A stretch of 64,000 nucleotides of DNA. Origin: Branchiostoma floridae (Eukaryota; Chordata; Leptocardii; Amphioxiformes; Branchiostomatidae). A program made the translations under genes and the position numbers. The stretch is from positions 10,129,726-10,193,725 of the forward strand of contig NC_049985.1 in assembly GCF_000003815.2 (NCBI RefSeq). Reading direction: 5' to 3'. The notes below the pieces were generated by a model that saw nothing but the letters and a program-made list of their open reading frames with translations, did not search any database and had not been told where the DNA came from. Numbering within the stretch: the first letter of the stretch is position 1; every line of letters begins with the position of its first letter. Positions 1 through 64,000 of this stretch are shown here, piece by piece.

Positions 1-576
1 TGTAAGGCATGTTGCATTTGAATAGGTGATTAATTTGCATTATTTGTAATTACAAATCTCTTAGCATAAAATGTAGGTCATATCTTTTTGATCTACAGAC
101 ATACAGCTATGGCTGCCAAAAGGTGTATATGTACTAGGCTTTGACCATTGCAAACAGCATTGCATACTCATACTTTCCTTCAATGTGGAATTTTTTAAAA
201 ACATGCCCAAGGTATAATTACATGGAGAGCACAGCTAATACCTGAGGGCTCAGATACTGACAGCTAGGTCAGATTTAAATACCCACCTTGGGTCTAGATA
301 CAGGACTGCTAACCACTAGACCACAGTATGCTACAGCATTGCTGTGATGATGGCAAAGGCTAGAACTTCCATCAGCAACATACATGCTGGCCAATTATAC
401 TCAGGCATGAGCAACATGTGGTCAATCATTCTGCTGGAGGGTCTACACATTTGCACAGTCACAGTTCACTTCAGATTAATTAACAACACATCAAGTGTGG
501 TTTTACATTTGGCATTTTTCACTTCATTGATAAGTCCTTAACTTTAACTGTATGATAAACAGGTGGTCTGTGATAC
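1..576. other. FCHSD intron downstream of exon 7 (partial)
   Basis: AT-rich. No exon was recognised. It contains a tRNA-derived SINE-like relic on the minus strand near 255-330. Confidence 0.6.
255..330 (-). repeat. tRNA-derived SINE-like relic
   Basis: On the minus strand TGGTCTAGTGGTTAGCAG resembles a tRNA-Glu-type A box. GGGTATTTAAATCTGACC downstream sits where the B box would be but is degenerate. It cannot fold as a functional tRNA, so a decayed SINE is more likely. Confidence 0.45.
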
Positions 577-640
577 CTTGGCACTATTTTTTTGTAGAGT
601 TGCTTTGGACTGGAATATACTGGTTGCATTTCTTTTCATC
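577..640 (-). CDS. FCHSD: FCHSD coding exon 7
   Basis: 64 nt between acceptor TTCTTCTTTCAG and donor GTATCA. After the completed Lys codon it reads MKRNATSIFQSKATLQKNSAK and ends in phase 0, matching the SLFQSRISLQKASVK segment of vertebrate FCHSD2. No further exon was recognised between 1 and 576. Confidence 0.85.
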
Positions 641-3600
641 CTGAAAGAAGAAGTTGTAAAAAAAACACAGTTAAGTCAGACAGACTCAAAAGATGTTCAT
701 GAGGTAAGCCATGGACTAAACAAGTCCAGATAGAAAAGCAAAGAAAGCCCTAAATTTCAGCTCAAGAAATACTTGGAATCACTGTCATTTGAATATTCAT
801 CAAGTTCATCTCAGATCTAATTACTAGTATAATAAGTGTCTCTGGTAAAGTTAAGTTTTGTATGTAGCATCTAATAGATAGATATATTCATATATCAGAT
901 ATAGTAGATAGATATATACATGTATATCATAAGAGCCAGTACCTGGCCTAAGTACTTAGGCAGGCAGTAGGCAGGTATCTACTTCATACTACTTTTGTGC
1001 AAGAAATGGAACTCATTTTATGTGATAAGATTACTTATGATACAGTTGCTTCGCATCTCTAGTGAGAAACTGACTTGCTCTCAGCGTCCTTAGCCTTCTC
1101 TCTAGCGTCATGAGCGACGTGCTCCACCTCGAAGTACGTCTTCTTCAGCTTGTTCATCTCCTTCACAGTCAAGGTGACCTCCTGGTGTAAGAGGTTCAGC
1201 TGTTCCGTGCACTGGCGACAGAGAAAGGAAGATTAGTCGCACTTAAGATGGAGAGAGCCCTGCAAAGTGTACAACATTACAGCCTGGCTTGTAGAATTAC
1301 CAACGCGATCAATACTTGGCTCTGGTACAGAAAAGGACAAGAAACAGTACAACTACAAGTTCCAAGGTGACATCTAATATGGTCCAGGCCCTTTCGCTGG
1401 GTGGTTAAAAAGATTAGAGGCAATACTGAGTGTTCTACAAACAGGGCTTGAGTATAACAAGCCATTAACGGCAAGCTGATGCCAAGTTTTTACAGCGCAG
1501 CCAGGGCAGTTTCAGATACAGAATATCTATGTGGCAACAAGAAGTCCCATGTACGAGTTATATTACATGTCTCCTAAAGGAAAAAAGAAAACTTACCATA
1601 CTATCCAATGGTTCTAATCTTTATTCCAATGACAATATAAAATTTGAGTGGAAATAATTGGAAGGTGATCACAGTAAATTGAGTATTTATAGAACAAGAA
1701 AATCTGTTAAATGCTAAATATTGCGACAGTCAGGCTTACTTTTTTCAGCTGCAGGTCTTTGGATGACTTCAGAGTCTTGGCAGGTTCGACTATCCCAGTC
1801 CGTAGTGCCTCCGCTGTGGCAAGTCTGGCCTTGGCCAGCGTGTCGGCCTGCTCTATAAGAGCTGCCCATACCACATACACACTTCTGTGGTGTGGAACGT
1901 GGTGCAAGAACAGTCACCAACACACATTATGTACAATGTACAAAATGTATCTATATGTACATCAGGTTGATTAGTCCCCAAGTTACCATAATTTCTTATA
2001 CATGTAAATGTTATGCTAACGTTTAACGTATTGTTTTGTTATACACATTTTAACAAATTGTTTTGCTGACTGTGTTCCATTTTAACTTAACTAAGTTTGT
2101 ATTCATCTTGTTTTCTAGCTCTGTTATGTACATGAAGGCTGAACTCCCCTGAAATACCCTATTCACATAATACATGGTGAAAAAAAATCAGAGAATTAGA
2201 TGAGAAACACAAACTGAAAACTTTTAAAACCAAGAAAAAGCAACAAAGGGGGGAAAGCAACTCACCGAACTTGGTCACTGAAACACAGAGGGATACCAGA
2301 CACCATTAAAACAACATCACCAACACAAGGAGGATATGATAGATATCCATCTCAAACCATAATCCAAAGTATATGATGTAAACAGTAAAGGCAAATGATA
2401 AGTTTGAGAACAAAGCAAAGACTGAAACAAACAGACCAAGGAAATGTTTAAAATGAAGTGAAATGTTCCCCTTCTTACCTGTGGTTTGGTGGTTTGAGTT
2501 CATCGTCTGCTGGATACTCCCTCTTCTGGAACTGTTTTACCAGCTTCTCCAGGGCCTACAGAACATAAAAGGTATATGTATCTCACTCATTCTGCTGTTC
2601 TATTGCAATGCAGGTTCCAAAATCTAATGATATATCATCTGGATAACATCATCAAAGGTCTAACATGTAAAAGGAAATGAAACACAGGAAATTTTCAACA
2701 GTTTCGGTCATTATTCCTAAAGACAACTTCAAAGCAACGACTGCTTGAAAATTGTGAGTCCTTGTGTAAGAGAAAAACTCTGAATGTCAACTGTGCTTGA
2801 CAGTGTATTCTTACAAATCTGAATATCAAATGACAAAGTCCAATGTAAATGTGATGCAAGTACATTTTTATTTGCAGCCATAAACAAATATAACTCATAC
2901 ATGTAACAATAGTACACTACATGTATAGTAAAGTTTGCTTGTGCATTTGTCTATGATGCAATAAGCCACAGCTAAAAGGGGGAGACTGCCCGACGTCTGG
3001 GGAGGACACCCGTCCGCCTTGCAGGATTATCTCGTCAGTTACAAACAAGTTTAGCAGTATGTGACTATGTGCTATTGAGAGCTTACAGTCCGTGGTTTCC
3101 CATTTGGCTGATTATCGGAAATCTTTACAACCAAATCAGTTACAGTAAAAATGCATCAGTGCTTCCTTTTATCTTGCTATTCTTGTTTTACCTCCATATA
3201 GACACTCACCTTAATAGCAGTGCAGAGAGGAGCAGATTACCCCCCAAAAAGTCTAATATTATGCTAGACTCTTTTGTAAAAATAGGTTCTTTCAAAATAA
3301 CACATAAATGTCCTACACACTGCTTTAGATTGGCCTCAACTCATTATCTCAGAAAAAATCTATATTCTACCAGTGAACCTTTCATTAGGCATTGGAGCAG
3401 AAATATTGTCTTACAGGAGCAGGACAAGTTCCGCTTTCAAATACTGCATGCATATATACCACTTGCCTTATCTATGTTAAAAACAAGTGTGCAAACTGTT
3501 CCGAAGATCTTCTATGATTATCATTGTGGAAAAGAGCTATTTCTTTTGGACGGAAACGCATCAATAATGCAGGAGTCCGCATTTGAAGGTCAGGCCCAGA

Positions 3601-6600
3601 GTATATCAGCGTGCGACAGGCCTGCGTTAGGTAGTGATTATAGGGGTTCGTAATGGCTGTTCTTTCTCAACATGTAATCACAGGCACAGCGGAGAGCTGA
3701 AGAATGGATGGAGGACTCAGGGGTCCTCTCAATCATCTCCTTTCACTTGTCAAGGGAAAGAATGTGATTTGGTAGCTGGGATTGCGTAATATTTTACACT
3801 AGAGACTTAGAAAGGGAGAGGATTTGAGAGCAAGTCAAGTTCAGTGCCCGGACATGGGACTAGGAGAGACTGCGGGGGAGTTTGCTTCTTCCAGATTTTT
3901 CTCTGTGAACTTTTTTGTACCTCCTCCCCCAAAAAACTATATGTTAAATCTTAAACACTCCTTTTCACACATACATGTATACTGTAAGTCAAAACATTTG
4001 CAATGACCTGAAGTTACTTTTTTATGACACCTTAAAAATATTTTTTCGTGTGATTCTAAATCTGCTAACATCCATACATAAAGCTAGAAGGGACTACTGT
4101 ATTTGCAGACATTCCAAAAGGGTTTCAGCTGTCATTAATCATTCAATGGAATATATAAACATCATACCTAAAAGAAACTTCTAACCCATGTATCTCACCC
4201 TAATCTGACAGACAAGCTCTCCCCATGCTCGCCCCCCTCCCGCTTCAATTAGCACATCACATTCATCACTCGAGTCCTTAAACTGGATCAGACTCATGTC
4301 AGGATTGCATGTGGGAGACTGTGCACGTTATCAATAATGGATGGTGTCTAATCCATTAATCACTTCCCAACACCATTGTGCTGGATGATGTTACAAGAAG
4401 AAAGATATCAAGGCCTGGGTACAATAAAAAAACGAAACACCTCAGGAAAGACTAAACATACATATCAAGCTTCAATATGAATGAATGTTTGTGAATATTT
4501 TTCTGTAATCTCAATTTTTCTGTAAATTGCCAGCTGTACATGTGTATGTAGCTATTTTTAATCCTAATACTGGCTGGTTTGAAAAGACTATCCAAAAATC
4601 GCAGCAATCTGAATGAAAAATTATGCTAGCAAAACATATGGTCATCAGAGACCTCAACAATTCATGCATTATGTCCATGGAAGTTATCACTCAAAATATA
4701 TGCTTGTGAAACCATGCCCTACTATTAATAGTGATACTAAATGTAGCATACATTTGCTGATGACTTTGAAGCAAATGACAGCCATTTTATATTCCATTAT
4801 TCACTTAGGTTTAACCAGATGCAGTACCCTTGTGACTAGCTTGCCATTAAATCACAGTGTGGTGCATCAGAGGATGATTCAATTACCTTCCTGCTTTAGA
4901 GAGGAGGACAGGTCAGCAGAGCAAGGTCTGCACAAGGCCACAACAACTTCATTTGCTTCACAGATAGAAGACGTATATGGACACCAATATATTTCATTGG
5001 TTCTTGGACAATTTAAAGTAAAAATGTTTCCAGAGGTCTACTTGAAAACAGTATGCTGAGACATGGCTGGGACATTCACACTGACACTGTCATCCCTGTC
5101 TCTGGTGCTGAATGACATTCACACTGACACTGTCATCCCTGTCCCTGGTGCTGAATGACATTCACACTGACACTGTCATCCCTGTCCCTGGTGCTGAATG
5201 ACATTCACACTGACACTGTCATCCCTGTCCCTGGTGCTGAATGACATTCACACTGACAGTGCCATCACTGTCCCTGGTACTGAGATTTAAAAATTTCTTG
5301 GTTGCTTTATTTTCTAGGTTTTTACCGTGACCTTTCCACTGTGAATTCACCTAGAAATAGATTATGCATTTCAAATGTACTACAGAATTTTTTCAACCGC
5401 GAATTTAGAGAAACGTAAAATGTAACAAACACCCCTTTCCCACCCATTGCAAAATAAAAACACCACAAAAGTAAATGAATTTCACCCCTGAAAGTATGTA
5501 AAGAAAGGTACAGACCTTTCCCTCAGATTGTTTCTTGCTGACTGTCTACCTCAAGCAATATGCTTTTTAAGTCTGACAACCAACAAATAAAACTAGAGAG
5601 GCCTGAGAAATTAGTGCTGTGAAAGACCACCAACAAAGTTTGTGAATGTACACAATTGCAGGGAATGACTCTATATGTAGTCAGACTTAACTATTCTTTG
5701 TAAAGACTTGAAGTCAGATTAATTAAAAAGCTTGACACTGACTAATAAGAACGGCGTCGGTGACAGGCAAATTAAATCTTCTGTAAAGGTAAAGAAGGGA
5801 GAGATTAATTTCCTTTTGCATCACAATGTCCCCAGGGTAACAAGGAAAAGAAATTGAAGCAAATTTGTTTTGCCCTCAAGCAAGGTCATTTAGGGATATG
5901 CATTGCTCATACTGTAGGTTAGGGGCAAAACTACTTCAGCGCTCAAAATGCCTGCACTGTACACGCACCAGTGCCATGCCCCTATACATGTTGTCAATTA
6001 CCTGACTTGCATCAGACTGGAAAAAAATAGTCTAATGTACCACTGGCCAGAACATATAGGGTGTACTCCGGCCAATAGTTTGTTCTGGCTTGCTCCACAA
6101 TTTGTTGTATATACAAAATTTCCTGAACCTGTATGTACCGATAACCTAGTCTTGTGAAAACCAGTGCGAGATGATTTTTTCAGTAATTTGATTCCCTTTG
6201 TTCCACTCTACCTGTCCCCACTAGTCATGCGGGAAGGACAGCAGTTAACACAAATCTGTTTGTCCCCTCTGGCAAGGACATTTGGGACATTTGTACTGAT
6301 TTACAGGCACATTAATACATCTATTATATTCCCAGGGGAAGGCAGGACAGGCCATACAAGCCTTGCCTGTCCCCAAATGACACAAATCGATACAAAAGTG
6401 TCGTTCCCATGGTAATGGGATGATGTACATGAGGGAAATTTATACTGATATTGGAAAGGCACATCAGGTTGTCCCCAAGTGACAGAATTCAATAGAAATC
6501 TGCCATTGCCATAGAAACAGAGCGCTGAACATTACATGGAATATTGGAAAGGGGAAGGCAAGAGAATTGGCTTTCAAGCATGACTGATGATCCGTAGATA

Positions 6601-9600
6601 GATCGAAATTTGCTGTTGCTATGGCAATGGAGCAATGAAAACTACGATTAGAGGAAATAGCTGAAATATATGTAAAGGGTAAGAATTTTGTTATTGTCAT
6701 GGCTACAGGATGATAAAAGATAGACAGTGAGCATTCCCTAGAGAAATATATCAAGGTGAAAATGGGCTTCAGAATGAGTGATGAAATTTTGTTGTTGCTA
6801 TGGTGACAGAATGATGGACAGGCTTCCCAAGAAGGAATACTACCTCCTATGTTTCTGTTTTCCTGGTGATTAGTACTGTTTTTTTTTTTAATTCACTGAT
6901 TGCTTTATTGATTGTTATGGTCTTTACTGGGTGAGACTTGACAAGGTTTTGCATCACATAGAGGCATTAGCTCAGCATCCTCTTCATCACTATTCACTAC
7001 TATACATGTAAGTACATTCTGCAGTACCACCCTATCAATAGTACTTTAAAGCATGATGAGGAGCCCACTTACAACTTCACGAGGTCTGTAATACCATCTT
7101 GTGAGCATTTGCATGCCTTTTTATATGTCCAGCAAGCTATTTTAACTCAACATTGATCCTAGCCAAACTGCCCTTATTCAATATTAAGTGTTGTAGGTAA
7201 ACTGTTTGTGAAAATTGTAATTGGTCGCTTTAATTCCAAATAGCACACTTTGTATTATCCCGAATTCATCGTAAAGAGCTTGTATTGCAGTACAGTGTTA
7301 TTTTCTTTAAATACCAGACCCACAACCAACAAACTGTATTGGTGCTGGGCAAAACTCCCTCATTTGTCCATTACTGTAGAAGAAGTACTAGAGCATGAAA
7401 TTTCATTTTGGCTTCTAAATTCATTATTTACTGGAATATTATCTTGTTATTTTGCATAGATGATCAAGCATCAAGTAAAAATAAGTAGGTTATTATCTTG
7501 CTTATCTATTTCAAGCCCCAAAATCTCTCTGAAAGTTTCCAACGTAAAAGTTCATCTACTTCTAACCATGAAAGGGTAATCCATACGGCGCCCTCAAAGC
7601 CACCACTAATACGTGCAGACAGGAATTTGCCAGTAAGCAAACATTTGCTAGGGGCAATCAGGGAGGGATGTCGGAGGTATCTGCTGAATGCTGGGTATGT
7701 GGGATTGAGGGAGACAGACATCGATATGCCCTGTCTGACCACAGGCCAGTTTTGACACAGGCTAAATCTACCCTAACACCCTACCGCTAGACAACAAAGA
7801 GAAGGTGAAGACAGTGATGGAAAGATACTGCATCAAAGGCCTTAGAAATAGCTCTTCGAAGAACATTGGTCAATCTGAATGGGAAAAAACAATTTTTCCA
7901 ACCATCAATTTCAAAATTTGTGTTGGATCACACTCACATTGTGATTTGTTTGGTTTATCCTCTGTTACTCCCAAATCTTGCTTGGGATCATATATTAGAG
8001 GTGCTTGCACATAGATGTGGTGTTTTATTGGCAGACTGCCAGGTGCCTCTTAATGTACGCTTAAGTATCTTTTGAAAGATCATGATTTTTTCCTATACAT
8101 GTACTACATGCAATATTTCCTACATTCAATCCAATATTTCCTATAACGTGATATACTTAATTATGTTGATGTAACTTTTGAGGTACCGAACTTTCGTGAT
8201 TCCAAATATCCAGTGCACGTCTTTCCAGATGCAAAGTGATCACTGTAATTTGTACCCAAGGACTTTTCTCATCTATGTACAAGCTTGGATGTCATGCAAG
8301 TGGGGTTAACTAATGCTTGGATGGTCACAGGGGAGCAATTACTGTAGCAGACCTGAGCCTTCATGTAAGGCATCCAGGCTATTTACAAGCAACACTTCAA
8401 AGCATTACTGGAATGAGCTATCCATTAAACAGACTTGTGCTTGACATGGGAAATTAACTATTGGTGTGGGTCAAGTACTGCATGATGCTAGCTGGAATAA
8501 AATATGCCATTTCTTTTGGTACGCTCAACTACAAAACTGTATTACTGTCAGTAATTCCCGACAAGAGCATAAAGTAACTAATCATGAAGTCTTTTACAAC
8601 ACGAGGTTACCATATCATGCAGGTTTACTTGCAAATGTATGCCATTCTATAAGAAATCAGGCTGACAAACTAAGATTACATTCTAAGCAAAGGTCAGCCT
8701 CAACAAGGTGCTGAATAGGAAATGTACATCAGCCAGGGGGCAAATGGGCATATTTTGGGTCACTGCGGCAGTGAAGCGTGTAATAGTTCTATCACCAAAG
8801 CTATTACACAGTACCCTGGGGCCATACAACAGGGTTCTACATCACTCAGTCAGGCCAGGATGTCTTTCCATTTCCTTCTCCACCAATCTTTCACTGGCTT
8901 AATGGAGAAATGAAACTTAAGAGTACCTAAGTAAAATGGTTAATGTGCTTACATGTACATTGTGTAAGTGTACAACTGAAGCCGTTTCCTTTCCATAACA
9001 GCAGGTTCTTAGTGGTTACATTTCGGTTAGTGTATCAGTGAAATGTCATGTTTGACAATCATTTACGAAATCAAAATAAGTACTTGAAGCCAAGTTGGAC
9101 ACGTGGGTGTATATCAAAATCCAAAAATCTATTTTGGTTTTGTTGATTATTACTTATGTAACATTTTTGTCATTTGCCTTTAATGACTTGTCACTAAGTT
9201 GTCAGTTGCAAAAAAATGTTTATGCACAAAAAATCAAGCATCTTTCCCATTCAAAAAAAAATCATATTAAGGTAGGGAGCCCTTACTTAGTACTAAAAAC
9301 CAAACCTGCCCATAAAAACGTCAGTGTGCTCATTAAGACCTTGAGCACGTACACACCCGCCGGAGTTAAACTTTATCATCCACCCCAGCAAACACAAGAT
9401 TCCCTCACCGTACCTGCTGCATTTCGGTACCACCCCTGGGATGGCCACAATAGGTAACAGATTAATAAATGTACTGCAGCAGCGCCTGAAAGCATATCTT
9501 GATGCATTGCAATAAGTCATACACTTAAGGGAACTCTCCTGGTGGCAATATGTTATGCACTTGTACAGTTTCCACATCAAGGAACAGTATTTCTAAGAAC

Positions 9601-12600
9601 ACTGTGTGCATTTTGAGTGATCTATACTTGCTTGCTGGCACATATTACATCTAAGAAGAAATCAAAGATTTTGTTTCTGTGGATTTCTGTGGGTTTTTTT
9701 CACTATTGTGAATTCCTCTCGGATTCTGTCTGATTAATTTTCCGTCTGGCCTAACAAGACATACATATAGCAGGAGATTGTAGAGGGGAAATGAGATAAC
9801 CTATGTTAGGACCTTTGAACTAAGTTCCTGTCAGTGTCACCACGCCTACAAAATGTAGCACGTGGGAGCTAGCCACTTTACTGCCTTTAAATATGTATGG
9901 ACACACAAGCAAACAAACAAACATACTAAAAACAAAACCTCTGTACAGGAAGTAATGAAAGGAAAAGATAGTATTTTATACATACATCTTGTGGGTTGCA
10001 ATCAAAACCTGGCATTTTGCTAGAATAATAAGAGGGTTGATACAATCAGTGGAATCACAGCAACCTATAAAATGACATCCAGAATTGTTGTGAAAGTATT
10101 GACAGAATATGGCTCTACAGAGTAATCCTATACCAAATTGTGAAAAACGGACCATGCGAAGACGATATGATTGTTTAAACAGCTCCTCCCACTTACAAGC
10201 CCTTTTTTAAGAGGATTCGCCAATTTCTCCTGAGATAACCGTTTTGAATAGCCTGAGTACCATCCTCCGTAGTGACCACTGGCTCAATACTTTCGTTTAC
10301 TTTCGTTTGCTAACCATGGTTTGAATTGTGATTGAAAGCTCTTCCCTCTTCCAAAATTTCTTTCTTTGAGTGTTCATCTATCGATTGCAATTTGCAGACC
10401 CAAGTCTTCCTGTGTCCTTACACCGCAAACTGAGCATTAATGTTGGCAAGACGGCAAGGAAACTTCTCAACAACTCAAGTCTCCAGCTTTGAAGCGGAAG
10501 GATCCAGGGTAATTACGTACACCGCCCTGTGTGTTCAATCTCCATACCTACTGAGGTAATGAGCCCCCAGCTCTCATCCTGGGACAGGTCTGATGAAGGA
10601 GACAAAGTGAGGGGAAAGCAATCAAACCACATTCAAAGGACGAATAGATTTGCTGTGGTTTCAAGTCTGACAGGAAATTCTAGTGGGAGGAGAACAAGGA
10701 ATACTTCTTAGGTTAGCAAGCATGAGATATAATCTTGTACATTTGTCATCTTGTGTATCATTAGGCCGTGAAGCAGTGTTTCAAAAATCAATGTGAAGTG
10801 ATCACAACTGACAGGAAATTGCACAGAAAAATTTAAAAGCAGTTTGCAAGCATAAGTCATAGCTTTATTATTAGTCTTAATTAACATGTAGTCTTATCAT
10901 AATGCATTTGTCATCTTGCAGGTTATTAGGCTGTCATTGTGTCACAAAGTTAAATCTGACAAGAAATTCTACTGGGAAAACCAAAAGACAGTTTCAACAT
11001 TTCTAAGACATTTATACGTTTATCATGTTGTGGGGCGTTTAAAGCCATCAACAACATGTTTAAGAATTCCAGCCATGTCTAAAGCGATGAGTTACAAACT
11101 GCTGTGATGTGAGCACACATCCGCAGGGGAACCCAAAGAACAGTTTTAAAATTTACAAGCATAAAGATGTCTAAATAATTTTTCATCTTGTGGATCATTG
11201 AGCCGAAAGTCCCACATTAAAGAATCCCAGTCACATTTAAAGCAGCGCATCACGAATTGAAATGATGCGTTCAACAAATAGTTCTGACAGGATTTCTACT
11301 GGGGAAACCAAAGGACAGTTTTAAAGTCCTTTCATGCATTTGTCACCTTGTCAGATACTATCAGCCATCAGCCCAATGTGAGAGGCATCCTAGTCACACT
11401 TACAGCATGTAAAATTTGATAAGAGTAGGGTAACCCATACATACCCAAGTATGCTGGCCACAATCTAATGCTTCAGCTCCCATCACAGCTAAGACTAACA
11501 CATTGCGTATTGTCTACATATATGGAGTGGACTAATCCCCCTAAGCCTACCAACATCTTTTTCACCACAGTCATCCCTCATTAAGACAGCCGGGCTGCAT
11601 AATGCCCACTTTAAACCAGTTTTGCTGATGTGGCTTCTTTAGTGGTTCAGGCTCAAAATAGATGATGTGTTGTCTATAAGTCAGCTATTTCATACAAGCA
11701 CTCAAGCCATCTAAGCTGCATATATTTCATCCATGAAAACCACTTATTTTGTGCCATATGAATAAAATCCTATTAAAGGGATGTACAATGTAGTGATGGC
11801 ATAAGGTGTTGCAGTGACGATGTAGTGACTTAGCAAGCTGTTGACCTCATCAGTTTATCTCACTCATGTTATCTCCAGGGAGCATGTTTAGGATAGGAGC
11901 CCTTGGAAATTTATCTAAATGAAGTATTATTCCGTACAATGTAAATTATTTTTGAATCTGATAAATGAGAAAATGAAACAGGGAATAACTAAATAAGAAT
12001 CACACAGTTTTTATACAATATTTTATAACATGTTTTGCTATGGTGTAAAATGAATGAACTTTATTGTGTCTTGCCTCCAATGGGCCATGACATAGTATAA
12101 ACTGCAGAAATAAATATTACAAACAAACAATAAATTAAGGCCAATACTTGAATACATAATTTGATTCAATTCACACTTGAATAAAGTGAAGTAAAAACCC
12201 ATCCAACTCTTCAAGTACCCATCAAAAAGCAAGGGAGTCAGGCCCTTACTACCAGATCATGATGCTTTTAGAGTCTAAAGCCATTACACCAACAGCAGGG
12301 AAACCAAGATTGAATTTCCCAGCGCCTACATTGGAAAGCAGCACAGTCTATAACATTGCCATCATTAAATTTTCAGCGCCAGTTTTGCTGGTTAGGGGAC
12401 GTGTCACCTTGCTGGGCTATTAATCTACTGCCAGAGAAACCATTCAGCCACATTGTGGGCATAATTTGTAGTGTGATGGCATGGAAAGACTATTCATCAT
12501 GTGGGATATACTGGCGCCTGGCAGAAAATAATCTGTAGATGGGGAACTGAACGCACAGCTGGGATCTGAGCTAGTGCATGACTGGTAATATGTTTCCTCG

Positions 12601-15600
12601 TCTATATTGAAAATTACCTCGTACAGACTCAGCCAAGTATGAAATCACGATTACCATTGGTTAGATTCTTAAATACTTTGATGATACTTTACATATACAT
12701 GTATCTTTCATTTCCTTCATCGTAATAAACTTAGTCTACAATACATCATGTAGCTTAGAATATTGTGGTAATAAAGGCACATATATTCTAGGCTTGAAAG
12801 TGCAACCTGCCATCTCCAGACAAATCAATGTACATGTACAAGGTTGCACAAAAAATAAAAAAATAAACTTTTTTGAAATTCGATACCTAAAAGAATACTT
12901 GGTATTTTCCACAATATTATATATTACAGAAAACATAAATAATTTCAAATCTTGCTATACATTCAATACCATATACTGACATCAACCTAACAGCCCTTAC
13001 CCCAACCCTCAGAGCATTTCGTCATTTCAGTTTGCCCTTTGAAATATTCATGAATAGCTAAGTTGTGTCTCAGAAACTGACAACTGTTATTGATGTTATT
13101 CAAACATCACGTGAGCTAAAACCAGCTGACTGATATTATGATAACCTTCTAGCAAACACCACGCCTGTCGTTATCCAGGTTACCGTGTGCAAACATTTCT
13201 AAAACAGGCTTTAAATAAGCTGTTCGTGGCTAAATATGGCATTGAGTAATGTGAAGTTAAATGTGTTGAAAGGGGGTGACTATCACATGGTGCCATGTGC
13301 CCTATTGGTCAAGTATGCAACTAGGGGCATAGACCTTTCACTATTTGAATTCATACGAGTGCTTTCCAATAATATTTTATTGGGGATTGAATAATACAGG
13401 GGCAATGAACTCAAGCCTTCTTAGGACATGGGTGAACTTTTAAAATCTTCCACAAGAAGTCTTATTTTTCATCAGTAGACAAAACTCACTCTGGCCTCAA
13501 GCATACAGGAATATATTTGTTTTAAGAATCATTGGCCTCTACTCTTCAGCTAGAGAGTTTTTCAGCTATTGTCATTTTTTGTTCAGACTATATATAGTTA
13601 CAGGGGTGACTAACCTCTTCCACTTGCCTCAAGTCATTTTGCATACATGCAACAGAAGTCGAAACAAAGCACCTACTAGTACTACACACCTACCCAACCC
13701 GTTCTAGTCAAACAAAGCTTAAGCCAACATTAACATAACCCGTGTGACCTTACTGTCTACTTAGCCTGGTTTCCATACCTTTCACACACATTTCTCAAAC
13801 CATAGAAAATTTGTAACTCACTTGGCCATAGTCTTTCTCTAGAGCTGACAACTTGCTTCCAAATGTCCTAAAGTAGAGAAGAAGAAAAAAACAGTTTTCT
13901 AACAAACACAGTACTTGCAGTGAAAGTTTTTAGTGAGAGTGTAACTTAGCTCTCACTAACAGTAGGTAAATATTGACATCAAAGGCCAGCTTTCAAAAAC
14001 AAAACAACTTTTGTCTGGAAACCATACAGTATACTTAAGTAGGTGCGATGTACAAAGAATATGATCAGGTGTACAATCAAAGTACATTACACCACAAAGT
14101 AATTTTCATTGATAGTTAAGTGCATAAAGTGAGCATATTGCTGACATATCTTATACTAAATACATTTCTAATATTCTCATTTTGCCTTGTACCATAATAT
14201 TAATGCCGTAATCATTAATGACATAGAAGGCTTAAGACACAGAGTACCTTTTTTACATCGTCTTACCTTATGTCTTCAAGAAGGTTACACTCTGTCTCGT
14301 GTTTGGCCTGTAGTTTGGAGATGTGTTCAGAGTGTACTGTCTTCAACTGCTGGCTAATCTTAACCTGTGGTCAACACAGTGTTGAACAGAAGATAGGATT
14401 TTAGCTACAAAGAAATAGTCTGAGTGATCATGTTGCATGTATATCATAGACAACAGAAGATAGGATTATACATGTAGCTGCAAGGAAATAGAGTGCAAAT
14501 CGTATACCAAAAACATATATCCATACATTGTAAAGGTAAATCTAACTACGTATACACATACTTCTTAACAGCAAATAGAAAGGTAAAACATTACAGCAAG
14601 ATTTGGTTGAACACAATATTACTCACAAAGGTGCAGATCTATCTGTTCATTGTTTGAGCAATAACATCATTATTTATCACACTTAATTTTGTATCATTGT
14701 TGATGTAAGCAACATTGCCATAAAGGTGAGGCAATATACCTTCTGTCTTACACACAAAAGCCTTGGCTCATTTCTACCTGTATTGTTGTATGAACAGGCA
14801 CCAGTTAGGTCACCAGATAGCTACTGGCCTATACATTACCACTGAGCCATATCAGTCTGAGCTGCTGTGTCTGGAGTATGCTTCTGAGTCAAGGCTCAAA
14901 ATACCTGGTGACCTATGTACAGGTGCAGGTTAGGGCAGGTGGAATAGGAGTTGTGTGGATAGGTATTTCTGATAACTGTCTGCACCTGACTCACTCCAAC
15001 CCAGTACTGCATACATGTATATTGGCAAATGTGATGTTATCGGACAATATTTATCTTGATAGAGAATATCTAGAAAGAGCTCACAATCAAGATAGCCGAT
15101 TGCAAAGATTGCAAAGATATCTTGGGCTGCCATGCTCTGAAAGCTGTGACAGTTTCAAAAGAATCAATTCAGGAACTTACTCTGAGGACCATGCTTTTAC
15201 CATGGCACCTAGCACCAGAAAATCATTCTTGTAAGGTTTATAGTTTGATTGGATATTACTATGATTATTAAATAAAGATAGGCCATGATATATTCAAGAA
15301 AAGGGTACTAGCAATCATACTGACATTGCAACATAATGTGATGGAAGATAATTTTGTTTCACTGAAACTTATTCTAGTAATATGTTTATGGATCAGCAAT
15401 CTTATTCACACTGATACATAATAGATTTTTATTGACTTATTGATGACAATTATCTACAAAATTGAATCGACAATGGGGCCTTGAACATACGCTGACAAAA
15501 CCTTGGTGACATTAACTGCTCATGTTTGATTATATACATAGAGATAATGTAATAGTGCTATCTTTAAATTGACATCAATATCAAATTGAATAAACTGATG

Positions 15601-17388
15601 TTACAGAAGACTGTGAGCTATCTCACGGAAAATGATGCAACAATGGCAATCAACTGATGATATAATCAAATGCATGTCTGATATTATATTTTGGATAATG
15701 ATATGATCAGTGTTAGCAGATGGTAGGGTCACACTTCCATGGTATCTATGGCTGTACGATTAGTACAATTATTGAAACTGAGCCTATCCCAGATTGTTAG
15801 ACTAAAATCATTCAGCAGCTGCAATGCTTCCCAGTACAATCTTGGACAAAGAAATTAACAATATGTACAATTCATGATCATCAATATAGAAAATATGAAG
15901 TGCATATTTCAATTTTTAAAAGGGCCAGTCTCAAACTGTTCTCCTATGATAGGCTTTGTGCCAATAAATTACACATAGGACTTTGAGTAAAGAGATAGCT
16001 ACAGTAATGTACATCATATCTAAATGATAAACTGTTTCTGTTTACAACGTGCTGGTGGGTATGTTCTATACTGTATACACATTGTGGATGCAACATCATG
16101 ATGCATGTACTGGTATCCTTCTGTTCTCAAAATAGACCTTTGAAGTCCCATTTCCAACCATCAGCATTTACTTCCCAAGAACTCATTTCCTGTTTGAAAC
16201 TCCTGCTGCCAGTGTGGACCATGCCTGAACAAATCAGTGCCGCCTTTCACCAAGTCAAATGACCTACTAGGAACAAATGACCTCATAGGAACAAGGAAGA
16301 GCGATGTCTGAGCAGAACATTTGCATTCATTAATTTGTAATATGGCTATCAGCACTGGCAGGATGTCAGCTCAATGGATGAGAGAGCAATTGATTGCTCT
16401 ATGTGCTGAAGGAGGGGTTTTGCTAGCAAAGCTGTGATGCAATTTCATGATGCAGACAGCAGCACATTTGTCATAAATAACCACAGAGCAAACAGAATTG
16501 AATGCTGTACTGGTTTGCTGCATTGCAACTGAGAAATGCTGACATTTGAAGGTCAAATGGTGAAGGCAATAACAGCTACTAAATGAGCACATCCTTTTTC
16601 TGCCACATTTTCAGTGGCACATTGTATCAAGTAGAGATTCTAAAAAATCGTTATTGTTTCTATGGGTCTATGCTCATAAGGAAATTACTAGTAAATGCAT
16701 TTTGCAAAGGTACAATACATTCCTTTGTCCAGTCTTACATTGAAGCTACTTTTGTCTTTTTGTCATTAATATTTTTAGTTGTCATTGCCAATAAGCATCA
16801 GCACCCTTGACACAATTCATATGCAAGGTTGCATCTGTCCGGTCAGGCTCGTCCGGTACCGAATATTAACTCTAGCGGTTCGGGAAAGTAGAGATTGCTG
16901 GCAAGCGGAATTGAGCCTCTCTTGGATATTGAGTATTCTCTAAAACATTTATGAGGTCAGTAAGCATAAGTGGTATTCCATGATACTCTGTTCCTACTGA
17001 CCTTTTCAATTACACGTACAGGAAAAAGTCATTTTCTGTAGCCAACGTATCACTTTCACCATCAGCAGCTACTGTACCGCTAACGTTACCGTAACGGTTT
17101 CGTTCACGCATGGCAAAATTGTTTACCACCTGGGGAACTTACACACTTATCTCACCGTTTGCTGACATTTACGTGTTTCAAATCATCAATAGACTAGTTC
17201 CTTTTGATCGTGCTCGCGCCTCTCACAGAACAATATTTACTGGGCAGGGCAAGAGAGGTTATGTCCGGAGGACTGAAACGCCCACCGAAATCGCCCGTGA
17301 GCTAATCGTGGCTACTTGCCAGCCCTTCCGAACGTCTTTAATTAGCTTGGCGGACGGAAGAACGTACCTTTCTCGGCGGTGGCTGCAT
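577..17388 (-). CDS. FCHSD: FCHSD / Nervous wreck-type F-BAR protein gene, 5' seven coding exons
   Basis: This is the 5' part of a multi-exon gene for an F-BAR plus double-SH3 protein, a family that binds membrane and drives actin assembly at endocytic sites and synapses (known family role). Coding exons in transcript order are 17388-17368, 14364-14267, 13867-13822, 2555-2479, 1884-1740, 1211-1075 and 640-577. All borders are GT/AG and all phases join, giving 588 nt or 196 codons with no stop. The product starts MQPPPRK, then has SKLQAKH, NLLEDIRTF, ALEKLVKQ, VWAALIEQ, KKTYFEVEHVAHDAREKA and SIFQSKATLQK. These align in order with vertebrate FCHSD2 as I remember it, without gaps in the first 60 residues. 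The rest of the F-BAR and both SH3 domains must lie left of the window. Vertebrates have FCHSD1 and FCHSD2, so a single pre-duplication orthologue is likely but unproven. Confidence 0.9.
641..1074. other. FCHSD intron 6
   Basis: Between exons 6 and 7. Contains a short GATA/TATA-rich simple stretch (about 870-925). Nothing else seen. Confidence 0.7.
1075..1211 (-). CDS. FCHSD: FCHSD coding exon 6
   Basis: 137 nt, acceptor GTCGCCAG, donor GTCAGT (non-consensus third base). It encodes CTEQLNLLHQEVTLTVKEM, then KKTYFEVEHVAHDAREKA, ending AESKA with two bases of a Lys codon. The KKKYFE and AHAVREKA counterparts in FCHSD2 are clear. The next exon starts with G and completes AAG, which confirms the donor. 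Confidence 0.9.
1212..1739. other. FCHSD intron 5
   Basis: Ordinary intron sequence between exons 5 and 6. No other feature recognised. Confidence 0.7.
1740..1884 (-). CDS. FCHSD: FCHSD coding exon 5
   Basis: 145 nt between acceptor CACCACAG and donor GTAAGC. It reads SVYVVWAALIEQADTLAKA, continues with IVEPAKTLKSSKDLQLKK, and ends in phase 0. It matches the YRSMYPVWKSFLE and SEPARTVRSLKEQQLK segments of the vertebrate protein. Confidence 0.92.
1885..2478. other. FCHSD intron 4
   Basis: Ordinary AT-rich intron between exons 4 and 5. No other feature recognised. Confidence 0.7.
2479..2555 (-). CDS. FCHSD: FCHSD coding exon 4
   Basis: 77 nt between acceptor TTCTGTAG and donor GTAAGAAG. It encodes ALEKLVKQFQKREYPADD then ELKPPNH, and ends two bases into an Arg codon. 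It matches the family's QKLASQYLKRDWP stretch. The preceding intron is the longest seen (about 11.3 kb). Confidence 0.9.
5074..5284. repeat. 43-bp minisatellite, about five copies
   Basis: Copies of ATTCACACTGACACTGTC... begin at 5074, 5117, 5160, 5203 and 5246, exactly 43 bp apart. The first four are almost identical and the last is diverged and truncated. It lies in FCHSD intron 3. The unit is not a multiple of three. Confidence 0.95.
6240..6830. repeat. Degenerate 80-110 bp tandem repeat with X-box-like cores
   Basis: Five diverged units share a core resembling the RFX X-box (GTTGCCATGGYAAC): 6403-6416, 6505-6518, 6615-6628, 6693-6706 and 6794-6807. The cores are 102, 110, 78 and 101 bp apart. 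Surrounding text such as AAATTT..TG before the core and GATGA or GAGCAATGAA after it is also shared. An earlier partial unit may start near 6240. Confidence 0.65.
10660..11420. repeat. Degenerate 115-165 bp tandem repeat, about five units
   Basis: The anchor CATTTGTCATCTTG or a variant occurs near 10742, 10904, 11018, 11183 and 11338. Each is followed by a block resembling GACAGGAAATTCTACTGGGGAAACCAAAGGACAG. Units are diverged by substitutions and indels, so this is an old array. No open reading frame is conserved. Confidence 0.7.
12040..12140. repeat. Possible LINE 3' tail relic
   Basis: TGAACTTTATTGTGTCTTGCC followed by CAATGGGCCATGAC reads on the minus strand as a short 3'-UTR-like tail ending in CAATAAAGTTCA. 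This resembles non-LTR retrotransposon tails, but no coding part is attached. Confidence 0.3.
13822..13867 (-). CDS. FCHSD: FCHSD coding exon 3
   Basis: 46 nt between acceptor CTACTTTAG and donor GTGAGT. The first base completes the Arg codon from exon 2. The rest reads TFGSKLSALEKDYGQ and ends in phase 0. It corresponds to the TF...IEREYAQ segment of vertebrate FCHSD2. Confidence 0.9.
13868..14266. other. FCHSD intron 2
   Basis: 399 bp between two confirmed exons. Nothing recognised in it apart from AT-rich intron sequence. Confidence 0.75.
14267..14364 (-). CDS. FCHSD: FCHSD coding exon 2 (F-BAR helix 1)
   Basis: 98 nt between acceptor ACCACAG and donor GTAAGA. It encodes VKISQQLKTVHSEH, then SKLQAKHETECNLLEDI plus two bases of an Arg codon. 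It aligns gap-free with the start of the FCHSD F-BAR domain, where the KLQAKH and LLED motifs are diagnostic. It enters in phase 0 and leaves in phase 2. Confidence 0.92.
14365..17367. other. FCHSD intron 1
   Basis: AT-rich intron. It contains a dispersed repeat fragment at about 14888-15010 (starting GGCTCAAAATAC, with GCAGGT motifs) that recurs at 62204-62290. No coding exon was recognised on either strand. Confidence 0.7.
14888..15010. repeat. Dispersed repeat fragment, copy 1 (GGCTCAAAATAC family)
   Basis: GGCTCAAAATACCTG, GTGCAGGTTAG and GAGTTGTG...AGGTATTTCT occur here in the same order as at 62204-62290. The shared order over about 100 bp shows common descent. The family is not identified. 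The 118-codon open frame running through it is therefore not treated as a gene. Confidence 0.55.
17368..17388 (-). CDS. FCHSD: FCHSD coding exon 1 (MQPPPRK)
   Basis: Twenty-one coding bases give MQPPPRK followed by donor GTACGT (17367-17362). The ATG lies in a good context (ACCATGC). An in-frame TAG eight codons upstream makes it the first possible start. The heptapeptide is the family's conserved N-terminus. Exon phase at the end is 0, matching exon 2. Confidence 0.92.
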
Positions 17389-17456
17389 GGTTACGCTGCG
17401 GGCCGCGACGTCCTAGCAATTTTGTCAGTCCGAGATCGATCCGTGGCACCACCTGT

Positions 17457-17494
17457 CCGCCATCTTGGGTCACCTTGTGTGAACTCTCGCGAGA
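17457..17494 (-). promoter_or_regulatory. FCHSD core promoter: YY1-like site and TCTCGCGAGA element
   Basis: CCGCCATCTTGG (17457-17468) matches the YY1 consensus. TCTCGCGAGA (17485-17494) is a perfect copy of the palindromic element known from CpG-island promoters. Both lie 70-107 bp upstream of the FCHSD ATG in CpG-rich sequence. Promoter function is inferred from position and motifs. Confidence 0.7.
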
Positions 17495-18781
17495 ATAATA
17501 CAATTGGGAGATTCGATTTACTTTGGGGGGTATCGTGGCTAAATTTCCTTTCGATGGGACGGCCCACATCATGAAAGGGGGTAGTGGCATATTTTCTCTA
17601 AAATAGTACGTTGCAAGTTTTACTACATAGTATGAATACCTTCTGCCTATGCGAAGAGTGAAGTCACCCTACATCTACTTGATGTTATATTTTCAACTAA
17701 ACTGCTTTAAGCTATTAAAGAAGACCAGGGTGTCCTTCTTGAATGTCAAGTAGATTTGCAAATGAATTGGAAACCACAGTGGTAGAACTGACCTTGACAT
17801 TTAAGTGGAAGGCCAAATTGGCCAATGAAATTGTTCTTGGATAATTACAGATTGTGTAGCTTCTACTTGAACTGAACTGAACTGAGCTTCTAATGAATCA
17901 ATGCCCTAGGGACCTCATGATTATAAAGTACCTTAGATATTGATGGTCAGTACAGTATGGTCGGTCAGTAAACGTGCTCGGTACTCACGGAATTCATAGG
18001 AATCAGCCTTGACCTTTGTACTTGAATAACGTTTTGTGGAATTATCAAGATAGTTTTCACTTTTACATCAGAATTGCATGTATATCAAATGGAGAACAGA
18101 TTAATGCTTTATCATACATCCTATAGTACCTTTGGGGCATTGATATAAAAACCAACAGAATAATATCAACCTCCTTCTTTTATTTCAACTTTAATATATC
18201 AAACATGAATGTCATAGCTTCAAACTATATCTTTACCTGCCAAACCTCTCTTCAAAATGCCAGACCAGAAATGTTGGTAAATAACAGTAGAAACTGTGGG
18301 ATCAGAGCCAACAAGGCTGCACACAAGTTCAACAAACATTTTTACATGTATCAGACTGTTTGCTTTACACTTACATGTACATTGTTGATAATACACTTTG
18401 TTGATAATACACATTGTTGATAATACACATTGTTGATAATACATATTGTTGATGATACACACTGTAGACAATATACATTGCTGATAATACACATTTAACA
18501 TTTTAGAACCATTCATCAACAGAAACAGTCAAGGAACGTATCAACCTGGACTGATTTGATGTACTCATCTCAAACAAGTATAATCATCTGGTGTATTTTG
18601 CCAGCCAGTAGGTACCCCAAGTATGAGTAATGATGCTGTTTATAAACAAGCAAGTTAACACTTTCCTGATATGAAGCAATACTGGAACTTGGTGGATGTC
18701 AGATATGAAGGTTACAGATCTATAGTAAATTAGCAGTCCTCAAATTCTGTGGGATTTGGCACCTTTCAGGGATATCTGACA
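17495..18781. other. Intergenic region between CCDC73-like 3' end and FCHSD promoter
   Basis: AT-rich. It holds the likely 3' UTR of the CCDC73-like gene, with a minus-strand AATAAA at about 18178-18184, roughly 600 bp past the stop, and a 16-bp minisatellite at 18381-18492. No further gene seen. Confidence 0.6.
18381..18492. repeat. 16-bp minisatellite, seven copies
   Basis: Units of ATTGTTGATAATACAC follow each other from 18381 at exact 16-bp steps. The last three are diverged. It lies in the probable 3' UTR of the CCDC73-like gene. Confidence 0.9.
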
Positions 18782-20977
18782 TCAGGGCTGAACTCCAAAA
18801 CCTTTGGCCAGTTCTTCCCACTCATTCCTATCAGCCTGTCCCTGCTGATTTCCTGTTATCCCTGTCTCCTGGGATAACTGCACAGCACCAGAGGACTGTG
18901 GTTTCTGCACAACAGGCACAGCTTCCTGAAGGCTGACAAATTTGTACCGGTACTGGCCTGCAATTTCTCCATTGTTCCCTTGGGAGGTGGGTTGGCAATT
19001 ATCAGCTACACCACCAGCAGAACTATTGGATGGCAGTTCAGCACCACTGACATCACTGGGCACAACCACAGGCGCTACTGTTGAGCTGCTTTGATCCTTG
19101 TCCACTGAAGATCCCTTTTGAATTGTGCCATTCTGTGGGCAAGATGTGGCACTGTCACCATCTTGTGCTTCCTGGAACACTTTATCAATCCTTTCAAACT
19201 CTTCATTCAGTTTACTTCCTTGGGTTGGCTTTGTGGATTTCTTGGCTTCAAGGTGATCAGTTTTCTGACATGTTGATGTTGATGTCTGTCTCATCCGTGG
19301 TGGACTAGAGCCTTTATCTGACTCCAAAACTGGCCTATGTTTGTCACTGTCAGCTGGTAGTTCCTCTTTGCAATTCTCTTCATCAGTCAGATCAGTCTCC
19401 ATACACGGTTGTGCATTGCTGTTTCCGACATGTTTCTTGTCCTCCCTTTGTCCTTCAGATGGTTTATCTTGAGCTAGTGAAGTATCCATAGACTCACTGC
19501 CATCATCCAATTCCATAGGAGCAATGCTTGTGACAATAGGGAGCGTATGGTTTGATTCAATGTTCTTTGGCTTATCAGTCTTGCTGACAAAACAATCCTG
19601 CTGTTGGTCTGTCTGTGCATAACTATCTGTTGAAGAAAATTCAGTTTGAGAATACACTGATGCAGTCTCAGCCTGTATGTATTTTGTTGCAAGTGTCTTG
19701 ATGTTTGTCAGGGAGTTGATTTCTTCTGTCATCTTGATGTTTTTCTTGGCCCATGACGTGTTGAGCTCCTCAAGGTTGTTATGGGCCTTTTCCAAGTTCT
19801 CGTAGTCGTCCTGTAATGTCTTCAGTCTGCTTTGTAACGAAGCTTCCTCTTTCCCCCACTTTTCAAAAGCATCCTTGTGGACATCTTTTATGTTTTGTAA
19901 CTCCTGTGCCTGCTTATCAAATGATTTTTTTAGCCCTTCATAGTCAGTTTTGAGATTCTGTAGCTCTAACTCCACCACCACAAGCTTCTGTTTGAGAAGG
20001 CTGCATGTCTCAACATGCCTGTCTACCAAGCCCTGGCACTCTTGAAGGGAAGACACGGCCTCTGTCTTCTCCTTTCTTATTTCCTCTAGCTGTAGCTGAA
20101 GCTGCTTACTCAAGTCTTGTTGTATGCTAAGTTCCTGTTGCAGCATGTGAAGGCTATTCAGCTCATCACTTGAAGTGACATCTGAGTTGTTCAGTCTGCA
20201 GTGCCCTTGGACTTTCAAAAGTTGCACTTCTTTCTTCTGAGCCTCCAGTGCTGTGTCACTTATCTTGAGTAGACAGGTCTGGTGATTGTTTACAGAGTTC
20301 AGCTTCTTGTTTATCCTGATTGCTTCTTTCACTGACTTCTCCAGCCTGTCATGTGTCTCTGTGAGCTGCCTGCACTGAAGAAACAGAGAGCTGCACTTCT
20401 GTTCCATCTCTGTCACCTGGGACAGGTGTGAGTCTTTAGCACAGGCCTGGAGTTTCAGCTGCCTCTCCTGTTCCTTTACCTTCTGCTCAAGACTGTACTT
20501 GCACATGTGTAAGGTCTGGACCTCTTCCTTCAATGCTTTCATCTCCCTCTCACTGGTCTCAAGATCCAGGCCACTCTTCTTCTTGCTATCTTCTGCCTGT
20601 TGTATTTGCTCTTTATACTGTCTGTGTAGATCTGTAATCTCTTGGCTATGTTTCTTCTCTGATTCCGCAGTAGCTCCAGCCTCTTCCTCTCTTGTCCTTT
20701 CCAGCTGATGTTTTTCTTTAACAAGTTGGTTGATTCTCTCTTCATTCTCAGCATCGGTCACCCTGCGAATCCGGAGTTCTTCAATAACCTCAAACAAGTT
20801 GTCTCGGAACTTCAGACAGTCTGCCTGGCTCAAGGCTCCATTGTCAAATGCTTTCGGCTGCAGTTCGCCATCTTCTGCTTTTGAATCCCCTTCTTCTACA
20901 TCAACATCACAACTGTTCTTCGGTGAGCCATGTTCAATTACCCCTTTCTGAACATTCTCTTGATCACACTGCATCAT
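18782..20977 (-). CDS. CCDC73: CCDC73-like coiled-coil protein, single exon
   Basis: An uninterrupted 731-codon frame. The ATG pair at 20977-20972 is the first after an in-frame TGA six codons upstream. Residues 57-90 (FRDNLFEVIEELRIRR...) and about 150-235 (CKYSLEQKVKEQE, HDRLEKSVKEAIRINKKLN) align in order with the N-terminal coiled-coil of human CCDC73 as I remember it, as does HKDAFEKW further on. Residues 57-430 are heptad-rich coiled coil. Residues 431-731 are a Ser/Thr/Asp-rich, probably disordered tail ending EELAKGFGVQP. Human CCDC73 is longer (about 1,080 residues) and split into many exons, so this is an intron-poor orthologue or an old retrocopy under constraint. No poly(A) tract or terminal repeat was seen. 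The protein's function is poorly known. There are no membrane segments or signal peptide. Confidence 0.75.
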   Translation of the reverse strand: MMQCDQENVQKGVIEHGSPKNSCDVDVEEGDSKAEDGELQPKAFDNGALSQADCLKFRDNLFEVIEELRIRRVTDAENEERINQLVKEKHQLERTREEEAGATAESEKKHSQEITDLHRQYKEQIQQAEDSKKKSGLDLETSEREMKALKEEVQTLHMCKYSLEQKVKEQERQLKLQACAKDSHLSQVTEMEQKCSSLFLQCRQLTETHDRLEKSVKEAIRINKKLNSVNNHQTCLLKISDTALEAQKKEVQLLKVQGHCRLNNSDVTSSDELNSLHMLQQELSIQQDLSKQLQLQLEEIRKEKTEAVSSLQECQGLVDRHVETCSLLKQKLVVVELELQNLKTDYEGLKKSFDKQAQELQNIKDVHKDAFEKWGKEEASLQSRLKTLQDDYENLEKAHNNLEELNTSWAKKNIKMTEEINSLTNIKTLATKYIQAETASVYSQTEFSSTDSYAQTDQQQDCFVSKTDKPKNIESNHTLPIVTSIAPMELDDGSESMDTSLAQDKPSEGQREDKKHVGNSNAQPCMETDLTDEENCKEELPADSDKHRPVLESDKGSSPPRMRQTSTSTCQKTDHLEAKKSTKPTQGSKLNEEFERIDKVFQEAQDGDSATSCPQNGTIQKGSSVDKDQSSSTVAPVVVPSDVSGAELPSNSSAGGVADNCQPTSQGNNGEIAGQYRYKFVSLQEAVPVVQKPQSSGAVQLSQETGITGNQQGQADRNEWEELAKGFGVQP

Positions 20978-21099
20978 TCTGGACCGAAATAATCAAAGAC
21001 TCGACAAAATATTTGCTACTAATGATATTTCCTTTCTGACCTTGCAGCGTTCGGCTGGAACTGGAATATGCATGCGAAGTCTCGGGACGTCCGAACTCT

Positions 21100-21165
21100 C
21101 GTTACGTCTCGCGAGAACAAGCAAAGGTGGGACGTATAGGGACGTCTGATCATGACGTCTTGGGA
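21100..21165 (-). promoter_or_regulatory. CCDC73-like gene promoter: TCTCGCGAGA and CRE-like sites
   Basis: A perfect TCTCGCGAGA palindrome lies at 21107-21116, 130 bp upstream of the ATG. TGACGTCT (21153-21160) is CRE-like, and GGGACGTC recurs three times nearby. The block is CpG-rich against AT-rich surroundings. Function is inferred. Confidence 0.65.
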
Positions 21166-22340
21166 CGTCCGAAGTCAGTTATGGGCAAAACATTACGGGC
21201 TGACAGTTACGTAATGCAGATCATATTCAGAGGTCTGGAGAGCATGTCTCTATATCAGAGGACATTGCCCCGTCGACCGGAAAGCACATACGAACTCGAA
21301 TTCAACATTAACGTTAACGAACGACTTCTTTTGCCACTGGAAACACGGATAACCGTTACATCCACTACACTCCATTGGGTCCAGCAAAGTAGCATTTGTT
21401 ATGTCTAGCGAAGTTTGAAGCACCCGCTTGGTTTAGCAACTGAGTTGCCCTGAAAACATCTGGTTGAGCCGATCGACATGCATTTGCAGTTACTTGTGCA
21501 GTGGCGACCTCTCGCGGCAGAGTGAAAAATGCAGTTTATGGGTTCTGGTAAATTTTTGCTTTCTGCTATTTCAGGTTTGATGAATGTTACGCCTGTTCTG
21601 CTATTTTTATATATTGTGAACAATTGGCCTTCTTTGTGTGAACATCGCCCCTCATCTATGTCGAAAATATGCATGATGAAGGAAGTGTATGTGCAGCTAT
21701 AGGGTCTGTTTTGGGTTTAGTGAGTGTCATATTGCTGTAAAAACACACGTTGCGTATTTCACCACTGGTGAAATTATGCAAAAAGTCGGCTGATTATTTA
21801 TTCATTGATGCATAATCTATTGGAAAACAGTCTTTTCTGAAGTTTAGGACTTAATATACGAAGATGTTGAGAGGCGCCCCCTTCTCGGCTTCATCGAACT
21901 GCCAGAAATTGAAATTAAAAATAAACTAGGACGAGACAGACCTTTTGCTATCTTTGTAATTAATTCTTTTGGAGGATCAAAATGACGTCTCATGTTCCCT
22001 TTGGCAACCCTTACGTCTCTTGCCCGTGAAGATATTTCTGCTTATGGTGCGAGTCCGTCATCCTCCCACACAGGGTTGGCTATCGCGACAATGCCTTACG
22101 ATCGGATGGAGTCCGTGAGAAGAAAGGGTTACAGTCTCGCATATTCGAAGCAATGAATGACAATGGTCTGAGGAAGACGAACAAAGGCATGCCCTACACA
22201 GCTCAAAATGACTACTGGTCTGTGATTGATCACTCATCGTGCAATAAAGGTCTTCATTCATTCATCCACAAGCATCATTGGCTGTAGTTTACGAGTGGTG
22301 TGCGATTGGACTAACAAGTCAGTAGTCTTCTATAGTGTTT
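21166..22340. other. Intergenic region
   Basis: Upstream of the CCDC73-like promoter and beyond the 3' end of the LINE fragment. Only short open frames without recognisable content. Nothing else seen. Confidence 0.55.
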
Positions 22341-22344
22341 GCCT

Positions 22345-24415
22345 TTTAGTAGTAAAATCATTCTTTATTCATAGTAAAGAAAGGTACACAGAGCCCAGGA
22401 CACGATGGTCATTGCTGGCCATACATGCAGGGGGACATAAGACATAGGACATAACATAAATAGTATTGCACATTGTGGGTATTGCTTATCATTACTTTAA
22501 AAACATTGTATTCAGTTTAGTTCGGTTTTAATTTGTCTAAATTTGACTTAAAATCACAACATTTCAGTCGTCAATAATGTCATATAAATGCTCTACATTT
22601 CTCAGCCTTGTGGGTTTCTACAATAGCGTTTCTGACTCCCAATACGGTTCGTGGCGTGAGTTCCAAATAGCGTATGACGACAACAAGGCAATGCGGCTTA
22701 TATCAGTAAACAGAGTCTTCGGTGGTTTAACTTTAACTATTTTGAACAGTGTTCTAAGCCTGGTCTTGTTCTCTGGCGTGACGAGTCCCCTTGATCCGAC
22801 CTCAAAGCAGGTTAGTGTAGCGGAAATGCCTGCAGTTTTTAAATCTGCTGCTAGGGCGCTGTATTTATTCACCTTTCGGTCATGACTTGCTTTGATGTTC
22901 TTTTCAAACGGTACAGTCAGTTCGTAGGTGTGGAGGGTCTTCTGTTCTGGCAAATAGATGACCAGGTCTGGTTTCTGGGTAGTGGGTATTGTATGGACCG
23001 GGATAGTACCTCCGTTACTTGTGTAACCTTGTATGTCCGCATAGATGGTGGCGTTGATCCGAGAGGGGTCAATGGACTCTTTGATGGTGTCTGTTATGTG
23101 CTTTAATACCGAGTTGTGTCTGAATGTGTATCGTCCTTGTTGGAGAGCGACACCACAGTGGTTCAGAACGTGGTGGAGTGTTTCCCGATTGCCACACAGT
23201 TTACATTTGTCAGTGTTACGTTTTCCCCAAGTGGTCAGGTTACAGAGTGTTGGGAGGGCGTCGATGGAGGCACGCACAGCGAAACTGAGGATACCCCTCG
23301 GCAGGTTGTACATAGCGGACCGCCATGTCAGGTCACATTTTTCTTCCTCAAGCAGTTGTAGCATCTGCCCTTGCTGTAGAAGGTTTTCCTGATGTTCACT
23401 CCAGACGTCGTGACGCATATCGGTGACTTGTTGTTTGACATGTTTACGTACTGATGTCCATTCTGACTCCTTTGCTGCATGGATGGCTTGTTGGTGGATG
23501 GTGTGACACTTTCCAATACCCCGTTTCTGCATTTTCCTTGTCCACTGCGATTCGCGGTCCAGTTTGGCTTGCAAAGCGTGTTTTACCTTCTCATCGGCTT
23601 TGAGTACTGACCTACTGTAGGCCAGAGCGTGGGCTTCTAGGTACAAGTCTGAGATGCTTTTGAAGTTGAGACCCCTTGTGTTGTACAGGATGGCATTTGT
23701 GGCACTAGGTTGCATTCTGAGCCATGTTTTGATCGCCTTTGTGTGGATGGAATCAAGTTTTTGTAGCTGGGTGTCTGTCAGGTCGTGCACCATCAGCATG
23801 TACCTCCAAGATGGGAAGGCATACTCCATGTATACCCTGAGCTTGTATTCGTTCCTTATCGCTGATTTGTTTATATTTTCAATAGTTGTTTCTATTGCCT
23901 TTGCTAGAATGTCATAGGTTTCTTTTGTTTTACTCAGGAAGGTTATGTAGCCACCTAAGAACTTCTCCGGTGCATCTTTGGTTGTTTTTACAGGGTCCCC
24001 GTCAATCGTAAAGCTGATGTCCGATGGCTTCCCACTCACAATGGACATAGATTTGCACTTACGCGGTTTCAGTTGTAGGTTCATCGACTTTGTGTTAGAA
24101 GAGATTTGTGTTATGAGCTTCTGATGCTGTCTTTTGTTTGTGGTTATGAGGCAAAAGTCGTCTGCGAATGGGAGTGTGATGTAGTACTTGTCATTAAGGT
24201 TGTAGCCGTGTTGCTGCTCTACTCCCTTGAGATGCTGTAGGATAGGCTGGAACACTGTTAGGAAGATGATGGGTGACAAGTTGTCTCCTTGGAACACTCC
24301 TCTTCCAAACGGGAAGGGATCACTTTCCCAGCCTGGGCCCTTCACTTTCCCTTTCAGGCGAGAGTACAGGTTTTTGATGTACTTACATTGTATCTATTTA
24401 GAAGTGCTATGCAAT
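22345..24415 (-). mobile_element. 5'-truncated non-LTR retrotransposon (RLE type)
   Basis: The C-terminal RT-to-endonuclease coding part (ORF below) is followed by about 270 bp of 3' UTR. A minus-strand AATAAAG lies at about 22363-22369, after which homology signs end near 22345. The 5' end is lost around 24390-24415, where the frame meets TAG just upstream of the RT finger/palm motif. The 3' end and any target-site duplication could not be fixed. Confidence 0.8.
22618..24395 (-). pseudogene. Reverse transcriptase / CCHC / restriction-like endonuclease ORF, 5'-truncated
   Basis: The open frame starts just after a TAG near 24395. The listed residues count from the GTG codon at 24345. It contains the RT block RGVFQGDNLSP, then the catalytic FADD (60-63) and LGGYI (about 131). 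A zinc knuckle follows (C381, C384, H392, C397). The restriction-like endonuclease carries RHN (409-411), KPD (458-460) and E476 in YELTVPF. This order is that of single-ORF RLE elements such as the R2, NeSL and HERO groups; the exact clade is undecided. The N-terminal zinc fingers and first half of RT are missing, so it is a dead-on-arrival insertion, although the remaining 575 codons have no stop. Confidence 0.88.
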
Positions 24416-24660
24416 ATAAACTTTGTCTTGCCTTTTTCTAGCTTTGGTACCACTCTCTCTCTGGCTTATTCCTTTCGCTTGTTATCATTATTCAGTAAGA
24501 AAAAGAATGAGTCAGCGGCAACTACAGAAGATGTAGTACCCATCCTAGGCATGGAACCAAACAGAGTCTTAGGCTGATTTTCAGCTGCAGTTTGGCTGCA
24601 GTTTGTTGAAAACAGATACTAACGTTAGTAGCTACATCAAAAGTTACGGGCATATCACTG
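24416..24660. other. Intergenic spacer
   Basis: Between the LINE 5' truncation and the CCAAT-rich promoter region. Nothing recognised. Confidence 0.5.
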
Positions 24661-24669
24661 CTCGACTGG

Positions 24670-25021
24670 CCAATCCGCATGCCTTATTAAAACTGCCTGA
24701 GAGTCCAGACATTTATCGTTGCCGTAGAAAAACTGCTCTTTAGATTCCTTGCTTCCCGACCATAACCTAAAATCTTGCATTCAGTTCAGTTTTTCCGCGA
24801 CACCGTCATAACGCCGATAAGTTGCAGTACTGTTATAAATCACAATCACAGGTGGGCCACTGTGGGCCGGATTACTTCCTTGCAATCTCATCAGCAGAGG
24901 TAGCCAATGGTCGAAGTGCATTTTTATGACCAATGATAGGCCAGGATTCTCTTCACGGACCAATCGCAAAGCAACTATGCATCAGCCCTGACACCTGCTG
25001 TTAATTGATTGCTTGACCAAT
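24670..25021 (+). promoter_or_regulatory. Cluster of five CCAAT boxes (putative NF-Y promoter)
   Basis: CCAAT occurs on the plus strand at 24670, 24904, 24930, 24960 and 25017. The last four are 26, 30 and 57 bp apart, and the sequence is GC-richer than its surroundings. Arrays of same-strand CCAAT boxes are typical of NF-Y-driven promoters. It sits just upstream of the exon-like units starting near 25150. Confidence 0.45.
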
Positions 25022-25149
25022 GGCAGATCAGTTGTAATTTTTGCACCTGCGTTGGGAACACCTTTGTCTGTCTCACAAGGCTTTTGTCTTGTCATTGACG
25101 GTCGATTATTCAACCAAGCAAGACCGTAGACGTGTTTTCCTGCGGGCTC

Positions 25150-26480
25150 GCACCATAAGCCGGAATGTCTGTCACCGACAATTGAAGCGAGGAGCTGGGG
25201 AAGGGAGAAGGAGAAATCCACATTGTGTTCTTCACGACAATGTCCAGAGAGATGCTGCGTTCTAAACGTGAGACCAACAGCTGGCTCCGCTTATATTAGC
25301 ATTTGCTGTGTTGGTAGAATCTATCAACGGATTGCTGTTTAATTCGAGCTGTCCAATTCTGAGATGTCCAATTCTGATTGTATGTAACATCCCCATTTCC
25401 CGTTGCCGGCGTTGGAAATTTGTTGCGTAGAATTAGTCTACGTATAGGTTGGTAAAGTTGGCTAGTTGATAGTATCTTAGCACAGGTGTCTATATCGTAT
25501 TGTATGTCACGTTCCCAGTGCTGTTGTACAACCGTTGAGCCTTTTGTGTTGTTGTTGCAGTGGTGAGGCAAATGATGCACGTTGGTATCTTTTTCCGATC
25601 CCGCAACGTCAATGAAATGTCTGGGCTCGGGCCATGGAGGCAAGGGCTACTGAATTTGATGCGCCAAGCGTCACCGTTCTTCACGACAATGTCCGCGGTC
25701 CGGGAAGATGTCAAGAGAATCTCTGGGCTCCTCTACTGTTAAAGGAGGCCCGCAACGTTGTAACAAATGGTGACTCTGCTCTCTGCTCAGCATTAGTGTT
25801 GTGTTGTAGTTCCTTTAATTTTTTGGTCAGAAATATCCAGTTCTAATTGTATGTCACATTAACTACCACTTGCTGTTTTACGACCTGTTTGGTGCAGCGT
25901 GGTGAGGCAGCTGATGCCTACCAGAGGCCTCTACCGGAACGTCTACGCTGAAACCTTCCGAAGGGATGTGCCGGGCGTCACCATAACGGGAGCTTCACAA
26001 GGTCCGGGGAAAAGTCTAGGGAAAGTCCCGCAGTGGTCAAAACGGCAAACCGGCGGCAAGACCTTTCCCAGACAAGGTATATTCCATTCTGATAGCAGGC
26101 TTTGGGTGGCAGTAATGGCTGTGTTGATTACCAACACAGCTCAGATTTTAAATTTCACTTCAGTCTGGCGTTGGCAAGTGCCGTTGGCAAGTGCTAAGTT
26201 CACAGTTTCAATTTATTGACTTGAACAATGTTTAGTACAAAGTCTTTCTTGTTATGAGTTGGGCAGCCGTTCAGACTTTGTGTTTCTTACAACAGTCGTA
26301 AGACAGCTGATACATGTCTGTTTCTTCTATCGTATTTTCTACAGTAATGTCTGGATGTGCTAAGGGAAAGGTGGGCAGGGGAAGTGCCGGGCGCCACCGT
26401 CACTGACTGCTTCACATCCAGGAGACGGTACTAGTGGTCCTGCCGGAAGGCGTCTTGGTGCCTCTTGAAGTGGGTTTCCT
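25150..26480 (+). repeat. Tandemly duplicated exon/intron-like units
   Basis: Four related blocks lie in a row, with recognisable cores near 25215, 25660, 25970 and 26380. Three are preceded by similar intron ends reading GTGAGGCA, GTGAGGCA and GTAAGACA after CAG or CAGC/CAGT. One frame conserves (D/E)(V/A)PG(V/A)TVT-like sequence: DVPGVTITG, EVPGATVTD and DAPSVTVLH. A second frame conserves FFTTMS.RE in the first two. Several copies carry stops, so either exons are spliced in ways I could not resolve or the locus is decaying. The protein family is not recognised. Confidence 0.5.
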
Positions 26481-26759
26481 TGGAAGTCTTGATCAGTTTC
26501 TAGAGAATGTTAATCATCTCTGCAATGACCCAATGGACATAAGGTATTTCCCAGACATTTGACAAGGTATTGTACCGTACTGTGAAAGTAGCCACCTCTA
26601 GAATATTCAAGCATCGTCTGTTTCACGGCGTGTTAATTTTTTTTTACTACTCTGCAACCACAGATTTTGTTCGGTAATCAGGTAAACTATATGTGTATAT
26701 AAAGCTCTGGTCATTGGAATTAAATGTTCTAATACAAGTTATCTTTCTTTGTGCAACAT

Positions 26760-26839
26760 AGGACGCGTGAAAGGAAGACATTCCGAAACTGTATTTCTAC
26801 AATCTCTACAACGACTTGATGTCTGTATCATTTGTGACA
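26760..26839 (+). CDS. Candidate exon of the duplicated-unit locus
   Basis: Between acceptor GCAACATAG and donor GTGAGC. One frame is open and reads RVKGRHSETVFLQSLQ then RLDVCIICDK. A downstream block after TTTATTGCAG (27040-27130) continues open to a TAA in either of two frames. Good splice signals but no homology recognised. Confidence 0.3.
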
Positions 26840-27390
26840 AGGTGAGCATTGTTTGTATTGTTTTGTAAAAGCAGGTTGTTTGCTGGCATTGTTATCCATA
26901 TGTATATCCAAGGCTTAATATATTGGTACTTGACATACTTGACATGACATTGTACATGTATTTTTTTAAGTTTTGGCTATGCACATCTGTTATATTCACG
27001 TTCCGCTGCTCAGCCGTTGAGCCTCTTGTTTATTGCAGTTGATACTTACGTACAGCCTGGTCCTGTTGAAATGGAGGAATCAACTGGAAGACAAGGACTA
27101 ACAGGTTCAACTGATCATGACATCAAGTAACTGACTGATGAGGGTGGTCCAGTGTCAAGTCTGCAGCCAGAAAGACGGGTGGTCGTCTGTCAGAGGATCT
27201 GGTGTTAGGCAAGCCAAGAATGATAAGTTTTGCATGTTTCATGAGAAGGCGATCGAAAGCTTTCTTGAACTCATAAGTAGTACGTGTCGACTGTCTGGAC
27301 AGTTCTTTCGTACTTGTAATGTAACTGTATACTTAAGACTGTTTAGAGAGTGGTAGTAGATTGAGAGCGTAAAAAATTATGCAGAATTGG
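26840..27390. other. Unassigned spacer
   Basis: Contains the possible terminal exon at 27040-27130 of the duplicated-unit locus. An open frame at 27138-27356 has two CxxC-like cysteines (QCQVC) but no recognisable family. Otherwise nothing. Confidence 0.35.
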
Positions 27391-27697
27391 GCTGGGTCTT
27401 TGGCATGATGGAAAGTTGCTGATTTGTGATTTTTCTTCATTTCTTAAATATCTTAAACTGAATGTGCGATCTGTCTGCCTGAGGTATTGTCGGCAGGGAA
27501 ACTTACAATCTCTTGGTCGGTGGTAAGGTGCTTGAGTATGTTTTGTTGATATCCTGAGTGATGATGTTGGTGGAGGGTTGGGGCGTTTTGTGAGTGGCGG
27601 CTTCTTTGACAGACAGGGCTTTGGTCGGTTTCTGCAGTGTACAGGCCCGATGTTTGGCTGCTTCGGTTTCTGTGATTATGTTAATGGCCGGGATTGT
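27390..27697 (-). mobile_element. Penelope-like element remnant, downstream half (interrupted)
   Basis: On the minus strand it reads TIPAINIITETEAAKHR and, after indels, LTTDQEIVSFPADN. The latter is the decayed form of the L..D.DI.ILPADKG motif found at the N-terminus of Penelope-like RT proteins. Its upstream half continues at 36368 on the other side of the Ngaro-type insertion. Several frameshifts and stops make it a fossil. Confidence 0.65.
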
Positions 27698-27757
27698 ACT
27701 AAATCCCTTCTTACCTCGCTCTCTGTTCGAGTTTAGATATGGGCGTTATATCGGGTG
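27698..27757 (-). repeat. Split direct repeat B2 (element 3' end)
   Basis: 60 bp starting ACTAAATCCC and ending TATCGGGTG (plus-strand reading), identical to 28008-28067. It marks the outer boundary; the flank GGATTGT belongs to the interrupted Penelope-like target. Confidence 0.92.
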
Positions 27758-27829
27758 GCTCAAGGCCAAGGGCCCGAACAGAGGCAAGATAATCAGGACG
27801 CTGCGCGGAGATGCCTTAGTTCTTCCTTC

Positions 27830-27862
<33 letters not shown>

Positions 27863-27932
27863 CATTCCCAATGGCTCCTATCACTTACCAGCCTGGGAGG
27901 TGCGCGCTTGTTCATCCCTTCCACTCCTACCC
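27758..27932. other. Spacer between A2 and B2
   Basis: Single-copy element DNA containing a poly(T) run of about two dozen bases (27832-27856). No gene. Confidence 0.75.
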
Positions 27933-28007
27933 CGCGACACGGAGTGAGATCACATGTGGGGTTTGTTGTATCTAACTCGCTCATCGCGCGAGGCATGACG
28001 GGATAGT
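27933..28007 (-). repeat. Split direct repeat A2
   Basis: 75 bp from CGCGACACGG to GGGATAGT, identical to A1 at 36293-36367. It abuts B1 directly. In a circular intermediate the junction GGGATAGT/ACTAAATC would be the recombination site, as it is here internally. Confidence 0.92.
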
Positions 28008-28067
28008 ACTAAATCCCTTCTTACCTCGCTCTCTGTTCGAGTTTAGATATGGGCGTTATATCGGGTG
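28008..28067 (-). repeat. Split direct repeat B1
   Basis: 60 bp identical to B2 at a 310 bp offset. It lies between the recombinase ORF 3' region and A2. Confidence 0.92.
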
Positions 28068-28558
28068 CTCCTGCCTTCCCCCCTTTACACACAGCTTTTA
28101 TCCTTCCCCTTCTTCTCACTATCTTCCAATACTTACAAAAATCCAACCTACCCCTACTTGGTTTCCCTCACCTCTCGATTTTCCCTTTGCCTGATGAAAT
28201 CACACAAACACTTCACGTTCTCTCATATTCACTCCCTTTATTCCTTGCTCGGCCCATGTCGTCTTATCTATCTTGGCTGATAGCAAGCGATACTTCCAGA
28301 TTATCCATGTTCAACTCATCCCACCGCCTAGCTCCCCCTGGCGACTCACAATGCTACTACATATTTAGGGAATAACAGTCCGATCTCTTCCCACGCCGTA
28401 TACATCTGGTCAAATACAGATATTGTCAATGGGTATTCGCCACCTCACAAATGTTCCTATTACTATTCTGCTAGATACCACACTTACCCCGGTAGTCTGA
28501 CTAGAGAAAAGGGCATGTTATTTGCTAAACATTGTAATACCGTCGTGGGGAAATTAAA
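28068..28558. other. Element 3' untranslated region
   Basis: Between the recombinase stop and B1. Pyrimidine-rich on the plus strand. No further ORF on the coding strand was recognised. Confidence 0.6.
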
Positions 28559-29944
28559 CTAAAGCACTGGCTTGTAGTCTGTACTGTTCTTACACTGATA
28601 CACTGTTGCCGCATCTGTGATCCGTTTCTTAGGGTTGTCTTTTCGGGCTCCCGGTGTCACTTGTTCGCGTAGGATGGCCGCAGGGGACTCATCGTGGCAC
28701 ACCTTCCTGAGTTGCATATATCGCTGAGCTGTCGCTTTCTCCCGCCATCCCACGTGTGCCATGAGGGCTGACTGGCTCGCGCCCCCCATTGCTATGGTGA
28801 TAGCACTGGCTGTACGCAGACCGTGAAGGGTGTCTCCTTCGTACCTGTTTATTTTGATCAAATACTCCTTGAAACGGCTCTGGGCTGCGTCGTAAGAAAA
28901 GGGCTCGTTGACCACCTCTTTCGATTTATTCATTGCTCGGAAAAGATAACCTTTCGAGAGGTTAATACCGAGAGCCGTGGCCATTGTGAAGTATGCCTGT
29001 AAACCTCGAACTGGGCAGATGGCGCTGTTTTCGTTAGCTAGAATTGGGAACGTGTTTGCTGTTCCGTCTCGCAATGTCTTGCCAAAAGTATGGTTAAATA
29101 GGATGCCCTCACCCTCCGGTAGCCACGCCAGTTCTTCTGATTTACACCTGCCTAGGTCTGCTGCTCTGTCCGCTCCGAAGAACATGGCCTTGAAAAACGC
29201 TTGATCCCGAGCCAAAGTGAAAAGCTTACTTTCTTTAGTCTTTGGGTCTCTCAATTTCACGGCGATATGCGTACACAACGCCTCCAACTTGTCATGGAAG
29301 ACTGGTTGAGCTTGTGTAGGTTGAATCAAGGCGTTAGCCTGCTCTGCCTTTGTTATCCTAAGGTATTCTGCTACCCTAGGTGCGACTGCTGGGTTTCCCG
29401 CACATATCGCGTCGTTCCATTCGCCGCCCCTTCCCGATTTCGTGAAAATCGATCGTAGTTGTCCGATAACGGAGTCTACCGTCCCGGCTGCCAGTCTCTT
29501 TGGGCAGCCACACCCCGACTTTCGTTTTTCCCCAAAGTTCTTACCACCCGTCTTATGTACTATAGTTTTCCCCCCTTCGTCTTTCCAGACTAAGAAACTG
29601 CAAACGTCTTTTGGCGAGGCTGTGGTGAGGTCCTTGGGGGGAGATCTATTACCTAAGAAGTTTCTTAACTCGTTTTCAAGTGCAGCTTTCTTTTTTCCAT
29701 AGTCTGAGCTTACGGCTAGTTTGTTTATTTCTTCTAACCGTGCCTGAATCTTGTCGTCGTCCACATCCAACTTTTCCCTTGGTGGTGGGAAGGGTTGCCT
29801 TTCGTATCCGCACATTTGACACAGCCTGAAGTCGTGATCGTTGGGGCGATGGCACTCTGGGCATGCCACTGATGGCGTCCATTGTCGTGGAATCAGGGGT
29901 AGTGGCTGTATGCGGGCGAGAGGGTGGTGTTTAATCTTTGACAT
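28559..29944 (-). CDS. Tyrosine recombinase of the Ngaro-type element
   Basis: 461 residues from ATG at 29944. It would integrate the circular DNA copy of the element by site-specific recombination instead of using a DDE integrase. Catalytic residues of the family are visible: R260 (ADRAADLG), H374-G-L-R377, H397..W400 and the nucleophile Y409 (AQRYMQL). A zinc-ribbon-like CxxC-x10-CxxC (C28, C31, C42, C45) sits at the N-terminus, probably for DNA binding. A second Cys cluster (SGCGCP, about 144-148) follows. It lies 53 nt downstream of the frameshifted end of the RT frame. Intact, so possibly active. Confidence 0.92.
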   Translation of the reverse strand: MSKIKHHPLARIQPLPLIPRQWTPSVACPECHRPNDHDFRLCQMCGYERQPFPPPREKLDVDDDKIQARLEEINKLAVSSDYGKKKAALENELRNFLGNRSPPKDLTTASPKDVCSFLVWKDEGGKTIVHKTGGKNFGEKRKSGCGCPKRLAAGTVDSVIGQLRSIFTKSGRGGEWNDAICAGNPAVAPRVAEYLRITKAEQANALIQPTQAQPVFHDKLEALCTHIAVKLRDPKTKESKLFTLARDQAFFKAMFFGADRAADLGRCKSEELAWLPEGEGILFNHTFGKTLRDGTANTFPILANENSAICPVRGLQAYFTMATALGINLSKGYLFRAMNKSKEVVNEPFSYDAAQSRFKEYLIKINRYEGDTLHGLRTASAITIAMGGASQSALMAHVGWREKATAQRYMQLRKVCHDESPAAILREQVTPGARKDNPKKRITDAATVYQCKNSTDYKPVL

Positions 29945-29997
29945 CGTAATAACGTATGTTCTACTGTTCTTCTATGGTAAGGTACCGGGGTGTAACC

Positions 29998-32242
29998 TTA
30001 TTCTTGTTCCAACCTGAACGCCCACAGTTCGTACTGGAATGCCTTTCCAGGTCTCAGACCTTGCTTGGATGGAAACCATAGAGCTGAACTATTTCCTGCT
30101 TCTGTTAATTTGATGCTTGTTTTCGCCACCCGTAACAGTGTCGGCCACCACAGGGGTCTCGGGCACAACTTGGGGACAATTACCGTCACGTCTGCTTTCC
30201 ATTGTATCAGGAAATTGATGACTGCCCCTGTCATGTTGATGGGTGGGAAAACATACGCATTCTCTCTCTCCCCCCCCCGGGGAAGTTGTGGGATTGTGCC
30301 TGAATACGTCTACACCTGCTGACTCCGGCGTTGGATAAGGGGTATAATGCTTTAGCGGGTTACCCGAATTGTCTCTCTGTACGTTAGAATCCAACGCCAT
30401 CAAGTCTACTGAATGTCCCCGCTGACCCCCAAATGCTGATTGCACACGTTGCCAAAGATGAGGTGCCAACATGCAGTCCGTTTTGGACAGCTGTCTGGAT
30501 GGTTGATCTGCCTCGTTATCTTTTGTTTTGACGTGTGACATAGATAGCGATATATTCAGGGCCAATGTGGTCTGGAATATGTTCTTGATTTCCTCATTCA
30601 GCGGCAGAGCCCGGGCCCCGCTGCCTTGCCACGAGTCTACTACTGCCCTGTTGTCTACTTTCATGTGTACTCTTGAATTAACGATCCATTGTTTGGCTGC
30701 TTTAAGGGTGAGGGCTACTGCTTTCGCTTCTTTACAATTGATGTCCTTAGCTCTATCCTGCTCTGACCAGTAATCCCCCAGTTTAACGTCCGACTCTGGG
30801 TACCCCACACCGTGCAGTACCGCACCCCATCCGTAACCTGACGCATCGGAAGCTATCGTGATGGACGAGTGTCGCTCGTCCCTCCATGGGACCGGCTTCA
30901 TGTCATTATCTACAAAGCGCCAATGTTCTATTTCAGAGCGAACGCCGGCTGGAAGCCTGGTGCGGATTTTCCCTTTCTTTGTCATTTCTCCAACAAGCTT
31001 ATTACACTGTCTCGTGTAAATGCGCGCTCCCGGGGCCATAAGCGCCATTGAGACGCATTTGCCGACGAATTTTTGCAGGGTGTGAAGAGATACCATGGGG
31101 GCGCTAAGAATCTCCTCCCTGAGTGTTATGAATTTTAGGCGTTTGTCGTCCGGGAAGAAGAAGACGCCATCTTTGGAGTTCAACCCAGCACCTAAGTGTA
31201 CCAAAATCTGTGTCGGGATGATGATACATTTATTCAGACTGAGGTAGTAACCCACTCTCGTGAGCAACTCACACATGACGTAGCTTGCTTTCTGTGCTTG
31301 TGTGTATGGGTGGAGGGGTAGTGCTATGGTCATGGGCGGAGGGGCTGTGGCTTCGCCGTTCAAACGGTCATCAATATACAGCATTGTTGGTACCCCTAGA
31401 TGTCTAGCATACGACGAGATTACACTTCCTGTTGTGTGGAAAATAAAGGCTGACGCGGACCAGCCGAATGGCAGGGATGAGTAGACGTACAGAACGTCGT
31501 CGAATTGAAAGCCAAAGTAGGTCCAACTCTCTTCCGTCAGGCCGATGTGCGAGTAACCACTTTTTTCATCTGTGTGGGTCATGTAACCTCCTTTGTATAG
31601 CATTCTTGGGGCCTCCGTGATTGGGTCTAGATTGAATGGGCAGCGTTTCGTCCAGAGGTTAAGAAACCGCCCATTCCAGCACATTCTCGGTTTTGAAGGC
31701 TCTACCGTAAGGGGTAATACTAAATGAGGGGGGTCGCAATGTCCTACCCTCCCCCACACTTTAATGGAGCCGTCTGCTAATCTATCTTTTATCTGAGACG
31801 CTAGAAAGTCATGGTGTTCTACACAGTTTCTGGCGTTGGGGAGGATGATTGATGGGGGTGTGGCAGCTTTGTATGTGTTACCTTTGAAAGACCCATCAAA
31901 AGGTGTGAAAAAGTCACTGACGTTTACTTTGTTCGTGATCCATCTTAACACGTCTTCTCCCTTGTCGGAGAATGGTGTTAGTTGTGCCCATACTTCTTTA
32001 TTGTTGTGTAGGGACCCAGCTATAAAGCAATCTGGGTTTCTAAACGGCAAGGTGGTCGGATCCATGGTCTCCTGGGTGGCTATGGCTTCCTCCGCTGGTA
32101 TCGGAGTTGTCGGGACGGGTTCCGGCCACGGTCGCCCGTCATACGTCACCCACGTGGTGTCCTCATCGGCACGCGTGGCTATGTTGTAAGGGTCAAACGA
32201 AGCCTGGCGGGGTGACCTCCCGGGGCGAGAAATTTTCTTCAT
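29998..32242 (-). CDS. Reverse transcriptase / RNase H of the Ngaro-type element, frameshifted near the end
   Basis: ATG at 32242. The main frame runs 717 codons to 30089. RT shows the LPFGWSASAF block and catalytic YIDD (289-292). RNase H shows D466 (SDASGYGWG), E505, D530 (VDNRAVV) and D579 (NEADQPSR). After TSPGGG (about residue 655) the frame becomes unrelated text. The next frame carries the expected continuation NAYVFPPINMTGAV, then NFLIQWKADVTV, and stops at 29998. The switch falls in a run of nine G followed by GAGAGAGA (30264-30281), so an indel, a sequencing error or programmed shifting are all possible. The family's usual copy of cDNA from RNA is the inferred role. Confidence 0.9.
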
Positions 32243-33759
32243 GGTTGGGTTCTAAGGAGGGAAACAGGCGTAGAAACATTGAGGATCTATCGAGACACTT
32301 GGGACTCCGAGTCAAACTTGAGAAGCTTATCGGGGGGATTGGTCCCTACGTACCCCGCTCCCTGAATGATTAGACAATCAATCCGGCCACAATAATCAAT
32401 TGACCGCCGCAACTTTTTCAGAGCACCTCCCGAGGGCTAGACAGCGGTTGTGGGGTGAGAATCAATACATAGAAAAATGATAATCTCTACGCCAAAACGG
32501 ACACAACAAATGCTTGCTTGCACAACATGAAATCATCTACTACACGGAATGGATCTAGGACAATCTCCTACGCACGACTCGAGTCTTGTTATATGCGAGG
32601 GTGGGTGAGGGGGGGGGGGGCATTTCAGGGTGTGACCCTGCGTATCTCTTCGCACAATGCGCGAGTGGTTTGACCGTCTGGGGACACGGGTTCTAGACGC
32701 ATACAGATACCGCCTGGCACGTCTGGGCTACATACCGAGCTTCTCAGTTAGATACAAAGAGAAGATCCCGTCATTAATTTGCACGGCGGCATCTTGCTCC
32801 AATCAGTTGCAGATGCCACCGATACAAAGTGGTACCGGCATTATCAATAGACAATACCGTTCAGGTCTGGTGAATGTCGTGACCCAGGCTGTTGCTGTTA
32901 TCGGCAATGGGTTTGAGAGTAAATACACAGTTGAACTTGATAATATGCACGCGTAGACCTGAAGTAAATTTTAGGTTTAAGCACACGCCGGGCTTATCAG
33001 GTGACATACAAAAAGAGATGTTATCGACAATGATTGGTACGAAGACGGTTTTGCTCATGTCAAATGTAGATGCCGCAAGGTACAAATACAAAGAATGCGA
33101 AGAATGGCGGCCTCCTCAAATCATAATGAAAACAAAGATCTGGTCTGATCGCAATCGGGTCTGTTGATACATATGTAAAAACCACGTCGTCACGATGGGG
33201 TCTTTATGAGGTGTATTGTTAATGTCGTTTGTGTAGCCCGAATTCCTTTCCGTCACTTGGGTGTAATAATTCGGTCCACATGTGCTATGTCAAAGCGGCA
33301 GGCCACCTACTGGCTGCTGTCATTTGGCTCAAAGGAAATCGGTGTCACACAGCAGTGTCACTAGCGCTGTCATTTACATGAGTATGTGATCTGTAATTAA
33401 TTTTTTTGCGGACCGCTGCCTCTCAAAGAAAATATCTGAACCGAGCCCCGAGCGGGTTTCCATATCGACGACTCTAATCTTGACCTATTTGAAGCGTCGT
33501 GTCGTGGGGGGTCACATCCCGGTTTACATCAAGACATGGTTAATCGACGTCTATCTTTGCTCTGAGGTCAAATCACAATGCAAAAAGAAAGGAAAAAAGG
33601 CAACATGGACATGTGTGTATGTGCATCATTCTTTCTTTAATCTTCGTGTTCTAACTTTCTACATGACTTTCTTGTGCTTACTAATCTACCAGAGTCATTA
33701 TGTATGCTCTTTCGTTACACTTTTAGAGTTCAGGTCTGTCGACCAGTCCCGTCCTCGGT
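32243..33759. other. Unassigned region between gag and RT inside the element
   Basis: About 1.5 kb with no long coding-strand frame. It contains a G-run near 32610-32620. It could be a second intron, a control region or a nested insertion. No protein similarity was recognised. Confidence 0.4.
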
Positions 33760-36268
33760 TCACCGCCGCTTCTTCGGGTTGAGGCCTAGGGGGCAGTCGG
33801 ATCGCCAGTGGCCAACCTCCCCGCACGTGAAGCACCTGTCTGAGTTGTGGATGCGTGGCGGGCGTGCCGAGGACCGGCGAGGAGGTGGTCCCCATCCCTC
33901 GGCGCCCGAGCCCTGTCCCCATTGTCGGTATGGCTGGGGTGGGCCCTGGGGCGGTCCCCAGGCTCCTGGTGGTGGCGGTCCCCAGGCTCCTGGTGGTGGC
34001 GGGCCCCGGTGGCTCTGAGGCTGACCGTAGGACGGCTGGCGGTTGCGGCTGGCGAGCGCCGCCTTTGCTTTCTTGGCCTCTGCCATGAATCGGCGCTCGG
34101 ATGTTGTCATCAGGAGAATCCTGACTTCTTCTCCAATCCCCTCGTTCGAGGAGTTTTCGAGCACGAAGTTTGCTAAGTTCTCGAAGCGCTCCACAACGCT
34201 CCTTTTAGCTCCCACCCTGATGGCTTTCTCCTTCAGGCGACACAATGGTCCGTGAAGTTTGGCGGGGTAGCGATGGACGAGGGGGTCTAGACATGCTTCC
34301 TTTGCCTTGTCTAACTCCCGTCGAAGCGAGTCATCCTAGAGAGAAAATCAAATGAAAACCAACGTCAGGTTTTACTCTTCAAACTGCTCCAGATTTCCGC
34401 TCATTGCCCCAACTATCTGGGCTAGCGGCTTTGGCTGACACATGTTAGCGAACTAGGGAACGTACGGGAGTCTTTGTCGGCGCCCGACTGTGACGTGGAG
34501 GAATGTCATGATCGATTAGGGAATACCGAAAAACTTGTCTCATGCTGCGAGAGCACATTGTTGACACCTCGGTTTGTCTATCTCTAGACCTGGGTGTAAT
34601 TAGGAGCTCGGTGGGGTAATTGTATTTTCACGATTACAATAATAGCTACATGGGCGAGGGAAAACAAACTTAGAATTTGAAAAAAGGCGAGAAAACACTG
34701 GATTCCTCCTCCCTCTTTTAACCTGTACTTAGACGTCTGCACAAGCTAATCGAGAGGCGGGGGAAACCGAGTAGGGGTAGGCTTAGCCGAAAGACCGAAA
34801 GTTTTGTTTTCTTGCTCGCGGGGAGAGAAAACTTCGTCGTCTGTGCTTGTGCCGGTTGAGGGAAGCACATTTATTTGTTGTGTTTTCAAATTTTGTGGGT
34901 AAGATTATGTCTTAGCCCCGCTTCGGCGGAAAGAAAATCAAAGATGCAACCTGAGATTCAACCTGCCCATAATTTTGGGAATCAAATGTTACTTCTTTCG
35001 TCACCGTGGGGGGATACACACTGTGACCTGCTGGTCTAGAGAAAATTTATAACCCATATCGTTTCCTCGTTTTTTGGGAGATGCGAAAAACTTCAAACCA
35101 CTCGTCCTTTTACAGCGGGGTAGATCTCGTTTGTTTCATGCGAGGAGATACAACTACGACCCGCTCGTTGGAAACACCGGGTTCAGGTTTTGTTTTGTTC
35201 GTTTCTGCGGGGAGGTACAACTGCAACCCGCTCGTCGTAAATACAGAGATTTTTTTTTTTTTTTTTTTTTCGTTTCTGCGGGGAGGTACAACTGCAACCC
35301 GCTCGTCATAAGTACAGAAATTTGTTCTGTTCGTTTCTGCGGGGAGGTTCAACTGCAACCCGCTCGTCATAAATACAGAAGATTTGTTTTGTTCGTTTCT
35401 GCGGGGAGAACAAACTGAAACCCGCTCGTCGGAAATACAGGGTTTCGTTTTGTCTTGTTTGCGGAGTTTCAGAATTCTGGTTCGTTCGTTTCGACGGGGA
35501 GATACGACTGCCACCCTATCGTCGGAATACCAAGAGTTTTCGTTTGTCTCAGCGGGGAGATACAATTGCAGCCCGCTCTACTAAATCGGGATACACACTC
35601 CACCCGTCCAGGGGAAAACCCAGAGCAAATCTCTCTGTCGCTGCGGGGAGGTACAACTTCAACCCACTTTTCGTCTGTACATATCTGCCCTAAATACACT
35701 TTTAAACCCAGGAAGAAACCGTACTGACCTCGAGATCACTCTCGTCACCAGAGCTGGAGTCCTCCTCCGGTGGGGCTGGCTTTTTCTTCTTTGCTTTCTT
35801 GGCTGGTGGTGGGAGGCCAGAGGAAGAGGCGCCGTCTGTCTTCGACGCCGCTGCTGTTGTTGCTCGCTCTGTCCCACGGGGCGGGACGTGGGTAGGGTCC
35901 AGGAGGTTCGCGACTGCCTGGGCTGCGGTTTTGCTGGCCTTGGACGGCTGGATCTGCTGCCTGGGGGCGACAGTGTCGTTGGCCGCCAGGATCAGAAAGT
36001 GGGCCAAGCGCACGATGGTTTCGTGCGCTTTGGGGTCCATTCCTGTCATGGCTAGGAGGAAAACGGTGTCTTGTCCTGTGAGGGTCTCCAGCCGCTCCGA
36101 AAGCTCGTTGTCGCTGAGGTTCCCGAGCGGCACGTCGGCTGAGAACCTGGCAAGGAGATCCTCCTCCGGGAGGGGAGTTTCTCCTCGCACCGTCTTGTAG
36201 ATATCGAACAAGTTCTGTCCCACAAGGGTGGCATCTCCGCGCAGGACAATGGGAGTCGGGGCGCTCAT
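33760..36268 (-). CDS. Gag-like protein of the Ngaro-type element, two exons
   Basis: Exon 1 is 36268-35729, from ATG reading MSAPTPIVLRGD to GDESDLE, with donor GTCAGT. Exon 2 is 34335-33760, after acceptor TTCTCTCTAG, reading DDSLRRELDKAKEACLD to the stop. They join in phase 0 to give 371 residues. Unspliced, the first frame stops 12 codons past the donor and the second has no upstream ATG. The C-terminal half has a Pro/Gly-rich repeat (GPPPPGAWG, twice) and one CCHC zinc knuckle (CFTCGEVGHWRSDC), the RNA-binding signature of Gag. Upstream it is Lys/Ser-rich. The intron is predicted from the sequence, not proven. Confidence 0.8.
34336..35728 (-). other. Predicted gag intron (1,393 bp)
   Basis: GTCAGT...CTCTAG boundaries restore a single frame across gag. 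The intron contains the 60-bp minisatellite. Retention of an intron in a retrotransposon implies that the genomic RNA is copied unspliced. Confidence 0.65.
35127..35680. repeat. About 60-bp minisatellite inside the gag intron, eight or nine units
   Basis: The core TCGTTTCTGCGGGGAGGTAC followed by AACTGCAACCCGCTCGTC and AAATACAG recurs with variation at about 35127, 35198, 35270, 35331, 35393, 35485, 35541 and 35635. One unit carries a poly(T) expansion (35251-35270). The unit reads as alternating AETN and PRRNE peptides on the minus strand, which explains a spurious open frame there. Confidence 0.85.
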
Positions 36269-36292
36269 GGTGAGGTCCGTGCTATTCCGGTT

Positions 36293-36367
36293 CGCGACAC
36301 GGAGTGAGATCACATGTGGGGTTTGTTGTATCTAACTCGCTCATCGCGCGAGGCATGACGGGATAGT
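36293..36367 (-). repeat. Split direct repeat A1 (element 5' end)
   Basis: 75 bp identical to A2. The element ends at 36367 (GGATAGT); the flank GTTCGGAG belongs to the interrupted Penelope-like target. It lies 25 bp upstream of the gag ATG and so would contain or adjoin the promoter. Confidence 0.92.
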
Positions 36368-36470
36368 GTTCGGAGTTACTGTGAGGTTTCGTCCTCTGGA
36401 GAACAGGGACTTTTCTGGTTCTGTTAGTTTATGACTGCTTGGGTTCTTCTACCGCCTGTCGTCCTTTCTG
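36368..36470 (-). mobile_element. Penelope-like element remnant, upstream half (interrupted)
   Basis: On the minus strand it reads SHKLTEPEKSLFSRGRNLTVTPN and stops at the Ngaro-type insertion. It resumes at 27697 with TIPAINIITE. LS..LT..E.SL.SKG.NFAVTP is a conserved block before the RT of Penelope-like proteins. A stop upstream (TAG) shows decay. Confidence 0.65.
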
Positions 36471-36519
36471 CCTTGTGTGATGGTCTATGGGTCCGGAACC
36501 TAGACCGTTACATAAGCTG

Positions 36520-36565
36520 CCCTGTGTCGTAATCTTGGGTCCGGAACCAAGACGACGACACAGGG
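36520..36565. repeat. Imperfect palindrome between two Penelope-like remnants
   Basis: CCCTGTGTCGT..TCTTGG (from 36520) and CCAAGA..ACGACACAGGG (to 36565) can pair around GTCCGGAA. It lies exactly between the head-to-head remnants, and GGTCCGGAACC is also repeated at 36490-36500. Confidence 0.7.
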
Positions 36566-36930
36566 ACAGAAGGGAAGACAAGTGGTTGAAGAGCCTAAGT
36601 TGTTACGAGCTAACACAACTAGGGAAGTCTCTGTTCTCTAAAGGATGGAACTTTGCAGTAACTCCGGCTGCAATCGTGGTCATTGGCATAGTCACAGAAG
36701 CTGAATCAGCCAAACGTCGGGTCTATATACCGCAGAAACTGGCTGAAGCGCTGTGTGTAGAAGTAGTCACTGCTCTCAGAATGTTCTAATCAACCACCAG
36801 CAACATTATTCAGGATGTCAACAAAATATGCTCAACGCCTTGTCATCAAACAAGAAATTGCGATTTTCCCTGTTGACAATGTCGCAGATATGACGGGAAC
36901 ATACATTAATTCCAAATTTAACATCACAAT
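36559..36930 (+). mobile_element. Second Penelope-like remnant, head-to-head copy
   Basis: The plus strand reads KWLKSLSCYELTQLGKSLF then SKGWNFAVTPAAIVVIG and TEAESAKR. It is homologous residue by residue to the interrupted minus copy. After a stop (36787) homology goes on with SNIIQDVNKICST and, shifted, EIAIFPVDN. It is a decayed coding fossil; no RT core is present. Confidence 0.65.
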
Positions 36931-39180
36931 TAATTAATTTTCTATCATGTCCGTACCAGTAGCATTTCACCTGTCGAGAAGAAAATAAGGCATTTGATTG
37001 TCAGAATAACTCTGTGCCTAATGTAGAAATGAGTTCCTGTTAATGACCTTGATCAATGCAAAGTGTACAGCTTGCTTTAATTGACGGTCATCATGGACAT
37101 GTGTATTACGTTACATGCATGTAGCTAAGCTTTACTTACACATATTGTATTTGGCGTATAACGTTACGTTGTCTCTCCTCGCATTCCTTGGTAAAGTTTG
37201 TATTTTTCGAAACGTACGAGAAGTGAAAGCGCATTCCTCATGATTCAGTTTGATACTTATTTTTTTCTGTCAGTAATACCCACACATGTAGGGCTTCTCA
37301 CCTGTGTGCTTTGCTAAATGTTTGTCCAGAGTGGATTTCTGTGCTGCAGAATAGTCACACTTGTAGGGTAAGCTTACCAGGTGATAAGTTTACCAGACTT
37401 TCGTAAATGTAATGAGTTTACCTGGTTTTAGTGCATGCTTCAACTGAAATTACTTCACTTGTAATATTTTGATGTACTTTTTGCTTGTGGTAATTGTATT
37501 TTAGCAAACGGTGTATGTTGGTAGATGCTTGCCCAAATTACTTATACCAAGGAGCTGATAAAAGCTCCTTGCTTATACAACATAATATTAATAGTCGCAC
37601 AGGTCACACTTGTAAGCTTTCTCCCATGTTTGCTCGCGTTCTTTGGGTTAAGTTAGACTTTGCGATCTGTATCCACACTCCCCGTACATGTATGGTTTTT
37701 TCACCAGTTTTACATTGTCCAACGTAGATTTCTATGCAGTAGAATAGTTACATATCTACTTGCGATTTTTGTTCGGTATGGGATCTCATATCTTGGAAAA
37801 TAATTGGGACTTTCGGGTTGTACTGTACGTCTTTGTTTTGCTAGATGTTCGGTTTCTGTGCAGCAGATCTAGAAGTAGTAACATTTGTATCAGATTGTTA
37901 TAAATGTATTGATTGTATTATCCGACATAAGGTATCTGGCAATAAAATGGTTGTTTTGCGTCCTTTTGACTGTGACTGAAAGTCTTTTGTTCTCACTTCG
38001 CCTAAGTTAAGTTTCATGTATTTCGCCTGCATTCTAGTGCAAGAGTGGCCACCTTGTCCTAGAATAGAGGCAAACTACTAGTACATGAATACAGGCTTTG
38101 AAAGCATAATTCTTTCTCGTATGTTTTGTAACCTTTACTAATAAGTTAGTGACAAATCTTCTAGTGTTTTATACATATCGATATAGCTTTTAGTAATTTA
38201 AGTCAGTTTTATGAACTTTTATCCCCGTAGAACTTTGTTACAACGGTTAAGTGAGCAAGCCAAGTGACTATAAATACTTGTTATGTATAACTTTGTTGTA
38301 TCTAAGCATATTCATTAGTTTCTATGGGCTGCACCGTAAGCACAGGTAGTAATCATTATACTCGATCAAGTCATAAGCTTGTCAAAAGTAGTGTAACTTA
38401 ATATTGTCTACTGCCTTTAGCTAACTGGTTAGTTACAATGTATCGTGGAATTTGTTAGATACATGTAAGGGTAGTATTAGATTTAGCTTAAAAGCCTAGA
38501 ATTTAATTGCCTTGAACATGTCTATTTAGGAAAGTAGCGTTTGGAAAAACTGATGTTACCTCTATCAAAATCAATTTAATATAATTGTCAAATGTTACCT
38601 ATTTGTACTACATGTAACGTTAAAAGCTCCTTGGATTTATTGAATGTCTTTGTTCCAGCTAAATCCTTATCATTTCGTGCGATGTTGCGGCTATTCTAGT
38701 ATCTAGATTTTGTCATTGAAAGTTTGCAGTAGCTTTTGTTCTGAACGCACTTTTTTTTGTAAAGTTTAATATTTCCAATATGTATTTTTTGTGTGCATAG
38801 GAGTGACTAATAGACTTTATTTTGTATTTTGTGGCTTTTCTGATACAAGAGTGGCCACTTTGTCCCAGAATTGATGCAAAATACATGGATATGGGCTGAG
38901 AGAGCAAAATTCTTCATCGTCTGAAATAGCCTCTTGGTGTATGGAGATATAATCAATTTGCCGCGATATTTTTGTGACGTTGAGATACAACTTGCTTCTG
39001 CTCCACTTCTTCTTCCATTGCAATCAAGTAAGGTCAATGACCTGGATCAGAAGTCTATCATTGAGCAAGTGTAGTGATTTGTCGGACTTTAATAAGTGAA
39101 AGTAATTTTCAGTAATTTTCAGGAATCCCCTCTCCTCTAGAAAAAAATCCACAAATATCTGCTTAGTACCCGCCAATCAT
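36930..39180. other. Intergenic region with zinc-finger fossil
   Basis: AT-rich, CpG-poor. Apart from the decayed C2H2 fragments at 37264-37367 and 37585-37745 nothing is recognised. Confidence 0.5.
37264..37745 (-). pseudogene. Decayed C2H2 zinc-finger fragment
   Basis: On the minus strand 37367-37264 reads YKCDYSAAQKSTLDKHLAKH then TGEKPYMCG before a stop. A segment at 37745-37585 reads KKPYMYGECGYRSQ with stops and indels. The linker TGEKPY and HxxxH spacing are those of Kruppel-type fingers, and SAAQKSTLDKH is a typical helix. A missing second cysteine, stops and frameshifts mark a pseudogene. Confidence 0.65.
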
Positions 39181-39184
39181 GCTG

Positions 39185-39272
39185 GTTGCCTAGGAAACCA
39201 GGCGACGCGTTCCGAGCAGGGGACCGTGGGAAAATATTGCAGGCGGAAATCCCGCACATTGCGCGCATGCGG
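39185..39272 (+). promoter_or_regulatory. CpG promoter with RFX X-box and NRF1-like site
   Basis: GTTGCCTAGGAAAC (39185-39198) fits the RFX X-box. GCGCGCATGCGG (39261-39272) fits NRF1. The block is CpG-rich in AT-rich surroundings. It probably drives a plus-strand transcript with an exon near 39536, which is an inference. X-box promoters are common on ciliary genes. Confidence 0.5.
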
Positions 39273-39535
39273 GAAAACCATCGTAGCCGCATGGTTAGAT
39301 TGTTACTAGCAAATTACGTTACTTGCTTGTGCTCAGTATTGCCAAGTTCAATCTGTTTCAACAACGATTCCAATTCCATCCACTCGGTAACCATAAATAT
39401 TAGCTCTTTAAAATGGTTTCACGTAACGGTATGTCCAATGTTGTTGTTAGACATGTTTTCCAGTTTTAATAGACATGCTTTCCAGCCATTTTTTGTCAGC
39501 ATCAACAACAACATGCTCTTGTTTATGTTTCACAG

Positions 39536-39736
39536 TGATGCAGGAGATCGACCAGCAAAATAGGAGTCCTGAAGGCACCGTAACCGTTGTAATATCTGTT
39601 CATGTCGCAAGCCGTCGTAAGCAGACCAAAGCCCCAGTGGCGTCCCAACTGCACTTGATCATGGTGAAAACCCTGGCGTTTTGGAGCATGCAGTTGCCTA
39701 CGGCCTAGGCTACGAATTATCACTGACAGGAAAAGG
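39536..39736 (+). other. Candidate transcribed exon downstream of the 39.2 kb promoter
   Basis: Acceptor-like TGTTTCACAG precedes it and donor GTATGC follows GAAAAG. An ATG near its start opens 56 codons (MQEIDQQNRSPEG...) that stop inside the exon. Another frame is open to the donor (GYELSLTGK). It may be 5' UTR or coding; no family recognised. Confidence 0.3.
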
Positions 39737-39833
39737 TATGCATACAGAGTCCAGGCCTTCGTTCAAGTGCGAGATATGGATCAACGAAAAAATAGGGTGA
39801 GTTATTGGCCAGGGGTCAGTCAGTCAGGACGTT

Positions 39834-39852
39834 CAATCCCCCCCCCCCCTAT
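39834..39852. repeat. Poly(C) run
   Basis: A run of about 13 C near 39838. A likely trouble spot for sequencing; no gene attached. Confidence 0.6.
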
Positions 39853-40380
39853 AAACTTATAAAATTACTCAATATGCAACCATAGAGCCATCTAGCAGCT
39901 GCTGCTGAAATTACAGTGATGCTGATATGTTTTATCAAATATGAAAAGATTTGGAATCAAGCCAGTGGTACTGCAGAGGCGCATATTGGGGTCGTCATAA
40001 ACTTGCATCTGTTATCATCACAATTATGTGTGGTGTAATGCTACATGTTGGGTGGTAAACTTGCAACCATATCATGGCAATATTAAATCAAGAAGAATAT
40101 CAGGTAGAAACCAGATTGTTTGCCATATCATATTTCGTCAACAAAGGTCGCTGAACCTGTAGGTGTAGACTCACCATACTCCAAGGAGTGGCTATCCTTT
40201 ACCATTGTGAATAAAAGGACAGTTTTCAGTGGAATGAATCATTATCATTATTGTCATTATTATCCTACTCCTTGATTAGATTGAGAAATTGAAAAAGCAC
40301 ACGATTGTTTGGATGTAATAAATTGCATGATGATTTCTGATTGCCTAATGTTCTATTGTCGTATTGACACAACAGGGTAA

Positions 40381-40556
40381 TTCAACAGGCACGTTCACTC
40401 TGTTACTTGATTCCTTGTTTATTTTCATGTCATTATCATTATCTTTTGACTATGTTATTTAGTGTTCGTTATTTTGTATGTGTCCTTATTTTGTCATGTG
40501 TTAGAGGAGAAGACTCGTTAAATAAATGTGAGTTAAAAAAAAAAAAACAAAAAAAA
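40381..40556 (+). mobile_element. Short poly(A)-tailed retro-insertion with target-site duplication
   Basis: About 175 bp ending AATAAATGTGAG then an A-rich tail, flanked by AACAGGGTAA at 40371-40380 and 40557-40566. Poly(A) plus 10-bp direct repeats are the hallmark of LINE-mediated insertion. The body is not recognised as a SINE and may be a truncated LINE or gene 3' end. Confidence 0.75.
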
Positions 40557-40689
40557 AACAGGGTAAACACAATTCTCACAGAAATCTGCCAGAAAAAAGT
40601 ACTGGCAAATTTTTTAATATCCCCTCCCAATATCTGCTTGGAGATTAGCTGAGATGCCACAGTTGGGTCCCTTTTGTCAATCCCCACAG

Positions 40690-40771
40690 GAGAAGGATGA
40701 TGGAGCTGTCCCCACCCCTTCCTGTTGGGCTGGTCCACCAGGGGATGGGAGCAGAGTGGTTCCACATGCTG
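40690..40771 (+). CDS. Candidate exon, unknown gene
   Basis: 82 nt between acceptor TCCCCACAG and donor GTAAGG. Open in two frames, one reading EKDDGAVPTPSCWAGPPGDG. GC-rich against its surroundings. No family recognised and no partner exon in matching phase was found. Confidence 0.3.
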
Positions 40772-42435
40772 GTAAGGAAGGGGCCATTCAATTAGCTAAT
40801 CACAAGGGGAGGGGAGGGGAGGCTATGGATATTTTTTTATTGAACTGTAAATTCAGAACTTGATAGAACCTAAAGCTTTTTTTGGAAGCCAAGAAAACTG
40901 AACTGTTCATGGAACAATCAGAGACGTAAAACTACTACAAATATTTCAAAATTTACATCATGTCCACTTCTAGCTGAGATGAAGTAGCCACATTTTGTAA
41001 AGTAATCTCATTGAATTGAGAATTTTTTTTTTTAATTATAATTTATTCATTCTGTAATTAAGTTTCACAGATTGATATGATTGCTATTTTTGCATACACT
41101 GCTGCAGTATTGGCTTAATACGCAATGTGTATTTCAACCTGATCACTTGAGTGTAAAGATAGATTTTCTGGCAAATGTCAGTGAACTGAGGAGAATTGCT
41201 CGCCAGATGGGCCCAGGGACTGAGGAAATGCCACAGTCAGAGTCAAGGACCAATGGGAAAGTCACGGATACTCCTGATTGCCTCAGCAAGGCAGTGGCTG
41301 TACCCCTGGTTATGCCCCTGGGGACCCACATTATTGAACCCTGTTTGATGTCAACCAAATGTTTTTCAGGCAGTAACACCACAGGCAGGGGTTGATCAGG
41401 GACCAGGGTGATGTGACTGAAGTATAACGCTTCAACATTACAACAGAAGAATCAATTTTATCTTGCCTCTGTGTTTCATACGTCTGCTCAAGCATGTAAT
41501 TAAACAGTCAGATGTTTCATCTGAAATCATTTTTCTCTGCTATGTCTTGGAATTGGGTGCCAATAATTGATGAATGCAATTACAAGTACCAAGTTGTTTA
41601 TTTCAAGTTGCCCTCATCAACCCTCCCCTTAGGTGGAACTGAACAGTCCCCTCTTTCTGAGAGAACTAGTCTGGGCATGATGACTTGAGGAGTGATGTGT
41701 TCCTTATGTTCAACTGTAACAAACCAGGCAAAGCTGTGAGCTGGTCACAGTTTCCTGAGCTGTTTCTCAGAGGTAAGTGTAAATCCTACTACAATGCTAC
41801 AGCTACAAGCTCTCTTCTGCTGCAATGATCTCTAATCTTGATGTACTGTCTAGTTTCTTGGTAGACATCTTCCAAAAGTGGTAACATTTACTGCACCAAA
41901 GGTAGATAGGCATCTGGAGATCACTCTGATGTACAACTAAAGGGGTTTTGATAACCGCAGACAGAAACCACAGTGGTGCTACCTAGCCAAAGACTTTAAA
42001 TTACTATTATAATGATACTCTTCTCAACTCAGTGTATCCCTTATGTTATTAGGAGACTCAGTATAATGTTACATGTTTGAAGTACAACAAAATGAAGTAT
42101 AAGATGAATTCCCTTGCACATATTGAAGTTCTCCAACACGGAATTGTTGGTCAATGATTTTTCAGCTACCTGAAAGAGACTGTGCATGCCTCACTACCTT
42201 GTAGCCATTGGTGGGAATTGAAGGTTGCAAGAGGTCATACACAGATGAATATCAGATAGCAACAGCAGGGGGGATGGGAGTAGTTAGTGTTTTGTTTTGG
42301 TGCTGTTTTTTTTATCTGAATAGGCATTGTGTAAATTGTGGAAAGGCTCTTTGACAGTTCTACTGACATGCAAGAAATTTTCTGGTAGCCCTGCCGTGTG
42401 TCGCCATGTTGCAGTCCATACTTCTACTGTTCTAG

Positions 42436-42565
42436 GTGGTGCAGTAGACAATGGTAGTCCCATGGGCCAACAGAAACTGATACCATTGAAACTGATTAGA
42501 CAGATTTTGGAACACAAATTTATCTTATGTGAACTGTGTAAGAGATTGTGTTCGAGTTGTTTGAG
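42436..42565 (+). CDS. Candidate exon with Cys motif, unknown gene
   Basis: 130 nt between acceptor CTACTGTTCTAG and donor GTAAGA. One frame is open and reads GAVDNGSPMGQQKLIPLKLI, then FILCELCKRLCSSC. The CxxC...CxxC spacing could be part of a zinc-binding module that continues in the next exon. Not recognised; coding status uncertain. Confidence 0.35.
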
Positions 42566-42686
42566 GTAAGATCCCCTGTTCCTGACTTTACCCCAAGGGT
42601 TATCAGAAAATGAAGTGGTTGGAATAATTTCGGTTCGTTGTTGCCAAATATCCATGCAAGTGTTCAGTGTGCCTCAGTACTGCAAA

Positions 42687-42737
42687 CTCTCTGTCTCTCT
42701 CTCTGTCTCTCTCCTTCTTTCTTTCTTTCTCTCTCTT
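42687..42737. repeat. CT-rich microsatellite
   Basis: CTCTGTCTCTCT-type repeat running into CTTT units over about 50 bp. Confidence 0.85.
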
Positions 42738-43011
42738 CAGTGAATTACAATCATACCTTTTGTCAATTTTAATCATCAAGATCTGACCTCAGATAGCACC
42801 TTACATTGAGGTTTTTCTAGCCTGGTGTCCACCCATGTTTTGCTTTTAGTCACTCCCCGAAGGTACGCTTCTACCTGCCAGAGATGTTCCCTCGACGTGT
42901 TACAGCCATTTGAATCTTTGGATTTTCATACATAGCTGATCGGTGGTGCAGTACTAAGCTTTGTTCACTGTGTTTCCAGGCTGATATTGGCTGATTGTCT
43001 GCCTTGTCCAG

Positions 43012-43059
43012 ACTCCTGAGGATTTGATACATGCGGGGAGCTCAAAACTACAGCATTGG
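43012..43059 (+). CDS. Candidate 48-nt exon, unknown gene
   Basis: Strong acceptor (GTCTGCCTTGTCCAG) and perfect donor (GTGAGT). Open in one frame only, TPEDLIHAGSSKLQHW, phase 0 to 0. Its phase does not match the candidate exon at 42436-42565. Confidence 0.3.
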
Positions 43060-45059
43060 GTGAGTAGTTCATGATGCTCTTGTATACTGTGCTGCAAAAT
43101 TTTGAATGCCACACCAAACTGATTTGTTGGTTATCAGAGATTTATGTCTGTACTTTGGCCTATATCATCATTTGTAACCACTGCATCTTTGACAAGTTAT
43201 CACATCTAAAGTTTGACTTCAGGGTCTTGTAATCCCTGTTGATGAATACCTGAAGGACTATTACACACATTTGCAAGCATGTAATCATTGTACGAGGATA
43301 TACAGGTTCTTCCAAAGTTCAGGAAACCCATTTAGGAAGAAGTTTATGATTTTCCAAGGGGATAATGGGTTGGTAATAGCTATAGCTTTGAAAAGGTCAG
43401 AGATGTGCCAGCTCTTGGGATTCTCTAAAAGTTTTGCAAAACATTTGCTGCATGATTGGACTTGAACTTAGCTCCTTGTACAGCAATTCTTAGAAATGTA
43501 ATGTGTGACATCTAATGTAACTGCTACATAAGAACAATTTTAAAGAGTTAGATTTATTTACTATACATGGTAAAACATTCATGTAACGCTTGTTCCCCTT
43601 TATCCGTGGGTTGACTTTTATTCGTTGTCTTCAAAAACAGCACATTTAGGAGTATCAAGTCTGCTGGCAGTGGTTTCAAATTTGCAATACTTTCAAAATG
43701 TTCCGATTTGAAACCACCGTTCGTCGACTTAATATCCCTAAATACGTTTCTTCTCAGCGTTACATGTAACTAATAAGAAAGCACCTTTCATCAGTAATAA
43801 TATATTATAATTTTATCGTGTGTTGTTTTGTCTTTTCCAGATATTTTAAGTGCGGTTTCTCAAATAACTTTGGGTCAGAAAAGTGTGAGAATCATTGGCA
43901 ACTTAAACTCTGTCTATCAACAAACTTTCTTCCAGTATAGACTAAACATGGGAAACTATGAACATTCCTGTTGCCAACTTTGTGGGCAAGTTTGACATAA
44001 TGACTTCCGCAAACCCCCTACGGGTAGAGACAAGGAGAGTATATTCTTACACTGGTCAGCTTGTGGTTGATTGTAAACGTTTAACCAGATACAACTTAGA
44101 AGTAACTTAAAATCTTACGAGTAGTCTTTCCTTTGGCTTTGTTCATCTATCTCTGTGTTTCTTTGTATTTCTGGCTGCAAAGCAGTATGGATAAAAACCT
44201 AACAGTAAATGATATGTGATGACATTATATACCAACTCTTTTATTCATCTACTTAGGATCAGAGCTGGGAATTTTCCCTTTTACTCACTATCAAGAGTTC
44301 ATTTATCTGAGCCTTACCAGAATTCATTCAAGGTTATCAGACATGACAGACTTGGAGAGATATGAGGATGAAGATTACATAAACCTTTGCTGAAGGCCAC
44401 AATAAACACCTGCAGGGAGAAATGTTACACCTGGGCACACAAGGGGCAGGGGGCAAGATGGTAGCAAATTGATCAACTGCTTATTGTTGAACACCAGCTC
44501 AGCTACTGGTTAAGTCTTTAGAACCCATATTTAGGGGAGCTTCTGAAGCACAATGTGTTGACACGTTTTAATTCCAAACATAACTCAAAGTCAACATTCA
44601 AAGGCAGACATAAGTGATTGTGATTGTGATCTCTTTTCAAATTTCATTGAAAATTATAAGTTATGCAAATGCCACTACTCCAGACTCCAGTGGGTTTAAT
44701 TTTAAAGCAGGCAGATATTTTAGGTTGCTTGCATTTTAGCTACTCCCTCTTTTGCCCCCCAAAATGAACCTCCAGTATTGGTAGAATAGAAAAGGAGAAA
44801 TCAATGACTATCTTGATTAATATGAAATGATATTTGGTTCTTATTAGAGAAGCTGCTTCTTTTAAGTTGCAATCATCGAACCTTTTAATACCAGGTAACC
44901 TTTATTAAAGTTTATACTAAAAGTAACCGGAGAGCTAAGGAGATGAATTGTTGTGGCCTTAGTGTGGTGGCTTTCCACTCACAGGTTGTCAATCATGCCT
45001 GTGGTTCAGTTTTATTCTAGCCATCTAATCAGGCTGCCGCTGGTCGCCATGGTTACCGG

Positions 45060-45420
45060 ACCGGGAAGTTCAGACCAGATCACTGAGCTAACTGGTTACC
45101 TAAAGGTCGGGACCACCTGTTGATGCCTTATTTGGTCGTAAAGGGAGCAACCATTTTGCTACCTTGTGTAGTGGATTATTGCATCCAGTCCAAAGCAATA
45201 TCTCTACTCATGATCTAATTCCATGGGTCCGTGGGCTGCAGTTCGGTTCTAGCAAGCCTCAGCGTCAAACCTCTGCACGTAAAAGAACCTGACATACTTA
45301 TCGAGATGCGTAGGAGAGACCCGGTGTGTTTGGCTGAAACACATGAGACTTAGCGAAGCCACCTTGCACTACTAGGACTAGCTAACGATAAAGCATCATG
45401 CTTCGTATGGGGGGTAATCA
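45060..45420. repeat. Probable dispersed repeat (SINE-like)
   Basis: The block with GGGCTGCAGTTCGGTTCTAG, GCACGTAAAAGAACC and GGAGAGACCCGGTGTG looks like a family repeat seen in marine invertebrate DNA. That judgement is from recall. No poly(A) or duplication was delimited. Confidence 0.35.
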
Positions 45421-47439
45421 GTCTGAGGTGCGACTGCTTTTACATGTACTTACAATTTAAATAAGTATTAGGATTAACTGCATCATTATTTTTGATTCCG
45501 AGAAAAGAAACAGAAAAAGTATTTTTACTTCACCCAGACAATGTAACACTGGGGAGCGATCAGAGGAGTGCCAGGGGAAGAATAGGATGGATATCAGGCT
45601 AAATAGTAAATGTGCAGGAAAATTGCTTCCCTGTGCCGGGTATGTGACCACTTGCTGCTACCACAGATTGGATTTTTGGGGTGAGTAGTAGTCCAAGGTC
45701 TCCAGTAACTACATGTATCTATGCGTAGCATAGATTTTTTTATTGGATTATATTGGGAGTCCATGTCCCCATCCGCTATGTGGGGCACAGTCCACAATAC
45801 CAGTCCTGCTTTACTAATTTCCACCTTTATAGATCTTATGATTGTGGTGTAAAGTGGAATAGGTTACATCCATCAGGTAATATCTGGAATGCAATATTGG
45901 ATTATTTAACCATTCAATATGAAAGTATTCTTATGCAAAACATATATTACACGTACATGTTACTTGTGCAAGTAAGAAAATAAATCAGAGGGGAGCAAAC
46001 AAACAAAGAAACAAGTGGAAACATCAATTGGCAATGAATAAATGAAAAATAGTTTGAATTGTCATATACCTTTATTTGTTCAACAAAGTACTGGTCCATC
46101 CATTGGAAAGTGGAAGCAAGCAGGACACAGATGAATACCAGGCTAAAACATCAAAACTATTGAATAGATTCATCCTGAGATATCTTTGACCCTCCAGCAG
46201 CGCTATATAACACTCAAGAATCGATAATCACAGCTCCAATATTGCATGGTCAACTTCAAGGACGAGTTTATGACTGGCTTGGTGATTGTGACGAGACAAA
46301 ATTTGATACTAGCCGTTCCATATCCACCAACTTTAAAAGACTTGGAAACCAGCAGCTATCAGCTATACTGGTATATTGATGTGCTGCTGTATTATCATGT
46401 TACTGGTAGCCTCAAGGATCTATTCCTGGTCTTGATCCCAGAAAGGTCGATGCCCTTCCAAAATGTTGTTTCCTTGAACCTTAATTCCACTTAGTCATCA
46501 AGTAAGAGTAAATCATTTGCTGTAAAATATGTATGTTTACTAATGTGCTAATAGGTTAGAGGAAATTCTGTGTTCAGTGATTTTTTCTTCGACTTAAACA
46601 ATGATTGGCATAAGGTCCACGTTTAAAAGAATTTAAGTTTGAAGGAAATTGACTTTGCACTTGGGAATTCAGTAACCAATTTATATTCCTCAATAGACAA
46701 TTTGTATAAGAGTACATTATGCTATTAGATATTGAAGAAAACAAGAAAGATGAGTATTGCTGCTTTTTCGTTATTGATTATTCAATGGTTTTCTTCTTTG
46801 CATTTGGATGTCAACCTCATGTTTAACAAATGGGACATAAATTATTCTAAAGTTTACTTTGAGTCTGCAAGAGGCTTGGATGCCATGGCATACATTCAGA
46901 CCAAGGAAGCTCTATTCACACTCTGCCCCTTAGGCCTACGTCACATTTCGTTTCCGGTGCCGTCAGGGCTGTTTGCAGAAAAGAAAAATTTAACTTTTTC
47001 CAATAAATATGCACAAGTCATGTTGTTGAACTTGAATCATTTTTGATCCCTTTTGTGTTATTGTTGTCTTTTGTATCATACTTATCGCTCTCGAAAGCTG
47101 CCTGACCAGGCCCCTCTGTGGAAATGTGACATAGGCCTTAATTTATGCTTTCTGTTTCCACCAAAGCAGGTTTTTTTCTCCAGGTTTAAATAGGGTAGTT
47201 TGAATACTGGTTTTAGGACCATAGAACCAGATTTATCCATGGATTTAAAGTCTGTAAGGAAACCAAATACCACAAATTTCTTGGAAAACATCTATCAAAT
47301 GATGATAAATTTAGAATATTTTTTTACCTCTGCTATTTCCATGGCCGTTTTTTCACGTACTGTCTCTTATATGAGGGCTTTGTCATTATTGTCACAGCAA
47401 TTCTGTTGAATGCTAAACTTGTTGTGTCAGTCATCCTGT

Positions 47440-48240
47440 ACTGTAGGGATGTCTCAGATGATAAAGTACATTATATGGTATGAAGTAGTGGTGTCAGAGA
47501 ATTGGTGATTGTCAATATCCCTCCCTACGAAGCAGAATCTTGTCTGAGTTGCCTTTGATGTCAAATCACCAATCTCTGGTGGGGAATGTCCTTAAAGATT
47601 CTCTCCAATCTTCTACGAGATTGTCTGCATCTGATTCTGAAGGACCCTGCTTTCATTTGGAATCACCAGAAACAGCACCCTCGGGATGTTAGTGGTCCTG
47701 CATGGGGCAGCATTTTGCCCCCATATAGTGGTTAAAAAATATGAAAAATGAAAACAAGAACCACAAAGTTGGATTGAATCTTTTTTGCTAATTGACTTGC
47801 ATGAAGGGAGTCTTTTGTTCCCTGGCTTTATTCAAGGCCATACATCTATGTGCATATTCATACATGATGCACCTTCTCAAGTCTTTGCGTTTTTTTTCTG
47901 TTTGTCTTAAACAGTGATTCTGCTGCATCCTAAAATGCTTGATTTGAATGTTCCACTGTGGTGATGTCGTGGGTGATAAAGTTCATATGATACCGCATGT
48001 AGTACTGGCGTCAGAACATCAGTGATTTTCAATATCCCTCCCGCCAAAGCGGAATCTTGTACGAGTTGCCTTTGATGTCAGATCAGCAGTGTCAGATTGA
48101 GTATGTCCATAAAGATGTCTCCCAATCTTCCCCGAGATTGTCTGCACCAGGGGTTATTCCTGTGCGAAATCCCAAACCCACTAACACCTATGATCATCCA
48201 CAGAGTGGGGCAGCAGTGGGCATGTATTACAAGACTTCAA
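47440..48240. repeat. Local segmental duplication, two units about 519 bp apart
   Basis: The segment around 47516 (TATCCCTCCCTACGAAGC..GAATCTTGT..GAGTTGCCTTTGATGTCA) recurs at 48035 with scattered changes. Downstream text (CCAATCTTC..CGAGATTGTCTGCA) follows in both, and upstream GTGATAAAGTxCAT..ATG does too. Neither copy keeps a shared open frame. Confidence 0.75.
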
Positions 48241-48941
48241 AGCAAGCAGATGCTTTTTGAAGGCTCTCTGGAAGAAGCGGCCGTCTTTGAAATCATTCGA
48301 TCAGCACGACACTGCTTCTGTATCTGACATAAAATGATGTTTCCAGGTTAGATGTAGGGCCAGAGATGTCAGAATTTGCAATTCATTTTTGAGGGTTAGG
48401 GTCATTCAATTACAGTAATGCCACGTCTCAGTGGGGGTAACGCTACATCTCCCTGCATGTGTTTGTCAGAAATTTATTGTTAAGAATTGATAATGATGTG
48501 ACATTTCTCCTCCTAATCACTGGTTGAGCATAATTTGATAACACTATTGACAATGACAGGACGGCCATAACAAAAACATGATGCTCTTTTCGAAGTTAGG
48601 CAGCATATTAAATTTGCATCATGATTGTCGCATAGTGCATTCACTGTGTTGAGGACTCTTTCACTACTCTCTAATTACATTTGGAGTATCGTACTTCCCA
48701 GTTGTGAGAAATGGCAATGTCATCGGACCACACGGTGGCAAGTCTAATCAGGGCTGCCATCGCTCAGTGTTCCCGATCACTTTGAACTAACATGGAGGGG
48801 TTTAAATTATTCATCGGAGGCTCCCGCATCCGGGGGATGGGTACTAGTCTTGATTTGTTCCTCCCAAGTCTGGACAAGCCCTAATGGGTCTGCTGTCAAG
48901 TCAATGAGGACCGCACTGCTTCAGAGTTAGGCCATCATGGA

Positions 48942-49290
48942 AACCATTGACTAAGGTATGTAGGGCGGAAACAAGTATTACGGTACCATATTCTCCAACA
49001 CTTTAGCAGATGAGTTAGTCTGACTTCCATCTCCCAAGCTATGCTTACTTAGGCTATCATGCTCACCCAGGATACCATTGACTAAGGTATGTAATTACAG
49101 TGTAGAGGTATTTTTTACATTTTACATTTTGTACATTCTATATCACATTTGACTGTGTCGCACAAATAGCTGCTAGATTTGAGACTTTCCCTCTTTTGCT
49201 CCCACGAGCCAGTGAAGATGAGTGAGGGAGAGTGTCTGGGTGCATTGATACAGGCTTAGGCTACAGATACCTTTAGCTAAGGTATGTAGT
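48942..49290. repeat. Three short related units (CTAAGGTATGTA)
   Basis: ACCATTGACTAAGGTATGTA occurs at 48942 and 49074. A diverged third, TAGCTAAGGTATGTA, is near 49274. Each copy looks like a donor site, so they could be mistaken for exon ends. Confidence 0.6.
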
Positions 49291-52200
49291 GTTGTAGGGT
49301 ATTTCTACTTTTACCAAGACAGGTAATGGTGATGCACAGGCTTTTGCAGGATTTGAATCTTTGCTATTTTGTGCCAGAGATTTGTGGATTTGTGGATTCA
49401 GCTTGGGCTTGAAAATCTGTTGTCTGGAATTTTTAGGTGATGTACCATCCTGTCTTAGCATGACAATCTCTCATGTACTTTCTTCCACTTTACTTCGGCC
49501 TGATGTTGCCTGGAAGTGTTGTTACTGAGGGATGATTGTGGTATAAACGTGTGCGCTGGCAAGGACTGGTCTACCTAAAGTACCCATTACAGAGTATTGA
49601 TTTTGCCTGGATGGTTACAGCATCACTAGACTGTGAAGAGGCATTGCTTTCTGTAATGGTGTGTAAGAATATCCTGTTCTGTATGGAAGACATAGAGAAT
49701 AGACAAGTTCAGACCAGCAAGATCTCTTTGTGTCACATCAGTGGAGCCAAGTCATTTCTGTCTGCATTGGAATGCATTTAATCACACTAGATGTACATGT
49801 ATGTTAGCTGCATGAAAGTTTAACACGCACATCTGATGATTTGATGCATTTGAATGCTAATGGAAATGAGATAACACAAGGAGTTTTGTGGGTCTTCATA
49901 CATACCCACATGTATTTGAATGTTCATACCTTTATCTTGTAAAGTGGCTTTCCATGAACAGGTAGTAGTCATATGCTACCACCAACATGACAACACATTA
50001 TGCAAATCAACCATATTACCGGAAAGGCAAAGGATGCTGTGAATCTCTACAGGAATCAGAATGGTACATTATGATGGATGGGAAAGGGTACTTGGGCTGC
50101 TTTTGTCGGACACGGACGGATCACTTCAAAGTCCCTAAGAGATGCAGAGATGGCTTCATATAGGCCTGCAGCCGTGCATCTGGAAATAACTGGGACCGAA
50201 GTGCGATGCAATATTTCATTCTTACGAATTCAACCACCACATGTTTCAAATTTCCTCTTCCATGAAATAGTCTTTTCTCATCAAATGGGTGCCTAAGCAT
50301 TTAAACAAATTCTCGGAAAATGGACAAAGCACTGTGAAAACGTACAAACCATATGTGAAAACATACAAATCTTATGAGAAGCAGATACTTTTTGTCCCAA
50401 TCAGCCAACACCTGCGTGGGTCTTATGACAAAACATAATGCAGCTGTTTAAGGATTTGTTCTTTAAAAGTACTGGAAAGTGAAACTTGTTAGGCTACACC
50501 ATCTTAAATTGCCTTCACAGCTTGACTGTGAAGTGGGACGTTCCACTGAAAGGCAGTTACAGTATAAAGTTACCTGTTGGCACACATAGATACCGATACA
50601 GAGCTGTCATCCCCTAAGCCATTATCTCTCCTGTATCCCCGATATCCCTGATCCCTGCTGTGATTAACAACTCAGAAGTGGATAATGGAATTTTTCATTT
50701 CACACGTACATCTCCAATATCTCCCCCTGACAAGCCAAATCTCTCTCCTAACGGCGAGAGCAGGTTATTGGAGTTGGGATGTGCTCGGGGAAGGATTATA
50801 GAACAGGGATCAGAGCCAAGGCTGGAGAGGGGGAAGAACTAATTTTAGGTACAAATTGTCAAGAGAGAAATCTTGTTTTGCAGTGTGGTATTGAGCTTCG
50901 TACAAGTATATGAGTCAGATTATGGAACACAGCACGGTGGGAAACTTCGAATTTTCAATCCAACACATAACATGTCTACAAAACTAGGGAACTCAGCATT
51001 GACGGTAAAGTTCCTGATCAGTGCTCCAAATACTTTTTTCAGGCAGGTTGCACAGGTGGCAACCTGAATCAAAAACCAACTTGCGCCATCAGCATTTCAG
51101 GTTGCGCCACGTTCTTACTTTCTCCAAATTAGCTACTTATCCATTATCTGTAAAAACAGTTCATTTCAGTTGAAGAAATATAGCGCACTTTTCTCAATAA
51201 AAAACATCCATTTATCGATCTTTTGAAAACAAAGACTGCAACAAAAGTAATATCTAAAAGTTAGCAATCTCCGTTGAAGATTTTCTACGAATTCAGTGCC
51301 GACAGCGCCCCCCTCCCCAGTATAACGTTAGTTATCGTCACATTAGCGGTTGTTTTTCCCGCATTCCACCGACAGTTTTGTCACAAACATTAATGTATTC
51401 TTTTACAGGAAAAGGAAAGTTGTTAGGATCATTGTTTCAGCACCAAGGACAGGCACTATCCAAGTGAAACTTTAGGCGACTTAAATGCCTAAGGAGTAAG
51501 ATATGCAGGGCTTAAGTATGATGTAATATGTAATTCAGATAACCAGCAACTGCTGTGTGTCTTTGTGGTTAAAAGTATGCTAAAACTAATTTGCATAAGA
51601 CATTTACATGATAATTCTACTGGATGATTAACTAGTTCAGAGTACTGATGAAAGACAGCAGAACTGTCTGTTTGTGACCTAGTTAATGATTTATTTTGTA
51701 TCATTCATTATTAATACCTGAATGTTTAATCTTCATGAATGACTGGCACAGATACAGACCAATGTAATCATCTTATATGCTCATTTTGCTATCAAACATT
51801 TCTATGAATTCTATAAAGACTGAATTCTATATTCTATTGAAAGAGATTCAGACCACAGAGAAGAGTTATTTGGCTAAATTACAGTTATTCATAGCTGATC
51901 AATTATTGATCACAAACCCAGGAATGGTCGGAATGGTGGATGATAAATTAATGAAAAACTTCTGCGCAGTAGGAATTGCCCGACACTGATACATGGCGTT
52001 GGCTCCGGGGCTGTATTGATTTCGACTTCTATCCCAGATGTTGCCGCCGCAAATACCAGCCCTTTTCAACTGATATTCCTTCTGAAATAATGATTACACC
52101 CATAACTCTGCGGGGTCCCCGGGAGAATATGCCTCAGCAGGGGTAGATACTGGTGGACTCATAGTCATAATGGATGCTGCCTCTCTGTCCGCATGGCAGA

Positions 52201-53639
52201 AGGCACCATTTATCTATTGCCTGACCCCATTTTTCTTCCTATCAATGTACAGTAATTGATCCATGCACGTGGTGATTGCACTTTTTGTCGTTATGGAGCC
52301 ATGAATTGTAGGTCACCTGTGTCATGTTAATTTTGCGTCCTTTTTTCTCTACATTCAACATTTCTCAAGGACATAATAAATCATTGAAAAGCAATTAGCA
52401 AATCTAAACATTGTTTAAGAAAATTTCTTAGCTTGGAGAGTCTCAAAATATGATGTTAATTGCACATAATGATTCTTCCTTGTGATATATAAGCTTAAAT
52501 GTGATATTTGATGACAGACCTCTTGACTACATATTAGTCTATGAAAATGGGATTTTTCATTTAGATGTAATTTTACATTTTGCTTATTGGTTTGCAAACA
52601 AGCAGACTGAAAATGATTTCCTAAACTTCATGAGTTCAACGGAAATGGGACAATAGTTGAAAACCTTGTAAGTTGTTTCATGTGGATAACACCTGTCCGT
52701 GGTGATGAAATGAAAACTATTTCTGTATTCCCAACTCCAAATCTGTCTTAGACTTCAGTGCAAATGGTACCAACCAATTGTATATTTCATTTATTAAGGA
52801 ATACTTAACTTAGCTTAAAAGTTCATCTGTGTGGGTGGAATTCATTATGAAGTAGGATCCTTGAACTTTCTAGAAAAAAAATTGGATTTACCCAAATTTT
52901 GAGCTGCATTACACCAGTTTTTGTCAAGGAATTAATCTGCAACTTATTTAACGTGACATCATCAAAATCCTGGATGCATTCCATTGCAAAACAGTGGTGT
53001 CATACAGTTGAAAATCAAATCTAAGTCCAATTCTGTGTCAAATTCACAGTTGAAAGATCCTTCTTTATAACTGTCACAGCTCGTCATTGTTACCCTGGCA
53101 TTGAAATGGTGACGGCCTGCTAAGGTTACTACCAATGAGGGGATTCACTCTGCCCTAGGCTGTAGCCACAAAGTGCAACATGCAGCAAATTGGACATTGA
53201 TTAGCCTAATTACGTAATTATAGTGTCTGTGTCCTTCGGGAAGATGTGCCGGTGTTATCTAAGGGAAGGGAACATTTGTATTCAGCAGCAGAGTAAGATG
53301 TCAATGTCAGTACGTCACAGTGCTGAAGCTGCTTGCCGTACTTAGCAGCTATGCCTTTTTTGTCAAATTGTGAAGCTTAGACCTAATACCAGTGTCACTT
53401 TCAATTTCTTTACTTTTTGGGTCATGTGTTCTCCAGAAGAAATTGATGTGCCAGGGATTTCTGTGTATTGATGGGAAGTGAGGTTTAAATCCTTCTTACA
53501 CCTTTAGGTGTATAGGCAGTGCACATCTCCATTCTCATGGCCTTGGGCCGCACATACAGTTATGCAGTGACTACAAAAAGGGGCCTTAGTTCACTGGCAG
53601 TTTGTGTGTGGAGTACTAGGCAGAAAAAGCAATATTTAC

Positions 53640-53760
53640 CCTTTTTAAACTTTTAAAGTTTAAACTTGTACATGTATGAACCAACCAGGGTTCAAAGCTA
53701 TAACCTCAGTTAAACCAGTAGGCTATCACACTGATGTTGTTTCTGGTTCTGTTATATTTG
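53640..53760 (-). repeat. tRNA-like SINE relic
   Basis: On the minus strand TAGCCTACTGGTTTAACTG resembles an A box and TAGCTTTGAACCC resembles a B box about 10 bp later. Too degenerate to be a tRNA. Confidence 0.3.
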
Positions 53761-55164
53761 TTGCCAGAAGGTTGCCAAATTTCAAAATCACAAGAGACTC
53801 AATGGTCTTTTTCTCCTAAAACTCTGACAGTGTCCCATCACATTGGACGGTGGTCTGGTACCAGTGGACATCCATAAACCATGTGATGAATGACAGAACA
53901 CAGGGTATTTTACTGTTGAAAATGTAGTTTAGAGTTTGCAGACTCATTGGCTGAAGAATTGTCCTACTGTTTAATGGCCATTAGGACAGGATGTTAAGCT
54001 TCAGTCCACTGTTCATTATAGAAATCTAAGAAGAGCATATGAATTTCCTTGCAATATTGAACCTGTACATGTACTGTACATAGAGCTATAGGCTTTGCAT
54101 ATTTTGTCATCAGGAGATTAGCTTTCCAGTAAGTGAAACTTGATTGAGGTACGTTTCCACTTCAGACTACAGAACACAGCATCGACAATCAGTTACACGA
54201 TAAAGGACAGGACCCAGGAGACTAGGTGTGGATTGATTCCCATTGCATGACAATTGTCCAATAGACTCTGTAGTAGACCATTTGAATTTTGAGAAGGTTG
54301 AAGGATGGTGTGACTTTGAGAAAACACAGAGAAAAGACTTTTCCTGGTCTTCCCAAAATTGTCTATAAACAGGTGTTATAAATTTATCTCAAACCTATTT
54401 TGACATGGGCAAGTCATGAGGAAAAGATGATAACTAACACCCCACATAAAATGGTTGAATGGTGTCACCCTAAAGCTATAATTAAATGCTGTATTCCTCA
54501 AGGATGTGCCAGTTTTACTCCAGGTTTTCCCATTGGAATCGAACATTGATCCATTGTGTCCTTTTTTTGCAATGTTTTCATTTGCTAGATTTTAAGCAGA
54601 ACATGCAAGTCTACATTTATGTATGTTATGTACATCCCATTTGTTGTCTTACCAAGTGTGCCAGATAGAAGTACAGTTAAGAGTAAACTGCTTCACAATA
54701 TGGAAGAGATTGAGAAAGGAAAGATCAAAGAGAAGTTATGTAAAATTGATAAGAAATAGGGGTCCTGGTTTTCTCTCTTTCCCCTACTCATAAAAAGGTA
54801 AAAAAGAATTAGCTTGAGTGGCATTTGTGATTTGTTTCAATTTCAGTTAATGCTAGAAAAAAAAGTTGACAGATATCTGGTCTCATTGAATCTGATTCTT
54901 TTTCTAGGATTACTGTTGACATATTTTGATAATTGACTGACTCATACATTGTAAATGGCCACCAGAGTTGTGGAGGTGTTTTTGATGAATTATTGACATG
55001 AATCCATCAAACTGTGCTCGCTCCTTCTAGTTCTAATCCAACAGGATGGCATGGAAATTGCACAGTGACATCTTTCTTTCATCTATCATTTACTGGAAAG
55101 GTCAAAGATATTATTTCCCAATCTGTGTCTGTTTCCTATCATAACTAATCCATGGAAGAAAGTA

Positions 55165-55350
55165 TATAGGAACTACCGTAAATGCAGAGATTTTCGCAGT
55201 TGTTTCGTGCTCGCGGTTTTCGAGCTGCCAATTCACCGCAAACTTAAAAACCACTGCGAACATTTCCCCATGTCAGTAAGAGACTACATGTGCATGGTGC
55301 TACCACAAACTTAAAACTACCGCGAACAGTCCATTTACAAAAAATGTACC
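55165..55350. repeat. Dispersed repeat with CCGCGAA / AAACTTAAAA motifs
   Basis: CACCGCAAACTTAAAAACCACTGCGAAC and CACAAACTTAAAACTACCGCGAAC... are two arms of one repeat (each quoted in part: CCGCAAACTTAAAA and CACAAACTTAAAACTACCGC). A related piece (CAACCGCGAATTTAGAG) sits near 5395. Probably a non-autonomous element. Confidence 0.45.
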
Positions 55351-56128
55351 CTCTACCATGAAATTAAAGAATCTACATGATTTTTCTTAAAAAATGTGGC
55401 TTTTCTAGTTTTAAAAGAAATGCAAGTAGTCTTTTATTACTTGTTTAGCACATTTCTAAGCAATATGGAACCTGAAGACACAGAATATAAAAACATGTTA
55501 GTTTCCAAAACTGCCAAAATTCATTATGTGGTCACGTCAAAGCCCCTAGGAAATGTAATAGACTTGGTAACCAAGATGTATCTGCTATCTTTGCTATTCC
55601 CATTATTTATTCACGAGCCTACTTCCATCTCACGGCCAAATGTTTTTGAAAGAGCCAAACTTGGCAGTGCACAGCTTTTCCTAACCCCTGTATGATGTAT
55701 GGTAAAACACATGGCAGTAATGCAGTAATCTAACTGGAAATGCATGTAACTTAACAAAGTTGTTGTTGTTGTTGTCTCTGTAATCCGCTTGGTTCGTCGG
55801 ATAATGGTCACATGTGCTGTAACAAAACAGTCAGCAGCTGCCCTAAATCCAAATAGCCTTGGTTGTATCATAGTCAGAATACATGGCAGGTTCCATTATC
55901 AACAACAAGGCTGGTGCTACTGAAATCTGATTCATGTAGTACCAATTTTTGCTTTAGACAAAACCATATAGAGAGTTTTCTCATTTTCCATTGTCAAGGA
56001 TTATTGTCAAGGACTGTTTGTTGTTCGGGCTTAACAGACTTGGTTTCAAAGTTGTATGAATATTCACATCAGAGCAGGATGCATATCGCATGCTAGGGGA
56101 TAATTTGGCTGGATTTTTTCCCCACTGC

Positions 56129-56715
56129 CACAGGATATAATCAGTGAACAAGAAATGAGGTGCCCCAGAGTAGTTTTGCCCTGGGTAATGCTTCCTGTGT
56201 GGGCCGTAACAATATGATTTGTTGGTTCTCAGATTTAAAAAAAGTTAGAAGGCAGTCAGAGATGGCGATTCTTGTAGTCTACAAACAAAAATAGCAACAC
56301 TGAGGGAGGATGTATGACAACACTACATTGTATATATTGGACATGGACATTCTCACACAAACGCACTCATACGCACACACACACAGGGAGAGAGAGAGAG
56401 AGAGGCACACACATTTGTTACTTCACTTGGGGTACAATGGTTATGTTGTTCAGCACCATGGACAGGTATAACTACCACATGTACTGCAAGTATGCAAGCT
56501 ATCTGATGAAAGAGGCTACTTCTGAGTTAGATACCAAGTCTTCTGATCTGTCACAACCAGTTACTGATGTGTGTCTACAAACCTGGGATGGTGTGCCACA
56601 AGGCTTCAAATTGAAATGTCCAAAAACCAGTCAAATCAATTGGTGTGGCCACAGGCGAACAAGAAATGAGGTGCCACCATGTAGTTTTGCCTTGCGGTGA
56701 TGTTTCCTGTACTGT
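56129..56715. repeat. Direct duplication of a 75-bp segment
   Basis: GAACAAGAAATGAGGTGCC and TAGTTTTGCCxTG, then TTCCTGT, occur at 56146-56200 and 56657-56710. The copies are 511 bp apart and diverged. Confidence 0.7.
56372..56412. repeat. CA/GA microsatellite
   Basis: (CA)n running into (GA)n over about 40 bp. Confidence 0.9.
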
Positions 56716-57698
56716 GACAGGTAGAATGCCTTTCCCGCCGCTTGATGGAAATATTGCCTGGCAGGCAGGCAGGCTTGTAATGGATATGGAAAACACGGGC
56801 CTGCGTGTAACTGTGGACAGGAGTAGACAGCCACCAATCACGGTGCGATAAATAATTGAGCAGAGGGGAGACCGAATGTTGAGTGGAACCAGAGGGGAAG
56901 AGAGGGAGGCTGAGTTGTGCAGTCAACCAGAAGTGTCTTGCTCATTCAAGTATCTGGCAGTGCGTCATAGCGGTCTTCTCTTGGCTTATATGTCACAAGA
57001 AAGAATTTCGGCACCAGAAGGTTGGTTACCAGATACTCTAACTAGAAACTGTGGTGTATATCTTACATTTATTGTTAGTGAAGAAGAGCATGGACATTTT
57101 AAGTTTTATTTTAAAATATATAATTGTATTTTTTACTTATGGATTGAGTAAATGTGCTTTTAGCATTGGCACTTTCAAGATGAATAGTCAATTGATGTCT
57201 ATCGATTGTATCAGTGAAAGCACACAGAAAGTAGGGATGGATTAAGTTTTCCTGCTGTAAATGATTCCTTTTGACGCTAAGTCCAACTCCCAAGGGGTTA
57301 TATACTGGTCCACTTAGATATGCTAATTGGATGCTCTTTTTGTGCTGACATTTGTCCTTTTAGCAAGCCATAACTTCCTTGTATATGTATCAGTTGCATG
57401 CTCAGATAACTCTCTAAGGAACCACATGTGGCCTTATTGACATCTGGGTACTTTATCATTTTGATCAGTTGTATATGTCTCAATTTATTATCCATGGTTC
57501 TGAAAATCCGTTATTTGTGAGATTGTATTTCGATGATATAGTTTATGAGTCTTAAATAGAGAGTAGTTTTGAAAACATGGTTTTCCAGTTTTCCTCTACT
57601 TTGACCAGCCATCCATGCAATATTTGGCAGTCTGGCATGGGCCTGTCAACATGGTTTGGATAAAACTATGAGAAAAATCTAAAGCAAATCTCCAACAT

Positions 57699-58058
57699 TA
57701 GGGGTGGGTACTGGTACCAGTTCAAAACAGACCTGGAAGGCGGCAGGCATTAATGCGTTTTATGGCTTAATCCCCCAAAATATAACATGAGCGAAAGAGT
57801 CATTTTTAAGTTTGCACCTTCCAACTTGGTCTAAGTTATCATAGGCAGTTGACGCTGTTTACATGAAGAGGATTTTAAAATGCCAGCCGGATATGCAACC
57901 AAATAGGTTCCTAGCACTGTAGCGAAAGGGACCATTGTTTTAAGTAGTCCATTCACAAGTTTTCACAATCAGGTCCAGGTTCAGGTCCAGACCTGGACCT
58001 GATCTCTGAACCCAAACTGGACCTGTACCTGAATTTTCTGTACAGGTACCCACCCCTA
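57699..58058. mobile_element. hAT-type MITE, 360 bp
   Basis: Terminal inverted repeats TAGGGGTGGGTAC (57699) and GTACCCACCCCTA (to 58058), flanked by eight-base near-duplications TCCAACAT and CCCAGCAT (6 of 8 match). A TAGGGGTGGG end and 8-bp duplication fit the hAT superfamily. The interior has no ORF and contains a GGTCCAGG-rich palindrome at about 57970-58030. Confidence 0.7.
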
Positions 58059-58939
58059 CCCAGCATACAAGGATTTTTCAAAATGACAAAGGACAAGCAC
58101 ACTTACTAACATTTCCTAAAATGGTTTCTGATCTTAAGAAATCTAGATTTGTGGCTCCCATACATAGAACATTTAACCTTCTCCTTACCAAGTTACCTTT
58201 TGCCCTGACGTTTGTATTACTTGCTGGGTTCAGCAGTAAGAAGGTGGTTAACGTCTTAATACCTGCTTTCCCCCATTTTTCACATTCCCTTTACTTTTGA
58301 TATTTAATGACTTTCTTATCCCCAGCAGCTGGTGTAATTGTTCCATCCATCTTGCTCCTTAAAGGAATGACTTTGCTGCCAGAGGTCACACATTCACCGT
58401 GTATTCTTGTGAGAAAGAATTAATCTTTCCTGAGCTGGTTCAATTGTTGGAATCTAAGAGATGGAGCAGGTACGAGAAAATTGATTTGTCACAGCTTTCT
58501 TTAGCCTATTGCAGGATTAAACCTGGAAGCAAAAAGAATTCGTAACAGACACTTAATCAACTAAGGCCCCTTCAATTTATTTCCTCAGTTCTCTGATTTC
58601 TTAAAGGAAATTTAGAAAGAAAACTAAAATACAGGTGTAAAAAAGAAAACTTAACTGCTCATTTATTCACTCTCTTGTTAACTGTGTGAACCAAAATGAT
58701 TGTAGGAGAGACACACTTAAAGACTGTTAAAGAACCCACCACACTTACTGAAAAGAGTTTACCGTTTTGAGTAGATCAAACTTTTCAGTCTGATTATGCA
58801 GCTTGTACTTGCATGCGAAACTGATGTGTTATGCCTGGTTATGCAAAACACAAAACAAGGTACAGACTTTCTTGTCAGACTGTATTTCTATGTTATTCTA
58901 ATTTAGCATTTATTTTAGGATTTTTTAACCAACGAACTA

Positions 58940-59300
58940 AGCTGAGGTCGCCTTAATTGGACTGCCATCCAGCATGTATAGTTCCACCACAATGTGCGGC
59001 TTATGGCTGTTTGTAGCCGGGAATGGACCTGGGTTGAGCTGGTGAAAAATGGGCCGTGTGCAGATGGGTGCCATCCCCCTGCGCCATATCAGATGCATAT
59101 AACCATGGTTATAGAACAAGGGGAAATGCAGGCTTGACTTATCACCCAGGTTATGCGCAGCGACCTCTGGTACTGCTCTGTATGATTGCTTACTTACTGT
59201 TGCTCGCTGCATTTTAGAACTTAGCGGGCTGGTAGGAAAGAAGGGTGGATTTTCAAACCGTGGATAAATTCTTAGTCTTTTGTAGCAAAAATGGTTCACT
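58940..59300. other. Complex unique block, possible conserved noncoding element
   Basis: High-complexity sequence without repeats and with balanced composition, open for 120 codons on the minus strand but without motifs. It could be a regulatory element or an unrecognised exon. Confidence 0.25.
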
Positions 59301-59915
59301 AATTATATTACTTCACCTCAATATTACGAAGTAAAACATTGTTTTTGGCTTGTCCATTTGTACCGTCTGTGTCTGTATGTGTATTTCTGTATATATGATT
59401 CTTGATCTAATATGTTGCAGTATTTCCATACATTCTTTGTACATTTGTTGCGATTTTTATCTGTGGACTGGACGTTTGCAAAGCAGTCTGGGTAAGGAGG
59501 TAAAGTCTAGTGTCGCTACTTGCCTCGTCTCCCCTGCAATTTAAGACATCACTCATCAGTCCAGTCGTTCCGAGTGTGCCACATGCCAGCGTTAAACCCA
59601 TTATTCACAATCAGTAGCAATTGGCCTTGAGCAACAGAATGAACATCGCAGCATTAATAGAGAAGTGCTTTACTTCATTAGGGTGATGTGATTGTAAGAT
59701 AACAACACAATGACTAAAATTTAAAAATGTACGGTAATGGAGGTCTGGAGAGATAGTTTCCCCTGACTGCTCAGTTATCACGAGCCATATAGAGAAGATT
59801 TGACTTCATGGACACCGCTAGAGAGGAACGTACATGAGTGAGTGAGTAAGAGCTGGAGCTAGTTGGCTTTCTGTCTTATGCAGATTTCCTTCTCTGCTTA
59901 TCAGTCTTTTCCTAG

Positions 59916-59970
59916 GTTTGTATTTGGCTTCTCTGAGCTCAGCAGCAGAGACAGTGTTTCTGACTCAAAG
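59916..59970 (+). CDS. Candidate 55-nt exon, unknown gene
   Basis: Acceptor CAGTCTTTTCCTAG and donor GTATGT. Two frames are open; one reads FVFGFSELSSRDSVSDSK and ends in phase 0. A segment after CTCAG at 60380 (DMLAWMEQTIIIRQ) would continue in phase 0 but lacks a clear donor. No family recognised. Confidence 0.3.
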
Positions 59971-62203
59971 GTATGTCTTCCCTGTTCTGGAGCTAGTCAA
60001 ATTCTCATCCTTTTCTTTCCTTTTTTTCATAAGTTCATTTGTTTGTAAAGATTGTTTTGAAACAAACTTTGATCTTAGCCTAGTAGTAATTAACAACACA
60101 GAAATAGGATTTTTTTTTATTAGACTCAGCTTTGAAGCATGGCTGTCTGTGCTCTTGTGACACAAACAGAGCACTCATACATTGTATGTGTTGACGTCAA
60201 GCTTAGATTTCCTATTGTGACAATTTCTCTGCTTTTACGCTACTGTGGTTAAGCTGTTAAGGTTGGAAATGGCTCTATTCCGGGTGGCTTTACATTTACA
60301 TGTATGACAGACGGGGGCTGTAAAGTTGGGAGATGGACCAATGTTTTTCATCCAGTTAGTAACCTCTTTGTATCCTCAGGACATGTTGGCCTGGATGGAG
60401 CAAACCATCATCATCAGGCAGATATTCTATGTGCCTTAGTGGATTGGTTGGTGTAGCATAGGTGGTATGGCTTCATTAGATTCCTTATCTCCTGTCCTGA
60501 TGTCACTCAAGAGTCAACATGAAAATACTTGACTGTCAAGCCAAAACACTTGTCAAAAAGAGATACAAGTACTTTCCTGATACATCAAAACTCTACTATA
60601 TGGTGTAGTATCTATACTGCTGTATTGTCACTACCAATGGGTGAAGATAGCTCTTTTGCTATCTTGAATCAAAGCAAGATACATAAATTTTCAATGTTCC
60701 CTTTTGTCAATGTGCATCTTGCACGATTGTCCAATTCAGCTCTTCAGGAATTTAGGTCAGATAGCTTTTGTACTCAGTTGAGTAATGGACATCAGTTTTT
60801 TTATTACATGCTTGGGGGATGAAGGTATGTATGTTCTGAGCCATAAAAAAAGCCATCACATAAATTACCATAAAGGTATTATCTTCGCTACATTTCTTTA
60901 TGGAATCCTCATTTTGGGTACTGTAAATTTATTAGAGTTTGTGGGGACTTGACTTGGTCGCTGGATGGGAAAGAATGCATTTACATTATTAAGTTAAAGT
61001 TAGTAGTAATTATAGCAATGTAATAGTAATGCAATACAAGAGTTAGACAGAGCTGCAAATTAAAAAACAGCAAAAATAGAACCTCTGCTAATGTTTCCAG
61101 ATTTAAAAGCAGACAAGAAAGAGAGCAGTGTTAGCTTTTAATCTTTCCTTGTCTTGAAAACAGATTATATATAAACTTAAGAGTCTACGATTTCTCCTTT
61201 ATATTGAAAACTATAGTCACCATCCATCTTGTTTTCTTTTTTGTTTATGAACAAACCTAACAACCAGCTGCCATGGACACTACCCCTGTACATGCAATTA
61301 TTGGTAATATTGTAGTTTGTGTAGATGATGGTGAGAAAAAGTTCAGGACTTCTCCTGGCTGCCCTTCATGTTTTGAAAGCAAACTAAACAGACTTTACAG
61401 TGGAGTTGATTATGCAACTTGTAAGTATTCCACAAATCCTCTGGTTTGAAATGTGGTATTTTGCGCTGGGCTATCTCGTCATAAAAATTTGATGAAAAGA
61501 TAGAGTGTGGAGGAATTGGTTCCACCTGAATGCAGATAAGCATCAGAAGGTATTAAGATTTCATTACTTTCCTATCAGCGCACTCAGGAAAATGTCAGCC
61601 GGTCTTCTGGCATTCTCGGGGAGACTCGCGCATTTTCCAGATCAGTGGATGTGCTTAATGGTGCGGGATAAACACTAGCGTAATTCTAAATGATGTGTCG
61701 ATTCTTGGTAGTCTGAACCAAGGTACAGTCAATAAGTCTGCTTCGATGTAGATAACCATTTCTCATCCTAGCCCGGTAGGGAGTGCCGATGTGGAATAGA
61801 CCGGAAAATTACCCAGCCAATTTCATCATCGCCCCACGTGGTGCTAAAGAAACAACGTAAAATTTTAAGTCTCTATAACATCACTCAACTTGGTGACTGA
61901 GCATTTTGTGTGGGCATAAATCTGACAGACTGTACAAATGTGTTGTTAGCTCTGTAAATGGAGGTACAGTTTTTCACCCTTATACTAGTTTGGTTGTAAG
62001 GAAACATTGTAGAATTTGACAGCATGTAAATGTTTTGTGCAAGCATAAGTGCGTACAAAGGTGTTGCTTATTTGTGCTGGTCTGGTTGTAAAGAAGCAAT
62101 CTGAAATATTAAGTCTTTCCATAATTCTGTCAACGTAGTGCCTGAATATGCTGTGTGGACATAAATTTAGCATAGTATAGAAATGCGGTGCTTAATCAGG
62201 GCT

Positions 62204-62290
62204 CAAAATACCACCTGCATATGCAGGTTAGTGCAGGTAGAATTTGAGTTGTGCAGGTATTTCTTGTGTCTACACCTAACCTGCACTGGT
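62204..62290. repeat. Dispersed repeat fragment, copy 2 (GGCTCAAAATAC family)
   Basis: Same order of GGCTCAAAATACC, GCAGGTTAGTGCAGGT, GAGTTGTG and AGGTATTTCT as at 14888-15010. Confidence 0.55.
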
Positions 62291-62314
62291 CCATGTACTG
62301 CAGGGTTCTAGCTA

Positions 62315-62410
62315 GCGCAAAGTTGCGTAGCGGCCCGCTACGTTAAAATTTTGGACCGCTACGCTCATTTTGGGGCCGCTACGCTTATTTTCAATACAAA
62401 GTAGCGGCAT
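62315..62410. repeat. Short repeat of CCGCTACG units
   Basis: CCGCTACG(T/C)T.A.TTTTGG recurs three times at about 25-bp steps, with inverted GTAGCGG at both sides. Confidence 0.6.
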
Positions 62411-63925
62411 TTTGACTGTATTTATTTGTGCAATAATGCCAGATAAAATGTAAAAAAACGTTGGTTTCAGTTGTTTCAGAGGGAATCGCAATGAGCAAAA
62501 CACAAATACATGTGCGGGCGCTGCCGGCGCTGCCTGGCGTGACTTATCAGGTCCCATGTGCACAGAGCGCACGGCCGAGGCGGGTCTTCATGTTGCCCTC
62601 CCATATGTGGCAAGCCCAGAGCCATATTTGGGCTAGACTGGCTTATTACGACTTGCCGAGGGAGTGTCCTTGTATGACAATCTTTTTCGTGGAACTTGAA
62701 CAACTACAACTACAAATACGTTTCCTCCACGTCCTCAACGCTTTTTCCTCGTAACTTGCGCGCCTAACCTCACTAAACTGCATTAATAATTTTTAAGGAT
62801 AGAAAAAATAATAATCAGACACTTGTCCCTCATACACTTGGCACGTCCCAATCAGGCCGTGGGAGGCTGTTGAAAAAGTTTGTCACAGTAGCAGATACTT
62901 TTGGTCATTTTATCAAAGCAAAAACTAAACTAACACTATATAATGTGAAATATTTTTAAAAAGTTGGAGCACTGTTACCATCAGATATGCTTTATGAGCA
63001 TTTGTTTTTGTCATTTAATCATCAGATATTGTCAGTTCAGTCTTTGTTTTGGAAATTCCAAATGCCGTTTGTCCTCCCCAAAAGTAAACCTGACTTGACA
63101 ACACCCCCAAAAGGGCGGAGTCTGCACTGCCAGCAGGCTGGTGCCAGAGACTGTCCAGTGCAGTGGGCGGAGTCAAGTCTCTTTAGCCTCTAAAAAGTTT
63201 TGCCGACAGCACGGCCCCAGTGCAGTGGGAGGAGCATTGTGCATACAAACCATGGGAATGAATTTTCCTGGAGGGACCCGCCTCATAGATGAATACATTA
63301 AACCATATTTGGTGTGTCTCAAAGGAACGTGTTTTCTTTCTATCTTTTGGTAGTGCCTGCAGAGGAATCAGCAATACGATATGACATGTAGGGGGAGGTG
63401 TAAAATGTAAAGTGTGTTCTGTGTTCTTTCTCTCACTAAATTTCTGGAATTGATTTACAAGAGAGGTAGAGTGGCTTACATTGATAAACATGTTTTGGCA
63501 GTGTGATGTAGCCATTCTTTTTTCAAGTATTGTAAACATTGTTCCCACTGCCATGAAATTGAATACAGTATTCTGAACATTGTATGGAAATGGAGGAACA
63601 TTGAGGAAGTCTAAGCAAATTTGGAAATGTATGCAGAAATGATTACAGACTTTTGAAATTAATTCTTAACTTTGATTTGACTCTCAAGTAACTTTTAGTA
63701 AAATGATGTTACTTACCTGTTTCTAGGTTTACCTGTTAATTTTTTGTTTCTATGTATGAGTTAAGATATCTTGTGACAAGGTCCTTTGTAAGGGTAACAC
63801 AGTGACAAGATGCAAAAGTATAAGAATTACCCATCAAGAATACATAGTGAGAAAACAACAATTTTCCTTTTAAAGGTCCCTAAGAATGGCCCATTTCAAT
63901 TTTATATTTCCAAAAGCTCCATACC

Positions 63926-63953
63926 GTGGAAGGGGGGAAAGCCCCCCTTCCAC
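63926..63953. terminator. Perfect 12-bp-arm hairpin
   Basis: GTGGAAGGGGGG, loop AAAG, CCCCCCTTCCAC. Typed here as a structure only; in an animal genome it is more likely the end of a repeat. It is followed by CGGTCGCTTCGCGCCCTCGAG, with GGTCGCTTCG repeated at the window end. Confidence 0.4.
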
Positions 63954-64000
63954 ACCATCCCCCCCTCGGTCGCTTCGCGCCCTCGAGCTTGGTCGCTTCG

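Follow-up and report, generated by a model that had tools for sequence, protein, structure and literature searches.

Insertion of an ALOG-type, PAT-like DIRS retrotransposon in Branchiostoma floridae by a probable one-point exchange beside a short target match

Introduction

How can a retrotransposon enter a chromosome so that the target neither gains nor loses a base? This question is raised by an element in a 64,000-nt stretch of Branchiostoma floridae NC_049985.1 (10,129,726 to 10,193,725), hereafter the window, whose positions serve as coordinates throughout. Papers are cited by PMC number for the excerpts used here, and in those excerpts the models for insertion of the cDNA of tyrosine-recombinase retrotransposons are drawn mainly from repeat structure. 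With many exact junctions in one genome, the process can be put as a testable statement: exchange takes place at a single point on a single strand, this point adjoins a match of 3-5 bases and lies at a palindrome edge, and the spacer of the palindrome does not have to match the target.

Results

Architecture and coding content

The element is read from the minus strand, and its repeats follow the order A1-ORFs-B1-A2-B2, i.e., split direct repeats (Table 1). Bases are numbered in the sense direction from the exchange point, which is marked with a caret. This point falls between 36366 (-1) and 36365 (+1) in A1 and between 27696 (-1) and 27695 (+1) in B2, and it is the right edge (sense) of the spacer of the B1-A2 junction. 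The left edge of the element reads GGCCGGGATTGT before and ACTAAATCCC after the exchange point, the internal junction reads GACGGGATAGTACTAAATCCC, and the right edge reads GACGGGATAGT before and GTTCGGAG after the point. The ends of the element could be shifted jointly by at most 2 bases (to 27698-36367), which leaves the same empty site. None of the 10 inverted pairs detected joins the two ends of the element, and the strict DIRS1-like layout, with inverted terminal repeats and internal complementary regions, is thus not present.

Table 1. Features of the element and of its target in the window
Feature	Position	Strand	Basis or remark
Target flank, first arm of inverted repeat	27532..27695	.	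bases from +1 on read AATCCC (sense)
Whole element	27696..36365	-	8,670 bp
B2, right terminal repeat (sense)	27696..27757	-	62/62 identical to B1
A2 repeat	27933..28007	-	75/75 identical to A1
B1-A2 junction	27982..28031	-	circle-type junction copy; imperfect palindrome, spacer TAGTAC (sense)
B1 repeat	28006..28067	-	62/62 identical to B2
Tyrosine recombinase (470-aa frame, stop to stop)	28559..29971	-	PF04852 E 1.1e-24; PF00589 (Phage_integrase) E 4.7e-5, below Pfam curated cutoff
Reverse transcriptase - RNase H - methyltransferase-like ORF	30089..32248	-	RVT_1 E 4.4e-5, below Pfam curated cutoff
gag exon 2, CCHC zinc knuckle	33760..34335	-	PF00098 E 2.1e-7
Putative spliceosomal intron in gag	34336..35728	-	GT..AG boundaries
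gag exon 1	35729..36268	-	open frame to putative donor GAG^GTCAGT (caret, splice boundary)
A1, left terminal repeat (sense)	36293..36367	-	100% identical to 27933-28007
Target flank, remainder of first arm	36366..36470	.	inverted-repeat search and alignment
Second, uninterrupted arm, paralogous empty site	36567..36835	.	inverted-repeat search and alignment

Exon 1 of gag gave no convincing Pfam match (best E 0.07). The GT..AG boundaries of the putative intron were also found in a relative on contig C3, and approximately 8 degenerate repeat units with a spacing of 58-93 nt lie inside it. Comparison with relatives revealed that the region after RNase H is conserved; in the 27696-36365 copy, the frame of this methyltransferase-like part is broken at a run of C, and another frame carries on the conserved part. 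No Pfam model matches the region. The AlphaFold model of a relative (pLDDT 89.8) resembles SAM methyltransferases above all (best E 1.7e-3, TM 0.51; no structural match below 1e-3), and a methyltransferase fold is predicted from such relatives. The recombinase consists of an N-terminal zinc ribbon, an ALOG DNA-binding domain (87.4 bits against a cutoff of 26.6 for PF04852) and a catalytic domain in which the residues R-HxxR-H-Y are conserved in the alignment. Its matches in the PDB include LSH3 (8p5q, E 1.5e-17) and Cre (E 7.6e-4).

As judged from sequence, the element is an ALOG-type, PAT-like DIRS retrotransposon. The combination of a reverse transcriptase and a tyrosine recombinase in one element and the lack of target-site duplication place it in the DIRS order, and the ALOG domain in the recombinase is that of ALOG-type DIRS1 retroposons. 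Features in common with the echinoderm-form, Pat1-like PAT elements are the split direct repeats, whose B1-A2 part follows the recombinase, the methyltransferase domain (its frame broken in this copy) and the zinc finger in Gag, an assignment made from domains and repeat layout. Membership in Ngaro was considered and rejected on the presence of the methyltransferase-like domain.

Empty target sites

The target of the element is preserved nearby in an inverted, diverged copy approximately 300 bp away (about 36835-36567). Joining 27697 to 36368, or 27695 to 36366, gives an identical product owing to 2 shared bases. When the joined flanks are aligned with the inverted second copy, no gap occurs near the joint, the nearest gaps being more than 100 columns away; the repeat search itself matched the arms over 165 nt at 74% and over 100 nt at 75%. 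The joined minus-strand frame reads VTPN and then TIPAINIITETEAAK across the joint, colinear with VTPAAIVVIGIVTEAESAK in the second copy. The first-pass annotation had called this frame Penelope-like; its colinear reading stands, and the label found no confirmation, the 95-aa frame of the second copy having no Pfam match at E<=5. Since GATTG is likewise present at this position in the second copy, the T where the flank departs from GGGATAGT of the element is best read, as the simplest case, as a target base and not as an element mutation.

A second exact empty site is provided by L047, a short relative inserted in an unrelated target, a minisatellite whose tandem units read GGTGCTGAACGC^TATC.. 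around it. The earlier claims that the ends are exact and that no target bases were gained or lost at 27696-36365 hold on these comparisons, which are with two paralogous empty sites (the inverted arm and the minisatellite) and not with alleles.

Junction survey

The survey covers part of the genome matches, with left ends examined in a set of 24 candidates and in further loci. The resulting table covers 31 insertions with 21 left and 24 right junctions, 14 of the insertions being two-sided, and the 27696-36365 copy is L009. In 13/21 left junctions, the B2 of the copy itself or a relative served as the source for the left half of the circle junction, in place of the copy's B1-A2. For L075 and L017, the right half was supplied by L011 and L013, respectively. 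The A2 of L016 reads TAC, and A1 was therefore used for its element triplet; in L027, the end of the B repeat was chosen by eye as the exchange point. Loci were excluded from the count when the flank was cut off (L034) or consisted of N (L041), when the outer end was missing (L003), when no B pair was present (L015, L025, L031, L033 and L038; L017, which also lacks the pair, was retained for its B2 end), when only other repeats were found (L021, L026), when the A end was truncated (L048, L059, L062), or when the terminus was different (L063-L072, mostly amplified copies). L030 and L036, in which the B pair is diverged or rearranged, were excluded at first. A group at 82% identity was considered as many insertions and rejected: the fetched members L050, L051, L054, L060 and L061 share flanks and are a single event amplified within a larger repeat, counted once with L050. 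Within this group, L061 reads TG at left +1 and +2, where L050 reads TA.

The target is identical to the element junction at -1 in 19/21 left junctions (P 1e-8), and at +1, +2, +3 and +4 in 17, 19, 21 and 14 of the 24 right junctions (binomial P 4e-5, 9e-7, 8e-9 and 4e-3). The control for these values is an assumed identity of 0.30 per position; in the loci retrieved, the bases have frequencies of 0.22-0.27. With L030 and L036 restored (right triplets ATT and TTT, both weak matches), the numbers at +1 to +4 become 18, 19, 23 and 15 of 26. Identity is near chance at -8 to -2 and at +5 to +9. The first-pass annotation had proposed a short match between flank and element junction, which is supported by these counts, and a seven-base GGATxGT core, which in general is not: +5 and +6 agree in only 11/24 and 9/24 right junctions, and their agreement in the 27696-36365 copy is not a family rule. 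A core of seven or eight bases does not carry over to the other copies and was rejected. The letters shared by the targets are C^TAT(C) on the sense strand, or (G)ATA^G on the opposite strand. In many left junctions, the C at -1 could also be an element base instead of a target base.

In the sequences read, the exchange point is fixed: target precedes and element follows it on the left, and the reverse applies on the right. Departures from the element triplet at +1 to +3 occur in 12/24 right junctions (14/26 with L030 and L036 restored) and in 1/21 left junctions (L058, with C at +1). Six two-sided insertions are informative (L009, L014, L016, L018, L040 and L075), and 6/6 carry the element triplet on the left and a different one on the right. 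Target duplications or unrelated flanks in other copies would have counted against the earlier reading. No duplication was found in the 14 two-sided insertions (suffix-prefix match of 0 in 13 and of 1 nt in one), and one of the 14, L040, has a poorly matching flank, with an extra C and AAG at +1 to +3 where the element has TAT. A further exception is L053, with G at -1 in both junctions.

Palindrome at the element junction

The element junction is for the most part an imperfect palindrome around an approximately 6-bp spacer. Its centre, read from the palindrome search, lies at -3.5 or -4 in 16/18 tails, several of which are near-copies of one another, and the exchange point is therefore the edge of the 6-bp spacer. 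In 5/18 tails (L012, L013, L020, L027 and L030), the palindrome did not exceed those at random positions within the tail (p<0.05, uncorrected). For 6/6 chosen junctions, the antisense sequence gave a better fold than its shuffled versions (z -3.0 to -7.8). Such a palindrome suits double-stranded sites such as lox equally with a folded single strand.

Discussion

Proposed mechanism and alternatives

The junctions and empty sites very probably reflect insertion of a DIRS-order element by exchange at one point, C^TATC, with a target offering a short match, nothing being duplicated or lost. The cDNA would carry a B-A junction, of which the internal B1-A2 would be a copy and which would form a mostly palindromic recombinase site. 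The exchange is presumably performed by the element's own recombinase, with the joined B-A molecule presumably as its substrate. The recombinase would exchange strands at a single point (sense C^TATC, antisense GATA^G), for which the target would need roughly C^TAT(C) in common with the element. The left product would then be target to -1 followed by element, and the right product element to -1 followed by target.

As a tentative extension, by analogy with integrons and their folded attC sites, the antisense strand alone may be exchanged and replication may finish the insertion. In this route, the first-strand (antisense) cDNA would fold at the palindromic B-A junction, the ALOG recombinase would cut it at 5'-GATA^G, the cut cDNA would be joined to one strand of a target offering only (G)ATA-like letters, and host replication would complete the insertion. 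The asymmetry of the junctions is compatible with one-strand exchange. Antisense-only exchange is favoured because canonical two-strand exchange needs spacer homology, and the targets match the spacer at chance (29/105 at -6 to -2). If true, this would be a single-strand path for a eukaryotic tyrosine-recombinase retrotransposon, and it would explain why homology between target and spacer is not required, the occurrence of one product type of two and the lack of duplication.

It is possible though doubtful that a double-stranded circle undergoes ordinary two-strand exchange, as in lambda or Cre, that -1 to +5 (CTATCC) forms the 5-6-bp overlap and that the product of the same strand is retained every time. 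The homology from -1 to +4 approximates the length of such an overlap, and recombination at an identical 3-bp motif has been proposed for DIRS1 (PMC3266345). However, in the sites of tyrosine recombinases a segment of 6-8 bp is flanked by two inverted repeats (PMC3212892); the CTATCC overlap should accordingly be palindrome-centred, and the observed palindrome centre lies approximately 6 bp from the overlap centre. The excess of right over left departures (12 to 1) would also require an additional bias.

The overlap in a two-strand exchange could instead be the 6-bp spacer itself (-6 to -1), with a strand bias in the subsequent repair or segregation by which the target spacer always ends up on the left. 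The spacer has a Cre/Xer-like length and the exchange point lies at its edge, yet this explanation is unlikely: tyrosine recombinases generally require overlap homology, target identity to the spacer is at chance, and the exact element spacer, present in 20/24 right junctions, occurs in 0/21 left junctions. The same numbers make it doubtful that the recombinase pairs homologous cores in the canonical sense, as the first-pass annotation had expected, beyond the short match.

It is very improbable that the match of the arms around the joint is fortuitous, with target bases lost or replaced. The arms are just ~74% alike, but the reading frame runs on through a joint with no gap near it, and L047 is equally exact in an unrelated target. 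Insertion by a transposase or integrase with a short duplication (TAT or ATC) mistaken for homology agrees with the 12/24 right junctions whose triplet is TAT, where TAT stands on both sides, but can practically be dismissed, since the triplets differ in L009 and five more two-sided insertions (TAT against AAT, GAT, TGT, TGT, AAT and AAG), the paralogous empty sites have a single copy, and among the ORFs scanned Pfam detected a tyrosine recombinase but not a DDE integrase.

Comparison with known systems

ALOG domains are reported from B. floridae among others by Iyer and Aravind (2012, PMC3537659), who trace a family of plant developmental regulators back to the ALOG domain. The ALOG-containing DIRS1-type retroposons described there share with the present element the Gag zinc knuckle, RT-RNase H, the methylase-like domain and a recombinase with an N-terminal zinc ribbon and an ALOG domain. 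That account gives terminal direct repeats of 159 bp (Ectocarpus) and infers metazoan copies to be inactive, whereas in the B. floridae element the direct repeats are split, the junctions are exact and a recombinase frame of 470 aa is open. The excerpt on echinoderm-form, Pat1-like PAT elements (PMC4157794) does not mention an ALOG recombinase or a gag intron. A Ngaro-like element has been reported near the amphioxus VCBP genes (PMC2632668). Ngaro has the same A1-ORFs-B1-A2-B2 layout (PMC8547959) and, unlike the present element, no methyltransferase domain (PMC4157794).

The model for DIRS1-like elements, with a 3-bp circular junction (PMC3266345), likewise involves an identical short genomic motif and no target duplication. 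In contrast, DIRS1-like repeats are inverted and not split direct, and the match here is of 3-5 bp and lies beside the exchange point and not inside the palindrome spacer, with asymmetric junctions. Cryptons (PMC3212892) also have a tyrosine recombinase and short direct end repeats thought to be recombination substrates, but they are DNA transposons and have neither a reverse transcriptase nor split repeats.

Integrons are bacterial and are not retroelements, and no homology to the B. floridae element is claimed. Recombination at attC involves a short match at the crossover. The likeness to folded attC (PMC2727003, PMC4792948) is one of operation only: one-strand exchange, an asymmetric reaction and replicative resolution.

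The junctions offer a route to mapping the DNA site of the ALOG domain. The binding motif of plant ALOG proteins is YACTGTW, and it resembles the junction core TACTATC/TACTGTC.

Structure of the element and its exact insertion

The element is an 8,670-bp minus-strand retrotransposon (window 27696-36365) with split direct repeats in the order A1-ORFs-B1-A2-B2, in which A1 matches A2 at 75/75 positions and B1 matches B2 at 62/62. A shift of this placement to the right by up to 2 bases leaves the empty site unchanged. Re-reading of the sequence and comparison of the repeats confirmed the insertion junctions of the first-pass annotation, and the frame VTPN|TIPAINII does run on across the joined flanks, as claimed there. 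When aligned to the joined flanks, a second inverted-repeat arm (36567-36835) is gap-free near the joint, and because this arm reads GATTG at the corresponding site, the simplest reading is that the one letter at which flank and element junction differ belongs to the target. This target forms an inverted repeat in its own right (window 27532-27695 and 36481-36789), with arms approximately 75% alike and a 96-nt spacer, and carries a partly open coding-like frame.

Features of the window copy, with positions in the window
Feature	Position	Strand	Basis
A1	36367-36293	minus	sequence comparison
gag, then RT-RNase H-methyltransferase-like ORF, then recombinase	between A1 and B1	minus	order as read
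B1	28067-28006	minus	sequence comparison
A2	28007-27933	minus	sequence comparison
B2	27757-27696	minus	sequence comparison

Insertions of related elements

A recombinase search of the 513,431,437-base assembly (431 contigs; the window is contig 7, 10129726-10193725) gave 57 matches. The B pair was accepted in 19 of the 27 tails (B1-A2-B2 ends) examined, and left ends were located by DNA searches of the genome plus short sequence fetches. The main count, made without loci L030 and L036 (both among the 19) and L034, comprises 31 insertions with 21 left junctions (target then element), 24 right junctions (element then target), and 14 two-sided cases; a second count restores L030 and L036. When the main table was rechecked, every flank entered in it was recovered from the fetched sequences, and the weighing of the explanations stayed as before. 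With the exchange point set between -1 and +1 of the sense strand, target and element junction agree at -8 to -2 in 6, 3, 4, 8, 3, 5, and 9 of 21 cases, at -1 in 19/21, at +1 to +4 in 17, 19, 21, and 14 of 24, and at +5 to +9 in 11, 9, 6, 9, and 6 of 24; these identities therefore define a shared core C|TAT(C). The right-junction triplet (+1 to +3) is exactly TAT in 12/24 and NAT in 17/24, and no target duplication longer than 1 nt was found among the 14 two-sided insertions. In L047, a short relative inserted within a minisatellite, GGTGCTGAACGC|TATCC stands against GAACGC|TATCT and GAAAAC|TATCC in the adjoining units, which provide a second exact empty site; both empty sites are paralogous, not allelic.

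Several derivatives were also observed. L005 (C6:27647598-27648522) has an extra unit, in the order B-mid-A-B-mid-A-B, an arrangement resembling the product of a second junction entering the first by recombination or copying. L040 (C6:27043250-27044450) is a short deletion derivative, seemingly nested in the gag of a related element, as judged by eye. L050, L051, L054, L060, and L061 are a single short A-B derivative transported within a larger repeat; a group of approximately 82% identity may hold many further copies of this derivative.

A single exchange point and its possible mechanism

The triplet differs from that of the element in 12/24 right junctions (14/26 including L030 and L036) and in 1/21 left junctions (L058), and all six informative two-sided insertions have the element triplet on the left and another on the right. 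The exact element spacer (-6 to -1) is present in 0/21 left and 20/24 right junctions, the latter figure being biased upward by the use of each copy's own B2 as reference for some short copies; the remaining four (L016, L040, L053, and L075) are off by 1-2 letters. Of 18 tails, several of them near-copies of one another, 13 have a junction that forms an imperfect palindrome (p<0.05, uncorrected, against random places in the same tail). The palindrome centre, read by hand, lies at -3.5 or -4 in 16/18, which puts the exchange point at an edge of the 6-bp spacer; cleavage of the antisense strand by a tyrosine recombinase would be expected at this position (5'-GGGATA^GTAC). The mirror edge was the exchange point in no junction of the 31 insertions. 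L040, L053, and L058 fit this single-point scheme only imperfectly.

Canonical two-strand exchange is expected to involve spacer homology and to yield two product types. The target is identical to the spacer at 29/105 positions (-6 to -2 of the left junctions), and one product type predominates. Exchange of the antisense strand alone, the first cDNA strand, would explain both the spacer mismatch and the dominant product. Alternatively, an overlap of 5-6 bp at -1 to +5 might be used with one strand consistently kept; the palindromic junction suits a double-stranded site too, and we regard this alternative as only slightly less likely. One paper reportedly deals with single-stranded DIRS intermediates. 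The proposed antisense single-strand exchange resembles that of integrons (PMC2727003, PMC4792948). Circular intermediates (PMC5633606, PMC5006619) and a 3-bp junction match (PMC3266345) have been proposed. Integron-like integration of these elements was not proposed in the titles and abstract openings listed by literature searches, which does not in itself prove novelty.

Proteins and family

In Pfam searches, the recombinase matched ALOG (E 1.1e-24) and, under the cutoff, Phage_integrase; the RT ORF matched RVT_1 under the cutoff, and gag has a CCHC knuckle. In the PDB, a profile built from eight recombinases matched LSH3, an ALOG protein of plants (8p5q, E 1.5e-17), as well as Cre (E 7.6e-4). 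The catalytic motifs (R, HxxR, HxGW, and Y) are aligned in the relatives covering them, except the decayed copies L036 and L038. The junction core TACTATC (window 28000-28008 and relatives; TACTGTC in L015) resembles YACTGTW, the binding motif of plant ALOG proteins. The ALOG domain of the recombinase may keep a DNA preference related to that of plant ALOG.

No Pfam model matched the region downstream of RNase H. The structures nearest to an AlphaFold model of this region in L011, built from 10 relatives (pLDDT 89.8), were SAM methyltransferases, KsgA and the cap adenosine methyltransferase among them (best E 1.7e-3, TM 0.51). A methyltransferase-like fold is predicted for the region; in the window copy it is interrupted by a break of the frame at a run of C. 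Gag appears to be split by a putative GT-AG spliceosomal intron (window 34336-35728; GAG|GTCAGT ... TCTCTCTAG|GATGAC), both boundaries of which also occur in the close relative L052 (contig C3; recombinase 96% identical). The putative intron holds approximately eight degenerate repeat units with GCGGG..CCCGC arms.

Echinoderm-form Pat1-like elements are defined by a methyltransferase, a zinc-finger Gag, and split direct repeats that follow the recombinase; the window element has in common with them the split direct repeats, a methyltransferase-like region, and a zinc-finger Gag (PMC4157794). Its ALOG recombinase groups it with the ALOG retroposons reported by Iyer and Aravind from Branchiostoma and others (PMC3537659). 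A separate minus-strand RT ORF of 591 aa (window 22618-24393) matched RVT_1 (E 4.2e-13) and zf-RVT (E 1.4e-5).
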